Positions 1 to 64,000 of a DNA stretch of 64,000 nucleotides are shown piece by piece. How positions within the stretch are numbered: position 1 is the first letter of the stretch; each line of letters starts with the position of its first letter. A program made the translations under genes and the position numbers. The stretch comes from Longitalea arenae. GTDB taxonomy: Bacteria > Bacteroidota > Bacteroidia > Chitinophagales > Chitinophagaceae. Below the pieces are notes generated by a model, which saw nothing but the letters and a program-made list of their open reading frames with translations, was not told the DNA's origin and did no database searches. Location of the stretch: the NCBI RefSeq assembly GCF_016924755.1, contig NZ_JAFFJX010000002.1, positions 124,001 to 188,000 of the forward strand, written 5' to 3'.

Positions 1-2646
1 TTTATAGCTGAACTGGTTGGCAAGGCCTGCTATCCATTTCGGTTGGGCATTGCCTAATGAAATACGGTCGGCATCGTCTATCACACTGTCTCTGTTGTTA
101 TTTTCCCATATCATATCGCCACCTTTCAAAATATTACCTTGTGTTCTCAGTTTGTTTACACGGCCATTGTAGGCTTTACCATCAAGCGTATAGCCATTGA
201 ATACACCGCTTACAAACACGGGGGTCAATTGCTCCCAGTCATCGGTATAGGCATTGGATTCGTCATACTGGTACACGCCCAGCGCTTTCCATCCATAGAA
301 ATCGCCTAAACGCTGCCCTTCCTCGGTGATCCAGTTGCCGGATGCGATGGGAATACCGCCGTACAAACTTTTTATGGTAGCATTGTTGAACGACATGTTA
401 TAAATAAGGTTCCAGGAGAATCTATTCGTGCGTACCGGGTAGCTGTTGATCACAAATTCAAAACCCTTGTTTTGGATAGAACCGATATTTACATTCACTT
501 CATTGAAACCTGTTTCGTAAGGTAGGGGCGCCTGGTACAGCAGCTTATCAGTGATCTTGTTATAATAATCTGCAGTAATGGTCAGTCGGCCACGTAAGAA
601 CGACAGGTCAACACCCAGGTTGAATTGTTTTGTTTCTTCCCAGCTTAAGGCAGGATTGCCAAAAGTACCTGAAGGCGCTACGCCGGAAACACCGTTATAC
701 CAGTTCCCGTTTTCGTTATCGTCGCTTTCACCGAAAGTGTAGGTTCTGATGGCATCGTATTCCCCTATGCGGTCATTACCGGTTACCCCATAACTGGCGC
801 GGATCTTACCATCATCGAGGTATTTATAGGCCCATTGCATAAATGATTCTTCGCTGAAGCGCCATCCCGCTGATACGGAGGGAAAATAACCCCAGCGGTT
901 CTCTTTACCGAACTTCGAAGAGGCATCTGCCCGGAAATTACTATTGATAAGATATTTGCCCTTATAACTATAACCCAGGCGGCCAAAAGCGGAAGCAGAG
1001 GTATATCTTCTTTCACGGGTGTTGGGAATGTTATATACCTGTGGTGAATTGAGTGTAGTAACTTCTTCCGTTACAAAATTGGTTCCTGAAATTTCTGAAC
1101 CGCGGTTGAAATTACGATCGGCACTTACCCCCAGCACGCCGGTTAAGCTATGATCACCCAGTGTTTTATTGTAGTTTAAATAAGCCTGCAGCATCCAGTA
1201 GGTGGTCAGGTCCTGTTCATCACTGCCTTCATTATCATTACCGGTGTTGCTCAATAATTTTGGCGCGAACTGCTCATGGTGGATGTAATTGGCTTTTACG
1301 TTGGCATCTACGGTCAATTTCAATGAGGGAATGAATTGATAACTGATATAATTGTAAAAGTTACCGTCCATGGTCTGGTATTCATTTTTTCGCAGCAGGG
1401 CCTCTGCTACCGGGTTCCTCCGGCCGCCGATCTGGCCTGCCAGGGTTCCATCGGGCCAATATACCCTGAAATGCGGTGGCCGCTGAATGGCCTGGTTCAG
1501 GGTATTCCCTTCATTGATCCGGTTTTCGGTTTGATAAGAGAACTGTATACGGTTACCATAGGTAAGTTTGTCTGTTGCCCTGTAATCGACATTAAACCGG
1601 CCGCGCATGATCTTCGCCCAGCTATTGATGATAATACCCTCATCCTGCAGGTATCCCAAACTGCCGTAATAGTTCAGGTTGTGCGAACCGCCGCCGAGGC
1701 TCACATCTACCTGCTGGCGGGTAGCCGTTCTGGTGAGCTGATCCTGGTAATCATTATCCGCATTGAACGAAGGGTTTAACGAATCTGCGCTTAAACCGCC
1801 AGAGCCGTTGCGCTTGAGTTCGAGCAGCCGGCGTTCGGCCGCATTGGATTGTGGTATCTTATGCGAGAGCTGGCTCATGCTGGTGAGGTACCGCACATCG
1901 AGCGTTGGCTTTCCTTCCCTGCCCTTTTTGGTAGTGATGATCACTACCCCATTGGCTGAGCGGGAACCATAGATCGCTGCTGAAGCGGCGTCTTTTAATA
2001 TCTCTATAGATTCAATGTCGTTCGGATTGATCCCGTCGATATTCACACCCTGTGCGCCGTCTACGATATACAGCGGATCGGCACCGCCCTGGAAAGTTCC
2101 AATACCACGGATGCGCACCGAATTCCCTGCGCCGGGCCGGCCCGATTCCTGGGCTATCTGAAGGCCCGGTGCCTGGCCCTGCATGGCATCCAGCACATCT
2201 ATCGCCTGGCGTTCCTGAATTTGTTTTGAAGTAACTGAAGAAATAGCGCCGGTAACATCTTTTTTACGTTGTGTACCATAACCAACAACGACCACCTCAT
2301 CCATAGAAAGATTGGTGGGTGATAAAACAACCGTGATCTCTGATTGAGCACCTACGGCTACTTCTTTGGTCGTAAATCCAACCGAAGAAAATACAAGAAC
2401 AGCATTGGCGCCGGGCACCGCCAGGTGAAACTTTCCCTGGGCGTTGGTGCTGGTACCAATGTTACTACCTTTAAGGGTGACAGTAACGGCTCCCAATCCT
2501 TTCCCGCTGGCATCATTCACTGTTCCATGCACAGTAGTGTTTTGAGCTACCACCGCGTGTAAACAACCAGTAAGAATAAGGAAGAGAATAAGTACCTGTC
2601 GTAGTGGGGCAAATAAATGCCGGGAAGAAATTGAATTCTTTTCCAT
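1..2646 (-). CDS. SusC/RagA-family TonB-linked outer-membrane transporter, 3' end cut by window
   Basis: Outer-membrane beta-barrel transporter that imports glycans or peptides, energised by TonB, normally with a SusD lipoprotein as lid. The reading frame is open from an ATG at 2646 down to base 1 (882 codons, no stop), so the C-terminal barrel strands lie outside the window. After a signal peptide ending around A-V-V-A-Q comes a carboxypeptidase-like regulatory domain (about residues 30-110), the SusC signature V-V-V-G-Y-G-T-Q, a plug domain with Y-I-V-D-G and I-E-I-L-K-D-A-A-S, then barrel sequence. A SusD partner would be expected beyond the left edge. Substrate unknown. The family call is firm. 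Confidence 0.93.
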   Translation of the reverse strand, partial: MEKNSISSRHLFAPLRQVLILFLILTGCLHAVVAQNTTVHGTVNDASGKGLGAVTVTLKGSNIGTSTNAQGKFHLAVPGANAVLVFSSVGFTTKEVAVGAQSEITVVLSPTNLSMDEVVVVGYGTQRKKDVTGAISSVTSKQIQERQAIDVLDAMQGQAPGLQIAQESGRPGAGNSVRIRGIGTFQGGADPLYIVDGAQGVNIDGINPNDIESIEILKDAASAAIYGSRSANGVVIITTKKGREGKPTLDVRYLTSMSQLSHKIPQSNAAERRLLELKRNGSGGLSADSLNPSFNADNDYQDQLTRTATRQQVDVSLGGGSHNLNYYGSLGYLQDEGIIINSWAKIMRGRFNVDYRATDKLTYGNRIQFSYQTENRINEGNTLNQAIQRPPHFRVYWPDGTLAGQIGGRRNPVAEALLRKNEYQTMDGNFYNYISYQFIPSLKLTVDANVKANYIHHEQFAPKLLSNTGNDNEGSDEQDLTTYWMLQAYLNYNKTLGDHSLTGVLGVSADRNFNRGSEISGTNFVTEEVTTLNSPQVYNIPNTRERRYTSASAFGRLGYSYKGKYLINSNFRADASSKFGKENRWGYFPSVSAGWRFSEESFMQWAYKYLDDGKIRASYGVTGNDRIGEYDAIRTYTFGESDDNENGNWYNGVSGVAPSGTFGNPALSWEETKQFNLGVDLSFLRGRLTITADYYNKITDKLLYQAPLPYETGFNEVNVNIGSIQNKGFEFVINSYPVRTNRFSWNLIYNMSFNNATIKSLYGGIPIASGNWITEEGQRLGDFYGWKALGVYQYDESNAYTDDWEQLTPVFVSGVFNGYTLDGKAYNGRVNKLRTQGNILKGGDMIWENNNRDSVIDDADRISLGNAQPKWIAGLANQFSYK

Positions 2647-2761
2647 ACAGCAGTCAGTTTTTACGGGTTATACAGCACAGAGGCCATACAACGAGTCGCT
2701 AGAGTTAACAATAAAAGTTTTCGCAGTTATACCCTTGCAAGTACGCTACATTTTAGCATAA

Positions 2762-2779
2762 ACAATTTTGCTAAATTGT
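2762..2779. promoter_or_regulatory. perfect 7-bp dyad upstream of the left susC
   Basis: ACAATTT-TGCT-AAATTGT is a perfect inverted repeat 116 bases before the susC start. It overlaps a second dyad, TTTAGCA (2752-2758) with TGCTAAA (2769-2775). The position fits a regulator-binding site in the 306-base gap between two divergent genes, but AT-rich dyads arise by chance and no regulator is identified. Confidence 0.3.
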
Positions 2780-2914
2780 CATAGTGATAAGCTATTTTAA
2801 CATCGGCTGAAAACGGCCGATCTTGTTTTTTTACAAGATGTAACAGTGTCATGTTCATTACAATAACATTGTTTTAAACGATGTTTATCTGACAGTTATG
2901 CATGCAGCAGTAAG

Positions 2915-2949
2915 GCATAGTTTTTTTAGGCATATTGCTAAAACTATGC
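2915..2949. promoter_or_regulatory. 10-bp inverted repeat just before the acidic-protein gene
   Basis: GCATAGTTTT (2915-2924) is mirrored exactly by AAAACTATGC (2940-2949). It ends four bases before the chosen ATG at 2953. In RNA it would form a 10-bp stem with a 15-base loop directly over the translation start region, so it may act as an operator or as a translational control hairpin. Confidence 0.35.
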
Positions 2950-2952
2950 GTT

Positions 2953-3570
2953 ATGGCACGAACAAAAAATGCGAAGGATACCCGCTCCAATGAGGAGCTC
3001 AACGATACCGGTGAATTTAATCAGGAACAAACCAATGCTGAAGCAAAGGACTCTACCGCCAGCCGCAGAAAAAAAGCAAAGCTGGCGCAGGACAGTTCAT
3101 ATATAGAAATTCCTGATGTATCGGATATTCCCGGGCAGGAGCATATCACCAATGCAGGCGTACCTGCGGCCATGGGTGATACCACTGCCGCATCAGACGA
3201 TGAGGAAGGCATTCGCGATGGCAAGGATATTTTTGAAGAAGGTGATGATGAAGTGGAGATCGTGATGGGCACGGATGCCGATGTTACACCTGAAGACCTG
3301 GCTATGCTGGGTGAAAAAGACCAGGACATGGATATGAACGAAGATGAATTTATCAGAAAAGAAGGGCTCGACGATACCGACCTGGATGGCGATCCGTTGA
3401 ATGAAGCGGCGGTTTCTGAAGACAGCACCGGCGACGACCTGGACATGCCCGACGAAAATGACCAGGATCTCAAAAAACCCATTGACGATGAAGAAAATGA
3501 TTATTACAGTTTCGGCAGCGGTGATAATGACGCGCTGAACGAAGGCAGAAGAGACGACGAAGAGAAATAG
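2953..3570 (+). CDS. highly acidic, low-complexity hypothetical protein
   Basis: A 205-residue protein whose function I do not recognise. The first 50 residues are mixed and contain a basic patch (S-R-R-K-K-A-K). The remainder is dominated by Asp and Glu with runs such as D-D-E-E-G and D-D-E-E-K, contains no Cys or Trp, and looks intrinsically disordered and strongly negatively charged. There is no signal peptide or membrane segment, so it should be cytoplasmic. I chose ATG 2953 over an in-frame TTG at 2935 because the TTG lies inside the upstream inverted repeat. The reading frame is intact and codon use resembles its neighbours, which supports a real gene. Similar acidic proteins occur in related bacteria without known roles (recollection). 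Confidence 0.7.
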   Translation: MARTKNAKDTRSNEELNDTGEFNQEQTNAEAKDSTASRRKKAKLAQDSSYIEIPDVSDIPGQEHITNAGVPAAMGDTTAASDDEEGIRDGKDIFEEGDDEVEIVMGTDADVTPEDLAMLGEKDQDMDMNEDEFIRKEGLDDTDLDGDPLNEAAVSEDSTGDDLDMPDENDQDLKKPIDDEENDYYSFGSGDNDALNEGRRDDEEK

Positions 3571-3636
3571 CCAGGGAGCACTTCATAATGAGAACGGTAA
3601 ATCAAACGCATTTGCGAATGGTTTACCGTTTTACAT

Positions 3637-4110
3637 TTAATGGTTCCAGTGCTTATACGGGTTTACCGACAGGTTCGAATTGGAGTACCTTTTTTCGTGG
3701 GTCACTTCTTTGTCGATCCATGCAGGAAGAGAAAAGGTCTCATCCTCCCTGTCCAATTCTATTTCAGCAACGATCAGCCCTTCGTTCTCGCCTAAGAACT
3801 CATCTACTTCCCACAGTTTGCCGTCGTGGGTAATGAAGTTCCTTATTTTGCTGATCTCCGAAACGCAGAAGTTGTCGAGCAACTCCTTTGCATCTTCCAC
3901 AGGAATGGCATATTCATATTCCGGTTTAACAGCGCCCACCGAACGCCCTTTAATGGTTATGTAACCGGCGGTATCAGTGAGGCGCACGCGGATCGTTTTC
4001 CCGGGGTCCGACACAATATAGCCCTGCCTGAAAAGCGATCTTTGCTCTTTTACCACCTCGCGCCATTTTTCTTTATTCACAAGGAATTTTTTTTCTATTT
4101 CTATGCCCAT
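3637..4110 (-). CDS. CYTH-domain protein, probable inorganic triphosphatase
   Basis: A 157-residue single-domain CYTH (CyaB/thiamine-triphosphatase) protein. The N-terminus has the family signature E-x-E-x-K at residues 4-8 (E-I-E-K-K), followed by alternating charged strands typical of the eight-stranded triphosphate tunnel (T-I-R-V-R-L, Y-I-T-I-K, W-E-V-D-E-F, V-A-E-I-E-L). Proteins of this length, such as the Nitrosomonas type, hydrolyse tripolyphosphate with a divalent metal; adenylate cyclase activity is possible but less likely. The start at 4110 puts the E-x-E-x-K motif at the very N-terminus as in the family; longer in-frame starts up to 4164 add unrelated residues. No obvious operon partner. 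Confidence 0.85.
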   Translation of the reverse strand: MGIEIEKKFLVNKEKWREVVKEQRSLFRQGYIVSDPGKTIRVRLTDTAGYITIKGRSVGAVKPEYEYAIPVEDAKELLDNFCVSEISKIRNFITHDGKLWEVDEFLGENEGLIVAEIELDREDETFSLPAWIDKEVTHEKRYSNSNLSVNPYKHWNH

Positions 4111-4231
4111 ATCGCAAACCATTTTTAATGCTTTTTCTATGAGTGCAAGCTGCATACCAGACACAGCTACACGCCATAGTGTCGCACTTGTTCACCATAG
4201 TGTTGCAAGGTTGTTTGCAGGCCGGTAGTGT

Positions 4232-4768
4232 TTATCTGCCTTTCTGAAGGAAATAATGAATGGCGCAGATGGCATTGGCGCAATGGCCGCTCCAATGTGT
4301 ATCGAAGTTCCATTTAAAATCCCAGACGGCATTCTGCTTGGCATCTGATGATTTCAGACTATACAAGAGCAGCGATTGCTTCAGGTATTTATAAATGGCG
4401 CCCAGGTCTTCATACAGGTCTCCATATACAATACCTGTATCCTTTTTACGCGTGGTGGGATCAAATACATACCAGTAATATCTGTAATCCCATAACCTGT
4501 CTGCTATAAAATGAAGTGTTTTTTGAAATTCGAGTTCATCGAGTTTTACGTCAAACTTCTGATCGCTTTTCTCTTCCATCAACATCATGCAATTACCCAG
4601 GTTATACAGGGTGAGCAAATGATTTTGAGAAAGCAGCACGAATTGCCGGGGCGTGTCTGCCTCATGCGATTCAATAAAGGAACAATACTTTTTGGCGGCG
4701 TCAATGAAGTTGGTGAACTCGTTTGTCGCAATGATTTTTGATACTAGTATCTTGTCAGAGAGTGGCAA
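4232..4768 (-). CDS. DUF5063-like hypothetical protein, no ATG start
   Basis: A 178-residue soluble protein with the layout I associate with DUF5063: an alpha-helical first half (F-I-D-A-A-K-K-Y-C), Y-G-D-L-Y-E-D-L in the middle, and a W-x-F-x-x-x-W-S-G-H C-terminal motif. Function unknown. The best start is TTG at 4768; I find no in-frame ATG between the upstream stop and residue 61. Either the rare start is used, or the 5' end has been lost, since the frame stays open and protein-like for about 20 codons upstream. Confidence 0.6.
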   Translation of the reverse strand: MPLSDKILVSKIIATNEFTNFIDAAKKYCSFIESHEADTPRQFVLLSQNHLLTLYNLGNCMMLMEEKSDQKFDVKLDELEFQKTLHFIADRLWDYRYYWYVFDPTTRKKDTGIVYGDLYEDLGAIYKYLKQSLLLYSLKSSDAKQNAVWDFKWNFDTHWSGHCANAICAIHYFLQKGR

Positions 4769-4885
4769 TGTGTTCTCAATAGCGGTTAATGAATAATGGT
4801 TGCCATTGAGTAATCCAAAAATGATGCCTGTTTATTGTAGGCAATACAATAAAAATTAGGCCGCTATTGTTTTTCAGCGCGCTAC

Positions 4886-5190
4886 TTATATTTCCAAATA
4901 CCAATTCGTATATTCCGGTATAAAGATCCCGTTAATGCACTTGCCCGAATAGTAAATATACTGCGCGCCTCTATAACTGAACCAACCGGGTACGCCTTCT
5001 TTAATTATCCATTTTTCTCCTTTTCCCCGGATTTAATGGTTATGCCCAATTTCCCCTTCCCTAACCTGTTCAGTGAGAGATCAAATACATGGCCAAAAGC
5101 ATGCATGTTCTTCAGCGCCATCTGGTTCCAGCCGGCGGGTAACCGGGGCGTGCACCCGAAGTCGTTAAAAGCCACGGGGCGGATACCGAA
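4886..5190 (-). pseudogene. decayed gene remnant behind the GH105 gene
   Basis: Between the GH105 stop and the DUF5063-like gene the minus strand has coding-like sequence without a usable frame. From 5190 to 5005 one frame reads a plausible C-terminal beta-sandwich segment (P-A-G-W-N-Q-M-A-L-K-N-M-H-A-F-G then L-G-I-T-I-K-S-G). It is bounded by an in-frame TAG at 5191 and a TAA at 5005. A second frame continues with W-I-I-K-E-G-V-P-G-W-F to a stop at 4886. The L-K-N-M-H-A-F-G-H-V-F-D-L stretch resembles C-terminal domains of six-hairpin glycosidases, which would fit a polysaccharide-utilisation locus, but the family is not certain. Confidence 0.45.
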
Positions 5191-5238
5191 CTACCGGCAA
5201 ACATGCGCTCCTGGCAGGTTCTTGCATGTATTCTTATT

Positions 5239-6378
5239 CTATCTCAACCACGCCGTAGCGCACCACAATACCGGGGCCTGGCCATGCAGGTCGCCGATAT
5301 TGCGTTTGCGGTCGAGGTAGTATTGACGGTCATTCTTTTTATTAGTGCCTTCACAGACTTCACGTACATCGGCATTCTCATCGATATACGATACCAGGGC
5401 CAGCCAGCCTTTGCGGGCAGCCGGTCCGTAGGCAGCCGCATCGAGCCAGCCGTTTTTTACGCCCGTGATCATGGCAAAAGTGAACATGCCTGTACAGGAG
5501 GTTTCGGGCCATGATTCAGGATCATCGATCAACTGCCGCCACATGCCGCTTTCTGCCTGGTATTGTAACAGGGAGGCCATCATCGTCTTATAACCGCGCA
5601 TGATACGTTCGCGGTTGCGGTTATCTTTTGGCAATGAGCGAAGCAGCTCTGCCATGCCAACTGCCATCCAGCCATCGCCCCGGCCCCAGAAGAAAGGCAC
5701 ATCAGGCGCATGGTAAAAGAGTCCATTCGGTTTTTGCAAAGAGTCGAGGTATACGACCATTTCTTTGGCGGCTCTTTCAATATATTTTTTATCGCCGGTA
5801 GCGCGGTAGGCCTGGGCCTGCACGGCAGTGATCATGAACATATCGTCGATCCACATCCGCGTTTGCCAGGTAAGTCCCTGGTTGTAGAACACATGTGATT
5901 CCGGTTTCACCCTTGGCCCTTCGGGCGGCCCCCATTGTTTGTCGGCAATACGCTGTCCCAGTTCCAGGTAGCGTTTGTCTTTTGTTTGCATATACAATTC
6001 CAGCGGCACCGCCCCAAACACAGTATAATCAACATGATCTGGTTTGGGGACCAGTGTGTCCTGCGGGCCGAACAATGGCGCAAAGCGATCGGCCAGCTTT
6101 TTTGTGAGGGCTTTGTCGCCGGTTTTTTTGGCAAAGGTCAGCGCTCCATACCAGGTGCAGGTCTCGGGATAAGTGATCACCTTTGGCGGGGTCGATCGTC
6201 CAAAATTGGTATGGGGCGTAAGCACAAAATGTTCTGCCACCCGCTTGCCCACTTCCTGTGGTGATGTGCCTGCCGGCCATTTTTCGGCCTTCGCTTTTTT
6301 TGATTGCGCCTCGCAGGTATTGGGATCTAATTGCGCAACCGCTGCTGCCAATAACAGGCATTGAATCGTTTTTTTCAT
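5239..6378 (-). CDS. glycoside hydrolase family 105, unsaturated rhamnogalacturonyl hydrolase
   Basis: A 379-residue secreted enzyme that removes the unsaturated galacturonyl residue from oligosaccharides released by rhamnogalacturonan lyases. A signal peptide (about residues 1-24, ending C-E-A-Q) precedes an (alpha/alpha)6-barrel typical of GH105. The conserved W-I-D-D motif at 176-179 carries the family's catalytic Asp, and F-F-W-G-R-G-D-G-W-M follows about 60 residues later. The start at 6378 gives a proper signal peptide; the frame extends upstream only into susD. The gene lies 25 bases after the susD stop and is surely co-transcribed with susC-susD, marking the locus as aimed at pectin-type glycans. 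Confidence 0.9.
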   Translation of the reverse strand: MKKTIQCLLLAAAVAQLDPNTCEAQSKKAKAEKWPAGTSPQEVGKRVAEHFVLTPHTNFGRSTPPKVITYPETCTWYGALTFAKKTGDKALTKKLADRFAPLFGPQDTLVPKPDHVDYTVFGAVPLELYMQTKDKRYLELGQRIADKQWGPPEGPRVKPESHVFYNQGLTWQTRMWIDDMFMITAVQAQAYRATGDKKYIERAAKEMVVYLDSLQKPNGLFYHAPDVPFFWGRGDGWMAVGMAELLRSLPKDNRNRERIMRGYKTMMASLLQYQAESGMWRQLIDDPESWPETSCTGMFTFAMITGVKNGWLDAAAYGPAARKGWLALVSYIDENADVREVCEGTNKKNDRQYYLDRKRNIGDLHGQAPVLWCATAWLR

Positions 6379-6403
6379 GTTCCTCGTTGTTATATTATTA
6401 TTG

Positions 6404-8122
6404 CTAATTCCATAGTGGAAAATACAAACTATTGTTATACGGCTCACCCGTGGTGGTAGCATCTATCTGCGCCTGGGGTATCGGCCTGAACACGTGTTTC
6501 GCTTCAATATTGGCAGCCGCTTCCCGGTTGTGCATGCGCACCCGTGGTAACAGTTTACCGGTGCGCACCAGGTCCCACCAACGCATATTTTCACCACAGA
6601 GTTCGCGCGACCTTTCGTCGAGGATAAAATCCAGTGAAAGATCAGCCGCTGTGATGTCCATGGCCGTTGCATTGCCGGCAGGATAGGCCGCTCTTTCGCG
6701 AACGGCATTGATATACTTTACCGCATCCGGCAAATTGCCGTTCATAAATGCAGCTTCGGCCGCTATCAGATAGGTTTCTGCCAGGCGGTAGACGATCACC
6801 GGTCTTATGGAAGGCGCATTGAGATCGGCGCGTTTTGTATCGAAATACTTCGTTAAGGTAGCCGACAGGGTATTGTCATATTTACGGGGCGGCACCAGCA
6901 GGTAAGGACTGGCGGCAATTTTTGCATCACTCGCATCTACACCCGGCATATAGATGGCGGTATCGCCCAACCTGAACTTCGTTTGTCCGGGAACGGCACC
7001 CGCTGGCGCACCGGCCGGTAATGGGTTCGGCCATACGGGATAACCCTTGGGATCGGGATTATTGGCATACCATACGGTTTGAAATGTTTTGCTGTAGCGC
7101 GTGTCATTCACTCTTTCCTTAAAAACTGTATCGGTTAACCAGCGCGTGGGAATGCAGCGGATATATGGCCGGCCGTAAGCGGTGCTGCGGATCATTCCCG
7201 GTCTTTTTTCATATTGCCCCACCCACATATGGTTGAGCACGTTATCGGCACTGTAATTACTGATGCCACTGTTATTCGGGCCATTGTATGCGAGGTTCGG
7301 TGTGTGTTGTACGGTCCAGATCACTTCTTCATTTTCCTCATTACCTTCCGCGAACACTTTGGCAAAATCCGGTACCAGATTCAAACCCAATGTTGCCCTG
7401 TTATTGATGATGTCTACGGCTGTATTGTATGCATCCTGGTAATCCGTTGCCTTTTTAGCAGCAGAACCAGCGCGCGTGAGATATACTTTAGCCAGCACAT
7501 GTTTAGCGGCAACAGCAGTAGCTTTTCCGGGCAGCACGCCATTGCTTTTCGGTCCCGCAGGCAATCCGGCGATGGCATCTTTCAGATCCTGCACGATAAG
7601 ATCATACACATCCGCTATAGGCTCCCGCTTTGCAGAGGTGACGGCTTCCGATTGAAAGTTTTTGTTCAGCGTAACATCGCCCCAGCATTGCACCAAAATA
7701 AAATAATAATTCGCCCGCAGGAATTTGGCCTGTGCCACCAGGCTGCTTTTAGTGGCCGGCGGCAGATCCACTTTATCAACGTTGTCGATAACGCCATTAC
7801 AGGTATTGATGAAAAGATAAGCTGCGCGCCAAAGGGTGGTAACAGTGCCATGGGTCGAGGTATAACTATACAGGTTAATATCGCTGTTACCGTCAACGCC
7901 GCGCATGAATTCATCTGTGCCTATTACGGTGGCGGTGAACAATTCCTGCGCTCCCCAGAAATTGCGGGTCCCTGCATATGCAGCATCCAGGCCGGCCTGC
8001 AGGCCCTGACTGGTTTGAAAAAATGCAGGTACCAATATAGCGTTCGGTTCTTCTTTCAATTTCTTGTTACAGCCGGTCAAAGCGATCAGCAGCCCGCTGC
8101 AGTATATTAATAGCTTTTTCAT
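6404..8122 (-). CDS. SusD/RagB-family outer-membrane glycan-binding lipoprotein
   Basis: A 572-residue surface lipoprotein that forms the lid over the SusC barrel and captures glycan. The lipoprotein signal ends in L-T-G-C with Cys18 as the lipidated residue. SusD hallmarks follow: a helical TPR-like N-terminal half (R-A-N-Y-Y-F-I-L-V-Q-C-W-G-D-V), V-Y-R-L-A-E-T-Y-L-I-A-A-E-A near residue 450, and a C-terminal domain with D-E-R-S-R-E-L-C-G-E-N-M-R-W-W-D-L-V-R-T-G. It starts 25 bases after the susC stop and precedes GH105, the standard SusC-SusD-enzyme order. Confidence 0.95.
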   Translation of the reverse strand: MKKLLIYCSGLLIALTGCNKKLKEEPNAILVPAFFQTSQGLQAGLDAAYAGTRNFWGAQELFTATVIGTDEFMRGVDGNSDINLYSYTSTHGTVTTLWRAAYLFINTCNGVIDNVDKVDLPPATKSSLVAQAKFLRANYYFILVQCWGDVTLNKNFQSEAVTSAKREPIADVYDLIVQDLKDAIAGLPAGPKSNGVLPGKATAVAAKHVLAKVYLTRAGSAAKKATDYQDAYNTAVDIINNRATLGLNLVPDFAKVFAEGNEENEEVIWTVQHTPNLAYNGPNNSGISNYSADNVLNHMWVGQYEKRPGMIRSTAYGRPYIRCIPTRWLTDTVFKERVNDTRYSKTFQTVWYANNPDPKGYPVWPNPLPAGAPAGAVPGQTKFRLGDTAIYMPGVDASDAKIAASPYLLVPPRKYDNTLSATLTKYFDTKRADLNAPSIRPVIVYRLAETYLIAAEAAFMNGNLPDAVKYINAVRERAAYPAGNATAMDITAADLSLDFILDERSRELCGENMRWWDLVRTGKLLPRVRMHNREAAANIEAKHVFRPIPQAQIDATTTGEPYNNSLYFPLWN

Positions 8123-8147
8123 AAATCACTATTTTGGGTTGTAAAAG

Positions 8148-11100
8148 TTAAAACGACAGGTTAAGGCCAAAGATCAATGACCAGGTTGGCGGTGTATCGG
8201 CGCCCACCGATCCTGTACCTTCCGGATCAATACCACCTGCTCTTCTAAAAGGTGAAAACAGGATGAATGGATCTGCAGCGGTGGCATATACACGACAGGT
8301 TCTGGCCCCGATGCGTTTAATCATCGCTGGATCCAGGTTATAGCCCAGGCTGATACTTCTGATCTTTACAAAGGATCCATCGAAATAGCTCATCACCGAA
8401 CGGTTCAGTGGATTGGTAGCATTTGCATTTGCCTTTGGATTCCATGGCTCCCGGTTTTCTGGCGTCCAGTAATTTGTCTTAAGATTATTGTATGTACCCT
8501 GGTAAGTATTTACAAAACCGCCCCCATGCAGGCTGCTGTTCATGGTAGCACCCCACCTGGCAAAAGCAACCACGGTGAGGTCGAAACCCATAAAACCAAA
8601 TCGCTGCGTGGTGCCGCCCTCCCATTTGGGCTGGCTGGTGCCAACAATGATCCTGTCATTGGTAGCATCGATGCTGTTATCCGGTTTGCCATCAGGACCG
8701 CTGAGGTCTGCTACGCGAATGGTGCCTATAACGGATGAGTTGCCCGACACCGATAAACCCAACGCTCTTGCGGCGGCCGTATCTTCGGCCGTATTCTGCC
8801 AAATGCCCACTCGTTTATAATCATAATAAACATCCAGCGGCTGGCCAACAAACCATCCATTGGCTACATCTCTTGTAACACCACCTGCCAACTGGGTTAT
8901 TTTTCCGCGGTTGATAAAGAAGTTAAAGTCGCTTGTCCAGTTAAAATCTTTCCGGCCTTGCGCCTGAACGTTGATCGTACTGAGATGCACTTCGATACCC
9001 TTGTTCTCTGTTTTACCTACATTCGTAACAATAGCGTTCGGAATGCCGGAGGTGGGTGGTAATGTTTGGGGCAACAGCAGGGAATTGGTAAATGCTTTGT
9101 ATACCTCTACTGAACCGGTAATACGGTTGCCCAACAGACCGAAATCTATGCCCAGGTTCGCTGTTTTGGTATATTCCCAGGTGAGGGTTGGATTGATGGT
9201 GGAGCTCAGATAGGCGCCGGTGACCATGGTGCCGCCATAATTATATACGAGGCCGCTCAATTGACCGAGCGTTTGAAAGGCATTGATCGATTGCTGGCCA
9301 ACACTGCCATAACTCGCCCTGAATTTCAGGTTGCTGATAGCGCCTATATTTTGCATAAAATCTTCGCGGCTTATATTCCAGGCAAAGGCAGCAGAGGGGA
9401 ATGAATGCCATTTATTTCCTTCCGCTAAACGCGATGAACCATCGGCCCGCAGGGTCAATGTCAACAGGTACTTATCGTCGAAGCTATAGTTCACCCGGCA
9501 CATATAAGAAAGGATATCGGCTTTTGAGGTACTACCGCTTCCTTTTAAATTTGATCCGTAGGTGGGATTGTAATAGGCCAGGTAATCGGCCAGGATATTT
9601 GTGTTATCGAACTGGTTCTGCTGTGTGGCCACTTCCTGCAGGCTGTACAAACCGGTGAAATTTATTTTATGTCTTTCAGCAATGGTAGCGTCGTAAATAA
9701 GCAGGTTCTCAAGCGTGTAGTTATTCGATAAATTGGTTCGGTTCGACGAGCCCGATCCACCCTGGTTAACCCGGAAACTGGTTTTTTCAGAATAGAAATT
9801 ACCATAAATATCGCTCCGGATTTCTGCACCGGCATTCAGGCGGTACTTCAATCCTTTGAAGAGGTTTGCTTCAAGGTATAAGGTGGTGAATGTTCCCAAC
9901 CGCTTTCTGTCTTCCACCGCTGCACCTGGTATCAGGTCGGCCAGGGGATTCCATACCTGGTTGGCACTGCCCGGAACATAGGTGTTCAGGATATTACCGG
10001 CGCTGTCATAAGGCGATGCCAGCGGACTGGCCCGCAGCGCCTGTCCCATGGGGTTAGCGCTTTCCCCTTTGCGCACGGAATAGGTATTCAACGAATTGAG
10101 GCCCACTTTGAAAATGCGGCCCAATTGCTGATCTACACTTAACTTAACGGTGTAGCGCTCAAAGCTCTGCCCGTGATAGATGCCGGTCTGGTTAAAGTAA
10201 CCGCCTGAAACGGCATACTGGGTTTGTTCCGTTCCACCGGTTACTCCCAGCTGATGGTCGGTAATGATACCCATCTTATAGATCAGGTCCTGCCAGTCGG
10301 TATTGCGGCCGGTCTTTATACCTTCTACTTCAGCGGGATCAAAGATCCCATTGGTGAGAAACTGGGGATCATCGAGACCGGTATATTTCCCCGGGTTGGC
10401 AATGATATTGGCCCATTTCTTCAAATTGGTGAATTCTTCTGCGTTCATCACCGGGAATTTCCGGGTTAAGCGGCTGGAGCCCACATAACCACTATACGTA
10501 AATACCGGTTTCGACGTTTTGCCGCGTTTTGTAGTGATCAGGATCACGCCATTTGCGCCTCTTGATCCATAGATAGCGGTGGAAGAACCATCTTTTAATA
10601 TTTCAACGGAAGCCACATCATCCTGGTTAAGATCGTTGATATTCCCATTGAAAGGAATACCATCCACAACGATCAGCGGTGCATTGCTGGCGCCTAATGA
10701 TCTTGATCCCCTGATGAGGATATTCGGAGTAGCACCGGGTTTACTGTTGGCGCCGCTGCGCTGAATATCAATACCAGCTCCCTGCCCCTGAATGGCAGCA
10801 GCCAGGTTGCTCGAGGGAACGTCTTTGATAGATTGTTCGCTGATGGATACTATAGATCCGGTTACATCAGATTTACGGCGCGTACCGTATCCTACCACGA
10901 TCACTTTATCCATTTCCAGTTTATCGGAGCTCATTGAAATGGCGAGGTTAAGCTGGTCATTATTGCCAACCTTTATTTCTTTGGTTACAAACCCTACCAT
11001 GGTAATGGACAGCGTACTGTTTACGGGGGCACTGATCTGAAAAGCGCCGTCTTCTTTTGTGGTGGTTCCGTTAGAGCTTCCTTTAACGATCACCGACACA

Positions 11101-11294
11101 CCCGGCAGCGGTTCGCCGGCCTCGGTCCTGATGGTTCCCTTGACGGTTACGCTCTTTACTGCCGCCTCCTGGGCATCCAGGAAAACAGGCGCCAGTAAAG
11201 AACAAAAAAATATACTCACGGATAGCAATACATTCTTTTTTAGAAAAGCATGCCCATATTTTCTCCTTTGTAGCAGTGTTGAGTTGGTTAACAT
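8148..11294 (-). CDS. SusC/RagA-family TonB-linked outer-membrane transporter
   Basis: A full-length (1048-residue) SusC transporter, partner of the SusD encoded directly downstream. Order of domains: signal sequence (about 20-45, ending L-D-A-Q), carboxypeptidase-like regulatory domain (V-K-G-T-I-R to about 130), the V-V-V-G-Y-G-T-R box, TonB plug (P-L-I-V-V-D-G-I-P, S-V-E-I-L-K-D-G-S), and the barrel ending in aromatic F-G-L-N-L-S-F as expected for BamA recognition. I chose ATG 11294; an ATG at 11354 would add 20 residues that do not look like export signal. Imports the oligosaccharide that the locus enzymes process. Confidence 0.94.
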   Translation of the reverse strand: MLTNSTLLQRRKYGHAFLKKNVLLSVSIFFCSLLAPVFLDAQEAAVKSVTVKGTIRTEAGEPLPGVSVIVKGSSNGTTTKEDGAFQISAPVNSTLSITMVGFVTKEIKVGNNDQLNLAISMSSDKLEMDKVIVVGYGTRRKSDVTGSIVSISEQSIKDVPSSNLAAAIQGQGAGIDIQRSGANSKPGATPNILIRGSRSLGASNAPLIVVDGIPFNGNINDLNQDDVASVEILKDGSSTAIYGSRGANGVILITTKRGKTSKPVFTYSGYVGSSRLTRKFPVMNAEEFTNLKKWANIIANPGKYTGLDDPQFLTNGIFDPAEVEGIKTGRNTDWQDLIYKMGIITDHQLGVTGGTEQTQYAVSGGYFNQTGIYHGQSFERYTVKLSVDQQLGRIFKVGLNSLNTYSVRKGESANPMGQALRASPLASPYDSAGNILNTYVPGSANQVWNPLADLIPGAAVEDRKRLGTFTTLYLEANLFKGLKYRLNAGAEIRSDIYGNFYSEKTSFRVNQGGSGSSNRTNLSNNYTLENLLIYDATIAERHKINFTGLYSLQEVATQQNQFDNTNILADYLAYYNPTYGSNLKGSGSTSKADILSYMCRVNYSFDDKYLLTLTLRADGSSRLAEGNKWHSFPSAAFAWNISREDFMQNIGAISNLKFRASYGSVGQQSINAFQTLGQLSGLVYNYGGTMVTGAYLSSTINPTLTWEYTKTANLGIDFGLLGNRITGSVEVYKAFTNSLLLPQTLPPTSGIPNAIVTNVGKTENKGIEVHLSTINVQAQGRKDFNWTSDFNFFINRGKITQLAGGVTRDVANGWFVGQPLDVYYDYKRVGIWQNTAEDTAAARALGLSVSGNSSVIGTIRVADLSGPDGKPDNSIDATNDRIIVGTSQPKWEGGTTQRFGFMGFDLTVVAFARWGATMNSSLHGGGFVNTYQGTYNNLKTNYWTPENREPWNPKANANATNPLNRSVMSYFDGSFVKIRSISLGYNLDPAMIKRIGARTCRVYATAADPFILFSPFRRAGGIDPEGTGSVGADTPPTWSLIFGLNLSF

Positions 11295-11413
11295 ACAGCA
11301 AGTTTTTACAATTGAGTAATTGAACAATCGTCGGTATAACTGGTGTGCGTACACTAAGCCGCGGGCGGCGTATTATCATGGTCGTTTTTTCATAAGCATT
11401 CAGGCAACAGGTA

Positions 11414-11436
11414 TCCGGTCGACTGACATGACCGGA
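11414..11436. promoter_or_regulatory. 7-bp dyad in the susC leader region
   Basis: TCCGGTC (11414-11420) pairs exactly with GACCGGA (11430-11436), 120 bases upstream of the susC start. GC-rich and perfect, so it may be a regulator-binding site or a hairpin in the 5' leader of the susC-susD-GH105 transcript. No regulator gene lies next to the locus. Confidence 0.35.
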
Positions 11437-11525
11437 TTTCCTAATGCAAGCAAATGATTATTACGACAGCCTTTCTATAATCAAATCGCTATTTATTCAG
11501 CTATTTTGGCATTGCCTAAACAAGT

Positions 11526-11616
11526 GGAGGCGACACGAAGGTCACCTCCTTTATCAACTGACTGTATGAGAGAACACATCGACTATAAAATATTAAGGGC
11601 CATCTTGCGATGGCCC
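11526..11616. other. two hairpins in the 431-base gap between susC and the HTH gene
   Basis: Hairpin one: GGAGG-C-GAC (11526-11534) with GTC-A-CCTCC (11541-11549), one mismatch. Hairpin two: GGGCCATC (11597-11604), loop TTGC, GATGGCCC (11609-11616), perfect. Read on the minus strand, hairpin two is followed by an A/T-rich stretch and lies about 110 bases beyond the stop of the HTH gene, so it may end that transcript. The rest of the gap shows no gene I can support. Confidence 0.35.
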
Positions 11617-11725
11617 CTGATACCCCTCCGGGCTACTAATCATTTATGGACATGGGGAGGAGTTGTGCGTAAGGATAAGGCGGAACAAATAGGATTACCG
11701 GTGATGCATGTTACTTAAGTGCCGG

Positions 11726-12007
11726 TCAAGGTTTTTTTTTACCTCTTTTGTCGTTACCGAAATGCTGCGTGTGCGCCAGTGAAAAGATCGTCTTATAATC
11801 TACATCCAACAGATCACTGATCTTGTATAATTCAGCTAACGTAAACTGTTCAACGTTGGTGATCAAACGCGTCATCCGGTTATTGTTGGTACCCAGGTCG
11901 TGAGCCATTATAGTTTTAGGAACATGGGTAAAGATTTCCTTGAATTCGGATATATGTTTCCCCTCAATCAATATTTTTACAGCTTTATATCGTGGATCTT
12001 TTTCCAT
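11726..12007 (-). CDS. small helix-turn-helix (XRE-like) DNA-binding protein
   Basis: A 93-residue protein with a Cro/CI-like helix-turn-helix across residues 25-75 (I-F-T-H-V-P-K-T-I-M-A-H-D-L-G, then R-M-T-R-L-I-T-N, then L-A-E-L-Y-K-I-S-D-L-L-D-V-D). The C-terminus is short and basic (K-R-G-K-K-K-P). It has no sensor domain. Similar small HTH proteins are common in Bacteroidota. It is divergent from the umuD-umuC cassette, with 305 bases between them holding the operator-like dyads, so it is a candidate regulator of that cassette; this link is inference from position. Confidence 0.7.
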   Translation of the reverse strand: MEKDPRYKAVKILIEGKHISEFKEIFTHVPKTIMAHDLGTNNNRMTRLITNVEQFTLAELYKISDLLDVDYKTIFSLAHTQHFGNDKRGKKKP

Positions 12008-12255
12008 GTATCAAAGAAAAAAACAAATTCGAATTCAAATTGCATAAAGGATGCATTGTACTTTTTTTGTTATAAGCTGAACTTTTTTCTGCTGCGTTTA
12101 TAACTAAATTCATTACGATCGGTACAGTGATCACCTGGCCTGCTATTGTTACCAAAACCGCTCAGCATCTGCATTTTATCGACCTCGCTCCCTTGCATGC
12201 GTTTCCTGGAAATGAAAGCGGAATCCCAAAATCATAAAGTTTTCCACTAAAATCA

Positions 12256-12296
12256 TTAGTACAAATTTACTAATAATCTTAGTATTTTTGTACTGC
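12256..12296 (+). promoter_or_regulatory. tandem operator-like dyads overlapping the umuD promoter
   Basis: Two copies of the same dyad stand 23 bases apart: TTAGTA-N6-TACTAA at 12256-12273 and TTAGTA-N6-TACTGC at 12279-12296. The second contains TATTTTTG (12283-12290), a full match to the Bacteroidota -7 element TAnnTTTG, followed 22 bases later by the umuD start. A repressor bound here would block the promoter directly, as LexA does at SOS genes. No good -33 TTTG is visible; the first dyad occupies that region. The repressor may be LexA (not in this window) or the neighbouring HTH protein. Confidence 0.6.
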
Positions 12297-12312
12297 AATC
12301 AAACAATTATTT

Positions 12313-12690
12313 ATGGGCTTTCCGTCTCCGGCAAAAGATTACCAGGAGGATGTAATTGAATTGTCGAAATACCTGGTGCAGCATCCTACCGCTACCTTTT
12401 ATTTCAGGGTGTCGGGCGATAGTATGATCAATGCCTGTATGCCACATGGTTCCCTGCTGGTGGTCGACCGGTCCATAAAACCCGCCAGTGGTATGATCGT
12501 ACTGGCCGTGGTAAGTGGCGAATTTACCGTGCGCCGCCTGGTGCAAACCCGCAAGTCGCTGGTGCTCCATGCCGAGAACCCGGTTTACAAACCATTGGTA
12601 GTCACAGAAGAAATGAATATGCAGGTCTGGGGCGTTGTAACCGCCGTGATAGTAAAGTATAAATATGATACAAATGATCGCGTTGGTTGA
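12313..12690 (+). CDS. umuD: UmuD'-like protein, pre-truncated, catalytic Lys replaced by Arg
   Basis: A 125-residue S24/LexA-family protein, the partner of UmuC in translesion polymerase V. It aligns without gaps to the cleaved form of E. coli UmuD: it starts M-G-F-P-S-P-A, where E. coli UmuD is cut between Cys24 and Gly25 to expose G-F-P-S-P-A. The frame upstream has no ATG before the stop at 12280-12282, so the regulatory arm is absent. The nucleophile Ser is kept (S-G-D-S-M, Ser37), but the catalytic Lys97 of E. coli is Arg74 here (G-E-F-T-V-R-R-L). It therefore appears constitutively in the active UmuD' form and unable to self-cleave. It overlaps the umuC start by 17 bases. Confidence 0.9.
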   Translation: MGFPSPAKDYQEDVIELSKYLVQHPTATFYFRVSGDSMINACMPHGSLLVVDRSIKPASGMIVLAVVSGEFTVRRLVQTRKSLVLHAENPVYKPLVVTEEMNMQVWGVVTAVIVKYKYDTNDRVG

Positions 12691-13936
12691 TTGTAATAAT
12701 TTCTATGCATCATGTGAACGGCTTTTTCAGCCCAGGTTGCAAAACAGGCCCATTGTCGTGCTGAGCAACAACGATGGTTGTGTCATTGCCCGGTCCGACG
12801 AGGCCAAGGAACTGGGCATTGAAATGGGCGCTCCCTCCTTCCTTATTGAGCAGGTGCTGCAACAGCACAATGTATCGGTTTTTTCTTCCAACTATACCTT
12901 GTATGGCGATCTGAGCGACCGGGTGATGACCACCTTGTCGCAATTCTGCGACCAGGTAGAAGTGTATTCCATTGATGAAGCATTTCTCGATCTCTCGGCT
13001 TTCCGTCATTTTAACCTGGCAGACTATGCACAAACCATCCGCAGCACGGTCATGCAGCATACCGGCATTCCGGTTTCCATTGGCATTGCGCCTTCCAAAA
13101 CGCTGGCAAAAATGGCCAACCGCCTGGTAAAAAAAAGGAACAAACAACTCGGGGTGTATGCCATCGATACGGCGGAGAAAATGCAGTTTGCCCTGCAAAA
13201 TACCCAGGTAAAAGACATCTGGGGTATCGGCCCGCAGTATACGAAATTGCTTAACAGGAACGGGTTTATCACTGCCTGGGATCTGTCACGGGCTCCGGAA
13301 GAATGGATCCGGAAGAACCTTTCGGTTGTGGGGCAGCGAATGTATAACGAGCTCAAAGGCATCTCCTGCATTTCTTTTGAAGAAATGCCACCCAAAAAGA
13401 AAATGGTTTGCGTAGCGCGGGGATTCGGCAAAGTATTGAGCGAAAAGCAGGAAGTAATGGAAGCGCTGGCTAATTTCACCGCCATGGTTGCGGCTAAGCT
13501 GCGCAGTGAGCAGCTGGTCACCAGCGCCATCCAGATCTTTGTGCAAACCAATGCCCACCGAAGCCAGGAGCCACAGTATTTCCGCTCACTCACCATGCGC
13601 CTGCCTGTGCCTACCAACAGCACCAATGAACTGATTGCACATGCCCGGCACGCACTGGAAACCATTTACCGGCCGGGCTATAATTACAACAAGACGGGTT
13701 GCACCGCCATGGAACTGTCTCCGGCCACGGAAGTGCAAAGCAATATTTTTGACCAGCAGAACAGGGCACGGAATTCGCAGCTCATGCAGGTGCTGGATGT
13801 GGTGAACAGATCGTTTGGAAAAAATACCGTGCGCTTTGCCCTGCAGGGATTTGGCACCCGCTGGAAATTGCGCCAGTTGAAACTATCGCCCTGTTATACC
13901 ACCCGCATCGATGAAGTATTGACCATAAAGATCTGA
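12674..13936 (+). CDS. umuC: Y-family translesion DNA polymerase V catalytic subunit
   Basis: A 420-residue UmuC (E. coli UmuC has 422). It copies past damaged bases with low fidelity, together with UmuD'2 and RecA. Visible motifs: metal-binding Asp6 in A-L-V-D-C-N-N-F-Y-A-S-C-E, the palm motif S-I-D-E-A-F-L-D-L-S with Asp101/Glu102, a helix-hairpin-helix (I-W-G-I-G-P-Q-Y), and the UmuC-specific C-terminal region. I chose ATG 12674 because family members begin M-x-A-L-x-D; ATG 12665 is a possible alternative. The 17-base overlap with umuD implies coupled translation. Confidence 0.93.
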   Translation: MIALVDCNNFYASCERLFQPRLQNRPIVVLSNNDGCVIARSDEAKELGIEMGAPSFLIEQVLQQHNVSVFSSNYTLYGDLSDRVMTTLSQFCDQVEVYSIDEAFLDLSAFRHFNLADYAQTIRSTVMQHTGIPVSIGIAPSKTLAKMANRLVKKRNKQLGVYAIDTAEKMQFALQNTQVKDIWGIGPQYTKLLNRNGFITAWDLSRAPEEWIRKNLSVVGQRMYNELKGISCISFEEMPPKKKMVCVARGFGKVLSEKQEVMEALANFTAMVAAKLRSEQLVTSAIQIFVQTNAHRSQEPQYFRSLTMRLPVPTNSTNELIAHARHALETIYRPGYNYNKTGCTAMELSPATEVQSNIFDQQNRARNSQLMQVLDVVNRSFGKNTVRFALQGFGTRWKLRQLKLSPCYTTRIDEVLTIKI

Positions 13937-13939
13937 GCC

Positions 13940-14431
13940 ATGCACAACCCCTTCGTTCTACTTACCACCCGGTTGCTTGAATCGCTCATTAAAGCGGGTA
14001 ATAGTTTTTTTGTGCGGCAAACCTACATGCGTGGTAAAAACCCACTCGATCCGCTTAACAAAGCCGCTTTCTTATTTACTCACTACACTGATTACAGCCG
14101 GGCAAAAACGCATTATGATACGCTCGATAAGGACCCCAACCGATTTCTATATAATGTGAATGAAGCGGAACACTACGAAAAATTATTCATTGCAGCGAGC
14201 CAGCCGGAAGGATATCATATTTACAGTCCGCTGGTGCAACAGCCCTGGAAACCCACACCGGTCATTGCCGCGCGCATCCGCACTTATATTAATGAAAAAT
14301 TAAATTGGGCAGTGAGCAGGAATGAGCAGGTAAAAGCGGATCTTTTCATTCAGTTTGGCGAACTTTTCATTACCTTAAAGTGTGGGATCCATGAGGTGAA
14401 ATTACCGCTTGCTGACATTGAAAATCTTTGA
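13940..14431 (+). CDS. unrecognised protein in the SOS-like cassette
   Basis: A 163-residue protein I do not recognise. It starts 3 bases after the umuC stop, and its stop shares bases with the region just before the next start (14435), so it is co-transcribed and probably translationally coupled with both. The sequence is soluble: an amphipathic first 30 residues (L-L-T-T-R-L-L-E-S-L-I-K-A-G), a Tyr/His-rich middle (F-T-H-Y-T-D-Y-S-R-A-K-T-H-Y), and a C-terminal part with alternating hydrophobic strands (K-A-D-L-F-I-Q-F, E-L-F-I-T-L-K). There is no signal peptide, membrane segment or obvious nucleic-acid motif. Its place between a translesion polymerase and an abasic-site protein suggests a DNA-damage role. 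Confidence 0.75.
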   Translation: MHNPFVLLTTRLLESLIKAGNSFFVRQTYMRGKNPLDPLNKAAFLFTHYTDYSRAKTHYDTLDKDPNRFLYNVNEAEHYEKLFIAASQPEGYHIYSPLVQQPWKPTPVIAARIRTYINEKLNWAVSRNEQVKADLFIQFGELFITLKCGIHEVKLPLADIENL

Positions 14432-14434
14432 TGC

Positions 14435-15232
14435 ATGTGTTACGATATATCTTTTACTTCGAATATTCAGTTAATTACAGATTACCTGCCCGACCTGGTG
14501 ATCGATCCGCAGCTATCGATCGATTTTGACCTCACCATACACGTGCAGGCACAGGCTTACCGCAAATACCCGGTCATCATTTTTGAAGACGCCCGGTACA
14601 AGCTAAAACCCTTTGAATGGGGCGTGATCGCCGATTACATGAACACGCCTGAGAAAGTGAAACAAAGCCGCCAGTATATGTGCAATGCGCAGAGCGAAAA
14701 GATCATCAATGATAAAAAATCATTCTGGCGCAGGATCCGCTCTAAAAGATGTCTTATTCCGGTGAACGGCATTTATGAACATCGTGAAATAAAAGGCTGG
14801 AAGAATAAAGTGCCGTATTATGTGCATTTGAAAGACAGGCCCTTATTCTGTATTCCCGGTTTATATCATTATTCCCCCATTCCTGATGTAGAGACCGGCG
14901 AAATAAAAGGCACCTTCACACTTATAACCCGCGCCGCCAATTCCGTCATGCGGCAGATCCACAACGGCGGGCCGAATGTATTCCGCATGCCCATGTTCCT
15001 GCCGAAAGAACTTGAGATAAAATGGTTACTGCCCGACTTAACCGATGAAGAAATGCAAGAGATCCTCGATTTTGAAATGCCTGCTGAAGCGTTGGATTAC
15101 TGGCCGGTATTTACCATCCGTTCTACCAAACCCCGCCCCGATAACCTGGAGAAAACAGCGCCCTATGCGTGGCCCAATCTGCCACCACTGGGCATTGATG
15201 AAAGTACGGAGCAAAAAAGCCTGTTCTCATAG
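14435..15232 (+). CDS. yedK: SRAP-domain abasic-site protein (YedK/HMCES family)
   Basis: A 265-residue SOS-response-associated peptidase-fold protein. After Met removal, Cys2 forms a thiazolidine crosslink with abasic sites in single-stranded DNA, shielding them from cleavage and error-prone bypass. All active-site residues are present: M-C at the start, Asn84 in C-N-A-Q-S-E, Glu115 in N-G-I-Y-E-H, and His176 in Q-I-H-N-G-G. The second ATG (14435) is chosen over the ATG at 14431 because it puts Cys at position 2 in the correct frame. Last gene of the umuD-umuC cassette, the natural partner to lesion bypass. Confidence 0.92.
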   Translation: MCYDISFTSNIQLITDYLPDLVIDPQLSIDFDLTIHVQAQAYRKYPVIIFEDARYKLKPFEWGVIADYMNTPEKVKQSRQYMCNAQSEKIINDKKSFWRRIRSKRCLIPVNGIYEHREIKGWKNKVPYYVHLKDRPLFCIPGLYHYSPIPDVETGEIKGTFTLITRAANSVMRQIHNGGPNVFRMPMFLPKELEIKWLLPDLTDEEMQEILDFEMPAEALDYWPVFTIRSTKPRPDNLEKTAPYAWPNLPPLGIDESTEQKSLFS

Positions 15233-15561
15233 TAAAACTACTGGAACCACTTATTGGAACAATAATATAAGTATTTACCCGTTCTTTAGTTCTCACTACC
15301 GGGGATCGAAGCAAATGCAAAGTGGATAAGCCAGCAACCGAACAGGGAGTACCAGATCATAATATAACAAGTTACACCGGCCTGTCAGGTGAACAGCGCG
15401 AAAGGAATCGGCTTACGGGTAAAGTACAATTGATTGCACATGCCGTATTTTCCGCTCCCCCATCTTAAGGCTTCGAAAATAGTTCTCCGTGGTTTATTAC
15501 TATAGAAAAACTACGGAACGAAAAGAAAAATTTTTCATGTTAATATCATTTAAGACCGGCA
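15233..15561. other. gap without a supported gene
   Basis: No coding region or RNA gene is supported here. A 9-bp hairpin with one G-T pair (CCGTGGTTT at 15487-15495 with AAACTACGG at 15508-15516) lies upstream of the NHL gene promoter. It lacks a T-run in either orientation, so it is not a clear terminator. Confidence 0.4.
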
Positions 15562-15593
15562 TTTGCTGAATCACAAAACTTTTTATATTTTTT
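15562..15593 (+). promoter_or_regulatory. Bacteroidota-type promoter of the NHL-repeat gene
   Basis: TTTG at 15562-15565 and TATTTTTT at 15586-15593 (7 of 8 to TAnnTTTG) are separated by exactly 20 bases. This would place transcription start near 15600, about 37 bases before the start codon at 15637. Confidence 0.55.
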
Positions 15594-15636
15594 CATAGTA
15601 TATAACTTCTGTTATTAAACTAATCCTGTTAATCCC

Positions 15637-17781
15637 ATGAAACTCAACCAGATCGTTTTAGGCAGCCTGCTGATGTTCGCAGGCAGTTCTGTAGCGCACT
15701 CACAAACTATTACTACTGTTGCCGGTGTTATCGGTTCTCCCGGGTATGCGGGAGACGGCGGGCCGGCCAACAATGCCCGCTTTAACCAGCCAAGAGCAGT
15801 AGCCACCGATGCCGAAGGGAACCTGTACATTGCGGATATGCGCAACCGCGTTATCCGGAAAGTGAATAACAACGGTACTGTTAGCACAGTTGCCGGAAAC
15901 GGTACTGCTGGCAATGCCGGCGCCGGAGGTCCAGCCACCGCAGCCCAGTTAGCGCAGCCCACTGGTATGACCATCGACAATGAAGGCAACGTTTACATTG
16001 CCGACTACAACAGCTCTGTCATTAAAAAAGTAACTACTTCTGGTATCATGACCATCTTCGCCGGAACCGGAACCGAAGGTTTCAGTGGTGATGGCGGTCC
16101 TGCATCCCAGGCAAAATTATATCGTCCTACTGCCGTTGCGGTTGACAAAGACGGTAACGTATTCATTTCCGACGCTTCTAACAAGGTTATCAGAAAAGTA
16201 AGCAAATCAGGCATCATCAGTACTGTTGCCGGTGTACCCGGAAGAGCGGGTTATGCTGGTGACGGCGGTCCTGCCACCAAAGCATTGCTTACCCAACCTG
16301 CAGGGATAGCGGTAGACAACTCTGGTAATATTTATATAGCTGATCCTTCCAACTCGGTGATCCGTAAGGTAAACCCGGCCGGTATCATCAGCACTTTTGC
16401 CGGGAACGGAACAGCCGGTTACAGCGGCGATAATGGCCCTGCTACCAAAGCCCAGTTCCAGATCGGTTCACCGCAGGGTTTGGCGGTTGACCCGGCTGGT
16501 AACGTGTATGCCTCTGACTATCAAAACCACGCCATCAGAAAGATCAATACAAAAGGGATCATCACTACCATCGCTGGTACCGGTGCTCCTGATTACGCTG
16601 GTGATGGCGGTCCTGCTATCCTGGCCAAGATCTGGTATCCCATCGGTATTGCTACCGATATTGCCGGTAACGTATTCATCACTGATAGTTATAATAATAC
16701 CATCCGTGAAATAGTTTCCAGCTGTAACGCCCCCATGCCGAGCTTCGAACTGCAACCTGTTAATAAAAGCGTTTGTAAAGGCGGTAATGTCGCTTTCAGC
16801 GTAAATGCCACTCATGCCGAAGCTTATCAATGGCAGGTATATTCGAATGGCGAATGGAGCGATGTAGCAGACGGTGCAAACTATTCAGGCGCCACTACCA
16901 ACACGCTTACCGTGATCAATGTGGGCGATAAAATGAATAATTACCAATACCGCTGCGTGGCCAATAATGCCTGCCGCACCCTGTTCTCGAATAAAGCAGC
17001 ATTGAATGTTACCGGTGGTGCAACGCCTACCCTCGTTGTTGCGCCTGCACCAAACGGGATGTGCGCCGGATCTCCTGCCAGCTTTACTGTGAAAGTGACC
17101 AATGGCGGAACCGCACCATCGTATAAATGGCTGGTGAACGGGAACGACGCTGGGGTAAGCACACCAACCTACAGCAATCCTTCTTTAGGGAACGGCGATA
17201 AAGTAAGTGTAGTACTTACCAGCGCGGGCGGTTGTACCGGTGGCCAGATCTCTTCAAACGTAATTGAAGTGAACATGGGCTCTGCACCGGAGATCAGAAC
17301 CAATAAAGAGATCAAAATATTCGAAGGATACAGCGCTAAATTATCTGCTGTCAGCGAAAGCCAGATCAGCAGCTACAGCTGGACACCCACGGTTGGCGTA
17401 ACTGCTGCCAATACAGCGAGCCCGATCGTAAAACCGGCCAAAACCACTACCTACAAAGTAACTGCAAGAAATACCAGCGGTTGCGCAGGTACCGCCGAGG
17501 TTACTGTAACAGTGGTTAAGAAAATTACAATGCCAAAAACATTCACGCCTGGCAAAGGCAATTTCCAGATCCCTGAAACAGATCCGGAGTTTGCCCTGGC
17601 TACCTTCTCAGTAGCTGATGCAACCGGTAAAGTGGTGTTCTCAACTACCGACATCAACAAAGGCTGGGATGGAAATATCAAGGGCGTGCCTGCCAAAGCC
17701 GGTTTGTATACTTATACGATCACTGGTCAGCTGCGCTTGGCAAAGATCAATTCAAAAGGAACTGTACAATTAGTTCGATAA
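15637..17781 (+). CDS. T9SS-exported NHL-repeat beta-propeller protein with Ig-like domains
   Basis: A 714-residue surface or secreted protein. Signal peptide residues 1-22 (ending A-H-S-Q). Six NHL repeats (about 24-360) show the recurring pattern G-D-G-G-P-A then A-V-D-x-x-G-N-x-Y-I-A-D then V-I-R-K-V, building a six-bladed propeller that probably binds a protein or glycan. Ig/PKD-like domains (about 368-625) follow, with Cys pairs. The last 80 residues (T-F-T-P-G-K-G-N, then K-G-W-D-G-N, then A-G-L-Y-T-Y) match the gliding-motility-associated C-terminal domain, a type B sorting signal for type IX secretion. Flanked by its own promoter and terminator, so monocistronic. Confidence 0.88.
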   Translation: MKLNQIVLGSLLMFAGSSVAHSQTITTVAGVIGSPGYAGDGGPANNARFNQPRAVATDAEGNLYIADMRNRVIRKVNNNGTVSTVAGNGTAGNAGAGGPATAAQLAQPTGMTIDNEGNVYIADYNSSVIKKVTTSGIMTIFAGTGTEGFSGDGGPASQAKLYRPTAVAVDKDGNVFISDASNKVIRKVSKSGIISTVAGVPGRAGYAGDGGPATKALLTQPAGIAVDNSGNIYIADPSNSVIRKVNPAGIISTFAGNGTAGYSGDNGPATKAQFQIGSPQGLAVDPAGNVYASDYQNHAIRKINTKGIITTIAGTGAPDYAGDGGPAILAKIWYPIGIATDIAGNVFITDSYNNTIREIVSSCNAPMPSFELQPVNKSVCKGGNVAFSVNATHAEAYQWQVYSNGEWSDVADGANYSGATTNTLTVINVGDKMNNYQYRCVANNACRTLFSNKAALNVTGGATPTLVVAPAPNGMCAGSPASFTVKVTNGGTAPSYKWLVNGNDAGVSTPTYSNPSLGNGDKVSVVLTSAGGCTGGQISSNVIEVNMGSAPEIRTNKEIKIFEGYSAKLSAVSESQISSYSWTPTVGVTAANTASPIVKPAKTTTYKVTARNTSGCAGTAEVTVTVVKKITMPKTFTPGKGNFQIPETDPEFALATFSVADATGKVVFSTTDINKGWDGNIKGVPAKAGLYTYTITGQLRLAKINSKGTVQLVR

Positions 17782-17800
17782 TATTCCTGGGATTTAAAAC

Positions 17801-17834
17801 AAAAAAAGGTGGACCGGTTGATCCACCTTTTTTT
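17801..17834 (+). terminator. intrinsic terminator after the NHL-repeat gene
   Basis: GGTGGA (17808-17813) pairs with TCCACC (17822-17827), preceded by seven A and followed by seven T, so it could stop transcription from both sides. It lies 20 bases after the stop codon. Confidence 0.9.
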
Positions 17835-18169
17835 ATTTACATACTATCTCATTGAATGTCAGCCTCGTTTGGCGCCACGTTTAATATAGTCTTATTTCAG
17901 ATCAAGATTCATAGAAAATAGTAGCCGGCCCTTGCATTTATAAAAAAACGTGTTAATCTTTGTATTAAGAAAATCATCCAAGTAACCGTACCAATCTCCT
18001 ACTGACAGGCCGCCGAGCCGCAAAACACCTTACTTTCCAGCAAATTTTTTACGTAATTCAATTACGGCCTGATTCCTCCTATACTTAATTCCAATCTCCC
18101 CCTGAGAAGTCAATAGCTTCCAATACCTGTGGTCATAGCATCATTGTATCACCCTTACAAACCACAAGT
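17835..18169. other. 335-base gap without a supported gene
   Basis: AT-rich spacer between two monocistronic surface-protein genes. I see no RNA gene and no perfect TTTG/TAnnTTTG promoter. The downstream gene's promoter must lie here but I cannot place it. Confidence 0.4.
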
Positions 18170-19450
18170 ATGAATCATTTGTACCCTGCAATTTTAACCA
18201 GCATTGGATCGTCAGTTATCAGAAGATTGACATTAGTAATAGTTATTATTATATATAACGCTGTTGCGGTTGCACAATCCCTGAACTTCAATACACCGGC
18301 CATTGAATCAGGCACCGACAAACAGCCCGGATGCGTGTACCGGTTTTCAGCGATTACGTCTGGCGGATTAATAGACGCGCTGGTACGAGTAGACAGCCTG
18401 ATCGGTGTTTCGCTCTACAATATAGATGCAACGCCTTCAGGATCTTCTACCACCGCCCTTCAGCCACAATTGCAGTCCCTGGGCGGCGTTGGTTACCACT
18501 ACGCAGTGTTTACCATCAGTTTTGTAACCGTTGCATCAAACATCCCTTCACCGGTGTATGATTTCAGCAGCGTGTTCATGGGGCTCGATGGCAGTAACCA
18601 GATAACCGAGTTTAACGCTATCACTGTTGACAACCCCAGTTGGGCGTACTGCAGCAACACCCCTAAAGTAGCGGTCACTCAACAGGGCAATATGGTATGG
18701 GGCACGGCCACCAGTTCGAACCCTGCGGGCGGACAAGGCATTGATGATACTGATTCTACGCAAATGTACCGGGTAAATTCAGCGGCCCCGAAAACTGTAA
18801 CCATCCGGGTGGGTTACTATCAGCACCAGAACGGCTGGAATGGCAACGACCTGTTTAGCCTGAATATGCGGGGCAGTGAGCTGGATCCTATTGTGCTGCC
18901 AGTTGATCTGCGGAGCTTTACGGCACAACTGGCCAATGAGAAAATATGGCTGGCCTGGAGCACCGGCAGGGAAGTGAATATGAGCCATTACGCCATCGAA
19001 AGAAGTTACGATAATAAAGAATTTCACCAGGTGGCTTTGATGTTCTCTGCAGAAACCCCCACAATTAGCAATAACTATTCCTATAAAGATCCTGTTAAAA
19101 ACACGGTTGGCGCTGTGATCTACTACCGGCTGAAAATGGTTGATAAGGACGGAAAGTATAAATATTCTGAAACAAAGACCGTTCGTTTGGGAAACGGAAA
19201 CGATACCACAAAGATCTCAGCTTATCCCAACCCTGTAGTGAACGAGTTACGTATATCAATTCCACAGAGCTGGCAGAAACAGACCCTGAACGGCCAGTTG
19301 ATTAGCACAAACGGCAACGTTATAAAAACATTTAAAATAACTACAAGTGCAGTGATCTCCATGATGGATGTACCCGCAGGAACCTATTATATCAAAGTGA
19401 TAAATGGCAGGGAGATCAGCACGCAGGCAATCGTAAAATCAAGAAATTAA
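18170..19450 (+). CDS. T9SS type A sorting-domain surface protein
   Basis: A 426-residue exported protein of unknown role. A long N-terminus with a hydrophobic segment (L-V-I-V-I-I-I-Y-N-A-V-A-V-A-Q) acts as signal peptide. The middle (about 40-235) has no family I can name. Residues 238-330 form a fibronectin-like domain seen before many T9SS signals (P-V-D-L-R-S-F-T-A, A-W-S-T-G-R-E-V-N-M-S-H-Y-A-I-E-R-S). The last 80 residues are a type A sorting domain (I-S-A-Y-P-N-P-V-V-N-E-L, V-P-A-G-T-Y-Y-I-K-V). The frame starts at ATG 18170; a later start would break the signal peptide. Confidence 0.8.
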   Translation: MNHLYPAILTSIGSSVIRRLTLVIVIIIYNAVAVAQSLNFNTPAIESGTDKQPGCVYRFSAITSGGLIDALVRVDSLIGVSLYNIDATPSGSSTTALQPQLQSLGGVGYHYAVFTISFVTVASNIPSPVYDFSSVFMGLDGSNQITEFNAITVDNPSWAYCSNTPKVAVTQQGNMVWGTATSSNPAGGQGIDDTDSTQMYRVNSAAPKTVTIRVGYYQHQNGWNGNDLFSLNMRGSELDPIVLPVDLRSFTAQLANEKIWLAWSTGREVNMSHYAIERSYDNKEFHQVALMFSAETPTISNNYSYKDPVKNTVGAVIYYRLKMVDKDGKYKYSETKTVRLGNGNDTTKISAYPNPVVNELRISIPQSWQKQTLNGQLISTNGNVIKTFKITTSAVISMMDVPAGTYYIKVINGREISTQAIVKSRN

Positions 19451-19479
19451 AGATAGTTTTTAAGGGTACGATCAATAAC

Positions 19480-19509
19480 GCCGTCCTGTTTCTACAGGAT
19501 GGCTTTTTT
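19480..19509 (+). terminator. intrinsic terminator after the T9SS protein gene
   Basis: GCCGTCCTGT pairs with ACAGGATGGC (one G-T pair) around a four-base loop and is followed by TTTTTT, 30 bases after the stop codon. Confidence 0.85.
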
Positions 19510-19551
19510 GTTTTTGATCAGGCCATCTTCGTAAATTCGGCCCAAAACTAC

Positions 19552-20952
19552 ATGCATCAACCTCTTTTCGAACGGCAGGTGTATATAGAACGCCGCCGGC
19601 AATTACAATCAAAACTCACCAATGGCATTGTGTTGTTGCTGGGCAATGAAGACAGCAGCATGAACTATAAAGACAACTGTTATCCGTTCCGGCAGGACAG
19701 CACCTTCTTATACTACATCGGTATCGATCAACCTGGCCTGGCCGCTATCTTCGACCTCGATGAAAACAAGGAGATCCTCTTTGGCGAAGATGCCAGTATC
19801 GATGACATCATCTGGACGGGCCCGCAACCGCTGGTACAGGAACTGGCCGAAGCGGTAGGTATAGCCGCGAGTGATAAGCTGGCTACACTCGCCAGCCTGC
19901 TGTCAGCCGCCCGCGCAGCAAAACGCCCAATACATATCCTTCCGCCCTACCGGCCGGAAAATAAAATAAAACTGGCCAACTGGCTGAATACCTCCATCGC
20001 CCAACTGCATGAATTCGTTTCAGAACCGCTTATCCGTTCGGTTATTTCACAGCGTGAAATAAAAGAAGAACGCGAAATTGCCGAGATGGATAAAGCCGTA
20101 TCGATCAGCGCCGACATGCATATGGCCGCTATCCGGCAGGCGAGGCCGGGTATGAAGGAATATGAACTGGCAGCGCAGGTAGAAGCCATCGCCCTGGCCA
20201 GTTATGGCCGCCTCTCTTACCCCGTTATTCTTACCATAAACGGGCAAACCCTGCACAATCATTACCATGGCAATACGATTGAGGATGGACAAATGGTGCT
20301 CGTAGACGCAGGCGCAGAAACCACCATGCATTACGCCGGCGATCTTACCCGCACCTTCCCGGTGGGAAAACAGTTCACCACCCGCCAGCGGGAATTATAC
20401 AATGTAGTACTGCATGTACTGGATCATGCGGTGTCCCTGCTCCGGCCCGGTATTCAATATAAAGAAGTGCATACCCAGGCCTGCATCAAACTGGTGGAAG
20501 GATTAACGGCAGTAGGTTTAATGAAAGGTAATGCTACGGAAGCAGTAGCAGCAGGCGCCCATACTATGTTCTTTCAGTGCGGGCTTGGACATATGATCGG
20601 CCTTGATGTGCATGATATGGAAGACCTGGGTGAACCCCTGGTAGGCTATGACGACCAGTTGAAAAAAAGCACGGAGTTCGGCTGGAAATCGCTTCGCCTT
20701 GGCAAGACGTTAAAGCCGGGATTTACGCTTACGGTTGAGCCGGGCATTTATATTATTCCTGAATTGATTGACCGGTGGAAGGCGGAACAGAAACACAGCG
20801 CTTTTATCAATTATGAGCTGCTGAACAGCTACCGCGATTTCGGAGGCATACGCATAGAAGACAATTATCTTATTACCAACAATGGCAGCCAGCTGTTAGG
20901 TAAACCGCTGCCCAAATCCCTGGAAGAAATAGAAGTTTTGCGTAAAGGCTAG
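19552..20952 (+). CDS. pepP: Xaa-Pro aminopeptidase (M24B)
   Basis: A 466-residue aminopeptidase P, which removes an N-terminal residue preceding proline. The N-terminal creatinase-like domain contains Y-K-D-N-C-Y-P-F-R-Q-D-S. The C-terminal pita-bread domain shows the dinuclear metal ligands: V-D-A-G-A-E, A-G-D-L-T-R-T-F, G-L-G-H-M-I-G-L-D-V-H-D, V-E-P-G-I-Y and I-R-I-E-D. No signal peptide, hence cytoplasmic. A second aminopeptidase P with modest similarity lies at 45785-47074. Stands alone between a terminator and a hydrolase gene. Confidence 0.92.
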   Translation: MHQPLFERQVYIERRRQLQSKLTNGIVLLLGNEDSSMNYKDNCYPFRQDSTFLYYIGIDQPGLAAIFDLDENKEILFGEDASIDDIIWTGPQPLVQELAEAVGIAASDKLATLASLLSAARAAKRPIHILPPYRPENKIKLANWLNTSIAQLHEFVSEPLIRSVISQREIKEEREIAEMDKAVSISADMHMAAIRQARPGMKEYELAAQVEAIALASYGRLSYPVILTINGQTLHNHYHGNTIEDGQMVLVDAGAETTMHYAGDLTRTFPVGKQFTTRQRELYNVVLHVLDHAVSLLRPGIQYKEVHTQACIKLVEGLTAVGLMKGNATEAVAAGAHTMFFQCGLGHMIGLDVHDMEDLGEPLVGYDDQLKKSTEFGWKSLRLGKTLKPGFTLTVEPGIYIIPELIDRWKAEQKHSAFINYELLNSYRDFGGIRIEDNYLITNNGSQLLGKPLPKSLEEIEVLRKG

Positions 20953-21153
20953 GGAGTTTAATCTTTCGTTATGCGGGCGCCCGGCCAGTTTAGAAGATCC
21001 TGGCCGGCCGGCCGTTCCTGCTATCACTATAACCACACAAGCAGGTGCTTTAAAAACATCGCTGAAACGGCCACTCCCAGCCTGTCATTCCTGAACCATA
21101 CTCATCTGCCGGTGACATTTATTAAAGTATCTTAGTGTCTTCAATCGGCCATT

Positions 21154-21822
21154 ATGAGCAGTAAACGCATCACCATACCAGTATCATCCGCTGTAGGAAA
21201 AGTATCAGGCGTATTTACCCTGCCCGCCAATGCAGTTTGTGTGTTGACCCTCGCGCATGGGGCCGGTGCAGGAATGGATCACTCTTTTATGGTGAACCTG
21301 TCTGAAGCGCTGGCAGCGATTGGTATTGGTACCCTGCGATTCAATTTTCCTTTTGCGGAAAACAAAAAGGGCAGGCCCGATTCGCCTGCTGTGGCCCACC
21401 AGACCATTGAAGCGGCCATTCAAAAGGCGCAGGAACTGGAACCTGCATTGCCGCTGTTTGCCAGCGGAAAATCATTTGGCGGCCGGATGAGCTCGCAGTA
21501 TTTGAGTGAACACCCCGAGGCTCCGGTACAAGGGATCATTTTTTATGGTTTTCCCCTGCACCCGGCCGGCAAGCCATCGATTGACCGATCGGAACATTTA
21601 AAGGCCGTGAAAGTACCGATGTTGTTTTTACAGGGCACGAAGGATACCCTGGCGCAATGGGACCTGATCCAGGAGGTTTGTGGCGGACTGAAAAAAGCCA
21701 AACTGGTAAAGCTGGAAGGCGCCGATCATAGTTTTAAAGCAGGCAAACAAGACATCATGAGTTTACTGGTGAAGGCCACGGGGGAATGGGTGGAAAAGAT
21801 CGTAAATAAGAAGGCGAAATAG
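21154..21822 (+). CDS. alpha/beta hydrolase of the KANL3/Tex30 type
   Basis: A 222-residue cytoplasmic alpha/beta hydrolase. The nucleophile elbow is G-K-S-F-G-G with Ser107; an oxyanion-type loop A-H-G-A-G-A-G lies near residue 35, Asp follows in Q-G-T-K-D-T-L and His in G-A-D-H-S-F. The family substrate is not known. Length and motif order match COG3571-like predicted hydrolases (recollection). It sits upstream of the tRNA promoter with no operon partner. Confidence 0.82.
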   Translation: MSSKRITIPVSSAVGKVSGVFTLPANAVCVLTLAHGAGAGMDHSFMVNLSEALAAIGIGTLRFNFPFAENKKGRPDSPAVAHQTIEAAIQKAQELEPALPLFASGKSFGGRMSSQYLSEHPEAPVQGIIFYGFPLHPAGKPSIDRSEHLKAVKVPMLFLQGTKDTLAQWDLIQEVCGGLKKAKLVKLEGADHSFKAGKQDIMSLLVKATGEWVEKIVNKKAK

Positions 21823-21836
21823 GAAAATTGGTTTTA

Positions 21837-21868
21837 TTTGGTGAAAAGTGCAGCAAGCTCTATATTTG
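21837..21868 (+). promoter_or_regulatory. consensus promoter of the tRNA-Ala region
   Basis: TTTG (21837-21840), 20 bases, then TATATTTG (21861-21868): both elements match the Bacteroidota consensus completely. Transcription should start near 21875 and run through the tRNA-like fragment and the tRNA-Ala gene to the terminator at 22066. Confidence 0.78.
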
Positions 21869-21914
21869 CAAACTCAAAAATAATCGGGGAATTAGCGTTC
21901 AACGATGATATAAT

Positions 21915-21975
21915 GGGGATTAGCTCAGTTCGCCAGAGCATCCCGACATGGTCGGGAGGGTCGCGGTTCAGCTAC
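21915..21975 (+). pseudogene. truncated tRNA-like fragment upstream of tRNA-Ala
   Basis: GGGGATTAGCTCAG matches the acceptor and D-arm start of the tRNA-Ala 69 bases downstream, and GGGTCGCGGTTCA resembles a T-arm start. The sequence then breaks off with no 3' acceptor strand to pair with GGGGAT. The anticodon arm is replaced by a perfect hairpin, CCCGAC-ATG-GTCGGG, with no normal anticodon loop. An even shorter copy of the tRNA start (GGGGAATTAGC) lies at about 21887. I read these as decayed copies of the tRNA gene. Confidence 0.55.
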
Positions 21976-21983
21976 GAAATAAT

Positions 21984-22057
<74 letters not shown>

Positions 22058-22065
22058 CATCTTTC

Positions 22066-22096
22066 AAAGGTCTGCAGCAATGCGGGCCTTTTTTGT
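22066..22096 (+). terminator. intrinsic terminator after tRNA-Ala
   Basis: AAAGGTCTGCA pairs with TGCGGGCCTTT (G-T pairs included) around loop GCAA and runs into TTTTTT. An identical copy exists at 22182-22210 as part of the direct repeat. Confidence 0.85.
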
Positions 22097-22173
22097 TGGA
22101 ATCAGCTCTGGTAGCCAAAGCGTCCCGACATACCAAGCCGGGAAGGTCGTCGGTTCGACTCCGATATTCTCCA
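22096..22173 (+). pseudogene. degenerate second tRNA-Ala copy
   Basis: The 3' half is identical to the functional tRNA-Ala (part of the 75-bp repeat). The 5' half, TTGGAATCAGCTCTGGTAGCCAAAGCG, is only similar, and its first two acceptor bases do not pair. The anticodon region, CCCGACATACCAAGCCGGG, has no standard seven-base loop. It is unlikely to fold as a working tRNA. Confidence 0.6.
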
Positions 22174-22218
22174 CATCTTTCAAAGGTCTGCAGCAATGCG
22201 GGCCTTTTTTGTTGGAAT

Positions 22219-22743
22219 TAGATCAATGGCCAGAGGAGCTCCGACATAGATCCTGGCGACCTTGTTGTACTGCTTTATAACTGCGGAGCGCCGCTTCGTG
22301 ACCTTATTGTGTTAGTTCCCATCTCACTGCAACAATGGGCAACTTCCAGGTGCACCTTCCCGAGCTAACTGTAACTATTCGTGTTCGCGCTCTATATATT
22401 GGTGATTTCCTCTGCAAGTTGCCTGCATGGAGCGCCCGCCTGGCAACATGGGGTATTTGCTGCGCTACTTTACATGAAAGTCAACAACTTAATGATGATA
22501 GTTGCCTGCTGACGCCGGAAATCTGCAACCTATAGAACAATGACACGCACATAAACAGCTGGATCACCCACTTACTCACTGTAAACACGCACCTGAAAGC
22601 TGTAATCATCCAGCAAAACTGTTAAGCAGGCAACTTTTTTGTTTTTCAACCTGGCCTCTAACGATCCACCCCAATTCTAACCTGAATTGGAAATAAGTGC
22701 TTACTCGTCCTGAGAAAGCGCAGGCTGTCAGCTGAAATATTTT
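22219..22743. other. 525-base gap without a supported gene
   Basis: Starts with a further weak tRNA-like stretch (TTAGATCAATGGCCAGAGGAGC near 22217-22240). Beyond that I see only unstructured sequence, with no convincing reading frame, promoter pair or terminator. Confidence 0.4.
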
Positions 22744-23169
22744 TTATTTCCTTGAACTTCGCATCGCTTTCACTTTCTTACATGTTGCATCTGACAGAAA
22801 GCGTTGGTACGCTTCCGTTTCTACGCCATACAAGGCCACTTTTCCGTTAATATCGCAATGCACACCGAAACCATAGGTTTTTGTCAACGGAGATGCTCTT
22901 AAACAAGGTTGTCCTTTCGAAAAGAAAATTTCGCGCGCTTCCTTTTGTGCTGCTTTTGTGAGATCATTCCTGGTCGCAAATACCTGGAATAAGACCTCAT
23001 CGGAAGTGAATTTGTATGGGTTTTTAGCTATCAACTCATACTGTATCTCCGCTACCGTCTTTTTGTCGCCCTTCGATGGCGGCACTGTGCCGCGAGTTGC
23101 TTTTGTGTCTTCCGCTACCTCAATGAATGTGTCGAAATAATTGGTTGTATGTATTTTTTTGTCCGCCAT
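22744..23169 (-). CDS. DUF6157 family protein
   Basis: A 141-residue cytoplasmic protein matching, from memory, the DUF6157 family: H-T-T-N-Y-F-D-T-F-I-E-V-A-E-D at the start, P-P-S-K-G-D-K-K-T-V-A, then N-P-Y-K-F-T-S-D-E-V-L-F-Q-V-F-A. C-terminal basic tail. Function unknown. Gene order gives no hint; the next minus-strand gene upstream is 162 bases away. Confidence 0.8.
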   Translation of the reverse strand: MADKKIHTTNYFDTFIEVAEDTKATRGTVPPSKGDKKTVAEIQYELIAKNPYKFTSDEVLFQVFATRNDLTKAAQKEAREIFFSKGQPCLRASPLTKTYGFGVHCDINGKVALYGVETEAYQRFLSDATCKKVKAMRSSRK

Positions 23170-23331
23170 TTTTCTGTTATTAAATACACCTGTTAAATAT
23201 CCAAAAAAGCAATTGACCGATAACCTTCCCTGTTGCTACAAAGATAAACCAGCAGGCAGTGTATTTTTCCATAAACCTGACGGTGTTCGAAAACGCGTGT
23301 GACTGGCTCCCCGCAACGGTGCGACCTTTGG

Positions 23332-23748
23332 TCATTTTTCCTCGGAAAACGGCACCAGGCAAAGCACGTCTTTTCCGCTTTGATATATTTCCAAACAATA
23401 GCCATTGGGATCCAGGTCGGGGTGTTGTAACAGCGTTTGAAAAGTACGGCCAATGATGGTCTCATCTTTTTTCCAGTCCACCAGTAACTCACTGGCATAA
23501 ATTCCTTTTCTTATAACCATTGTTTTACAGCCAAGCTGCGCTGCTTCTCCCGGAAAAGATTCTTCCACGGCCGCCTTGTAAACAATTTGCCCCTTGTCAT
23601 TCATGTGACTGATGCCATAAGTGGTTCTCTGGTTCCCAGCTGGCAGCAGTGCATGTAACTTCATGTATGCTCCACCCACCCCTTCCGGAAATGAGCTGGC
23701 TTCTACGTAAAAGACGGTTCGATCTTTTTCCATGATGTACTTTTCCAT
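23332..23748 (-). CDS. hypothetical protein, possible GyrI-like effector-binding fold
   Basis: A 138-residue protein without signal peptide. Alternating strands and helices (V-F-Y-V-E-A-S-S-F, K-T-M-V-I-R-K-G-I-Y-A-S-E) and a C-terminal Y-C-L-E-I-Y-Q-S-G-K-D-V-L-C-L-V-P-F resemble the effector-binding domain of AraC/GyrI-type proteins, but I cannot confirm this. Start at ATG 23748; ATG 23733 is also possible. The upstream frame to 23814 looks non-coding. Confidence 0.65.
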   Translation of the reverse strand: MEKYIMEKDRTVFYVEASSFPEGVGGAYMKLHALLPAGNQRTTYGISHMNDKGQIVYKAAVEESFPGEAAQLGCKTMVIRKGIYASELLVDWKKDETIIGRTFQTLLQHPDLDPNGYCLEIYQSGKDVLCLVPFSEEK

Positions 23749-24003
23749 GACACATATGTTTTGTAGTATAAAACTACTATCCGCTATACTCCGGAAAGGG
23801 TGTGATCGGGACAATTATGGGGGGCGATTGCGACAAGCCATTCACGGATGGCATTTAAACGCCAAAGCCCTTAGAAATTAGCATGTACCTCATAGATATC
23901 ACAATAAAAAGTATCCCGCAAGCATACACCAGGCTGCCATCTGCAAAAAAGCTCATAAGACAAAGTCCTATGAGCTTTTCATCATCCGGTTCAGCGCTCC
24001 GGC

Positions 24004-24438
24004 TTACACCAGGTTGATCTGCACATTGATATTACCGCGGGTAGCTTTTGAATACGGACAGGTTTGATGTGCTTCTTCCAACAGCTCCTGCGCCGTTGCA
24101 GCATCTAACCCCGGCAAATGAACGTTCAGCCTTGCCTGTAAGAAGTAACCGCCATTGGTAGTACCCAGGTCAACCTCTGCATCCACCGCCGTTTCGGGCG
24201 ATAACTTAATTCTTCTTTTTGCAGCAGCAATACCCAGGGCGCCAATGAAACAGGCCGACCAGCCTGCGGCAAATAACTGTTCCGGATTGGTGCCTGTGCC
24301 TATACCCGGTGTGGATAGCTTCACCTGTAAATTACCATCCGAGCTATGTGAAGCGCCATCGCGGCCGCCCGTAGTATGTGTTTTACCGGTATATAAAACT
24401 TTTTCGATCTTGTTGCCTGTGAATTCCAAAGTGTTCAT
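24004..24438 (-). CDS. ohr: organic hydroperoxide resistance protein (Ohr/OsmC family)
   Basis: A 144-residue thiol peroxidase that reduces organic hydroperoxides. Both redox cysteines are present: one in G-W-S-A-C-F-I-G-A-L and one in H-Q-T-C-P-Y-S-K-A-T-R-G-N. T-N-P-E-Q-L-F-A-A-G-W is the Ohr signature, and the length matches the family. The start at 24438 gives M-N-T-L-E-F. It is the last gene of a four-gene operon, 37 bases after a hydrolase gene, with the haem/P460 and DUF1223 genes upstream. Confidence 0.93.
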   Translation of the reverse strand: MNTLEFTGNKIEKVLYTGKTHTTGGRDGASHSSDGNLQVKLSTPGIGTGTNPEQLFAAGWSACFIGALGIAAAKRRIKLSPETAVDAEVDLGTTNGGYFLQARLNVHLPGLDAATAQELLEEAHQTCPYSKATRGNINVQINLV

Positions 24439-24475
24439 TGTGTTTGTTTTTTTAATGTTATGGATATTACCTATT

Positions 24476-25282
24476 TTATTTCCTGGTCGCTGCTTGTATG
24501 ATGACATCCGCTACCGCATTCGCTTTTGATATAAAAATCACATGACTGCCTTTTATTTCGGTAACCTGCGCACCTGCACGTTTGTACATATTCCGTTCAA
24601 TCGCCGGGTTAAGCGCTTTATCTTCGGTAGCCACAATACCATAGGCGGGTTTGGTTTTCCAGGCTGCATTGGTTACCGGTGCACCAAAACAACTTGCGAA
24701 GATGGGCACCTGGGAAGCGGCCATAAAATCAGCTTCCTCCTTACTAAGATCTGCGGCAAAACCAGTATGGAATTTTGCTTTGTCAAAATACACGACTCCT
24801 TTCTCATCGGGTGGTAAAATGCCACTCTCGCCTGCCATCGGCAATGACATAGCCAGCTGCGCGGTGGTTTCGCCTGTATCGGGCATAAAAGCCGCGATGT
24901 ATACCAGGGCCGCAACTTTGGCATGCGAACCGGCTTCGGTTATTACGGTTCCGCCCCAGGAATGTCCAACAAGGATGGTTGGTCCATCCTGTTTATCCAG
25001 CGCCCGGATGGTTGCATCTACATCATCTTTCAAAGAAGTAAGTGGATTCTGTACAATAGTAACATGATACCCTTTCTTACTTAAGATCTTGTAAAGCGCT
25101 TTAAAACCGGATCCGTCTGCAAATGCGCCATGAACGATCACGATATTCTTTACAGCAGCCTGTCTTTCCAACTGACTGCTTATGGGTGCGGCATTCGTAT
25201 GCACCGCGGCCATCATTACAAAAAGCGCTGTCATAGCCATTACCAGGTAACTGCGTATGGGTTGTAAAAAACTGTTTTTCAT
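24476..25282 (-). CDS. secreted alpha/beta hydrolase
   Basis: A 268-residue hydrolase with an export signal (about 1-32, hydrophobic core A-M-T-A-L-F-V-M-M-A-A). The fold is the salicylate esterase/HNL-like type: V-H-G-A-F-A-D-G-S-G-F near the oxyanion hole, nucleophile in V-G-H-S-W-G-G, Asp in T-E-D-K-A-L, His in G-S-H-V-I-F. Substrate unknown. I use ATG 25282 instead of GTG 25288. It sits between DUF1223 and ohr in the same operon, so a role in stress or detoxification is possible. Confidence 0.85.
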   Translation of the reverse strand: MKNSFLQPIRSYLVMAMTALFVMMAAVHTNAAPISSQLERQAAVKNIVIVHGAFADGSGFKALYKILSKKGYHVTIVQNPLTSLKDDVDATIRALDKQDGPTILVGHSWGGTVITEAGSHAKVAALVYIAAFMPDTGETTAQLAMSLPMAGESGILPPDEKGVVYFDKAKFHTGFAADLSKEEADFMAASQVPIFASCFGAPVTNAAWKTKPAYGIVATEDKALNPAIERNMYKRAGAQVTEIKGSHVIFISKANAVADVIIQAATRK

Positions 25283-25346
25283 TTTCACGTTGAAGTTTGT
25301 TTGTTTTTATAAAGTGTTTAGATAACTTTTTGAGAAGCCATGCCTG

Positions 25347-26489
25347 TTAGTTAAGCCGGGTAGCAGCAGTGATCCGTCCAGTACCGGTATGCTGCAGAAA
25401 GCCGATCAGTTCCCAGCCATCTTTGGTATAATCTGCAGGCAGACTGATAGTGGCATGGCCACTGGGTTTCACTTCCACGGGAAGCAGTTGCCGCACTACC
25501 TGCACATGGGTTAAAGCACGGCCTTCATTTTCACCAGCCATTACCTGCGTGGCTGCATGCTTTTGTACCAGGGCCAGGAACAGGGTTTTATTTCTTGTTT
25601 GTCCCGTCAGTTCATAGTTCACCGTTAGTTGACGATCCTGCTGCTGACCTGTCAATGTAAGTGTATTATCAGCCGCTTTGTTTACCTCAGAGGTCACGGC
25701 CTTTACGATCCGCGTCTCATCCGAACCAACATACTCGCTTGCACCATTCACGACTGCCTGGGGCGTATAGATCGATTCTACCCGTAACCAATCGGCATAG
25801 CTGCGCTGTCTTTCGGTATAGGCGCGGTCACTGAACCGGTCTTTCCAGCCCTGGTGATCCCAGTAGTCAACATGATATGCGATCACGTATACGGGTTGAC
25901 TGGCATTATCCTGCTGCAGCTTTTCCAGCAATTTATCTGCAGGCGGACAACTCGAACATCCTTCCGAGGTAAACAGCTCTACCAGCGCAAAACCTTTGTT
26001 ATCTACCGGCGTCGATCGCTTATAGTATGGAAAAAGAGAAACTTTTGCATCCAGGATCGTTTGTACCCGGCCGGTGGTATCGGCAGTGGCGCCCGAAGCC
26101 TGCCGGCGATTCTCATAAGAAATACGATAGCCAGTTCCTGCATTTTCCGGGCGCGGTTCAAGGGAAACCGTTTCCAGCTGCTGCAGTTCGCCATTGATCT
26201 TGCTGCCATACCAGCGGGTATTATCCTGCTGTTTATAAGTAGCCAGCGTATAGGATTCGCCGGCAGCATGTTTTCCGGTATCACTGGCATGGTATTCCAT
26301 AGCCGCCGCATTACCATACAATACCGACATCGTGCCTGCTTTTTCATTGATCCAATGCGTGATCACCTGTAAGCCACTGTCGTTAAAGGCGTATTCCCTG
26401 ATGTTGAGCTCTTTACCAGAGACCTCGTTACAGCTGCTCAAAATCCCTGCTGCAAGAAAGACAGCGAATACCAACTGCATTGCTTTCAT
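25347..26489 (-). CDS. DUF1223 thioredoxin-like lipoprotein with an N-terminal P460-like domain
   Basis: A 380-residue lipoprotein (lipobox S-S-C, Cys20). The C-terminal half, from about residue 165, is DUF1223 with the redox motif C-S-S-C at 178-181 (T-S-E-G-C-S-S-C-P-P-A-D), then Y-H-V-D-Y-W-D-H-Q-G-W and Y-T-P-Q-A-V-V-N-G. Residues 50-112 (M-S-V-L-Y-G-N-A-A-A-M-E, then W-Y-G-S-K-I-N-G-E) match the core of the cytochrome P460 domain in the gene just upstream (M-R-I-M-Y-A-N-A-I-A-M-E), but without a haem-binding C-x-x-C-H. The gene begins 24 bases after the haem protein gene. Confidence 0.85.
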   Translation of the reverse strand: MKAMQLVFAVFLAAGILSSCNEVSGKELNIREYAFNDSGLQVITHWINEKAGTMSVLYGNAAAMEYHASDTGKHAAGESYTLATYKQQDNTRWYGSKINGELQQLETVSLEPRPENAGTGYRISYENRRQASGATADTTGRVQTILDAKVSLFPYYKRSTPVDNKGFALVELFTSEGCSSCPPADKLLEKLQQDNASQPVYVIAYHVDYWDHQGWKDRFSDRAYTERQRSYADWLRVESIYTPQAVVNGASEYVGSDETRIVKAVTSEVNKAADNTLTLTGQQQDRQLTVNYELTGQTRNKTLFLALVQKHAATQVMAGENEGRALTHVQVVRQLLPVEVKPSGHATISLPADYTKDGWELIGFLQHTGTGRITAATRLN

Positions 26490-26513
26490 GTATGTTACCA
26501 TAGTTATGTAGAT

Positions 26514-27458
26514 TTAATTTTTTGTTGGCAGGTCAAATACAAAACCGGTAGTGGCGGCAGCCTTATGACAGGAAGCACATTTTGACGGTTCTGTCGCGGT
26601 ACCATAAGGCTTTAATGCTGGTCCGTCGAAGCGGGCATATCCCCATCCATCGGTGTCTTTAAATTGTTGCGCATCGCGGACCATATATTGAATATTGATG
26701 AATTTCCCCGGCCGTACATTCCCTTCTCCATCTTCCAGTTTCTCCCATACCAGCTTGGCTATTATCGCTCCATCGGGAAAAGGATGAATTTCTTTACGCT
26801 TTATTGCTTCCATGGCAATGGCATTCGCATACATGATACGCATACTGCCATTGTCGAATCGCGAAGTAGTGCTCATCACCTGCCAGCTGTGGTAATCGGG
26901 CATATGTTGTATTCCGTTATAATAAACCCGTAAATTGCCAGGCTGCGGTTGCTGCACCTGTTGCATACGCTGTTTGGCAGCGGCCTGCACTTTTGCAGTA
27001 TCATTGATCGCAGATACTATCGTTGTGTTCAGGTAATTCTTTAATACAGTAAGATCTGCTGCGCTCACCTTCGACTGTGGATGTATAGCGGTGTAGGCAG
27101 GCAGCGGCATGCGGCCGGCGTTGGCCATATTGTACATTTCCCAAAGCAGGCTTTTTTGTTCATTGGCCGACAAACTATCCCAGGTTGAAAAATTGAAATG
27201 CTTCCGCCCTTCCTGCACATCGCGGGATACAATGGCGGAAGCAATGGGCAACTTATCGTACCAGCGAATATTGGTTTCATTGCTATGGCAATCATAACAG
27301 GCTCTTTCCAGCAGCTGTTTTACTTCCTGCGGCACCTTGATCTCACCGGTAACCGGCGGATTAGCGACCACTTCATTGCTCAGCGAGACGGCGGTTACGG
27401 CTACCACTGCTGTGGCTACCAGCCCTGTGATTATTTTTAATGTTGACCATTTCATCAT
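26514..27458 (-). CDS. haem-binding protein with a cytochrome P460 domain
   Basis: A 314-residue periplasmic or membrane-anchored dihaem protein. An N-terminal hydrophobic segment (7-27) is followed by a haem-binding domain with C-Y-D-C-H (Cys54, Cys57, His58). Then comes a P460 domain from about 175 (M-R-I-M-Y-A-N at 206, F-P-D-G-A near 230), with the second haem site C-A-S-C-H at 294-298. The start at 27458 (M-M-K-W) places the signal correctly. First gene of the operon P460-DUF1223-hydrolase-ohr; divergent from the histidine kinase gene across 151 bases. Confidence 0.88.
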   Translation of the reverse strand: MMKWSTLKIITGLVATAVVAVTAVSLSNEVVANPPVTGEIKVPQEVKQLLERACYDCHSNETNIRWYDKLPIASAIVSRDVQEGRKHFNFSTWDSLSANEQKSLLWEMYNMANAGRMPLPAYTAIHPQSKVSAADLTVLKNYLNTTIVSAINDTAKVQAAAKQRMQQVQQPQPGNLRVYYNGIQHMPDYHSWQVMSTTSRFDNGSMRIMYANAIAMEAIKRKEIHPFPDGAIIAKLVWEKLEDGEGNVRPGKFINIQYMVRDAQQFKDTDGWGYARFDGPALKPYGTATEPSKCASCHKAAATTGFVFDLPTKN

Positions 27459-27609
27459 TTGCTTTGCTATTTGCTGTTTGATGATGCAAATTGAAAGCAA
27501 AGCCGTCACATGAAAAGGCAGAAAACCGTGTAGTAGGCATATTGGCACCTGAACCAGGCAATTGAGCGGTTCAATAATCGGCCATTTAATTCTACATTTG
27601 ACCCATCGA

Positions 27610-28629
27610 ATGAGTACAAACAATTTCACCATTTCCGGTAAAATAATCTGGCTAAGCTCGCTGGCGCTCGGCCTGTTGGTGGCTGTTCCGAAATTTGCAG
27701 AACGGCATTTTAACCTGTATGAAACGCTGGTCAATTCCGGAGTGACCACGCTGTTCGCGCTTTTCGTGTGGTATTATAATATTCGTACGCTGCCTAAATA
27801 CAGCTACCGGGATATTGCCAAAGGCTTTTCTGTTAAACGATTGCTCATCAGCCTTGCCATGGGTATCGGGGTCATGTTCTTATTAGCCCTATTGCAGCAA
27901 TTACTGATCTCATCCATTGATTTTGGGCCTGCCATGTTAATGATCGAGATCCGTGGGGTGCTGGTGAATGTAACCTTTTACATGTTCATTCACTTCCTGT
28001 ATCAAAACTACCTGCATCAAAAAGTAAGTATCGAACTGGAGCGCACCAGGATGGACAATCTGGCCGCCCAATATGAATTGTTAAAACAACAGGTGAATCC
28101 GCATTTCCTGTTCAATAGTTTGAATACGCTGAAATACATGGTGGAAAACAAAGATGAACACTCGGTGGATTTTATTCTGAAGTTATCTGACTTCTATCGA
28201 TTTACCCTCGAAAGCCGTAAGCTCGACCTGATCCCTGTGTCGGAAGAACTGAATATCCTGGAAGCCTATATTTTCCTGTTAAAAGCAAGGTTTGAAGACG
28301 GGCTCGATATTTCCATCAACATAGATAAAGCGCACTATACTTCTTATATGCCTCCCTTTACCCTGCAGTTACTGATCGAGAATTGCATCAAGCATAATAT
28401 TGTGTCGCTCGAAAAGCCACTGCAGATCAGGTTGTATTCGGAAGGTGCATTTATCATTGTGGAAAACCAGGTACAGCTGAAAAGAACAAAGGAGTCATCA
28501 ATAGGCGTAGGGCTTGAGAATATTCACCAGCGGTATCTACACCTGTTAGATAAAAAAGTCATTGTGGAACCTACCCCATCTACTTTTACGATAAAACTAC
28601 CTGTTGCATATGAGAATCGTCATCATTGA
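27610..28629 (+). CDS. LytS-family sensor histidine kinase
   Basis: A 339-residue membrane kinase. Hydrophobic segments in residues 10-130 suggest four transmembrane helices. A short linker precedes the His_kinase domain with the phospho-accepting His165 in V-N-P-H-F-L-F-N-S-L-N. The ATP-lid N box carries Asn258 in L-L-I-E-N-C-I-K-H-N, and G-V-G-L-E-N-I follows. ATG 27610 is chosen over TTG 27562. TACATTTG, a full match to the -7 element, ends nine bases before the ATG, but no good -33 is visible. It overlaps the downstream response-regulator gene by 20 bases. Confidence 0.92.
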   Translation: MSTNNFTISGKIIWLSSLALGLLVAVPKFAERHFNLYETLVNSGVTTLFALFVWYYNIRTLPKYSYRDIAKGFSVKRLLISLAMGIGVMFLLALLQQLLISSIDFGPAMLMIEIRGVLVNVTFYMFIHFLYQNYLHQKVSIELERTRMDNLAAQYELLKQQVNPHFLFNSLNTLKYMVENKDEHSVDFILKLSDFYRFTLESRKLDLIPVSEELNILEAYIFLLKARFEDGLDISINIDKAHYTSYMPPFTLQLLIENCIKHNIVSLEKPLQIRLYSEGAFIIVENQVQLKRTKESSIGVGLENIHQRYLHLLDKKVIVEPTPSTFTIKLPVAYENRHH

Positions 28630-29371
28630 AGATGAAATAAAAGCGGCCAAATCACTCACCGGTATGATTGCAGCAGTAAGACCGGAAGCGAAGGTGCTGG
28701 CCAATTTACAGAGTATCGAAACTGCGGTAAATTATTTTTCTACCAATGAACACCCCGACCTGGTGTTTATGGACATCCAGTTGTCAGATGGACTGGCGTT
28801 TGAAATATTTGCTTCCGTAAAACTGAATTGTCCGGTTGTATTCTGCACCGCCTTTGGGGAATATGCGATGGATGCCATTAAAGCGAACGGTATCGATTAT
28901 ATCTTGAAGCCGTTCTCCAAAGAAGAAGTGCAGAAAGCTTTTGATAAGGTAGACAACTTTAAAAATTTCTTTCAGCAAAATACCCTGCCCGATCTGAACC
29001 GGCTGTTTGAGAAGGCGGGCGCTCCTCAATGGAAGACCAGTTTCCTGGTATTTAAAGACAACAAGTACGTTACCGTTCAAACCGAACAGATCGCTTTTAT
29101 ATATATCCGCTATGAAACCACTACCATTATGAGCTTCCAGGGACAGTCCTTTCCCCTTACCCAGTCAATGGAACAGGTGCAGGAGCAGTTATCACCCCGG
29201 CAATTCTACCGCTTAAACCGGCAATACCTGGTAAACTTCAGTGCGATCAAGGAAGTGGAGCATTATTCTGCCCGAAAATTATTTGTAAAGCTGGTGCTGC
29301 CCACGCCGGACGAGTTATTGATCGGCAAAGAAAAGACCACCGCTTTTTTGCAGTGGATGGGTGACCGGTAG
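28610..29371 (+). CDS. LytTR-type response regulator
   Basis: A 253-residue regulator paired with the upstream kinase. Receiver domain 1-120 with phospho-acceptor Asp55 in V-F-M-D-I-Q, acidic pocket I-I-E-D-E, and the conserved Lys in Y-I-L-K-P-F. The LytTR DNA-binding domain occupies about 150-250 (F-Y-R-L-N-R-Q-Y-L-V-N). ATG 28610 is used in preference to TTG 28604. Targets unknown; the divergent P460/DUF1223/ohr operon is a candidate because of position. Confidence 0.92.
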   Translation: MRIVIIEDEIKAAKSLTGMIAAVRPEAKVLANLQSIETAVNYFSTNEHPDLVFMDIQLSDGLAFEIFASVKLNCPVVFCTAFGEYAMDAIKANGIDYILKPFSKEEVQKAFDKVDNFKNFFQQNTLPDLNRLFEKAGAPQWKTSFLVFKDNKYVTVQTEQIAFIYIRYETTTIMSFQGQSFPLTQSMEQVQEQLSPRQFYRLNRQYLVNFSAIKEVEHYSARKLFVKLVLPTPDELLIGKEKTTAFLQWMGDR

Positions 29372-29571
29372 CAGGGTCTTGCGCGCACCACCCGCTCTTA
29401 TTTTTGTTGGCCGGAAGCCACAGCATTTCAACTCTTTTCAAATTAATATATCTCTAATGACAAAGTTCGGCGGTACATTATGGATTTCATGGATCAATTA
29501 CTATCTTACAGGCGATTTCGAATATCGGTCTCAGCCAATAAAATTACGGTATCCTAACCCCGAATATGACA

Positions 29572-30093
29572 ATGAAAAGATTTGTTGTGGTTCTACTGGT
29601 CTTACCTTTTTTAATGAATTGCACACCTGACGAAAAGGAAAAAGCAAAAGAAACCAAACAAAAGACCAGTACAACAAAAACCAAAACGGCTAATAAAGAC
29701 AAAGCCGCTTCAGCCGCCAAGGCTGCTACTTCCAAATCCAGGTTGGAGTTCATTCAGTCTATTCCAGGCTCTATCGACGGCTGCGGCGAATTCTTTACGT
29801 ACGACTCCGTTAAACTTTCTGACGAAAAATATATTTTCTTATCCGATATGGGCGAAATGGCGATCATTCGCATCAAAGGAAAGGATGTTCAACTTAAAAA
29901 AAGCACCCGGGAATCAAAACAGATCAATGCCACCAATTCTGTAGAAGTGTATTACGCCGTGGGTTATAAAGTCGTATTGCGCAAAAAAGAAGTGAAAATG
30001 GTTGACCAGCTCTATGAATACACAGGCACCTTACAAATAACCGGCAAGAAATACAAGGTTACCTATAAGGTTAGGGGCGAAGGTGGGTGTTAG
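29572..30093 (+). CDS. hypothetical lipoprotein, Lys/Thr/Ala-rich linker
   Basis: A 173-residue lipoprotein. Lipobox L-M-N-C with Cys17, followed by a low-complexity linker rich in Lys, Thr and Ala (about 20-58), then a compact domain of unknown fold with Cys in D-G-C-G-E and a C-terminal G-E-G-G-C, possibly a disulfide pair. Followed 38 bases later by another lipoprotein gene, so the two may form an operon. I cannot assign a function. Confidence 0.65.
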   Translation: MKRFVVVLLVLPFLMNCTPDEKEKAKETKQKTSTTKTKTANKDKAASAAKAATSKSRLEFIQSIPGSIDGCGEFFTYDSVKLSDEKYIFLSDMGEMAIIRIKGKDVQLKKSTRESKQINATNSVEVYYAVGYKVVLRKKEVKMVDQLYEYTGTLQITGKKYKVTYKVRGEGGC

Positions 30094-30131
30094 GCTTCCG
30101 GCAAAAATGACAATTAACCCTATAACCCTGC

Positions 30132-30806
30132 ATGAAAAAACTATTCTACCTGGTCTGCCTCGCCGGTTTAGCCAGCTGCGAGCAAAGCAAACCCATCAAA
30201 TCAAGGGTTAAAAGACAGCAGCCACTGAACAGCAGATACAAGAGCCTGTTTGAGCTCTATCCGAATATTGCCATTGATACCCTTTGGGTGTACTCACCGG
30301 ATGATTCCCTGACCGCTTATAATGGCCGCGCCATCGATAGCCTTAATGCCCGCTTCTTCCCGATGGAAATGGCGCAACAGCATTTCAATGAACCGGGCTT
30401 GTTTGCTGTTTATAAATTCGCGATAGACAATAACCGGTTAGGGTTGCTCACCAGGACCCCTTCAGAGTATGTTCCTTCTTCCATTAAATTGTTCATCTAC
30501 GATAAACGGAACGACAGCCTGACTTCTTATATTGAATTGGGCGAGCGCTGGGGCGATGCAGGCGACTGGATGATCAAAAACAGCTGGCTCTTCCGCGATA
30601 GCAGGAACCGCTTACAGGCACTGATCCATGTTACCCAGGGGCACGATAACAGCGTTGATGACCCCAGCGATACAACAACCGTTGAAGAAGATCTTTATAC
30701 CCTGCTGGATCTTTCGAAAGATCAGATCGACACCATTTTTGCCGAACAGCAAAAACTGCCGGCAAGCTATAAACAAATCATCAGCAAAAAGACAAGGATC
30801 CGATAA
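30132..30806 (+). CDS. hypothetical lipoprotein
   Basis: A 224-residue predicted lipoprotein. Lipobox L-A-S-C with Cys16, then a basic spacer (K-S-R-V-K-R-Q-Q). The mature part has no family I recognise; it carries W-V-Y-S-P-D-D-S-L and a conserved-looking G-E-R-W-G-D-A-G-D-W. Co-directional and close to the preceding lipoprotein gene. Confidence 0.68.
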   Translation: MKKLFYLVCLAGLASCEQSKPIKSRVKRQQPLNSRYKSLFELYPNIAIDTLWVYSPDDSLTAYNGRAIDSLNARFFPMEMAQQHFNEPGLFAVYKFAIDNNRLGLLTRTPSEYVPSSIKLFIYDKRNDSLTSYIELGERWGDAGDWMIKNSWLFRDSRNRLQALIHVTQGHDNSVDDPSDTTTVEEDLYTLLDLSKDQIDTIFAEQQKLPASYKQIISKKTRIR

Positions 30807-30851
30807 TCCACGTTAAATGATCCACCATTCACCATTGACCATTCACCAAAG

Positions 30852-30881
30852 AAAAAACCCCGTCCCTGACGGAACGAGGTT
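30852..30881 (-). terminator. intrinsic terminator after citrate synthase
   Basis: On the minus strand AACCTCGTTCC pairs with GGGACGGGGTT (with G-T pairs) around loop GTCA and runs into TTTTTT, starting 28 bases beyond the gltA stop. Confidence 0.85.
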
Positions 30882-30908
30882 CAGCTATATTAACCGGGGG
30901 CAATGATC

Positions 30909-32234
30909 TTATTCTCCCCAGATCTCGTCTTTTCCCTGCAGCCAGCTTTTTACCAGTTCGGTAGTTACTGACTTCGGCCGCTCGATGGCAAAACCCAACG
31001 CTCTGTCCCAAATGAGGCTGGCCAATACACCCAGCGCGCGGCTTACGCCAAACAGCACGGTGTAAAATTCATATTCAACCATTCCATAATGAACCAGCAG
31101 GGCGCCGCTATGCGCATCTACGTTAGGCCATGGGTTCTTCACCTTACCCAGTGATTCTAAGATCGGCGGCACTACCGCATATACATTCCATACGATTTGC
31201 ACGAGCGGGTCATCGGGAAAATGACGTTTCGCGAAATCCATCTGGGCGGTGAAACGGGGATCCGTTTTACGCAGTACGGCATGGCCATAACCGGGTACTA
31301 CTTTTCCTTCGCTCAGCGTTTTGCGCACATACGCTTCGATCTGTGCTTTGGTAGGCACTTCGGTTTTCAGTTCTTTCTGCATTTCCATGATCCATTTCAC
31401 CACTTCCTGGTTAGCCAGGCCGTGTAAAGGACCAGCCAGTCCGTTCATACCTGCAGCCAGGCTCAGGTAAGGATCGCTTAATGCCGAACCTACCAGGTGT
31501 GTGGTGTGGGCCGATACGTTACCGCCTTCATGGTCGGCATGAATGGTCATATACAAACGCATCAGTTCTTTAAAGCTCTCATCTTCGTAACCGAGCATAT
31601 GCGCCAGGTTACCAGCCCAGTCGAGCAGGCCATTGGGTTGAATATGCTGATTGTTGCGATACTTACGGCGATAGATATAAGCAGCTACACGGGGCAGGCG
31701 GGCCAGCAGGTCCATTGAATCGTCGAATACAGCCTCCCAATAATCTTTTTTATTCATTCCCTCGGCATAACGGCGGGCGAAATTGCTTTCCGTTTGCAGG
31801 GCCATGATACCGGTCACAAACATGGTCATGGGGTGAGCGGTAACAGGTAAAGCATCGATAGCAGCGAATACGTGATTGGGAACATGTGAACGGCGCTGCC
31901 AGCTGCTGGTGATATATGCTACGGCTTCTTCATCGGGCAGTTCACCGATCAGCATCAGGTAGAAAAGTCCTTCAGGTAAAGGTTCATTACCGCCGGGGAT
32001 CTTGGGCAGTTTTTCCTGCAGCTCGGGGATGGAATATCCACGAAAACGTATACCTTCTTTTGCATCGAGTAATGAAGTTTCTGAAACCAGGCCGGTTATT
32101 CCGCGCATACCCTGGTAGATCTGAGATAACTGTACTTCTCCGATCTTTTTATTACCATGTTGCTTTAACAGATCTTTTAACTCGGCTGAAGAGGCTTCTG
32201 CCTTTACCTTGAACCTATCCTTTAGAATTCCCAT
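30909..32234 (-). CDS. gltA: citrate synthase
   Basis: A 441-residue citrate synthase that condenses oxaloacetate with acetyl-CoA at the entry of the TCA cycle. Catalytic residues are visible: His in G-P-L-H-G-L-A-N-Q, His in P-G-Y-G-H-A-V-L-R, and Asp in N-V-D-A-H-S-G-A. The sequence resembles the eukaryotic-type (type I) enzyme, with M-R-G-I-T-G-L-V near the start and F-R-G-Y-S-I-P-E-L. Monocistronic, with its own terminator. Confidence 0.95.
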   Translation of the reverse strand: MGILKDRFKVKAEASSAELKDLLKQHGNKKIGEVQLSQIYQGMRGITGLVSETSLLDAKEGIRFRGYSIPELQEKLPKIPGGNEPLPEGLFYLMLIGELPDEEAVAYITSSWQRRSHVPNHVFAAIDALPVTAHPMTMFVTGIMALQTESNFARRYAEGMNKKDYWEAVFDDSMDLLARLPRVAAYIYRRKYRNNQHIQPNGLLDWAGNLAHMLGYEDESFKELMRLYMTIHADHEGGNVSAHTTHLVGSALSDPYLSLAAGMNGLAGPLHGLANQEVVKWIMEMQKELKTEVPTKAQIEAYVRKTLSEGKVVPGYGHAVLRKTDPRFTAQMDFAKRHFPDDPLVQIVWNVYAVVPPILESLGKVKNPWPNVDAHSGALLVHYGMVEYEFYTVLFGVSRALGVLASLIWDRALGFAIERPKSVTTELVKSWLQGKDEIWGE

Positions 32235-32391
32235 GATGCTGTATAATTATTTGTAAATATGTAATAATGAGGGCAAAAGTTTGCTAAAGTTATAACAAAC
32301 CCACTCAAAACAGTAAAATTAATTCAGCAATGATTTATATAGAAATAAACAACAATCGTTAGCCCATATTATTATTTTCATAATGCGTGCT

Positions 32392-33492
32392 TTACTTGGG
32401 TGCAATCCGATACAACCAGATAGCCACAATAGAAAAAATAATATTGGGAGTCCAGGCAGCAAGCAGCGGTGGAAAGTTTCCCTTGGTTGAAAAAGTAAGG
32501 GAGAATTTATCCATCACTACGAAGAAAGCTGCCGTAATAATACCAACTGCCAGGTGCAGGCCACTGCCACCGCGCGTCTTGCGTGAGGCTACTACAGCTC
32601 CGATCATGGTGAGTATGAAAACTGAAGTGGGTGTAGCGTCGCGCCGGTACCGTTCAACTTTATAATCGTTCAACCCTTCAGCACCCCTGGCTTCCTCGCC
32701 CTTTATGTACCTGTTCAGTTCGGGCGTGGTCATCTTATCCTTCAGGTATTTGTCAAATTTGATCTCATTCGGTTTCAGGTTCAGGTTCAGCGTCATTTCA
32801 GGAATGATCTTCGAAACCTCCTTTACGCCTGCAATCTTTCGCTCGGTCACATTCTGCAATTTCCAGGTCTTCTTTGCGGTATCCCAGCGCAGATAATCGG
32901 CCCGCAGGTTATAGGTCAATTTGGTACCATTCAGCCGGTTCATATAAAAATCGTTGGCCGATTTGCTGGAGGTATCGTAATTGCGCATGCCGGCAAAGGT
33001 ATTGCCGTCGATGCGGAAATAATAGTTTCGGGTACGTTTGGCGGCTTCGCCCTGCTCATAGGAACTTTTACTGTCGATATAGGTTGCCTGAAAATTCCCG
33101 CGCAACAATTGTGCTTTGGGAATGAAATACTGGGTGGCTATCCAGAAAATGCCGCCCAACAGTAAAGCGCCTAAAAAATACGGGCGCAGCATGCGGTTGA
33201 ACCGAACCCCACCGGCCAGGATAGCTACCAGCTCACTTTTACCCGCCATTTTTGAGGTGAAGAAAATGACCGCAATAAACACCATCAGCGGAAAGATCAT
33301 CGAGATGATGAAGGGAACAAAGCCGAAATAATATTTGGTAATGATCTGCGAAGTAGAGAGCCCTGACTTTACAAAGTCGTCGGCCTTTTCACTGGTATCG
33401 ATCGCCACGGCAATTACCGAAAAGATCAATACCATGAAAACAGTCGTAGAAATGAACTTTTTTAATATGTACCAGTCGATTTTCTTTATCAT
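32392..33492 (-). CDS. LptF/LptG-family permease
   Basis: A 366-residue YjgP/YjgQ-type inner-membrane protein of the LPS export ABC transporter. Three transmembrane helices near the N-terminus (about 12-35, 50-75, 97-120), a periplasmic beta-jellyroll-like domain (120-290), and three helices at the C-terminus. Start at ATG 33492 (M-I-K-K-I-D-W-Y). Whether it is LptF or LptG cannot be decided here; no ABC ATPase gene is adjacent. Confidence 0.88.
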   Translation of the reverse strand: MIKKIDWYILKKFISTTVFMVLIFSVIAVAIDTSEKADDFVKSGLSTSQIITKYYFGFVPFIISMIFPLMVFIAVIFFTSKMAGKSELVAILAGGVRFNRMLRPYFLGALLLGGIFWIATQYFIPKAQLLRGNFQATYIDSKSSYEQGEAAKRTRNYYFRIDGNTFAGMRNYDTSSKSANDFYMNRLNGTKLTYNLRADYLRWDTAKKTWKLQNVTERKIAGVKEVSKIIPEMTLNLNLKPNEIKFDKYLKDKMTTPELNRYIKGEEARGAEGLNDYKVERYRRDATPTSVFILTMIGAVVASRKTRGGSGLHLAVGIITAAFFVVMDKFSLTFSTKGNFPPLLAAWTPNIIFSIVAIWLYRIAPK

Positions 33493-33629
33493 TCGGTAAA
33501 AACGCACTGTAGGCGGGGCAAATGTAGCAGAAAAATCGGGCAGTTTGCAGGCAATTAGAATGTTCTAATACAACTTTAAGAAAAACGAATGCTGCTGCAA
33601 GCTTCAGGTGCAGGGGGGAAGAAGAGCTG

Positions 33630-33775
33630 CAGGTTCCCGGTTACCAGGCACCGGTTGTCCGTTAACAAATGCTGGCAGCCGCAAAATAGTCCGGCTTTCG
33701 AAGCAAAAACCGGGAAACTGGCGACCGGCAACCGGTAACAATTGCCTGAAACCTGTAACTTGTAACCTGAAACGC
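33630..33775. repeat. degenerate CCGGTTACC-type repeat region
   Basis: Short words GGTTACC, CCGGTT, CCGGCAACCGG and CTGTAAC recur without a fixed period. Same word set as the stronger arrays at 37254, 52931 and 62712. No gene is supported. Confidence 0.5.
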
Positions 33776-33810
33776 TCATACAAGCAACATCTTTAACTAA
33801 TTGACGAACG

Positions 33811-34596
33811 ATGTATAAACTATTAACTACCTTATTCTGGCTTATCGCCATGCAGACCATTTCGGCACAGGTAAATGACCTATATGAAAAAAAAGAATTC
33901 ATCAGCGGTAACGATACGCTGCGTTACCGGGTGCTGTACCCCATCGACTATCAGGCTGATAAAAAGTATCCGCTGATCGTGTTCCTTCATGGTTCAGGCG
34001 AAAGAGGCAGCGATAATGAAGCGCAATTAAAACATGGCGGCAGGCTGTTTGCCGATTCCGCCAACCGCCGTAATTTCCCCGCCATTGTTATCTTTCCCCA
34101 ATGTCCGCAAAACGACTTCTGGTCACGGATCCGGAGAGAGCCTAATAAAAAAGATTCATTGGGAAGCTTCAGCTTTCCTTCTGAACAACCCATTGGCAGG
34201 AGCCTCGACCTGGTAAGCCGCCTGCTCGATTCGCTGGTGGCCAGCAAACTGGTGAAAACCAAAAAGATCTACCTGGGTGGTTTGTCGATGGGTGGTATGG
34301 GCACCTTTGAACTTTTATGGCGGAAGCCGAATTTCTTTGCGGCGGCCATTCCCATTTGCGGTGGCGGCGATCCGCAAAAAGTAACGGTATATGCGCGGAA
34401 ATTTCCCATCTGGCTATTCCATGGCGATAATGACCAGGCAGTACCGGTGGGTAACTCGCGGCTTATGTACAATGCGCTGAAAGCAGCCGGCGCAAAAGCA
34501 AAATACACGGAATACCCAGGTGTGGGCCACGATAGCTGGAATAACGCGTTTGCAGAACCCGAGCTTCTGCCCTGGCTGTTCAGGCAGAAAAAATAA
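33811..34596 (+). CDS. secreted esterase/peptidase-like alpha/beta hydrolase
   Basis: A 261-residue exported hydrolase (signal peptide 1-20, ending I-S-A-Q). It matches the dienelactone/PHB-depolymerase-like group sometimes called predicted peptidases: F-L-H-G-S-G-E-R-G oxyanion region, nucleophile in G-G-L-S-M-G-G-M-G, Asp in H-G-D-N-D-Q-A-V-P, His in G-V-G-H-D-S-W. Substrate not known; in Bacteroidota such enzymes often act as carbohydrate esterases. Monocistronic. Confidence 0.82.
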   Translation: MYKLLTTLFWLIAMQTISAQVNDLYEKKEFISGNDTLRYRVLYPIDYQADKKYPLIVFLHGSGERGSDNEAQLKHGGRLFADSANRRNFPAIVIFPQCPQNDFWSRIRREPNKKDSLGSFSFPSEQPIGRSLDLVSRLLDSLVASKLVKTKKIYLGGLSMGGMGTFELLWRKPNFFAAAIPICGGGDPQKVTVYARKFPIWLFHGDNDQAVPVGNSRLMYNALKAAGAKAKYTEYPGVGHDSWNNAFAEPELLPWLFRQKK

Positions 34597-34810
34597 TCTA
34601 ATTAAGTTCTACATATAGGCTACATGTCGCTTCAGGCGGACTGATCTTTATCCACTTACTTCACATTCACATTTTCTGTGAATAACATATGGCTGAAAGC
34701 AACTTTCAGCGTGATCCCCGTATTGCCCGAAATACATATTTGGAAATACGGCCAGAAATAGCTTACTTTATTATGTAGCACATAATCTGCATAATCTTAA
34801 AACTGATTGC

Positions 34811-36058
34811 ATGAAATCTAAACGATCTGCCTGCCTTAACCGGTCTATATCCGTATGGCCATTACTTTTACTGGTTCTTATCTTTGGCTGCCATAAAAAG
34901 GCACAGCCGGCCAAAGAGACCGATCAGAACCCGGACAACGAAAGAATAGCCACAACAGAAGCATCGCCTGTTCACACCAGCATGCGGCTTTTTGACGGAG
35001 GCAATGAAAGCATTTATCACTCTTTTCGTATTCCCTCGATCATCAAAACCAAAAACAATACGCTCATCGCTTTTGCGGAAGGCAGAAGATGGAACCCAGG
35101 TGATTACGGCGATATCAATGTCGTATTCAAAAGGTCCTTCAATAATGGCGCAAGCTGGACGGCTCTTGGTGAAGTGGCCGCCAGCGGAACGGGCACCTGG
35201 GGAAATCCTACAGCAGTATACGATGCCAACCTGGGCGAAAACGGTCGTCTATGGCTGTTTATGTGCTGGAATGATGGCGCTATCGACGAATGGAGCGATT
35301 TTGACAGCTGGGGCGATAGAAAGGTATATTCGTCCTTCAGCGATGATAATGGCACTACATGGTCAACTCCCAAAGATATGACCAGCACCCTGGTTCCCCC
35401 CAATTATAAATGGGATGCTGTAGGCCCGGGTATCGGTATAAGAACAGCCTACAGTCATGCAGGCCGGCTGATTGTTCCTGCACTGGGCAGAAATATTTAC
35501 AGCGATGACCATGGCGTTACCTGGAAGTATCAGCTTATTCCCGGCACCACCGATGAAAGCACTATCGTAGAACTGATGGATGGCCGTTTGTTGAGAAATG
35601 ACCGGCCCAATACAAGCGCATGGACAAGCGCCAAAAAAAGAAGAAAATCATTTGGCACTATTGAAGGCGGCTTTGAGGCGTTTGCGCCTGATAATGCCTT
35701 AACCGATCCCAAGTGTGAAGGTTCAATGATACGGTACAATACCGATGCACCTGCAAGAATAATGTTTCTGAATCCAAATGATATTGATCAACGCTGCAAT
35801 ATGACCGTGCGCATCAGTTACGACGAAGGATTAACATGGGCAAGAAGCAGGGCTATTTTTGACTGGAATACCTGCGATTATGCAAATATTACCGTTGCAA
35901 AAGGTGGTTACTCCTGCATGGTAAAAACGGCCGACTACTGTGTGGGCGCATTAATTGAGATCAATGAAAATGTTCACAGCAGCAGCACCAGTAATAAATC
36001 CATAGAATTCCATAAGTTCAATCTACCCTGGATATTGAATGGTAATACCGAACCGTAA
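34811..36058 (+). CDS. exo-alpha-sialidase (BNR-repeat lipoprotein)
   Basis: A 415-residue surface or periplasmic lipoprotein (lipobox I-F-G-C, Cys27) that cleaves terminal sialic acids. The F-R-I-P motif at 72-75 supplies one of the arginines that hold the carboxylate. Four Asp-box repeats (S-x-D/N-x-G-x-x-W) are visible, the first at 109-116 and others with D-D-N-G-T-T-W, D-D-H-G-V-T-W and D-E-G-L-T-W, as in the six-bladed sialidase fold. No sialic-acid catabolism genes lie nearby. Confidence 0.85.
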   Translation: MKSKRSACLNRSISVWPLLLLVLIFGCHKKAQPAKETDQNPDNERIATTEASPVHTSMRLFDGGNESIYHSFRIPSIIKTKNNTLIAFAEGRRWNPGDYGDINVVFKRSFNNGASWTALGEVAASGTGTWGNPTAVYDANLGENGRLWLFMCWNDGAIDEWSDFDSWGDRKVYSSFSDDNGTTWSTPKDMTSTLVPPNYKWDAVGPGIGIRTAYSHAGRLIVPALGRNIYSDDHGVTWKYQLIPGTTDESTIVELMDGRLLRNDRPNTSAWTSAKKRRKSFGTIEGGFEAFAPDNALTDPKCEGSMIRYNTDAPARIMFLNPNDIDQRCNMTVRISYDEGLTWARSRAIFDWNTCDYANITVAKGGYSCMVKTADYCVGALIEINENVHSSSTSNKSIEFHKFNLPWILNGNTEP

Positions 36059-36084
36059 TTCCTCCAGCCGCCTGAAGGGGGTTC

Positions 36085-37224
36085 TTACAAGCGGGTCTGC
36101 AACCTGGTTACCATCTCATTCTTCCAACTGATAAAATCGCCTTGCAGAATGCGCCTGCGTGCCTCACGCACCAGCCATAAGTAAAAGGCCAGATTGTGTA
36201 CGCTGGCGATGGTGAGTCCTAGGATCTCCTTTGATTTTACCAGATGCCGCAGGTAGGCTTTGTTGTAGTAATTGCTGATGTGGCAATCGATGCCATCATC
36301 GATGGGTGAGAAATCGTGCTCCCATTTTTTATTGTCGATATTGATCACGCCCTGCGAAGTGAACAGCATGGCATTGCGGCCATTGCGGGTAGGCATCACG
36401 CAGTCGAACATATCCACGCCCAGCGCAATACATTCCAGGATGTTCCAGGGAGTACCCACCCCCATCAGGTAGCGGGGTTTATGCGCTGGCAGGTTGTCAC
36501 AGCACAAACCGCAGAGATCGTACAACATATCATCGGGTTCTCCCACGCTCAGTCCGCCGATCGCATTGCCGGTAGCGTCTTTGGAAGCAATGTATTCGCA
36601 GGAGGCTTTGCGCAGATCGGTATAGGTGCTGCCCTGTACAATGGGGAACAGGTTCTGGGTATAACCGTATTTATCGGGCGTTTCATTGAAACGTTTAAAG
36701 CAACGGTCGAGCCAGCGATGGGTAAGGTGCATTGACTTTTCGGCATATTTATAATCGCTGGGATAGGGCGGACATTCATCAAATGCCATGATGATATCGG
36801 CGCCGATATTCCGTTGTATATCCATCACCGATTCGGGTGTAAACAAATGGCGGGAGCCATCAATATGCGACTGGAACAATACGCCCTCCTCACTGATCTT
36901 GCGGGTGCCGGCCAGGGAAAAGACCTGGTAGCCGCCGCTGTCGGTGAGTATGGGCCTGTCCCACCCTTTAAAGCGGTGTAAACCTCCTGCCTTTTGCAGC
37001 ACATCGGTACCGGGGCGAAGGTATAAATGATAGGTATTGCCCAGGATGATCTTGGCATTGACCTCTTCTTTCAACTGCTGTTGGGAAACCGCTTTCACAC
37101 TGCCTACTGTTCCCACAGGCATAAAGATGGGCGTTGGTATTTCACCGTGGTCGGTGACAATATGTCCGGCCCGGGCTTTAGACTGGTTATCGGTATGCTG
37201 TAAGGTGAATTGTAAAGCGGCCAT
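36085..37224 (-). CDS. tgt: queuine/preQ1 tRNA-ribosyltransferase
   Basis: A 379-residue TGT that exchanges the wobble guanine for a queuosine precursor in GUN-anticodon tRNAs. G-G-Y-Q-V-F-S-L, the catalytic-region M-A-F-D-E-C and the nucleophile region M-F-D-C-V-M-P-T-R are present. Two of the three zinc-ligand cysteines of the classical C-x-C-x2-C motif are missing: the site reads I312-D-C314-H-I-S317, with His343 kept. The start at 37224 is chosen because the upstream frame to 37515 only translates a 21-bp simple repeat (G-N-R-Q-L-A-I). Confidence 0.92.
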   Translation of the reverse strand: MAALQFTLQHTDNQSKARAGHIVTDHGEIPTPIFMPVGTVGSVKAVSQQQLKEEVNAKIILGNTYHLYLRPGTDVLQKAGGLHRFKGWDRPILTDSGGYQVFSLAGTRKISEEGVLFQSHIDGSRHLFTPESVMDIQRNIGADIIMAFDECPPYPSDYKYAEKSMHLTHRWLDRCFKRFNETPDKYGYTQNLFPIVQGSTYTDLRKASCEYIASKDATGNAIGGLSVGEPDDMLYDLCGLCCDNLPAHKPRYLMGVGTPWNILECIALGVDMFDCVMPTRNGRNAMLFTSQGVINIDNKKWEHDFSPIDDGIDCHISNYYNKAYLRHLVKSKEILGLTIASVHNLAFYLWLVREARRRILQGDFISWKNEMVTRLQTRL

Positions 37225-37253
37225 TGTTTTTGAAATTGGGCGCAAAGATAATC

Positions 37254-37453
37254 CGTTCCCGGTTACCAGTTTGCCGGTTACTGGTCGGGTTACCAGTCGC
37301 CGGTTAGCAGTGGCCGGTTGCCGGTTGCCAATTGCCAATTGCCGATTGCCGGTTGCCATTTGCCGGTTGCCGATTGCCAATTGCCGGTTGCCGATTGCCA
37401 ATTGCCGGTTGCCGATTGCCAATTGCCGATTGCCGGGTGTCGGTTTGCCGGGG
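37254..37453. repeat. tandem repeat array TTGCCGGTTGCCGATTGCCAA
   Basis: The 21-bp unit CCGGTTGCCGATTGCCAATTG occurs three times without change at 37363-37425, flanked by variants built from GGTTACC, GGTTGCC, AATTGCC and GATTGCC. Because 21 is a multiple of three, the array stays open in frame and falsely extends tgt. It lies upstream of tgt and of the divergent glycosyltransferase gene. Confidence 0.92.
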
Positions 37454-37654
37454 CTACATTCCCTGCAACCTGAAACCAGGAACCTGCAACCCGTAATCCT
37501 TAACTGTTTCACCATTAATTTGGGTCATCGTACGCACCGTTAATTTCCCCATGGCTGTTGATTTCTATGGGTACAACTTGAAATTAAAAACTGATTAGTT
37601 TATCCTATTTTCGTGCAAAACCTTCACGGAACCGTGCCTAAATTAATTTCTCTT

Positions 37655-38794
37655 ATGGGCGAGATATCAACGTTTTTCATTACCTGGTGGCCTTGGATCC
37701 TGTTCTCTTTATTTTGCCTGGTTACGCTGATCCAGTTAATTTATTACATCGTTTTTTTCAGGCGCGTGGCATTTTTTAAACCCACTGTGAAAGAAAAGTC
37801 GCAAACACATCCCGTGAGCATCATTGTTTGCGCCCGTGATGAAGCCAATAATCTCACCCGCTATTTGCCCGGCGTGTTGGTGCAAACCTACCCTACTACC
37901 CATGAATTAATCGTCGTAAATCATAACAGCCAGGATGAGACCCGCTACCTGCTCGATGAATTTAAAAAGACCTTTAAGAACCTGCAGGCCATCAACCTCG
38001 AGCAGGAAGCATTGGGCATACCCGGAAAAAAATATCCGCTTTCCATTGGCATTAAAGAAGCCAAACACGAAATATTATTACTTACCGATGCCGACTGTGT
38101 TCCTGCATCCGAATTCTGGTTACAGAAAATGCAGGATGCCTATCATGACGGTGTGGAGATCGTACTCGGCTATGGCGCTTATAACAAAAAGCCCGGCATC
38201 CTGAATAAACTCATCCGCTTCGAAACCTTTCATTCAGCCCTGCAGTACATGTCTTTTGCGTTGGCCGGACTACCGTACATGGGTGTGGGAAGAAACCTTT
38301 CCTACAAGCGGGAATTGTTCTTTCGCACCAAAGGTTTCTCTTCTATTAACCATGTAGCCAGCGGAGATGATGACCTGTTCATTAACCAGGTAGCCACCAA
38401 ACACAATGTGAACGTGGTGCTTGATCCCGATGCCTTCACTTTATCGGAGCCCAAACGCCGTTTCGGCGACTGGATAAGGCAGAAGAACCGCCACTACAGC
38501 ACTGGTAAATTCTATAAACCGGTTCATAAATTCCTGTTAGGATTATACTCCACTTCCCACTTTTTACTGTACCCTCTTTTTGCATTGTGCCTCGTGTTCT
38601 TCGACTGGCGTTTGACATTGGCTGTATTCGGCCTCCGCTTCATCTGGCAGGCCGTGGTATATTTCAATGCCATGAAAAAGATGAATGAAAAAGATCTTTT
38701 TTTCTGGTGGTGGATTTTAGATATCTGGATGTTCATACATTATTTCATCTTTGCTCCTTCATTATGGAGAAAGCCCAACAAAAACTGGAACTGA
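37655..38794 (+). CDS. family 2 glycosyltransferase, membrane-bound
   Basis: A 379-residue inner-membrane glycosyltransferase. One N-terminal transmembrane helix (about 8-32), then a GT-A domain with V-S-I-I-V-C-A-R-D-E-A, the metal-binding L-T-D-A-D-C, G-D-D-D-L-F and a Q-x-x-R-x-x-like R-Q-K-N-R-H-Y motif, and hydrophobic segments at the C-terminus. Probably transfers a sugar to a lipid or surface polymer; the acceptor is unknown. ATG 37655 is the best start; TATTTTCG, close to the -7 element, lies upstream. Overlaps rsmG by 31 bases. Confidence 0.88.
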   Translation: MGEISTFFITWWPWILFSLFCLVTLIQLIYYIVFFRRVAFFKPTVKEKSQTHPVSIIVCARDEANNLTRYLPGVLVQTYPTTHELIVVNHNSQDETRYLLDEFKKTFKNLQAINLEQEALGIPGKKYPLSIGIKEAKHEILLLTDADCVPASEFWLQKMQDAYHDGVEIVLGYGAYNKKPGILNKLIRFETFHSALQYMSFALAGLPYMGVGRNLSYKRELFFRTKGFSSINHVASGDDDLFINQVATKHNVNVVLDPDAFTLSEPKRRFGDWIRQKNRHYSTGKFYKPVHKFLLGLYSTSHFLLYPLFALCLVFFDWRLTLAVFGLRFIWQAVVYFNAMKKMNEKDLFFWWWILDIWMFIHYFIFAPSLWRKPNKNWN

Positions 38795-39414
38795 TCACTA
38801 AGTATTTCAGTGATTTCACCCCTGCCCAGCTGCAACAGCTTGCTGCCCTCGAGGGGTTGTACAGCGACTGGAACAGCAAGATCAACGTTATTTCGCGCAA
38901 AGACTTCGACAGCCTGTACGAGAAGCATGTACTGCATTCTTTGGCCATTGCCACTGCATTTGAATTTGCTGCCGGTTCAACCATTGTTGACCTGGGTACC
39001 GGCGGCGGTTTTCCCGGTATTCCCCTGGCTATCTTTTTTCCGGAAGTCAGATTTCACCTGGTCGATAGCATTGGCAAGAAGATAAAAGTAGTGAACGCGG
39101 TAGCCGAAGCACTGGAACTGAAGAATGTAACTACCGCCCATAGCCGCATAGAGGATGTGAAGGACAAAAAGTTCGACTTTGTTGTATCAAGGGCGGTAGC
39201 GCCCCTGAAAGACCTGTGGAAATGGTCGAAACCGCTGTTAAAGAAGCCGGCTCCCAACAGCACCAATCAAAAACCAGGGCTCATTTGCCTGAAAGGTGGC
39301 GACCTGAGCACCGAGATCGCCGAAAGCGGTTGCAGACCGCGCGTTATGGAAGTGTTTGAGATCTTTGGGGAAGAATACTTTAAGGATAAGTATCTGCTAT
39401 ACGTACCGGTTTAG
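38764..39414 (+). CDS. rsmG: 16S rRNA (guanine527-N7)-methyltransferase
   Basis: A 216-residue RsmG, which uses SAM to methylate G527 of 16S rRNA; its loss gives low-level streptomycin resistance in other bacteria. SAM-binding V-D-L-G-T-G-G-G-F-P-G-I-P is unmistakable; V-D-S-I-G-K-K and V-V-S-R-A-V-A follow as in the family. The N-terminus W-N-S-K-I-N-V-I-S-R matches RsmG. Starts inside the end of the glycosyltransferase gene, so translation is likely coupled. Confidence 0.95.
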   Translation: MEKAQQKLELITKYFSDFTPAQLQQLAALEGLYSDWNSKINVISRKDFDSLYEKHVLHSLAIATAFEFAAGSTIVDLGTGGGFPGIPLAIFFPEVRFHLVDSIGKKIKVVNAVAEALELKNVTTAHSRIEDVKDKKFDFVVSRAVAPLKDLWKWSKPLLKKPAPNSTNQKPGLICLKGGDLSTEIAESGCRPRVMEVFEIFGEEYFKDKYLLYVPV

Positions 39415-39490
39415 CCTTCCTGTAAGGGGGGTGTGTAAAACTACCTATAAGTGGTATTTTACGTTTCGGCAAAAAAAGGAACTTTGTACC

Positions 39491-40135
39491 ATGATGGATA
39501 TTACTGTATGTATCGTAGATGATACGAAAGATATTCGGTCTGCCCTGGAACAGATCGTAACTATGTCGGAAGGATACCGGTTATTGGGTAGTTGTGCCAC
39601 GGCAGAAGAAGCACTGGTAAGGATCCCCGATTGGAAACCGAATATTGTGCTGATGGACATAAACTTAGGCGAAGGGGAAAGCGGGATTGATGTAGTGCGG
39701 CAGCTGAAAGCTGAATATGCCGATATCCTCTTTATGATGTGTACGGTGTACGAAGATGACGAAAAGATCTTCGAAGCATTGAGTGCCGGCGCCAGTGGAT
39801 ACATTCTTAAGAAAACAGCTCCCCATAAATTACTGGAAGCGATCAGGGAACTACAGGAAGGCGGTGCGCCTATGAGCAGCCAGATCGCCCGCAAGGTCGT
39901 TGCTGCTTTTCAAACCAAAACAGCAGGCGCTGAAGCCGCTGAAAACTCACTCAGCGTTCTATCTAACCGTGAAAAAGAGATCCTCGAATTGCTTGCTAAA
40001 GGCATGCTGTATAAAGAAATAGCAGCCAGTTTGTTCATCAGTCAGGAAACCGTTCGCAAACACGTGTATCACATCTACGAAAAATTACATGTTAATAACC
40101 GCGTTGAGGCCATTAACAAGTTCTTTGGCCGTTAG
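39491..40135 (+). CDS. NarL/FixJ-type response regulator without adjacent kinase
   Basis: A 214-residue regulator. Receiver domain with acidic pair Asp10-Asp11 and phospho-acceptor Asp56 in V-L-M-D-I-N, Lys in Y-I-L-K-K-T. LuxR-type HTH in the last 65 residues (L-S-N-R-E-K-E-I-L-E-L-L-A-K-G, Q-E-T-V-R-K-H-V). ATG 39491 is chosen because GAACTTTG (7 of 8 to the -7 element) ends only four bases earlier and the longer frame overlaps rsmG. No histidine kinase gene is next to it. Confidence 0.9.
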   Translation: MMDITVCIVDDTKDIRSALEQIVTMSEGYRLLGSCATAEEALVRIPDWKPNIVLMDINLGEGESGIDVVRQLKAEYADILFMMCTVYEDDEKIFEALSAGASGYILKKTAPHKLLEAIRELQEGGAPMSSQIARKVVAAFQTKTAGAEAAENSLSVLSNREKEILELLAKGMLYKEIAASLFISQETVRKHVYHIYEKLHVNNRVEAINKFFGR

Positions 40136-40185
40136 GAAAGTGAGCAGCGGCGGGTGCAACCAGGCAAAATTACCCACTAAGTAGT

Positions 40186-40217
40186 ATTGTTTTAATTATA
40201 ATACGATCCTAGCTTTG
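40186..40217 (+). promoter_or_regulatory. promoter of a candidate small RNA
   Basis: ATTG (40186-40189), 20 bases, TAGCTTTG (40210-40217): a full -7 match and 3 of 4 at -33 with ideal spacing. No reading frame of useful size follows before the terminator. Confidence 0.55.
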
Positions 40218-40222
40218 CATCT

Positions 40223-40327
40223 GGTTGTCACATCAAATACTTATATGCCATTTTACCTTCCCTGTGCTCTGTTTCAATAACCTTATTAGATAAGGGAAGC
40301 CATTCATTAAGTTGAATGGCTTTTTTT
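40223..40327 (+). ncRNA. candidate small intergenic RNA
   Basis: The segment between the promoter at 40186-40217 and a strong terminator would give an RNA of about 105 bases. The only start codon gives an 11-codon frame (40243-40278, M-P-F-Y-L-P-C-A-L-F-Q), which could be a leader peptide or chance. The nearest gene downstream on this strand is far away, so this is not a 5' leader. No known RNA family recognised. Confidence 0.4.
40297..40327 (+). terminator. intrinsic terminator of the candidate small RNA
   Basis: AAGCCATTCA pairs perfectly with TGAATGGCTT around loop TTAAGT and runs into seven T. It lies 160 bases after the response-regulator stop, so it may also end that transcript. Confidence 0.88.
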
Positions 40328-40379
40328 ATTTATAACGGAATTCGAAGATTGAGAGCCTCCGTTGTAACACGATAATTAT

Positions 40380-40580
40380 AATTAGCTGATGTGCTGATTT
40401 GCTAATGTGCTAATGGAAAACACGATATCTAACAATTAGCTTATGTGCTGATTTGCTAATCTGCTAATGGAAAACACGATATTTAACAATTAGCTGATGT
40501 GCTGATTTGCAAATGTGCTTATGAAAACGCAAAGGTTGTATTTCATTAGCTAATCAGCACATTAGCAAATCAGCACATTA
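40380..40580. repeat. 54-bp tandem repeat and inverted GCTAATGTGCTGATTT array
   Basis: The unit ATTAGCTGATGTGCTGATTTGCTAATGTGCTAATGGAAAACACGATAT... starts at 40381, 40435 and 40489 (period 54), the last copy degenerate. From 40540 to 40580 the same words run in reverse (TTAGCTAATCAGCACATTAGCAAATCAGCACATTAG), so the RNA would form a long hairpin. Lies between the convergent response-regulator and M1-peptidase genes. Confidence 0.9.
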
Positions 40581-40586
40581 GTATCC

Positions 40587-42608
40587 CTACCAGGGAATAT
40601 CCAGTTTATTATTCTTTCTGTCTATATCTGCCAGCCGCATGGAAGGATCGATCTCGATGACCTTCAGGTCTGTAAGCTTGCGGTCGATCTCAAAAGTATA
40701 CTGGGGATGCGTCCATTTCCAGGGCTCATATACATTCCGCGGTATAGCAGCGTCTTCAACCGGCTTCGCGCCAAACATCAGATACATGGGCACATAGGCC
40801 ATCAGTTTGCTGCCATCTTTAAAGGTGATCAATACATCCATCGGCATGGGCATATTACCCAGTCGCCTTAGCCTGATCTTTGATTTACCATGTTCTTCCC
40901 ATAAACTATCGATACCGTAATCGATGGTCTTGGTGGTGTTCACAAAATACTCGCGGTACCAGTCCAGCTTAATATCACTCGTCTTTTCAGCTACGCGGAT
41001 AAAGTCGTTCACATTCGGATGTTTAAAACGCCATTGGTTATAGTAATTCAGCAGGATCTTGTCCCGCACCGGTGCGCCTACGATATAACCCAGCTGCTCC
41101 ATGAACACCTCTCCTTTGGAATAGGAGGCAATACTATAGGCCAGATTGGTCTCAAAATGATCGGCATGTGTGGTGAGCGGTTCTTCGAGCCTGCTGGCCA
41201 CCAGTCCGAAATAGTTATCATACGCATCCTCATGCGGATTGGCAGTTCCCACGTAAGACCTGCTGGTAGTGAGTGAATCAACAAGTACTTTTTTACGTGG
41301 ACCGGTTCCAACGGCACTTTGTTCAGCCAGCTGACCCGAGACGGTCTGGTAATAATTGGTCACCAGCGTGGAGGCATAACTGGTAAATCCTTCATCCATC
41401 CATGCATACTGCGATTCATTGGTGCCCAGCATCATCTGGTACCAGCTGTGCATCCATTCATGGATGGCGGTGCTTATACTGGGGCCCACCAGCAGGGTAC
41501 CCATTGGATATTCCATTCCCCCATCGCCCCCATGGATGAACGTATATTGCTTGTAGGGGTAAGCGCCGAATTTCTTTTCAATGTATGGTAGTACGATCAC
41601 CGCCATATCGGCTACGCGTTTCCATTGCTCCTGGAAGTCTTTGATATAGTTTTCTGCCGTACCATATTTCTTCTTATTGTCATCGGTCATTCCTTCGAAC
41701 ACCTTGCGCAAATGAGCGGCATCGTTGTTGTAGATGACATGTATGACCGGACCGCCGGATATTGTACGCGTCAAATGCGCATAATCAGGATCGGCTGCCC
41801 ACATAAAGTCATGCACGTTAGGTGCTACAAAACGCCAGGTAAGTGTTGAGCCGGCCGGTTTGGCTACTTTTGCGCCTGCCTCTTCATAACCGAAGCCAAT
41901 CTGGTTGGCATTTTGCAAATAGCCGGTACCGCCGATCAAATAGTTCTTGTCGATGGTAATGTTCACTTCATAGTCGCCCCAGACACCGTAGAACTCGCGG
42001 GCCACATAAGGCGTAGGATGCCAGCCTTCATAATCGTATTCACACATCTTCGGATACCACTGGCTCATGGAATACCGCACGCCGGTTTGCGGATTATCAC
42101 GGCCGCTGCGGCGGATCTGCAAAGGCACCTGCGCTTCAAAATCCATCTCAAATACCACTTTGGCTTTGGGCAGAATGGGTTGGGTGAGCGGCACTTCCAG
42201 GATTGTTTCCTGGGTGTTGAACTTCTGCGCCACACCATTCATTTTTAAAGAAAGCACTTTCTGATAGCCGATCTCATCTTCTTTCAGGTATAAAATTCGG
42301 TCACGCACCCGGCCATCCCAGTCGGCCCGGTTATTGATCTTTTTCTGTCCCAGTACCCGGCTCCGGTTATCCATCATGCTGTTGGGCTGAAAGGCATTCC
42401 AGTATAAATGATAGAATACTTTTTTCAGGGTATCAGGTGAGTTATTGGTGTATTCCAACCGCTGTTTGCCGGTAAACCGGTTCGTGGTCACATTCATGGC
42501 AACATCCATCGTATATTTTACCCGCTGTTGCCACCTGTCGGGCTGGCCCCATGCCACCAGAAAGAGGAGGGTACAAGTGCAAAGAGTATAAAACCTTTTT
42601 CGCATCAT
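40587..42608 (-). CDS. secreted M1-family zinc metallopeptidase
   Basis: A 673-residue exported aminopeptidase-like protein (signal about 1-21, ending A-W-G-Q). The zinc site is complete: H383-E-W-M-H387, then Glu406 18 residues later in W-M-D-E-G-F. The substrate-anchoring G-G-M-E-Y motif (363-367) precedes it as in M1 enzymes (classically G-x-M-E-N). Acts on peptides outside the cytoplasm. Two adjacent ATGs give ambiguous starts (42608 or 42605). Confidence 0.92.
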   Translation of the reverse strand: MMRKRFYTLCTCTLLFLVAWGQPDRWQQRVKYTMDVAMNVTTNRFTGKQRLEYTNNSPDTLKKVFYHLYWNAFQPNSMMDNRSRVLGQKKINNRADWDGRVRDRILYLKEDEIGYQKVLSLKMNGVAQKFNTQETILEVPLTQPILPKAKVVFEMDFEAQVPLQIRRSGRDNPQTGVRYSMSQWYPKMCEYDYEGWHPTPYVAREFYGVWGDYEVNITIDKNYLIGGTGYLQNANQIGFGYEEAGAKVAKPAGSTLTWRFVAPNVHDFMWAADPDYAHLTRTISGGPVIHVIYNNDAAHLRKVFEGMTDDNKKKYGTAENYIKDFQEQWKRVADMAVIVLPYIEKKFGAYPYKQYTFIHGGDGGMEYPMGTLLVGPSISTAIHEWMHSWYQMMLGTNESQYAWMDEGFTSYASTLVTNYYQTVSGQLAEQSAVGTGPRKKVLVDSLTTSRSYVGTANPHEDAYDNYFGLVASRLEEPLTTHADHFETNLAYSIASYSKGEVFMEQLGYIVGAPVRDKILLNYYNQWRFKHPNVNDFIRVAEKTSDIKLDWYREYFVNTTKTIDYGIDSLWEEHGKSKIRLRRLGNMPMPMDVLITFKDGSKLMAYVPMYLMFGAKPVEDAAIPRNVYEPWKWTHPQYTFEIDRKLTDLKVIEIDPSMRLADIDRKNNKLDIPW

Positions 42609-42756
42609 TCCTGTAGTTTATATTAAAATAGTTTTCCGGTGCGGAAGGTAGGCAAAAAAGAAAAATTACAAACAGTTATAAGTTATAACCGGTTAATACG
42701 ATAAGCGTTTGGCAGCTTTCTGCATGAATAGGGCCCGGCCGCAGTATAAAACAAAA

Positions 42757-42783
42757 GATCCCCCCGGAAAAACCGAAAGGATC
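42757..42783 (-). terminator. intrinsic terminator after the PepSY-like gene
   Basis: On the minus strand GATCCTTTCGG pairs with CCGGGGGGATC (G-T pairs included) around loop TTTTT and runs into TTTTGTTTT, 40 bases beyond the stop codon. Confidence 0.8.
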
Positions 42784-42822
42784 CATGATATATGTGGAGT
42801 TATTGATTAAAAGGTGAATCGC

Positions 42823-43278
42823 CTACAACTTGATATTATCTCTTAAGAGGCGGCCGGTACTATCGAAATAGAGGTGTTTTTTCTGAATGTCGTTCTTTTG
42901 AATTTCGAGGCGGTACTGTGTCTTTTCTTCCCGCAAGGCTATCTTATATACTTCTTTGATGGTCCATTCCTCTGCATATTTACTTTTCTCGAAGCCGTCT
43001 TTAATGGCTGGGCTCAGCTCGCTTTCAGGGATCTTGTTCTCGGTGTTCTGCCAATCGCCTTTATTGGTAAATTTTGCTTCGTAGTGTACATTATCCAGGT
43101 CAAAGGAGGCGGTAAAGCCGCTTAAGCGGTCGCGCCATTCCAGGTTAGTGGCCATGGGATATTTACGTCTGAATGCTTCGGTTACTTCTGCCGGTACTTT
43201 ACGCACCTGTGCATCAACGGTACTGTATATGGTAAGAGCCAAAAAAAGCGCCAGACAGTAATACATGATTTTTTTCAT
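42823..43278 (-). CDS. exported PepSY-like (BLIP-fold) protein
   Basis: A 151-residue secreted protein. Signal peptide 1-23 (ending V-D-A-Q), then two repeats of the small PepSY-like/BLIP fold common in Bacteroidota: A-F-R-R-K-Y-P-M-A-T-N-L-E-W, H-Y-E-A-K-F-T-N-K-G-D-W and a second E-E-W-T-I-K-E-V-Y-K-I, Y-R-L-E-I-Q-K-N-D. Such proteins are thought to inhibit or bind peptidases, but function is not established. Start at ATG 43278. Confidence 0.8.
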   Translation of the reverse strand: MKKIMYYCLALFLALTIYSTVDAQVRKVPAEVTEAFRRKYPMATNLEWRDRLSGFTASFDLDNVHYEAKFTNKGDWQNTENKIPESELSPAIKDGFEKSKYAEEWTIKEVYKIALREEKTQYRLEIQKNDIQKKHLYFDSTGRLLRDNIKL

Positions 43279-43532
43279 ACTAAAAACGTGTTGATTGATT
43301 AATACCATGCAAATTTCAAACCCTCATGTGAAAAGAAAAACATAAAATTGGCGATTGGCCAATTTGCTGCTCTGTTAGTACAAGATCGATCGGGAAGTTG
43401 AATAGCGTAACAGTTACCTGTTAGTGCATACCGGTTTCGGGGCTTGCTTTGCAGATGTAAAAGATTGTAATGCAACCAGCATTTAACATGCGGCGCCTGG
43501 TAAGCGGCAGCCGGCTACTGACAACCGGCGAC

Positions 43533-44198
43533 TCATTCTTTACCGGCAAGTACAATTACTATTTCCCCCTTCACTTCTTTTTGCTGAAAATGCGCTACCA
43601 GTTCCTGCAAGGTACCATGCGCATTCTCTTCGAACATTTTGGTGAGCTCGCGGCTTACACTGCATTGGCGGTCGGCCCCGAAGTATTCAACAAATTCCTG
43701 CAGGGTCTTAAGCAGGCGGTGGGGCGATTCATAAATGATCATGGTGCGATCTTCTTCGGCCAGTTTCTTCAACATGGTTTGACGGCCTTTTTTGGGAGGA
43801 AGAAAGCCTTCAAACACAAAGCGGTTCATGGGTAGTCCGCTGTTCACGAGTGCGGGCACAAAGGCAGTGGCGCCTGGCAAACACTCTACTTTTATTCCCT
43901 GTTTAATGCATTCGCGCACCAGCAGAAAAGCTGCGTCGGAAATACCTGGTGTACCGGCATCCGATACCATGGCCATGGTCTTTCCTTCCTGCAACTGGTG
44001 AATGAGGTGTTGTAAGACCTGGTGCTCATTATGTTGATGATACGCTGTAAGTGGCCGTGAGATCTGGTAGTGATTTAACAATTTACCCGACGTGCGGGTA
44101 TCCTCAGCCAGGATGAGATCCACCTGCTTCAACACCTCCAGGGCCCTGAGCGTAATATCCTGGAGATTACCTATGGGAGTAGGAACGAGATACAGCAT
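43533..44198 (-). CDS. rsmI: 16S rRNA (cytidine1402-2'-O)-methyltransferase
   Basis: A 221-residue RsmI, a tetrapyrrole-methylase-fold enzyme that 2'-O-methylates C1402 in the ribosomal decoding centre. Opening Y-L-V-P-T-P-I-G-N-L-Q-D-I-T, then L-A-E-D-T-R-T-S, V-S-D-A-G-T-P-G-I-S-D and F-E-G-F-L-P-P-K-K-G-R are all characteristic. It is shorter than the E. coli form (286) because the C-terminal extension is absent. Family-A repeats follow its 5' side. Confidence 0.94.
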   Translation of the reverse strand: MLYLVPTPIGNLQDITLRALEVLKQVDLILAEDTRTSGKLLNHYQISRPLTAYHQHNEHQVLQHLIHQLQEGKTMAMVSDAGTPGISDAAFLLVRECIKQGIKVECLPGATAFVPALVNSGLPMNRFVFEGFLPPKKGRQTMLKKLAEEDRTMIIYESPHRLLKTLQEFVEYFGADRQCSVSRELTKMFEENAHGTLQELVAHFQQKEVKGEIVIVLAGKE

Positions 44199-44207
44199 AG
44201 TATCAAT

Positions 44208-44250
44208 GTGCTAATGTGCTGATTTGCTAATGTGCTGATTTGCTAATGAA
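44208..44250. repeat. GCTAATGTGCTGATTT-type repeat
   Basis: GTGCTAATGTGCTGATTTGCTAATGTGCTGATTTGCTAATG: two copies of a 16-bp word, just upstream of rsmI and downstream of the four-helix-bundle gene. Same family as at 40380. Confidence 0.85.
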
Positions 44251-44273
44251 CGCATGCCTTGTTAGTAACAAAG

Positions 44274-44639
44274 TTAATTTCTTCTTGAGGTTGCCAGTAT
44301 CTTAGTCAATACTCTTTGAATTTCATTCAATTTAACGATAAGATCTTTACAATCAGGATAACCTTCTGACTGATCACACAGCATTAGCCAATACTGTGTT
44401 TCATCCGCTTCCTTGGCTGCGACCTTCATTTTGTGAATGAAATCGTTCTTACTTTCAGCATTCTGTGCCTCCATGGCATTGGCACAAATGGAAGTACCGG
44501 ATCTTAACAATTGATTCGTAATTACAAACTTTTTTAAAGCTTCTAACTGCTCACAATATGCTATCAGCTTCAATGAAAAATCGAATGAAAGCCTTAAGAT
44601 CATGTTTTCCTTGAATAGCACCTTTTGCATAAAGATCAT
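44274..44639 (-). CDS. four-helix-bundle protein (23S IVP family)
   Basis: A 121-residue helical protein of the family encoded in 23S rRNA intervening sequences and widely scattered as single genes. Signature stretches: L-L-R-S-G-T-S-I-C-A-N-A-M-E-A, then F-I-H-K-M-K-V-A-A-K-E-A-D-E-T-Q-Y-W-L. Often acts as a pentameric helical scaffold; cellular role unknown. It lies between family-A repeat patches on both sides, so it may have arrived as an insertion. Confidence 0.85.
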   Translation of the reverse strand: MIFMQKVLFKENMILRLSFDFSLKLIAYCEQLEALKKFVITNQLLRSGTSICANAMEAQNAESKNDFIHKMKVAAKEADETQYWLMLCDQSEGYPDCKDLIVKLNEIQRVLTKILATSRRN

Positions 44640-44671
44640 TTCGTTTACAAAAGCTGCTACTATTCAGAATA

Positions 44672-44712
44672 CAACCATTAGCACATCAGCACATTAGCTA
44701 ATTAGCTAATTG
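44672..44712. repeat. ATTAGCACATCAGCACATTAGCTAATTAGC repeat
   Basis: A short family-A patch in reverse orientation upstream of the four-helix-bundle gene and overlapping the last codons of purS. Confidence 0.7.
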
Positions 44713-44947
44713 AAAGTTCAAAGTATTCCATTACCGGGTTGGCGAGTAACTTCCTGGAAGCTTCTTCGGCAATGGCTTTTGCCTGGTCAGGGGTGTTGGC
44801 TTCTACCTGCAGGGTGATATTTTTTCCTACCCGCACATCCTGAATATTGCCTAATCCCAGATTTTGTAATCCACCCATTACGGCTTTTCCCTGCGGATCG
44901 AGCAATTCTTTTAACGGCATTACCTTCACCTGAACTGTATAGGTCAT
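44702..44947 (-). CDS. purS: phosphoribosylformylglycinamidine synthase subunit PurS
   Basis: An 81-residue PurS, the small dimeric subunit that links PurQ and PurL in the FGAM synthase complex of purine biosynthesis. Compact beta-alpha-beta fold with Y-T-V-Q-V-K-V-M-P near the start, L-L-D-P-Q-G-K-A-V, and the family-typical V-R-V-G-K-N-I-T-L-Q-V-E. No purQ or purL lies in the window. The start overlaps the pssA stop by four bases, so it is translated with pssA. Confidence 0.9.
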   Translation of the reverse strand: MTYTVQVKVMPLKELLDPQGKAVMGGLQNLGLGNIQDVRVGKNITLQVEANTPDQAKAIAEEASRKLLANPVMEYFELSIS

Positions 44948-45708
44948 GTGGTTTTATTTTTGAACGCCAAAGATAAGATGATGTAAAGAATAAATACAAC
45001 CGGTACAGCCAACCATTTTAAGAATATAGCTGCAATTATGGCTGCTAACAGTAAAATCAGCTTGGGTAAATTGCTTTTTACCGAGAAGTTCTTAAATTTC
45101 AGCGCCATCAGCGGCAAATTGCTCACCATCAGATAGCTTACCAGTAATATAATAGCATACCACAACCATTTATTCTGCATCAGGCTTACGGCTTCCGCAC
45201 TTTGAGAATACCAGTAAATAAGCGGGAAAGACGCGATCAGTAAACCTACAGCAGGTGTGGGAACGCCTTTGAATCCGTATTGCTGTGAATCGTCGATATT
45301 GAATTTGGCTAACCGGTAAGCGGCCGCACAGGGAATCAACAGGGCCGGCATTAACCAGATGACCGGTATTTCAATGCCATTGGGCTGCGATGCAAAACTC
45401 AATCGCAGGAACTGGTAAACGATCAAACCCGGCGCCACGCCAAAGCTCACTACATCGGCCAGGGAATCGAGTTCTTTGCCCAAAGCAGAAGTAGCATTGA
45501 ATAAGCGCGCCGCAAATCCATCTAAAAAGTCAACTACAGCAGCCAGGGCAATGAATAAAGAGGCCATCCATAATTTCTCGGGGATTTCGATCAACTGGGT
45601 ACCCTGTTCATCACTGACAATGATAATTCCGTTCTGCAGTATGTAAATGATCGCAATACAGCCAAAGAATAAATTGATCAGTGTAAACAGGTTTGGTATG
45701 TGTTTCAT
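44944..45708 (-). CDS. pssA: CDP-diacylglycerol-serine O-phosphatidyltransferase
   Basis: A 254-residue integral membrane enzyme making phosphatidylserine. The CDP-alcohol phosphotransferase signature D-G-x2-A-R-x8-G-x3-D-x3-D is complete (D-G-F-A-A-R, G-K-E-L-D-S-L-A-D) near residues 64-88. Several transmembrane helices follow. Upstream of purS with a 4-base overlap. Family-A repeats sit at its 5' side. Confidence 0.93.
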   Translation of the reverse strand: MKHIPNLFTLINLFFGCIAIIYILQNGIIIVSDEQGTQLIEIPEKLWMASLFIALAAVVDFLDGFAARLFNATSALGKELDSLADVVSFGVAPGLIVYQFLRLSFASQPNGIEIPVIWLMPALLIPCAAAYRLAKFNIDDSQQYGFKGVPTPAVGLLIASFPLIYWYSQSAEAVSLMQNKWLWYAIILLVSYLMVSNLPLMALKFKNFSVKSNLPKLILLLAAIIAAIFLKWLAVPVVFILYIILSLAFKNKTT

Positions 45709-45715
45709 GCTTGCA

Positions 45716-45786
45716 AATTAGCAATTGAGTATTAGTCTTTTTTTAGTTTTCATCAGCACATGAGCAAATCAGCACATCAGCTAATT
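45716..45786. repeat. family-A repeats between pssA and aminopeptidase P
   Basis: TTAGCAATTGAGTATTAG and ATCAGCACATGAGCAAATCAGCACATCAGC occupy the spacer between two minus-strand genes. Confidence 0.75.
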
Positions 45787-47074
45787 ATTTCTTCATCATC
45801 GCTTCAATATCCTCCGCCTTTATGGGAATCTTTGCCATCAGGTCTTTGTTGCCGGTACGGGTGATCCACACATTATTTTCAATCCGGATTCCCATTTGCT
45901 CTTCCTCTATATAAATCCCCGGTTCAATAGTGAATACCATCCCTGGTTTTATGGGTTCGGTACGCGTACCCAGATCATGTACATCGATGCCGAGGTGATG
46001 CGAAATGCCATGGTATAAATATTTGCGGTAAGCGCGGTTGTCCTTGTCTTCGTTCTTAACATCGCCGGGCGACAACAAACCCAGCTTCACAAATACTTTG
46101 GTAGCTTCCGCCCCTACTTTTTCGGTATAATCCACAATGCTGATGCCGGGCTTTAGAATACTTTTCGCATATTCATGCAGGCGCAAACAGCCTGTATACA
46201 CTTCCCGCTGCCTTTTCGTAAACTTTCCATTCACCGGTACCGTGCGGGTAAGGTCGGCGCAATACCCGCCATATTCAGCGCCAAAATCCATTAATACCAA
46301 TTCGCCATCCTTACATTCCTGGTTATTCGATATATAATGCAGGATGCGCGCCCGGTCGCCACTGGCTATGATGCTGCTGTATGCCGGCCCCGTAGCCCGC
46401 TGCGACAAAAACGAATGCCAGATCTCCGCCTCTATTTCATACTCCATCACGCCCGGCTTAATGAATTTCAACAGTCGTTCAAACGTCTTGTGGGTGATTT
46501 CTATTGCCTGTTGTATAACAGCAACTTCCTGCGGCGATTTGATCGCCCGCAGTTCTTTCATTATACGGGCGCTGCGCCTGTACTGATGCAAAGGATAGCG
46601 CTTGCGCATCGCTTCTGCATACCGGTAATCGCGTACCGGCACCAGGCTGCCCTTGCGATCATTCTCATTGGTGTTCAAATAAATGGTTTCGGCCAGATGT
46701 ATCCAGCCCTGTAATGCCGCCTCGAGGCTGTCGAGCCAGATCACGGTTTGCATACCCGAGATCTTCCTGGCTTCATCAGCGCGCAATCTTTTTCCATCCC
46801 ATTTCTCCTTTAATTCATTGGGCCGTACCAGCACCAGCACTTCGCGGAACTTGGGATCGGGATTATCCGGAAACAGGATCAGCATCGTATCTTCCTGGTC
46901 GATACCACATAACCAGTACAGATCACTGTTCTGCTTAAAAGGGTGCAGGGCGTCGCCATTGGTGGGCAGTTCATCGTTGCTGTTGAAGATGGCTATGGAG
47001 TTCTTTTCCATCCGGGCCACAAAGTTCTTGCGGTTCTGCACAAAAATGGCAGGATCGAGCGGCAGATATTTCAT
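45785..47074 (-). CDS. pepP: Xaa-Pro aminopeptidase (M24B), second copy
   Basis: A 429-residue aminopeptidase P. N-terminal creatinase-like domain with F-N-S-N-D-E-L-P-T-N-G-D; metal ligands in M-D-F-G-A-E-Y, C-A-D-L-T-R-T-V-P-V, G-I-S-H-H-L-G-I-D-V-H-D, I-E-P-G-I-Y and M-G-I-R-I-E. The last motif reads I-R-I-E-N where the paralogue at 19552 has I-R-I-E-D; Glu is the ligand and is kept. Cytoplasmic; role in peptide turnover. Confidence 0.92.
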   Translation of the reverse strand: MKYLPLDPAIFVQNRKNFVARMEKNSIAIFNSNDELPTNGDALHPFKQNSDLYWLCGIDQEDTMLILFPDNPDPKFREVLVLVRPNELKEKWDGKRLRADEARKISGMQTVIWLDSLEAALQGWIHLAETIYLNTNENDRKGSLVPVRDYRYAEAMRKRYPLHQYRRSARIMKELRAIKSPQEVAVIQQAIEITHKTFERLLKFIKPGVMEYEIEAEIWHSFLSQRATGPAYSSIIASGDRARILHYISNNQECKDGELVLMDFGAEYGGYCADLTRTVPVNGKFTKRQREVYTGCLRLHEYAKSILKPGISIVDYTEKVGAEATKVFVKLGLLSPGDVKNEDKDNRAYRKYLYHGISHHLGIDVHDLGTRTEPIKPGMVFTIEPGIYIEEEQMGIRIENNVWITRTGNKDLMAKIPIKAEDIEAMMKK

Positions 47075-47347
47075 GTAGTAAGAGTTTCATTGAATGAACC
47101 GTAAAAATAGAGTAAAAGGGGCAAGCGATGTGATGCACAAACACCATTTTAACGATTAAGCCCACTTAACCAGGTAATTGCCACTCCTGAACATCGATCA
47201 AAATCTGAATAAAAACAGGTTTCGCACGTTTTCAGAAAAAGCGTCTCACCGATCAATGCGATCTTATACTAACACATGTTAGCAAAATAATTTACAATAA
47301 ATTACCCATTGCATTAGATTATATTCAAAAAGGCCCCAAATGGCCGC

Positions 47348-47379
47348 ATTGGACTGAATAAATTTTAATTATACCTTTG
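47348..47379 (+). promoter_or_regulatory. promoter of PEP carboxykinase gene
   Basis: ATTG (47348-47351), 20 bases, TACCTTTG (47372-47379). Full -7 match. Transcription would start near 47386, about 18 bases before ATG 47404. The rest of the 329-base gap shows no gene. Confidence 0.65.
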
Positions 47380-47403
47380 AAGTCTCAACAAACGAACGCT
47401 TGT

Positions 47404-49008
47404 ATGTCATTATCCACTATTGCCATCCCAACGAAAGGACTTGAGGAGCTGGGGCTTCACTCAACCAACACATTGCATTATCAGCTTAGTGCAGAGGAAT
47501 TAGTACAGGACACATTACGGTTAAACCAGGGCGAACTGAACAACACCGGCGCCCTGGTAGTGAGAACAGGAGAATTTACCGGCCGTAGTCCGAAAGATAA
47601 GTTCATTATTAAAGACGAGATCACTGAAAACACCGTACACTGGAATGAATTTAACATTCCGCTGGAAGAAAAATATTTCCATTGCATTCGCAAAAAGATC
47701 CTGGAGCACCTGAACGCCCAACCCGAACTGTGGGTACGCGACGGTTATGCCTGTGCGGAACCCCGTTACCGGTTGAACATCCGCGTCATTAATGACAATC
47801 CCTGGAGCAACCTCTTTGCTTATAACATGTTCCTGCGGCCCGAAGAGGAAGAGCTGGACCAATTTACGCCTGAATGGCATATCCTGGCCGCTCCCGGCTT
47901 AAAGCTCGACCCAAAAGAATGCGGCGTTCGGCAGCACAATGCGGCGGTCATAAGCTTTAAACACCGCACCATTTTGATCGCCGGCAGTGGATATACTGGC
48001 GAGATCAAAAAAGGCATTTTTTCCATTCTCAATTATATATTACCCCATGACCGGGGCGTATTAAGCATGCACTGCTCGGCTAACCAGGGCAGGGAAGGCG
48101 ATACGGCCCTGTTTTTTGGTTTAAGCGGAACCGGTAAGACCACTTTAAGCGCCGACCCGAACCGTAAACTTATTGGTGATGATGAACATGGCTGGACCGA
48201 CCAGGGTGTGTTCAATTTTGAAGGTGGTTGTTACGCCAAGTGTATCGATCTGAGCCCGGAAAAAGAACCGGCTATCTACGGTGCCATCCGCGGTGGTGCG
48301 CTGGTAGAGAACACTACTTTTTATAATGGTACCAATGAAATTGACTTCGCCAGTAAAAGCATTACCGAAAACACCCGTGTTTCTTACCCATTACACTATA
48401 TCTGCAATGCGGTAGAGCCAGCCCGGGGCGGTATTCCTGAAAATATTTTCTTTTTAACCTGTGATGCTTATGGCGTGCTGCCCCCGATCTCGCGACTTAC
48501 CCCGGCACAGGCCATGTACCAGTTCATTTCAGGTTATACTGCGAAGGTAGCTGGAACGGAAGCCGGCGTTACCGAGCCCAAATCAACTTTCAGCGCCTGC
48601 TTTGGCGCCCCCTTCTTACCCCTGCACCCCGGCTTTTATGCCAGTATGCTGGGAGAGAAACTGAAAAAACACAAGGCTAAGGTATGGTTGATCAATACCG
48701 GCTGGACCGGCGGCTCTTATGGTACCGGCAGCCGAATGAAACTGTCGTACACCCGCGCCATGATCAGTGCTGCCCTCGATGGCGCCCTTGACCAGGTTGA
48801 GTTTGAAACCCATCCGGTATTTGGAATGGAAGTTCCAACCAGCTGCCCGGGCGTACCTTCGGTTATACTGAACCCGCGGAATACCTGGGCCGATACAGCT
48901 GCTTACGACAAAGCAGCCGAAAACCTGGCTAAACAGTTCATTACCAATTTTGAAAAATATGCGTCGGGAGTGGCGCCTGAAGTGCTGGCCGCGGCGCCAA
49001 AAATATAG
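47404..49008 (+). CDS. pckA: phosphoenolpyruvate carboxykinase (ATP)
   Basis: A 534-residue ATP-dependent PEPCK converting oxaloacetate to phosphoenolpyruvate, the first step of gluconeogenesis. P-loop G-L-S-G-T-G-K-T-T-L, metal-binding L-I-G-D-D-E-H-G-W, F-N-F-E-G-G-C-Y-A-K, and R-T-G-E-F-T-G-R-S-P-K-D-K for substrate. I place the start at ATG 47404; the upstream TTG at 47377 lies on the promoter -7 element. Confidence 0.95.
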   Translation: MSLSTIAIPTKGLEELGLHSTNTLHYQLSAEELVQDTLRLNQGELNNTGALVVRTGEFTGRSPKDKFIIKDEITENTVHWNEFNIPLEEKYFHCIRKKILEHLNAQPELWVRDGYACAEPRYRLNIRVINDNPWSNLFAYNMFLRPEEEELDQFTPEWHILAAPGLKLDPKECGVRQHNAAVISFKHRTILIAGSGYTGEIKKGIFSILNYILPHDRGVLSMHCSANQGREGDTALFFGLSGTGKTTLSADPNRKLIGDDEHGWTDQGVFNFEGGCYAKCIDLSPEKEPAIYGAIRGGALVENTTFYNGTNEIDFASKSITENTRVSYPLHYICNAVEPARGGIPENIFFLTCDAYGVLPPISRLTPAQAMYQFISGYTAKVAGTEAGVTEPKSTFSACFGAPFLPLHPGFYASMLGEKLKKHKAKVWLINTGWTGGSYGTGSRMKLSYTRAMISAALDGALDQVEFETHPVFGMEVPTSCPGVPSVILNPRNTWADTAAYDKAAENLAKQFITNFEKYASGVAPEVLAAAPKI

Positions 49009-49100
49009 TCGGCATATTTTCATCTAATATCAACTTTTTTATTGAAATTAGAACGCTTTTTAACTAAAGCATTACGGTCTCAACGATTACTTTGCCATAG

Positions 49101-49133
49101 AAAGGGTTGTCTCATAGAATGGGACAACCCTTT
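49101..49133 (+). terminator. terminator hairpin after pckA
   Basis: AAAGGGTTGTC pairs exactly with GACAACCCTTT; inner bases extend the stem. The T-run after it is short and broken (TTTACATTTT). Confidence 0.75.
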
Positions 49134-49261
49134 ACATTTTACACCTTCGCTTTATTTTGATCAATTTTTAGGAAATAGATTCCGCCAATTTGATTTAAGT
49201 TGCCATTATATTTATACGCTTTTCCCGGGCCTTGGCCCCATAAACCAGCCGGGAACCAACT

Positions 49262-49795
49262 ATGAGCAAAGCCCTTATTTCATTATTACTCGTGTGGATC
49301 GCCGTTATACAATCGAACAACCTGATCCCCTGGAACGCTTCAAGAAAGCTTAGCTGGAGCGATTTTAAAGGCGAACCGGATCCGCATTCCTCCAACGCCG
49401 CCCTTACCAGCAGCAATATCAATATTGAGTTTGGTTACAACGAAAAGGGGTTTACCTATTCCATCAAATGCAGCTTTGATAAAAACCGCTCGTGGGTACG
49501 TATAAAGAACAACGACGTACTGATACACGAACAGGGCCATTTTGATATTGCAGAAATATATGCCCGCAAGCTGAACCAACTCATGAAGGCTTACCGCTTT
49601 GATATAAAAACAGCCAGCCAGGATATTAACCAGCTATATGAGAACGCCATGAAACAGCACCGGCAAACCCAGCTGCTGTATGACCAGGAGACCGACTATT
49701 CGCGGAACAAACCAAAACAGGAAGAATGGCTGAAAAAGATCACCAGTGATCTGAACAGCCTGCAACCTTTTGCCAACTACCAGCAGGAAAACTAA
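49262..49795 (+). CDS. DUF922 putative secreted zinc protease
   Basis: A 177-residue exported protein with an N-terminal hydrophobic signal (1-20). H-E-Q-G-H in V-L-I-H-E-Q-G-H-F-D-I-A-E is a zinc-binding H-E-x-x-H motif, the feature that defines DUF922. Preceded by R-K-L-S-W-S-D-F-K-G, typical of the family. Substrate not known. Convergent with the deoxynucleoside kinase gene, 25 bases apart. Confidence 0.82.
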   Translation: MSKALISLLLVWIAVIQSNNLIPWNASRKLSWSDFKGEPDPHSSNAALTSSNINIEFGYNEKGFTYSIKCSFDKNRSWVRIKNNDVLIHEQGHFDIAEIYARKLNQLMKAYRFDIKTASQDINQLYENAMKQHRQTQLLYDQETDYSRNKPKQEEWLKKITSDLNSLQPFANYQQEN

Positions 49796-49820
49796 GGGAT
49801 GGACAGAAGAAGAAGAATCC

Positions 49821-50456
49821 TTAGAACAATCCGTATAACTGGGAATCTATCTTGCGGATAATTTCACCAAGGTGTTCATCGTTTTCAGGGAATTTGTTCT
49901 TATCAATATCTATTACCAACAAGGGACCTTCTTTGTAACCGTCGATCCATTTATTATAAAAATCATTCAGGCGTTTCAGGTAATCGAGCCGGATATTCTC
50001 CTCGTATTCGCGGCCGCGTTTCTGAATTTGTGCAACCAGGGTAGGCACCGATGCTTTGAGGTATATAAGCAGGTCGGGGGGCTGCACCATTGTTTTTAAG
50101 GTTTCGAAGAACATGAAATAGTTATCGAAATCCCGTTTGCTCATCAGGCCCATTTCATGCAGGTTGGGCGCGAAGATATAAGCGTCTTCATAAATGGTTC
50201 TGTCCTGAACCACGGTTTCGGTACCCCGAAAAATATCATTCAGCTGTCTAAGCCGGCTATTGAGGAAATAGATCTGCAGGTTAAAACTCCACCTGGGCAT
50301 GTCTTCATAAAAATCGAACAGATAGGGATTGTGGTCTACATCTTCAAACTGGGGTATCCAGCGATAATGTTTGCTGAGCAGCTCAGTGAGCGTAGTTTTG
50401 CCCGCGCCGATATTACCCGCTACAGCAATATGCTTCGGTTTCTTAGTTTTTGCCAT
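49821..50456 (-). CDS. deoxynucleoside kinase
   Basis: A 211-residue dNK-type kinase phosphorylating deoxynucleosides for salvage. P-loop G-N-I-G-A-G-K-T-T, D-R-T-I-Y-E-D-A (the D-R-S/T motif), and a lid R-G-R-E-Y-E. Substrate (dA, dG or dC) cannot be told from sequence alone. An inverted repeat CCCGAC-TGT-GTCGGG at 50482-50496 lies in its leader. Confidence 0.9.
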   Translation of the reverse strand: MAKTKKPKHIAVAGNIGAGKTTLTELLSKHYRWIPQFEDVDHNPYLFDFYEDMPRWSFNLQIYFLNSRLRQLNDIFRGTETVVQDRTIYEDAYIFAPNLHEMGLMSKRDFDNYFMFFETLKTMVQPPDLLIYLKASVPTLVAQIQKRGREYEENIRLDYLKRLNDFYNKWIDGYKEGPLLVIDIDKNKFPENDEHLGEIIRKIDSQLYGLF

Positions 50457-50555
50457 TATTTAGAGTTCTATCCCGTTTTACCCCGACTGTGTCGGGACAA
50501 TCAAAAATTTAAGATATTAATTCTTTCCGGTTTTAAACTGCCTGAACGCTGATTT

Positions 50556-51563
50556 TTAATAATAATTCAGCCCCATGGCCTCACGTACTACTTTCATGGT
50601 AGCCTGTGCGCTGCTCCGGGCTTTTTCGGCGCCCTGGATCATTACTTTTTTCAGGTATTCGGTATCCTGCTGAATGGCTTCGGCTTTTTCGCGTATCGGC
50701 GCGATGAACCTTACCATGTCTTCGGCCAGTTGTTTTTTCATATCACCATACCTGATGGTACATGCGTTGTAGTCTTCTTCAAACTTCTGAAGGGTATCCG
50801 GCGCACTTACCAGTTTCATCAGTAAAAACAGGTTCTCAATGTAATCGGGTTTGGGCGAGTTCGGTGCTGTGGGGCCAGTATCGGTTTTGGCCTTCATTAC
50901 CTTTTTGCGTATGAGGTCGTCGGGATCGCTGAGGTATAATGTTGCGTATTGGTTTTCGCTTTTGCTCATTTTACCGGCGCCATCGAGGCTCGGCACTTTT
51001 ATGAGTTCACCACCATAATTGAAGGCGACCGGTTCGGGAAATACTTCGCTGTAACGGTGATGAAAACGCACTACGATATTGCGGGCCATTTCCAGGTGTT
51101 GCTCCTGGTCTTTACCCACGGGTACCAGTTTGGCGCGGTGTAATAATATATCAGCCGCCTGTAAAACCGGGTAGGTCAACAGGCCGGCATTTACGTTCTG
51201 TGGATGCTGACGCACCTTGTCTTTAAAAGTGGGGGTCTTTTCCAGTTCACCCACCATCGATAAGGTACTCAGGTACAGGTAGAGCTCAGAAGTTTCATAA
51301 ACATGGCTCTGGCAGTACAGGGCGCTTTTATCGGGATCGAGGCCACAGGCCAGGTGTTCGGCAAGTACCCGGTGAATATTGGTCTTTAGCTGGGATGTAT
51401 CGGGATGGGTGGTGAGAGAATGCAGATCGGCCAGCATAAAAAAGCAGGGATATTCATCCTGCATACGCACAAAATTGCGCAAGGCCCCAAAATAGTTACC
51501 GAGGTGCAAAAACCCGGTGGGGCGGATGCCGCTCATTACGATTTCTTTCTTAACACTTTGCAT
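50556..51563 (-). CDS. trpS: tryptophanyl-tRNA synthetase
   Basis: A 335-residue class I synthetase. H-L-G-N (the HIGH motif) in P-T-G-F-L-H-L-G-N-Y-F-G-A-L, and K-M-S-K-S in G-A-G-K-M-S-K-S-E-N. The start at 51563 (M-Q-S-V-K-K-E-I-V-M-S-G) is chosen; the frame upstream passes into a family-A repeat. Confidence 0.95.
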   Translation of the reverse strand: MQSVKKEIVMSGIRPTGFLHLGNYFGALRNFVRMQDEYPCFFMLADLHSLTTHPDTSQLKTNIHRVLAEHLACGLDPDKSALYCQSHVYETSELYLYLSTLSMVGELEKTPTFKDKVRQHPQNVNAGLLTYPVLQAADILLHRAKLVPVGKDQEQHLEMARNIVVRFHHRYSEVFPEPVAFNYGGELIKVPSLDGAGKMSKSENQYATLYLSDPDDLIRKKVMKAKTDTGPTAPNSPKPDYIENLFLLMKLVSAPDTLQKFEEDYNACTIRYGDMKKQLAEDMVRFIAPIREKAEAIQQDTEYLKKVMIQGAEKARSSAQATMKVVREAMGLNYY

Positions 51564-51591
51564 AAGGAGGGCGAAGATAAGAAATTCAGAA

Positions 51592-51796
51592 TGAGCTGAT
51601 GTGCTAATGTGCCAATTTGCTAATGCCGCCCTCACTGTCACCGTCATGGGCTCATTTACAACAAGTTACCATCTTTCCAGGTTCTCAGGACTACGTTCCC
51701 GGTTTGCATTTTATCCGTGTGCTGCAAATCCGATTGCCGATCATGTATTCATTAGCACATCAGCAAATTAGCATATTAGCATATTGGCATTTGGCC
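51592..51796. repeat. two family-A patches between trpS and gatC
   Basis: GAGCTGATGTGCTAATGTGCCAATTTGCTAATG at 51592-51624 and, reversed, CATTAGCACATCAGCAAATTAGCATATTAGC at 51750-51780. The two are inverted to each other in the spacer between the divergent trpS and gatC genes. The last part runs into the gatC -7 element. Confidence 0.8.
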
Positions 51797-51804
51797 TATT
51801 TTTG
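51797..51804 (+). promoter_or_regulatory. -7 element five bases before gatC
   Basis: TATTTTTG is a full match to TAnnTTTG and ends five bases before the ATG at 51810. If used, the transcript would be nearly or fully leaderless. The -33 region is poor. Confidence 0.4.
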
Positions 51805-51809
51805 TTCGT

Positions 51810-52106
51810 ATGGAAGTAAATGATGCATTGGTACAGAACCTGGCCAACCTGGCCCGCCTGCAGTTCAACGATCAGGAAAAAGAAATAATTAAGAATGATC
51901 TGCAACGAATGATTCAATTTGTCGACAAACTGAATGAATTGAATACCGAGGGCGTGGAACCGCTGTTACATATGACAGATGCCATCAATGTGTTGCGCGA
52001 AGATGAGGTGAAAGGTTCCATTTCCCGGGAAGAAGCGCTTAAAAATGCACCCGACTCAGATGGTACATTCTTCAAAGTGCCCAAGGTTATAAAAAAACAG
52101 GACTGA
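51810..52106 (+). CDS. gatC: Asp-tRNA(Asn)/Glu-tRNA(Gln) amidotransferase subunit C
   Basis: A 98-residue GatC, the belt subunit stabilising GatA-GatB in tRNA-dependent amidation. Family signature L-A-R-L-Q-F-N-D-Q-E-K at the start, M-I-Q-F-V-D-K-L-N-E-L-N-T, G-V-E-P-L-L-H-M, then L-R-E-D-E-V and N-A-P-D-S-D-G-T-F-F-K-V-P-K-V-I. gatA and gatB are not in the window. Confidence 0.93.
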   Translation: MEVNDALVQNLANLARLQFNDQEKEIIKNDLQRMIQFVDKLNELNTEGVEPLLHMTDAINVLREDEVKGSISREEALKNAPDSDGTFFKVPKVIKKQD

Positions 52107-52118
52107 TCAGGCAGAGCG

Positions 52119-52178
52119 GTCGAATGAGTCAAATGAGTCAAAACAGTCAAATGGGTCAAAGGGTAAAATGAGTCAAAA
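52119..52178. repeat. degenerate 10-mer tandem repeat ATGAGTCAAA
   Basis: Variants of ATGAGTCAAA occur about six times in 60 bases between gatC and the ABC gene. Probably a slippage product. Confidence 0.8.
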
Positions 52179-52229
52179 GGCGCTAAATGATTTATGTGAC
52201 TGATATGACTGATCATCTAAACTTTTTCT

Positions 52230-52931
52230 ATGAATTCAATCATTCATCTGGAAGGTATTCGTAAGAGCTACCATATGGGTAAACAGGAATTACAGGTGCT
52301 GAAAGGCATTGACCTGGATATTTATAATAACGAATATGTAGCCCTCATGGGGCCCTCGGGTTCCGGCAAAAGTACCCTGATGAATATTCTCGGCTGCCTC
52401 GATTCGCCATCGGCCGGCCGGTATGTACTGAATGGCCAGGACGTAAGTAAAATGCCCGACGATAACCTGGCCGATGTACGTAATAAGGAAATAGGTTTTG
52501 TATTCCAGCAATTTAACCTGCTGCCACGACTCACCGCCCTTGAAAATGTAGCTTTACCGCTCGTTTATGCCGGCATTTCGCGCAAACAACGCAATGACAT
52601 GGCGATGGATGTGATAAAAAAGGTTGGGCTCGAAGAAAGAAGCCATCACAAACCCAATGAGCTATCGGGCGGTCAATGCCAGCGGGTGGCCATTGCCCGG
52701 GCCCTGGTCAATAATCCTTCCCTCATTCTGGCCGATGAGCCCACCGGCAACCTCGACACCAAAACTTCCAAAGAGATCATGGAAATCTTCAGCCAGATAC
52801 AGGCGGCCGGTAATACCGTAGTGCTGGTAACCCATGAAGAAGATATTGCCAATTACGCAAAAAGGATCGTGCGCTTGCGCGACGGCCTGATCGAAAGCGA
52901 TAAATTGCGCGAAGAACTGGTGATTGCTTAG
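52230..52931 (+). CDS. ABC transporter ATP-binding protein, LolD/MacB type
   Basis: A 233-residue ATPase. Walker [11 protein letters not shown]-loop [11 protein letters not shown], signature L-S-G-G-Q, Walker [13 protein letters not shown] and the H-loop V-T-H-E-E-D. The permease is not adjacent. A paralogue lies at 53792-54445. Probably drives lipoprotein release or drug/peptide export. Confidence 0.9.
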
Positions 52932-53158
52932 GTAGTTGCCGGTTACCGGGTACCAGTTACCGGATACCAGTTGCCGGTTACCCCGGGTACCAGTTACCGG
53001 TTACAGGTCGCCAATTACCAGCTCACTGGTTGCCCGTTGCCGCGAATAATACCGGCGCCCAAACAAGCCCCCGGCAAGCGGTATCCCGTAACCGGAAGCT
53101 GTTTGTCCATTGACCATTTATTAGCAAATCAGCGCATTAGCAAATTAGCACATTGACC
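52931..53158. repeat. CCGGTTACC array followed by a family-A patch
   Basis: From 52931 words GGTTACCGG, CCAGTTACCGG, CCAGTTGCCGG and GGTTACCCCGG alternate for about 110 bases, then decay. At 53118-53158 the family changes to TTAGCAAATCAGCGCATTAGCAAATTAGCACATTG. Both families in one spacer. Confidence 0.88.
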
Positions 53159-53162
53159 AATC

Positions 53163-53723
53163 ATGGCTCAAAAAATATACACTAAAACCGGAGATAAGGG
53201 TTCTACCTCATTGATCGGCGGAACAAAAGTTCCCAAATCGCATTTGCGTATTGAAGCGTATGGAACCGTTGATGAACTAAGCTCATGGATCGGCCTCTGC
53301 CGTGACCTGCTTACCGATGAAGCCGCCAGATCGCTTTTACAGGAAGTGCAGGACCGCCTCTTTACCATGAATGCTTCGCTGGCCTGCGACCCCATGAAGG
53401 AACCCAAAATGCGCATACCCGACTTGCGGGAAGAAGATATCACCTTGCTGGAAAAAGAAATGGACCGCATGAACGAGCTCATTCCGCCCATGAAAAGTTT
53501 TATATTACCCGGTGGTCACCCGGTGCTTTCCCAATTGCATATAACCCGCTGCGTTTGCCGCCGGGCCGAACGATGCTGTGTCCGGCTCGATCAGGAAAGC
53601 CTGGAAGTAGATGCCGTTATCTTGAAATACCTGAACCGCCTCAGCGATTATTTGTTTGTGCTGGCCCGTTATACCGGCCACCAAATGAATGTGGAAGAGA
53701 TTGCGTGGAAAGCAAGGATCTGA
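53163..53723 (+). CDS. cob(I)yrinic acid a,c-diamide adenosyltransferase, PduO type
   Basis: A 186-residue trimeric corrinoid adenosyltransferase that makes adenosylcobalamin. Opening K-I-Y-T-K-T-G-D-K-G binds ATP; R-I-E-A-Y-G-T-V-D-E-L follows; R-C-V-C-R-R-A-E-R and L-N-R-L-S-D-Y-L-F-V-L-A-R complete the family pattern. No other cobalamin gene is near. Confidence 0.93.
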   Translation: MAQKIYTKTGDKGSTSLIGGTKVPKSHLRIEAYGTVDELSSWIGLCRDLLTDEAARSLLQEVQDRLFTMNASLACDPMKEPKMRIPDLREEDITLLEKEMDRMNELIPPMKSFILPGGHPVLSQLHITRCVCRRAERCCVRLDQESLEVDAVILKYLNRLSDYLFVLARYTGHQMNVEEIAWKARI

Positions 53724-53726
53724 TTA

Positions 53727-53798
53727 ACTAATTTGCTAATGTGCTGATGTGCTAATGGAAAAAATCAGCACATTAGCTAATCAGCACATCATCACATT
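53727..53798. repeat. inverted family-A repeat between convergent genes
   Basis: TTTGCTAATGTGCTGATGTGCTAATGG and, after AAAAAA, TCAGCACATTAGCTAATCAGCACATC are mirror words. The transcript would form a long stem; it may serve as terminator for both convergent genes. Confidence 0.82.
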
Positions 53799-54445
53799 AC
53801 GATCTTCCCGTCTTTCATATGCAGGATCCGGTCGCTCATTTGCGCCAGCTCTTCGTTGTGCGTGACTATTAAAAAAGTTTGATTGAATTGTTGCCGCAGG
53901 GTAAAGAACAGCTGGTGCAGCTCCCGGGCATTGGCCGAATCGAGGTTTCCCGTTGGTTCATCGGCAAAAATAATGGCCGGTTTATTGATCAGGGCGCGCG
54001 CTACAGCTACCCGTTGCTGCTCGCCACCCGATAATGCATTTGGTTTATTATCGATGCGTTCCCCCAATCCCAACATTTGTAAAAGCGATAAAGCATGCTC
54101 CTCCACTTCCTTCTTGCGGCGCCCGGCCATCCAGCCGGGAATACAAACATTTTCCAAAGCCGTAAACTCAGGCAACAGATGGTGGAACTGAAACACAAAG
54201 CCCACACGTCGATTACGAAAAGCGGCCATTTGCTTCTCGTTCAGGAAATCGATGCGTTGGGTTCCCACCCTTACCTCTCCTTTATCAGGCTTATCGAGTG
54301 TGCCCAGGATGTGCAACAACGTACTCTTGCCAGAACCAGACGGACCTACAATAGAGGCAATTTCGCCCTGTTTTATTTCCAGGTCAACCCCTTTCAAAAC
54401 CCATAACTGGCCATAATATTTTTGAATATTTGTCGCTGTTAACAT
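53792..54445 (-). CDS. lolD: ABC transporter ATP-binding protein, LolD-like
   Basis: A 217-residue ATPase. Walker [11 protein letters not shown]-loop [10 protein letters not shown], signature [10 protein letters not shown], Walker [14 protein letters not shown]-loop V-T-H-N-E-E. F-Q-F-H-H-L-L is typical of LolD, the motor of lipoprotein release to the outer membrane. The permease partner is not in the window. Confidence 0.9.
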
Positions 54446-54560
54446 GTGTCGTGAATTACTAATATAGCCGTCAAGATACTACAAACCATTGGCTTCCCGT
54501 TCATAGTGCCCGTTTGGGGAAACTTTTTAAGAAAACCTTCCATTATCTTTCAAAGATAGA

Positions 54561-54591
54561 TTTGGTTTTTTCGTTAGGAAGGTTACTTTTG
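54561..54591 (+). promoter_or_regulatory. consensus promoter of the DUF2795 gene
   Basis: TTTG (54561-54564), 19 bases, TACTTTTG (54584-54591): both elements match fully. Transcription start is expected near 54598, leaving a leader of about 95 bases. Confidence 0.8.
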
Positions 54592-54692
54592 CGAAAAATT
54601 GAGGGGTAAATGGGGACAGGAACTACAGCATTTTCTCCGACCCTGAATTCAGTAACTGTTCATGGATTTAAAACTTTAAACAGGCTAATCAC

Positions 54693-54914
54693 ATGTTTTG
54701 GACATTAGAACTTGCATCCTATCTCGAAGATGCACCGTGGCCTGCCACTAAAGATGAGCTGATTGACTACGCGATCCGTAGCGGTGCACCCATTGAAGTG
54801 GTAGAAAATCTTCAGGAACTGGAAGATGAAGGAGAGATATATGAAGGTATAGAAGACATCTGGCCGGACTATCCAAGCCAGGATGATTTCTTCTTCAATG
54901 AAGATGAGTATTAA
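54693..54914 (+). CDS. DUF2795 small acidic protein
   Basis: A 73-residue protein with the DUF2795 core: Y-L-E-D-A-P-W-P-A-T-K-D-E-L-I-D-Y-A-I-R-S-G-A-P and V-V-E-N-L-Q-E-L-E-D. Very acidic C-terminus. Role unknown, but a perfect promoter and terminator indicate a well-expressed single gene. Confidence 0.88.
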   Translation: MFWTLELASYLEDAPWPATKDELIDYAIRSGAPIEVVENLQELEDEGEIYEGIEDIWPDYPSQDDFFFNEDEY

Positions 54915-54936
54915 AAGCCCATGGCTAAAAAATAGT

Positions 54937-54969
54937 GAAACCGGTCGCATTACAGCGGGCGGTTTTTTT
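54937..54969 (+). terminator. intrinsic terminator after the DUF2795 gene
   Basis: AACCGGTCGC pairs with GCGGGCGGTT (one mismatch) around ATTACA and runs into seven T. Confidence 0.82.
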
Positions 54970-55060
54970 GTTTCCGGTTGCAGGTTACAAGTTACCGAGC
55001 AAAAGCTTCATAGACTTATATGAGCTGTCATTAAGCGATCAGCTTTCCGTATCTAAATGC

Positions 55061-55099
55061 AAAAAGGCGAGGCACGCCGGTCAGGAGTGCCCCACCTTT
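55061..55099 (-). terminator. intrinsic terminator after fabI
   Basis: On the minus strand AAAGGTGGGGCACTCC pairs with GGCGTGCCTCGCCTTT (one mismatch, G-T pairs) around TGACC and runs into TTTTT, 80 bases beyond the fabI stop. Confidence 0.8.
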
Positions 55100-55178
55100 A
55101 AGATAATTTTTTACTTATCACCTCTGTTAACTTTATCAACTTGTCGACGCAGTAACCCCTCATTTTCTCAACCAACCC

Positions 55179-55991
55179 TTACTTCTCCATCTGCTCAATA
55201 ACAGCCTGCGTTACGCCGGTGAAAGAGAAACCTCCATCATGGAAGAGATTCTGCATGGTAACCATTTTGGTAAGATCGCTGAATAAGGTAACACAATAAT
55301 CGGCACACTGATCGGCTGTTGCATTGCCCAGCGGACTCATTTTTTCGGCATAGGAAATAAAACCATCAAAACCTTTAACGCCGCTGCCAGCTGTGGTTTT
55401 CGTAGGTGACTGTGATACTGTATTTATGCGCACTTTCTTTTTAACGCCATAGTGGTAACCGAAATTACGGGCTACACCTTCCAGCAATGCTTTCGCATCT
55501 GCCATTTCGTTATAATCAGGGAATACGCGTTGCGCAGCAATATAAGTAAGGGCCACTACGCTGCCCCAATCGCTAATGGCATCCAGATCCCAGGCTGTAC
55601 GCAGCACGCGGTGCAGCGACATAGCCGATATATCGAGGGTCTTTTGATTAAAGCCGTAATCTATTTCTGTATAATGTTTGTTCTTGCGCACGTTCAGGCT
55701 CATGCCAATAGAATGCAGAATGAAGTCTACCTGGCCGCCAAAATGCTTCATGGCCTCTTCAAACAATTTCTTCAGATCGTCCATGCTGGTTACATCAGCA
55801 CCAATTACCGGCGCATTCACCGCTTCCGCCAGTTTGTTGATCTCCCCCATCCGCAAAGCCACCGGTGCATTGGTTAAAACCAGTTGTGCGCCTTCTTCAT
55901 GACAACGCAAAGCCGTTCTCCAGGCAATTGACTTTTCGTCCAAAGCACCAAATATGATTCCTTTCTTTCCTTTAAGCAGGTTATATGCCAT
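55179..55991 (-). CDS. fabI: enoyl-[acyl-carrier-protein] reductase
   Basis: A 270-residue FabI that reduces enoyl-ACP in the last step of fatty-acid elongation. Nucleotide-binding start G-K-K-G-I-I-F-G-A-L-D-E-K-S-I-A-W (FabI-type G-x5-S-I-A), F-I-L-H-S-I-G-M, and the catalytic Tyr-x6-Lys in D-Y-N-E-M-A-D-A-K. Length matches the family. Target of triclosan in other bacteria. Confidence 0.95.
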   Translation of the reverse strand: MAYNLLKGKKGIIFGALDEKSIAWRTALRCHEEGAQLVLTNAPVALRMGEINKLAEAVNAPVIGADVTSMDDLKKLFEEAMKHFGGQVDFILHSIGMSLNVRKNKHYTEIDYGFNQKTLDISAMSLHRVLRTAWDLDAISDWGSVVALTYIAAQRVFPDYNEMADAKALLEGVARNFGYHYGVKKKVRINTVSQSPTKTTAGSGVKGFDGFISYAEKMSPLGNATADQCADYCVTLFSDLTKMVTMQNLFHDGGFSFTGVTQAVIEQMEK

Positions 55992-56059
55992 TGAATTTTG
56001 TTTTTTAAATTAGAAGGCGCAAAATAACATCATTTTGTCTTCCCGTTAAAAATAACCGG

Positions 56060-56263
56060 TTACTGCACCTTCCAAATATATTTTAAAAGTATCCAACTTA
56101 TTATAAATGTATATAAAAATGCCGCCGCCACTATGACAATCAAAAACGCCACAAACCGGTAGATCGATTGCCTGGGTTGTATCAACCGCAACAGATACCT
56201 GTTTATAAAATAGGCAGGTATGCCTGCCATGACCAGGTAAAAAACGAAATTCAGATTAAACAT
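56060..56263 (-). CDS. small two-helix membrane protein
   Basis: A 67-residue protein: two hydrophobic helices (about 5-25 and 36-60) with a basic loop L-R-L-I-Q-P-R-Q-S-I-Y-R-F between them. No known family. The plain ATG start at 56263 and a frame free of repeats support it modestly. Confidence 0.5.
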   Translation of the reverse strand: MFNLNFVFYLVMAGIPAYFINRYLLRLIQPRQSIYRFVAFLIVIVAAAFLYTFIISWILLKYIWKVQ

Positions 56264-56283
56264 ATAAACAGAGCGCCGCGGGA

Positions 56284-56318
56284 TTATCGAATTATCACAT
56301 TATCACATTATCACATTA
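56284..56318. repeat. ATTATCACATT short tandem repeat
   Basis: ATTATCACATTATCACATTATCACATTAG: four copies of a 9-bp word, just downstream of the recN stop. Confidence 0.8.
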
Positions 56319-57974
56319 GTTCATCACCATTTCCCGCGCATTCTCCAATGCAGCGGCAGTGGGCTTTTCGCCACTGAGCATCTTCGCAATGGCCGTAATG
56401 CGCTCGTCCTGCGACAGCAACCTGATATTGGTTTTAATAGCGCTGCCCTTGCTTTCTTTATGCACGTAATAATGGGCATCGGCCTTGCCGGCAATTTGCG
56501 GCTGGTGGGTAATGCTGAACACCTGCCGTTGGCGGGCCAGGTCTTTCATAATAACACCCACCTGCCGGGCCGCTTCACCCGAAATACCGGTATCAATTTC
56601 ATCAAAGATGAGTGTGGGCAGGTCGAGCGACTGCGCCACCAGCGATTTAATACATAACATCAGGCGGCTTAATTCACCACCCGAAGCCACTTTACGAATG
56701 GGCTCGTAGCGATTGCTTTTATTGGCATCAAATAAGAATTCAATATCGTCGATACCCGTTACCTGCAGGTTCGCTAAAGGCGAAACCGCTACCTGCAGAC
56801 GGGCATTGGGCATTCCCACCTGGGCCAGTAATTTGTTCACTTTATCCTGCAATGGCTTTACCTGTTTAACGCGGTTAGCCGTTAGCTTCGCCGCCAGGTC
56901 GGTAGCCTTTTGTAATAACTGCTGTACCGCTTTTTCCCGGCTTTGTATGGCCTCATCGATATTCAGAACGGCTTGTAATTTTTGTTCAAGATCATCTTTA
57001 ATGGCCAGCAATTCGTGCGTGGTATGTACGCCATGTTTCTTCAGCAGTTTATAGCCAATGGAAATGCGGTCGTTCAGCTGTTCAATCTTTTGCGGATCAT
57101 ACTGTACCTGGTCGTTTATGCGCTCTACTTCGTCGGCAATATCCTGCAGTTCGATTTGCGCGGATACCAAGCGTTGCACTAAAGCCGGCAAGGCCGTATG
57201 ATGATCGGTAAAAGCGCTCAATTGATTACTCAGCGTTTTCAATTGTTGCACCAAGGGCGCCTCGCCTTCACTTAATTCATACCCTACTTTGCTCAGTGCT
57301 GTTTTGATGCCTTCCGCATTGCTGAGCAGGCGGAGCGCAGCATCAGCGTCTTCGAGCTCATTTTCTTTGAGGCCCGCCTCCTGCAGCTCATCAAATAAGA
57401 ATTTATTGTAATCATATTCTTTCGTGAACTGATCTTTCTGTTGCAGTAAGGTGGTCAATGCCTGTTGGGCCTGCTGCCACTGCTGATAGGCGGCCTGGTA
57501 TTGCTGTAATACATCTGCATGACCGGCCAGTGCATCGAGCACCTGGCGCTGAAAATCACTTTCCCCCAATTCCAGCGTATCGAACTGGCGGTGCAGGTCA
57601 ACCAGCATGGAGCTTAACCGGCGCAATTGTTCCAGGTTCACCGGCGTATCATTTACAAATGCCCGCGATTTACCATTGCTGCCAATCTCGCGGCGAATGA
57701 CCAGCTCTTCTTCCACATCGAGATCCTGCTCACGTAAAAATGCCTTCACCCCTTTCTTCTCTCCTATGGCAAAAATGCCTTCAACAAAGCATTTCTTATC
57801 GCGGCTTTGCAATACCGATGTATCTACGCGGTCACCCAGGATCAATGACAGCGCGCCCATGAGAATGGATTTACCGGCGCCGGTTTCTCCCGTGATGATA
57901 TTCAGCTTTTGCGAGAATTCGATCTCTATCTCGTCAATAATAGCGTAATTCTGTATGAATAGTTTTTTAAGCAC
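56316..57974 (-). CDS. recN: DNA repair protein RecN
   Basis: A 552-residue SMC-like repair ATPase that acts early at double-strand breaks. Walker A in G-E-T-G-A-G-K-S at the start, a long coiled coil in the middle (about 150-370), A-S-G-G-E-L-S-R as ABC signature, Walker B L-I-F-D-E-I-D-T-G-I-S-G. Upstream, TATATTTG (minus strand, 58001-57994) fits a -7 element about 20 bases before the start. The tandem dyad found at umuD is not seen here. Confidence 0.95.
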   Translation of the reverse strand: MLKKLFIQNYAIIDEIEIEFSQKLNIITGETGAGKSILMGALSLILGDRVDTSVLQSRDKKCFVEGIFAIGEKKGVKAFLREQDLDVEEELVIRREIGSNGKSRAFVNDTPVNLEQLRRLSSMLVDLHRQFDTLELGESDFQRQVLDALAGHADVLQQYQAAYQQWQQAQQALTTLLQQKDQFTKEYDYNKFLFDELQEAGLKENELEDADAALRLLSNAEGIKTALSKVGYELSEGEAPLVQQLKTLSNQLSAFTDHHTALPALVQRLVSAQIELQDIADEVERINDQVQYDPQKIEQLNDRISIGYKLLKKHGVHTTHELLAIKDDLEQKLQAVLNIDEAIQSREKAVQQLLQKATDLAAKLTANRVKQVKPLQDKVNKLLAQVGMPNARLQVAVSPLANLQVTGIDDIEFLFDANKSNRYEPIRKVASGGELSRLMLCIKSLVAQSLDLPTLIFDEIDTGISGEAARQVGVIMKDLARQRQVFSITHQPQIAGKADAHYYVHKESKGSAIKTNIRLLSQDERITAIAKMLSGEKPTAAALENAREMVMN

Positions 57975-58039
57975 GTTTCAATTTTGAGCGTAACAAATAT
58001 AATTGGCGGCGGGCATTAATTATAATGCGATTTTCCCCA

Positions 58040-58095
58040 ATCACCAATTGGCAGTTTCCAGTTGGCAGTTGGCAGTTGGCAATAACTGCCAATTG
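58040..58095. repeat. CAGTTGGCAATTGGC repeat patch
   Basis: CAATTGGCAGTTTCCAGTTGGCAGTTGGCAGTTGGCAATAACTGCCAATTGCC: tandem GTTGGCA words ending in their reverse complement. Same word family as at 37254. Confidence 0.8.
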
Positions 58096-58129
58096 CCCGT
58101 TCTTCTCCAAACTGCATTGACACTTCAGG

Positions 58130-59626
58130 CTATTCATTTTTACACCTTGCAATTCCGGCTTTGGCCCTTTGATCGAGGCTGTTCTTAAAATCATGGTCCT
58201 TCATGCTCATACATCTTTCGAACCATTCGATGGCGTTTTGCTTTTCACCCCGCTTTTCGAAGATATACCCGATCTGTAATGCCGCCCGGGCTGCAAAATG
58301 CTCCTTACGTTGTTCACCAAGCCCGATGGCCTGCTGGTAAAAGGTGATGGCCACACTGTCATTCTCTACATCATCGTAAAGGCGGCCGGCCCGGTATGCG
58401 AATTCCAGTTTTTCTTCCGGCAAGGAAAAACTCGCGGTATTTTTTCCATGTAACAAGGCAAGGGCCTGGCGATAATAACCGCCATCGTTCAATAAACGGG
58501 CCTGCAATAATATCTTGTTAGGCCATACACTGGTATTGGCTTCTTTTTGCGCCTGCTTATCTGCCTCCGTATCGGTACTGCCACTGTTAAGTATTTTCTG
58601 CCGGAAGGCCTTGGCTTTGGCCATATCGCCCTGCAGGTAGTAATGCCAGCTTAACTTTTGTAAAACATCTTTTACATAGAAGCGGCCTTTGAAGGTGGCT
58701 ATAAATCGTTCCAGGTATAAAGCAGCGGCCGGATCAAGGTGATGCACCTTCGCATAACCCATTTCCATATCCCATAGGGGCATAACCAAATAGGCCGGAG
58801 CGGGATTTTTGTTCAAAATGATCTGTTCGGCGATCTCTGCCTGCTGATTACTTAGGTGCAGATTGACTGCCAGGTAAGTAAACAAATGGTGGTTCACCAG
58901 GTCGAGCTGCTGCTGTTCTATAAACTTAAATACACCTACGCGGTCGTTCTCGATATAGAACTTCAGGTAACAATAATAGAATATCGCTTCCTCGCGGAAC
59001 AGCAAGGCCCACTCGTCTTTCGCCTGTAAAAAGTTATTGATGCGGGCCATGCCTTTTTTGATACTGCCATTGATACCCATTAAACTGCTCAACCACTTAT
59101 AACCCTCAGGAATAGTGCCCGCCGCTACCTGCATAGCGCCAGCATATAATGCATTCGGGGTAAAATGAGGGAAGGACCTCATATTAGTTTTCACCTGCAG
59201 GAAAGAACGGCGGAACTCCCAGCCTGCATCCCAGTTATTGCCAAATTTTATTCGCACGGCGGCCCATTGAAAATGGATTACGGAGCGGGTGAATAACAGG
59301 AAAGGCGAACTTTCCGGTCCCTCATTCAACAGCTTGAGCCTTGCTTCCCTGTTGGGCAGACGCTTTTTATATTCTTCCGGGTCTTCATTGAAGAAGAGTG
59401 TAAAGAAATCAATATAATTTTCGAGGAAATAAGGAATGAGGTTATTGGGGTGCTGTGCTTTTTCGGCATTCAGCAATTGTTGCCCGCTGCCCAATTTCAA
59501 CTGGATGATCTCATGATAAGCCTGGCGGCAGCGCTCGTTAAAATCAAATACTTTCTGTGCCCTGGCAGGCACATACGATAAAACCAATAATAAGACCGCC
59601 AACGAGGTTGGCCTCAGCCGATTCAT
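58130..59626 (-). CDS. exported tetratricopeptide-repeat protein
   Basis: A 498-residue protein with a signal peptide (1-24, ending A-R-A-Q). All-helical, with TPR-like units visible in the C-terminal half, e.g. A-L-A-L-L-H-G-K, A-I-T-F-Y-Q-Q-A-I-G-L-G, and A-I-E-W-F-E-R-C-M-S. Aromatic-rich N-terminal half (Y-F-L-E-N-Y-I-D-F-F-T-L-F-F). Likely a scaffold in the periplasm. The ATG at 59626 is chosen because the longer frame upstream translates the AGGCAAT repeat. Confidence 0.82.
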   Translation of the reverse strand: MNRLRPTSLAVLLLVLSYVPARAQKVFDFNERCRQAYHEIIQLKLGSGQQLLNAEKAQHPNNLIPYFLENYIDFFTLFFNEDPEEYKKRLPNREARLKLLNEGPESSPFLLFTRSVIHFQWAAVRIKFGNNWDAGWEFRRSFLQVKTNMRSFPHFTPNALYAGAMQVAAGTIPEGYKWLSSLMGINGSIKKGMARINNFLQAKDEWALLFREEAIFYYCYLKFYIENDRVGVFKFIEQQQLDLVNHHLFTYLAVNLHLSNQQAEIAEQIILNKNPAPAYLVMPLWDMEMGYAKVHHLDPAAALYLERFIATFKGRFYVKDVLQKLSWHYYLQGDMAKAKAFRQKILNSGSTDTEADKQAQKEANTSVWPNKILLQARLLNDGGYYRQALALLHGKNTASFSLPEEKLEFAYRAGRLYDDVENDSVAITFYQQAIGLGEQRKEHFAARAALQIGYIFEKRGEKQNAIEWFERCMSMKDHDFKNSLDQRAKAGIARCKNE

Positions 59627-59637
59627 GGCGCAATATA

Positions 59638-59830
59638 AGCAGTTAAAGGCAGAAGGCATAGCTAAAGGCAACCAGGCAAAAGGCAATTGGCAATACCCCA
59701 AAAGGCAATAGGCAATAAACACAAAAGGCAAAAGGGCAATAGGCAATACCCACAATTGGCAATAGGCAATAACCGCAATTGGCAAAAAGCAATACCCCAA
59801 CAAGCCGGCAAGGCCACCTAGGCAAAAGGC
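59638..59830. repeat. AGGCAAT / TTGGCAAT simple-repeat array
   Basis: Words AAAGGCAA, TAGGCAAT, ATTGGCAAT and ACCCCAA repeat for about 190 bases upstream of the TPR gene. Related to but distinct from the CCGGTTGCC arrays. The remaining bases to 59932 are unstructured, with no gene. Confidence 0.85.
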
Positions 59831-59932
59831 AAAAGCAACAGCCTGCAGCAACTGCGGGACAAAGAAGGCTTAGCCCTGCGCGCAGGCACAGCCTCGCCCA
59901 TTGCAGGCGTAGCAGCGTGCGCGGCACAATCA

Positions 59933-59967
59933 TAAAAACAAAAGCCTCCCGGATTGAACCAGGAGGC
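59933..59967 (-). terminator. intrinsic terminator after the zinc-ribbon gene
   Basis: On the minus strand GCCTCC (59967-59962) pairs with GGAGGC (59949-59944); inner TGG and CCG partly extend the stem. TTTTGTTTTT follows. It lies about 22 bases past the stop. Confidence 0.8.
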
Positions 59968-59989
59968 TGCTCAGTATTTTGATGATATT

Positions 59990-60745
59990 TTACTTTACAT
60001 CTACGCTATCGAACAGGTCGCGGTCAACCAGGATGCGGCCGCAGTTCTCGCATACGATGATCTTTTTACGCTGGCGGATCTCGCTCTGGCGTTGCGGAGG
60101 AATAGCGTTAAAGCAACCACCGCAGGCATCGCGCTCAACCGGTACTACACCCAGGCCGTTCCGGTAGTTCTTACGGATGCGATCGTATGATAACAACAGG
60201 CGCTCTTCTACTTTCTCGCGGGCTTCTGAAGCCTGTTTATTAAAGTGCTTTTCTTCTTTCTCGGTGGTAGCAATGATCTTTTCCAGCTCCCCTTTTTTAG
60301 TGCTTAATACACCTTCTTTGGTAGCGATGTTCTTTTTGGCTTTATCCAGCACTACCACTTTCTCGGCTATCTCTTCATTGGCATCGCGAATATGTTTTTC
60401 AGCCAGCTTGATCTCCAGCTGCTGCATTTCAATTTCTTTATTGATGGCCTCGAACTCGCGGCTGTTCTTTACATTCTCACTTTGCTTTTCATATTTCTTG
60501 ATCAGGGCTTCAGCTTCCTTGATCGCGTTCTTCTTCTGGTTGATAAACTCCTGTATGCCGTTGATCTCTTCTTCGATCCGAACCTGGCGGGCATGTAAAC
60601 CCTGAATCTCATCTTCCAGGTCGCTCACTTCCATCGGCAACTCCCCTTTCAGGATCTGGATCTCGTCGATCTTCGATTCAACCTTCTGCAATGCAACGAG
60701 TGAGCTTAATTTTTCTTCTACAGAGTAATCTTTAACGTTAGCCAT
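59990..60745 (-). CDS. coiled-coil protein with C-terminal C4 zinc ribbon
   Basis: A 251-residue protein. Residues about 10-185 form a long coiled coil (many E-K-x-x-x-x-I heptads). The C-terminus has two C-x-x-C pairs, D-A-C-G-G-C-F and V-C-E-N-C-G-R, forming a zinc ribbon (PF02591 type). It is the gene after the Nif3-like gene on the same strand, a neighbourhood seen in many bacteria. Function unknown; structural relatives bind nucleic acid or proteins. Confidence 0.88.
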   Translation of the reverse strand: MANVKDYSVEEKLSSLVALQKVESKIDEIQILKGELPMEVSDLEDEIQGLHARQVRIEEEINGIQEFINQKKNAIKEAEALIKKYEKQSENVKNSREFEAINKEIEMQQLEIKLAEKHIRDANEEIAEKVVVLDKAKKNIATKEGVLSTKKGELEKIIATTEKEEKHFNKQASEAREKVEERLLLSYDRIRKNYRNGLGVVPVERDACGGCFNAIPPQRQSEIRQRKKIIVCENCGRILVDRDLFDSVDVK

Positions 60746-60867
60746 AAAGAATTTATAGTTTGTTGTTTTAACCCGCCCCTCACCTGTTTGGATGGGCTGA
60801 AGTTTGTCCCCGGCTTTCCATCTCCGATGCCACTTATCTTGCGACGCTCCCTTCAGCGATCAGTTCT

Positions 60868-61968
60868 CTAATCAACAAAATAATGCACAGGATTGGTTTT
60901 TAAAGCCGTTTTAAGGACGGCAAAGGTAGGAAATTTTTCCTGCAAAATCCCAGCGAGTAAATCTATGGTAAATTGCTCACTTTCGAAATGCCCGATATCA
61001 GCAATTATAAGCCGGCCATTGGCATCGAAAAATTCATGGTATTTCATATCGCCGGTGATATAGACATCGGCTCCTGCGGCTAATGCTTTGGAAACCAGGA
61101 AACTACCTGCTCCCCCGCATAATGCTATCTTTTTTACCGGGCGTCCGCGCAGGGCGGTGTGCCTGATCAGCGGCAGGCCAAAAGCCTGTTTTACCTGTTT
61201 CAAAAAAGCCATTTCCGGCAGGGCTTCCGGTAATTCGCCGATCAGGCCTGACCCGATGCCGGCATGCGTATTGGCCAGGTTTACAATATCATAGGCCACT
61301 TCCTCGTAGGGATGCGCTGTTCGCAAAGCCCTGACCAGGGCTGTTTGCAGGTAAGCAGGGAATATAACCTCTATCTTCTCTTCCTGCTCATAATGCCGCT
61401 CGCCCGGCTGGCCAACAAATGGATTGGTGCCTTCGCCGCCTTTAAAAGTTCCGGTGCCAGTTACTCCGAAACTGCACTCATTATAATTTCCGATATGTCC
61501 GGCTCCTGCTTCAAACAGGGCCGAGCGTACATCTTCCAGCTGGGCAGGCGGCACAAAAGTGTACAGTTTTTTGAGCGTCGCTTCCCTGGGCGCCAGGATC
61601 TTCCGGTAAACCAGGCCGAGTTTATCGGCCATCATCCCGTTTACGCCGGATATTACATTATCGAGATTGGTATGAATAGCATAGATCGCTATATCATTTT
61701 TTATAGCTGTTATAATGGTTTTTTCCACATAGTTTTTCCCGGTTATCTTTTTCAGGCCTCCGAAAATGATGGGGTGATGTGCCACTACGAGGTTACAACC
61801 GCGTTGAACGGCTTCCAGGATCACTTCCTCGGTTGCATCAAGCGTGCACAGGGCGCCCGAGCAGGTCCAGCCGGCATCACCCGTGAGCAGACCGGCATTA
61901 TCATAACTTTCCTGTAAGGAAGGCGGTGCTATCGATTCGAGCAAGGCAATGATATCTGCAATTTTCAT
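60868..61968 (-). CDS. Nif3-like dinuclear metal-centre protein
   Basis: A 366-residue NIF3/YbgI family protein, a toroidal hexamer with a di-metal site. Metal ligands: V-A-H-H-P-I-I-F, A-I-H-T-N-L-D, and C-terminal I-G-H-F-E-S-E. An inserted PII-like domain (about 130-235) is present, as in the long form. Role unproven; older annotation as GTP cyclohydrolase I type 2 is doubtful. ATG 61968 starts M-K-I-A-D-I-I-A-L-L-E. Confidence 0.9.
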   Translation of the reverse strand: MKIADIIALLESIAPPSLQESYDNAGLLTGDAGWTCSGALCTLDATEEVILEAVQRGCNLVVAHHPIIFGGLKKITGKNYVEKTIITAIKNDIAIYAIHTNLDNVISGVNGMMADKLGLVYRKILAPREATLKKLYTFVPPAQLEDVRSALFEAGAGHIGNYNECSFGVTGTGTFKGGEGTNPFVGQPGERHYEQEEKIEVIFPAYLQTALVRALRTAHPYEEVAYDIVNLANTHAGIGSGLIGELPEALPEMAFLKQVKQAFGLPLIRHTALRGRPVKKIALCGGAGSFLVSKALAAGADVYITGDMKYHEFFDANGRLIIADIGHFESEQFTIDLLAGILQEKFPTFAVLKTALKTNPVHYFVD

Positions 61969-62132
61969 CTCAAATGATTGTAGCCAAAGATAGTCGATCA
62001 CAATGTCAATTAGGTGCTCATCTAAAACCCGGATCTCTGTTAATAAAAGATTTTCCTGACATCAAGGCATGTTAATTGCAAGGGATTTGGTACTTTAAAT
62101 GAACTATTGACACTAACCTATAACCTAACTAT

Positions 62133-62708
62133 ATGCGGGGAACATGGATAATTTTATTGATCATGGTCATTGCCGGTATCGGCATGTATTTTTGGTTCAA
62201 TCGCAAACCCAAAACGGCCAATCACGATACCATCGTATTCAAGAACACCCCTGATTCCATTATTAAAAAGCTGAAAATATACATGGCTGATGATCCCAAA
62301 GAAGTGATGTATATCGACAGTGTATGGATGCACGCTGATTCAACTCCATTAAAAGAGGTATTGAATGGTGTTGAGCAGGACACCATGAGCAAGCAATATT
62401 CCAAGGCCACCCTGTTCATTACCTACGGTAACCATTCTTTTTATGACCTGGAGCTAACAAAGCCCAATCCTAAAATAGCTTATAACATTAGTTTCGAGAT
62501 TGAACCCATGACAGATAGTGATACGCTGATCATCGACGGGCTCATTACGCCTCAGGAAGGCGATGCCATCCATTTTGCCAGTCCGATGATGGATATGTAC
62601 TCCAAATTTGTGATTACCTATAATCATAAGCTTCCGCAGGAGCCGGTCGATTCAACGGCCATTCGCGGGCATGATCCCAATAAGACGATAACTATTTTAA
62701 AGAATTAA
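62133..62708 (+). CDS. membrane-anchored hypothetical protein
   Basis: A 191-residue protein with one N-terminal transmembrane helix (about 5-23) and a soluble remainder. It contains no motif I recognise; D-T-I-V-F-K-N-T-P-D-S and I-A-Y-N-I-S-F-E-I-E-P-M are typical of small Bacteroidota exported beta-proteins. No operon partner. Confidence 0.62.
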   Translation: MRGTWIILLIMVIAGIGMYFWFNRKPKTANHDTIVFKNTPDSIIKKLKIYMADDPKEVMYIDSVWMHADSTPLKEVLNGVEQDTMSKQYSKATLFITYGNHSFYDLELTKPNPKIAYNISFEIEPMTDSDTLIIDGLITPQEGDAIHFASPMMDMYSKFVITYNHKLPQEPVDSTAIRGHDPNKTITILKN

Positions 62709-62711
62709 CCA

Positions 62712-62890
62712 GTTGCCAGCAGCCAGTTACCGGTTACCGGTTGCCAGTTACCAGTTACCGGTTGCCAGTTGCCGGTTGCCCGTTGAGCTGCCAGCTGCCA
62801 GCTGCCAGTTACCGGTTACCTGTTACCGGTTGCCCAGCTCCCAACTTGCCCATTGCCAACTGTGAACTGCTAACTGCGAACTGCGAACTG
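62712..62890. repeat. CCGGTTACCAGTTGCC array plus GTGAACTGC words
   Basis: GTTACCGGTTACCGGTTGCCAG and similar words for about 110 bases, then CAACTGTGAACTGC words. It lies between the hypothetical gene and the convergent TonB-plug gene, like several other arrays at gene ends. Confidence 0.88.
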
Positions 62891-62902
62891 TGAACTGTGA
62901 AC

Positions 62903-62929
62903 AAAAAAGCCCCCGTTAAAAACGAGGGC
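62903..62929 (-). terminator. intrinsic terminator after the TonB-plug gene
   Basis: On the minus strand GCCCTCGTT pairs with AACGGGGGC (one G-T pair) around TTT and runs into six T, 27 bases beyond the stop. Confidence 0.85.
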
Positions 62930-62955
62930 CATTATTCCGTTGCTCAGCATCCCTA

Positions 62956-64000
62956 TTACTCGATGAGCTTCTCCACCCTGGTCAGCTGACCGTCTTCATT
63001 CATCCCCTCAAGAATGATCCGCAGGCGTTTCGACACATCATTATTATAGAAATGCAGGGTTATTTTATGATTGTTCTTGTCGGTAAGAATATAGGGCGCC
63101 CAGTATAAGGTAGAACGAATATCAGGCAGATCGGCATTGGTCACTTCCTTACTGTAATCGGGCGAATAGAACTCTTTCGGCGTTGCATAACCCGTTAAGC
63201 GGGTCTTATCAAGACCTGCTATATTGGAATTGGAAGAAGTAACATCGCCGCCTTTTTTGGTGTAAATGGCAATCGCCCCGCCTGAACCACCGCCCACAGC
63301 GCCAAAGAAGGGCGGCCGGAAGGCTTTTACATAAGCGATATCGGCAACTGGAATGTTCTCTATCGCCGACACATCCACCGGCATTTCATTCAGGTATAAT
63401 GCAGGTCTTGCGCCACGCCATTGCAACTGCGTTCCACCACCGCCGGTAGTGATCTGCAAACCGGCCACCCTGCCCTGCAGGTACGTAAAGATGTTCATAG
63501 CGCCCATGGCCGACATATCTTCGGTGAGATCAAAGGTAGTAGCATCGCCGCCCGAGAACAAGCCACTGGTATAGCGTTCATCCATTTGCTGTTGTTTGGT
63601 CTTTGTCTTTGCCTTTACCGTTACCGTCTCCAGCACCCTTACCTTTTTCTCCAGTTCCGGCCTTAGGCGGTCTGCTTCTGATGCAAAGAATTTTCCCCGG
63701 TTCAACAGGCTTGTATCCAGGGGCATGGGCACACGCCAGGCAGAATCGGGTTTGATGGCGGCAGCGCTTTTCAGCGTACCATTGCTGAAATTAACAATGG
63801 CCTTACTAGCCAGGTGTTTACTGTTATTGAACTGGTAGAACACACTTACCGTATCAAAGAATACCAATCCATCCTGTTTAAACTTACCGCTTGAATCCAT
63901 CGATAAAAAGAACAACTGGCGGGAAGAATCCTTTGCCTGCAGGAAAACGTTGATCTGGGTGTTCTTAGGCACCTGGCTTGGCAATACCCCCGTTAAGGTA
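62956..64000 (-). CDS. TonB-plug-domain protein without barrel, 5' end cut by window
   Basis: The last 348 codons of a larger gene; the frame stays open to base 64000, so the apparent start near 63984 is not real. The visible part ends in a TonB-receptor plug domain (about 145-255 of this segment): T-V-T-V-K-A-K, Y-L-Q-G-R-V-A-G-L-Q-I, W-R-G-A-R-P-A-L-Y-L-N-E-M, G-A-I-A-I-Y-T-K-K-G-G. A short C-terminal domain follows, with no beta barrel. It resembles large MG2/carboxypeptidase-like surface proteins of Bacteroidota that carry a plug without a barrel. Confidence 0.8.
   Translation of the reverse strand, partial: TLTGVLPSQVPKNTQINVFLQAKDSSRQLFFLSMDSSGKFKQDGLVFFDTVSVFYQFNNSKHLASKAIVNFSNGTLKSAAAIKPDSAWRVPMPLDTSLLNRGKFFASEADRLRPELEKKVRVLETVTVKAKTKTKQQQMDERYTSGLFSGGDATTFDLTEDMSAMGAMNIFTYLQGRVAGLQITTGGGGTQLQWRGARPALYLNEMPVDVSAIENIPVADIAYVKAFRPPFFGAVGGGSGGAIAIYTKKGGDVTSSNSNIAGLDKTRLTGYATPKEFYSPDYSKEVTNADLPDIRSTLYWAPYILTDKNNHKITLHFYNNDVSKRLRIILEGMNEDGQLTRVEKLIE

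Follow-up and report, generated by a model that had tools for sequence, protein, structure and literature searches.

A umuDC operon of Longitalea arenae encodes UmuD directly in its UmuD' form, with arginine at the place of the catalytic lysine

The umuDC cassette and its arm-less UmuD

The stretch of DNA analysed here (64 kb in all, called the window below) belongs to a genome close to Longitalea luteola and Niastella, in the Chitinophagaceae. It includes a umuDC-X-SRAP cassette whose genes lie on the + strand. The first of these, a umuD-type gene at 12313-12690, encodes a protein of 125 aa which starts with MGFPSPAKDY. It is followed by umuC (12665-13936), which overlaps it by 26 nt, or by 17 nt when counted from the ATG at 12674. 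The umuC product carries PF00817, PF11799 and PF13438. Its catalytic acidic residues are retained, and so are a clamp motif (QSNIF in place of QLNLF), the segment that aligns with E. coli residues 361-376 and the UmuD'-binding tail. In E. coli, region 361-376 contacts RecA and the tail binds UmuD' (PMC6511836). This tail is conserved in the window UmuC, which the UmuD of the window may bind and activate as a dimer. The third gene (13940-14431) encodes a conserved protein of 163 aa with no match in Pfam, NCBIfam or PHROGs, nor in a plasmid search. Its family is present in 10/10 genomes of the genus and in four other genera of Chitinophagaceae, and adjoins SRAP in the window and at loci L215 and L020. 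At L020 and L021, umuD is found directly 5' of the gene of this family with no umuC between them (SRAP then follows in L020). The SRAP gene of the window (14435-15232) encodes an SOS response associated peptidase of the HMCES/YedK type (PF02586, 2.7e-32) with the Met-Cys start typical of that family.

The S24 C-terminal domain of the first gene's product is closer to UmuD than to LexA. The protein passes the thresholds of PF00717 and of NF007621 (translesion polymerase V autoproteolytic subunit; 143.1 bits against a cut-off of 110), while the lexA model stays under its own cut-off. UmuD' is its top match among solved structures by sequence: with phmmer, residues 2-113 align with UmuD' (1umu) at E=4.8e-27, interrupted only by a gap of one residue that follows the position of Lys97. 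A fold model built on an alignment of relatives also has UmuD' (1ay9) as its best match, with an rmsd of 1.3 A and a TM score by target of 0.89.

E. coli UmuD is cut between Cys24 and Gly25, and Met1 of the window protein stands at the place of Cys24. The umuD frame is closed 30 nt 5' of the start by a TAG (12280-12282, + strand) which is conserved in the genus. No ATG, GTG or TTG occurs in frame between this stop and 12313; the intervening codons read YFCTAIKQLF, in which a rare ATC start would add five residues only. The gene therefore cannot encode an N-terminal arm, and the Cys/Ala-Gly scissile bond that the arm carries in self-cleaving UmuD is absent. The Ser/Lys dyad is also incomplete. 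The equivalent of the catalytic Ser60 is retained as Ser37 (AGT, 12421-12423, + strand), but that of Lys97 is Arg74 (CGC, 12532-12534, + strand). A substitute lysine was looked for: K8, K56, K93, K115 and K117 are fixed in the genus and none is invariant across arm-less proteins. We have very high confidence in this gene structure and in the loss of self-cleavage, and RecA-stimulated processing in cis is impossible for the protein. A previous, sequence-only reading of this DNA had described the closed frame without ATG and the retained serine with Arg74, and had concluded that both halves of the gate on UmuD, the arm and the dyad, are gone. The frame, the residues and the comparisons within the genus and on the tree given below bear this out. 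Its gap-free alignment with cleaved UmuD holds from the MGFPSPA start through the dyad but not beyond, given the gap after the Lys97 position.

The promoter region carries two SOS boxes of the form CTAA-N5-TTAG, a distal one, CTAAAATCATTAG (12247-12259, + strand), and a proximal one, CTAATAATCTTAG (12270-12282, + strand). These are the only two exact copies in the window, for which the mean expected by chance is 0.87, and they are conserved at -66 and -43 in 9/9 genus genomes. The last three bases of the proximal box are the in-frame TAG, so that the operator occupies bases which an arm would need. More generally, such a box lies within 200 bp of 75% of all UmuD loci, compared to 0.6% after shuffling. 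Among the non-canonical LexA proteins that Bacteroidetes use, one group, typical of Chitinophagaceae, has CTAA-N5-TTAG as its binding motif (Sanchez-Osuna et al., PMC8565304). The genome has an S24 repressor (L201) with an HTH and an S24 domain, an Ala-Ala-Gly site, the serine and lysine and a box of its own at -16; with these features, it is a Bacteroidota-type LexA that is intact and cleavable, and a candidate binder of both boxes. The same genome encodes four S24 paralogues beyond LexA (L199, L200, L202 and L204; frames of ~224-236 aa), related HTH proteins whose S24-type domain is weak and which have no CTAA-N5-TTAG box. A divergently transcribed gene for a 93-aa HTH protein of the Cro/C1 type (11726-12007), just below the Pfam cut-off for HTH_26, faces the umuDC promoter.

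A gene that has lost its usual start and a catalytic residue, in a genome with another umuDC, resembles a decaying copy, or one in which a frameshift or sequencing error hides the arm, or whose product is unused. This is extremely improbable and is already refuted by the comparative data. An error at the stop or an upstream start was looked for, and the same start, closing TAG, serine and arginine occur in 9/9 genomes of the genus in which the gene is present; no match to it came from a tenth, which is 61% complete. Values of dN/dS among the genus genomes are ~0.02-0.11, and the gene is under purifying selection. With a conserved promoter in addition, a sequencing error, frameshift or pseudogene is ruled out, as is an arm hidden in another frame, since the upstream space is taken by the two boxes. 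The umuC gene and the cassette are intact, and the same arrangement has arisen independently in other genera.

Recurrence of arm loss and arginine at residue 97

UmuD loci were gathered from the genus, family, order and phylum, giving 174 distinct domains which were sorted according to the length of arm that they could have and to their residues 60 and 97. In this Bacteroidota survey, Ser60 is present in all 97 UmuD that have Lys97, and Arg97 in all 15 that are strictly arm-less. Arg97 also occurs in L036 and L189, whose arms are very short and whose site is Thr-Gly, and in an odd orphan (L040). Two others with slightly longer short arms, at 12 residues, and an intact Ala-Gly bond (L057 and L145) keep the lysine. 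E. coli UmuD starting from residue 8 is cleaved, and a version truncated to residue 18 is not (PMC5342242), so that an arm-length limit for cleavage is expected within this range.

The tree of UmuD by itself is poorly resolved. With UmuD and UmuC together, the arm-less proteins branch at separate positions between armed ones; a single origin of these forms was rejected on this tree (p-AU 1.5e-6), and holding the non-Niastella forms together by themselves gave p 0.0044. When arm loss and the change from lysine to arginine were mapped, as the sequence-only reading had suggested, they were found to change jointly: the wider set has seven arm changes and seven changes at residue 97, three of these origins (L040, L189 and L021+L114) being placed from UmuD alone and on long branches. 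Independent pairs on supported branches go in the same direction in 6/6 cases (sign test p=0.031), with an arm cut-off of 11 residues that was chosen after L057 and L145 had been seen to have lysine at 12; with a looser cut-off, these two become exceptions to the pairing. Arm loss with K97R thus recurs in several lineages and is not peculiar to the window protein, and we have high confidence that co-loss of the arm and of Lys97 is a repeated evolutionary event.

The simplest account of the arginine would be a neutral consequence of arm loss, in which the lysine drifts and its replacement has no role. Such drift is expected under relaxed constraint; the serine is also lost in 4/18 arm-less proteins, and phage proteins of the HumD type have K, R, A or M at this residue. 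However, the replacement in Bacteroidota is always arginine, in 18/18 arm-less proteins and in 59/59 members of an armed clade described below. The codons vary (CGC, CGG, CGT, CGA, AGG and AGA) with the amino acid fixed. If arginine is taken at the BLOSUM rate, the chance of obtaining it in all seven independent changes is ~1e-6; with a generous rate of 0.4, it is 0.002. We therefore think drift very unlikely. Arginine seems to be kept for charge or packing, as if a charge at residue 97 were wanted and a proton-accepting amine were not. Arginine may allow weak cleavage at high pH, as in LexA K156R. In an arm-less protein, such cleavage might be relevant only in trans because there is no arm. 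A literature search on LexA K156R or on UmuD of Chitinophagaceae returned nothing except the paper on Bacteroidetes LexA.

A second, armed UmuD

The genome has a second umuDC (locus L002, G000:C11:475588-475926), whose UmuD has an arm and has lost both the serine and the lysine: it reads GDAM for GDSM (S60A) and MLVRRL where E. coli has FTVKKL (K97R), and has no FPSP cleavage-site motif. It falls into a clade of Chitinophagaceae proteins which is fully supported (59 members sampled) and whose conserved arm has a fixed length of ~28-29 residues (Y.GSK.F.QQDV.TANATGFGAAA). AlphaFold gave no confident placement of this arm, with a pLDDT <50 for nearly all of residues 1-51. Arg97 is found in 59/59 members, Ala60 in 53/59 and Ser60 in 6/59; since the six with Ser60 already have Arg97, the lysine may have gone first. 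A CTAA-N5-TTAG box lies ahead of 56/59 of the genes. From their residues, these proteins are expected to stay permanently uncleaved. This clade is the most unusual thing that we found, although it lies outside the window coordinates, and it goes against the E. coli rule by which UmuD must be processed to support mutagenic synthesis. An armed UmuD that cannot be cleaved, UmuD(K97A), keeps UmuC at the membrane in E. coli and is a strong inhibitor of mutagenesis there (PMC4552617), and the armed clade presumably works differently.

As the window UmuD has lost the arm and the lysine and L002 the serine and the lysine, no UmuD of this genome should cleave itself. It is conceivable that the arm-less protein serves mainly as a subunit-exchange partner of the armed, uncleavable one, the ratio of the two products replacing the conversion of UmuD to UmuD' and K97R being selected to stop cutting in trans. 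Both genes occur in 9/9 genus genomes of good completeness and both forms in four further genomes (L025/L087, L034/L083, L032/L078 and L042/L098), with CTAA-N5-TTAG boxes at both promoters. E. coli UmuD and UmuD' prefer to form a heterodimer, and the active site of a short-armed UmuD cuts an S60A partner in trans (PMC5342242). However, the two UmuD proteins are only 40% identical and are each encoded with a umuC of their own, and several genes of the arm-less type are found in genomes without a second UmuD above threshold. The second UmuD, without a Cys/Ala-Gly FPSP site, may also resist even an active partner. We consider exchange as the main role unlikely.

A broader proposal, which we offer tentatively as a possibility, is that many Chitinophagaceae do without UmuD self-cleavage and have Pol V in two fixed states. 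One would be a pre-cut UmuD' (arm gone, K97R) and the other a permanently armed UmuD (K97R and usually S60A) which must activate or restrain its UmuC unprocessed. Where both are present, the balance of the two genes may replace the cleavage switch.

Control of the operon and comparison with known systems

Our preferred reading as a whole, which we hold with good though not complete confidence, is that the gene at 12313 makes active UmuD' directly under LexA control; homology and the promoter make this function likely. On DNA damage, RecA filaments would trigger self-cleavage of the Bacteroidota-type LexA and the umuDC-X-SRAP cassette would be derepressed. The UmuD' dimers would bind UmuC at once to give Pol V without the delay of the RecA-dependent conversion of UmuD to UmuD', and this Pol V may still need RecA-ATP. 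With the arm gone, the dyad would be left without a target in cis and the lysine no longer kept; the arginine would retain the charge, should not act as a general base and should also block the cutting in trans of a partner's arm. Against this, the serine is retained in 14/18 arm-less proteins, so that the dyad is not eroding freely.

The sequence-only reading had proposed that control here should rest on transcription alone. The damage signal can indeed be read at the promoter: with boxes at umuD and a LexA which has a cleavage site and dyad, the RecA signal is readable by LexA and by neither UmuD. "Alone" is nevertheless too strong, since UmuC keeps its RecA-, clamp- and UmuD'-binding regions, and activation by RecA-ATP as well as proteolysis may remain. 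E. coli Pol V also needs RecA and ATP (PMC4001326). What is lost is the RecA-dependent step from UmuD to UmuD'.

Compared to E. coli UmuD and UmuD', the window protein shares the fold, the start residue of the processed form, the umuC operon, SOS-type control and the nucleophilic serine. It differs in being encoded without the 24-residue arm, in having arginine for the catalytic lysine and in an operator of a different LexA type. It combines two changes made separately in E. coli laboratory constructs, which either encode UmuD' directly or carry UmuD(K97A), a form that is not convertible to UmuD' (PMC4552617). In the present case the two changes occur naturally, in combination and repeatedly, with arginine rather than alanine in place of the lysine. 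UmuDAb of Acinetobacter is another natural departure from the E. coli plan. It is described as having a DNA-binding N-terminal domain and acting as a repressor (PMC11332147, PMC4807011), whereas in the window protein the N-terminus and cleavage are lost.

Proteins born as UmuD' are already known from phages. P1 HumD, N15 gp26 and phiKO2 gp23 are encoded directly at UmuD' size, with Met or Val followed by GFPSPA, and the P1 HumD start, MGFPSPA, is that of the window protein. In P1 and phiKO2, a LexA site precedes the start by ~20 bases, and HumD is annotated as complementing E. coli UmuD'. In contrast to the window gene, which is chromosomal, in a umuC operon and of a recurrent type, these are phage genes without a umuC partner, and the P1, N15 and phiKO2 proteins keep Lys97. 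In three relatives of these phage proteins the residue is R, A or M, and most are without the serine. The window protein falls below the cut-off of the HumD equivalog NF051876 (83.6 against 120 bits) and represents another subfamily. In the survey, the UmuD genes L040, L114 and L189 have no nearby umuC, a HumD-like layout. What the present case adds to HumD is a chromosomal gene with umuC, with K97R, and repeated; we found no description of arm-less or uncleavable UmuD in Bacteroidota in the open-access literature.

Textbooks give the self-cleavage of UmuD as the post-translational brake on mutagenic Pol V. In these bacteria, the brake has been removed several times in evolution, each time with loss of both the arm and the catalytic lysine but with retention of the SOS operator and the polymerase, which shows which layers of the control of mutagenic DNA copying are dispensable. 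Natural UmuD' proteins with their own UmuC are usable for reconstitution, and they make possible a direct test of whether the cleavage delay matters for the mutation rate.
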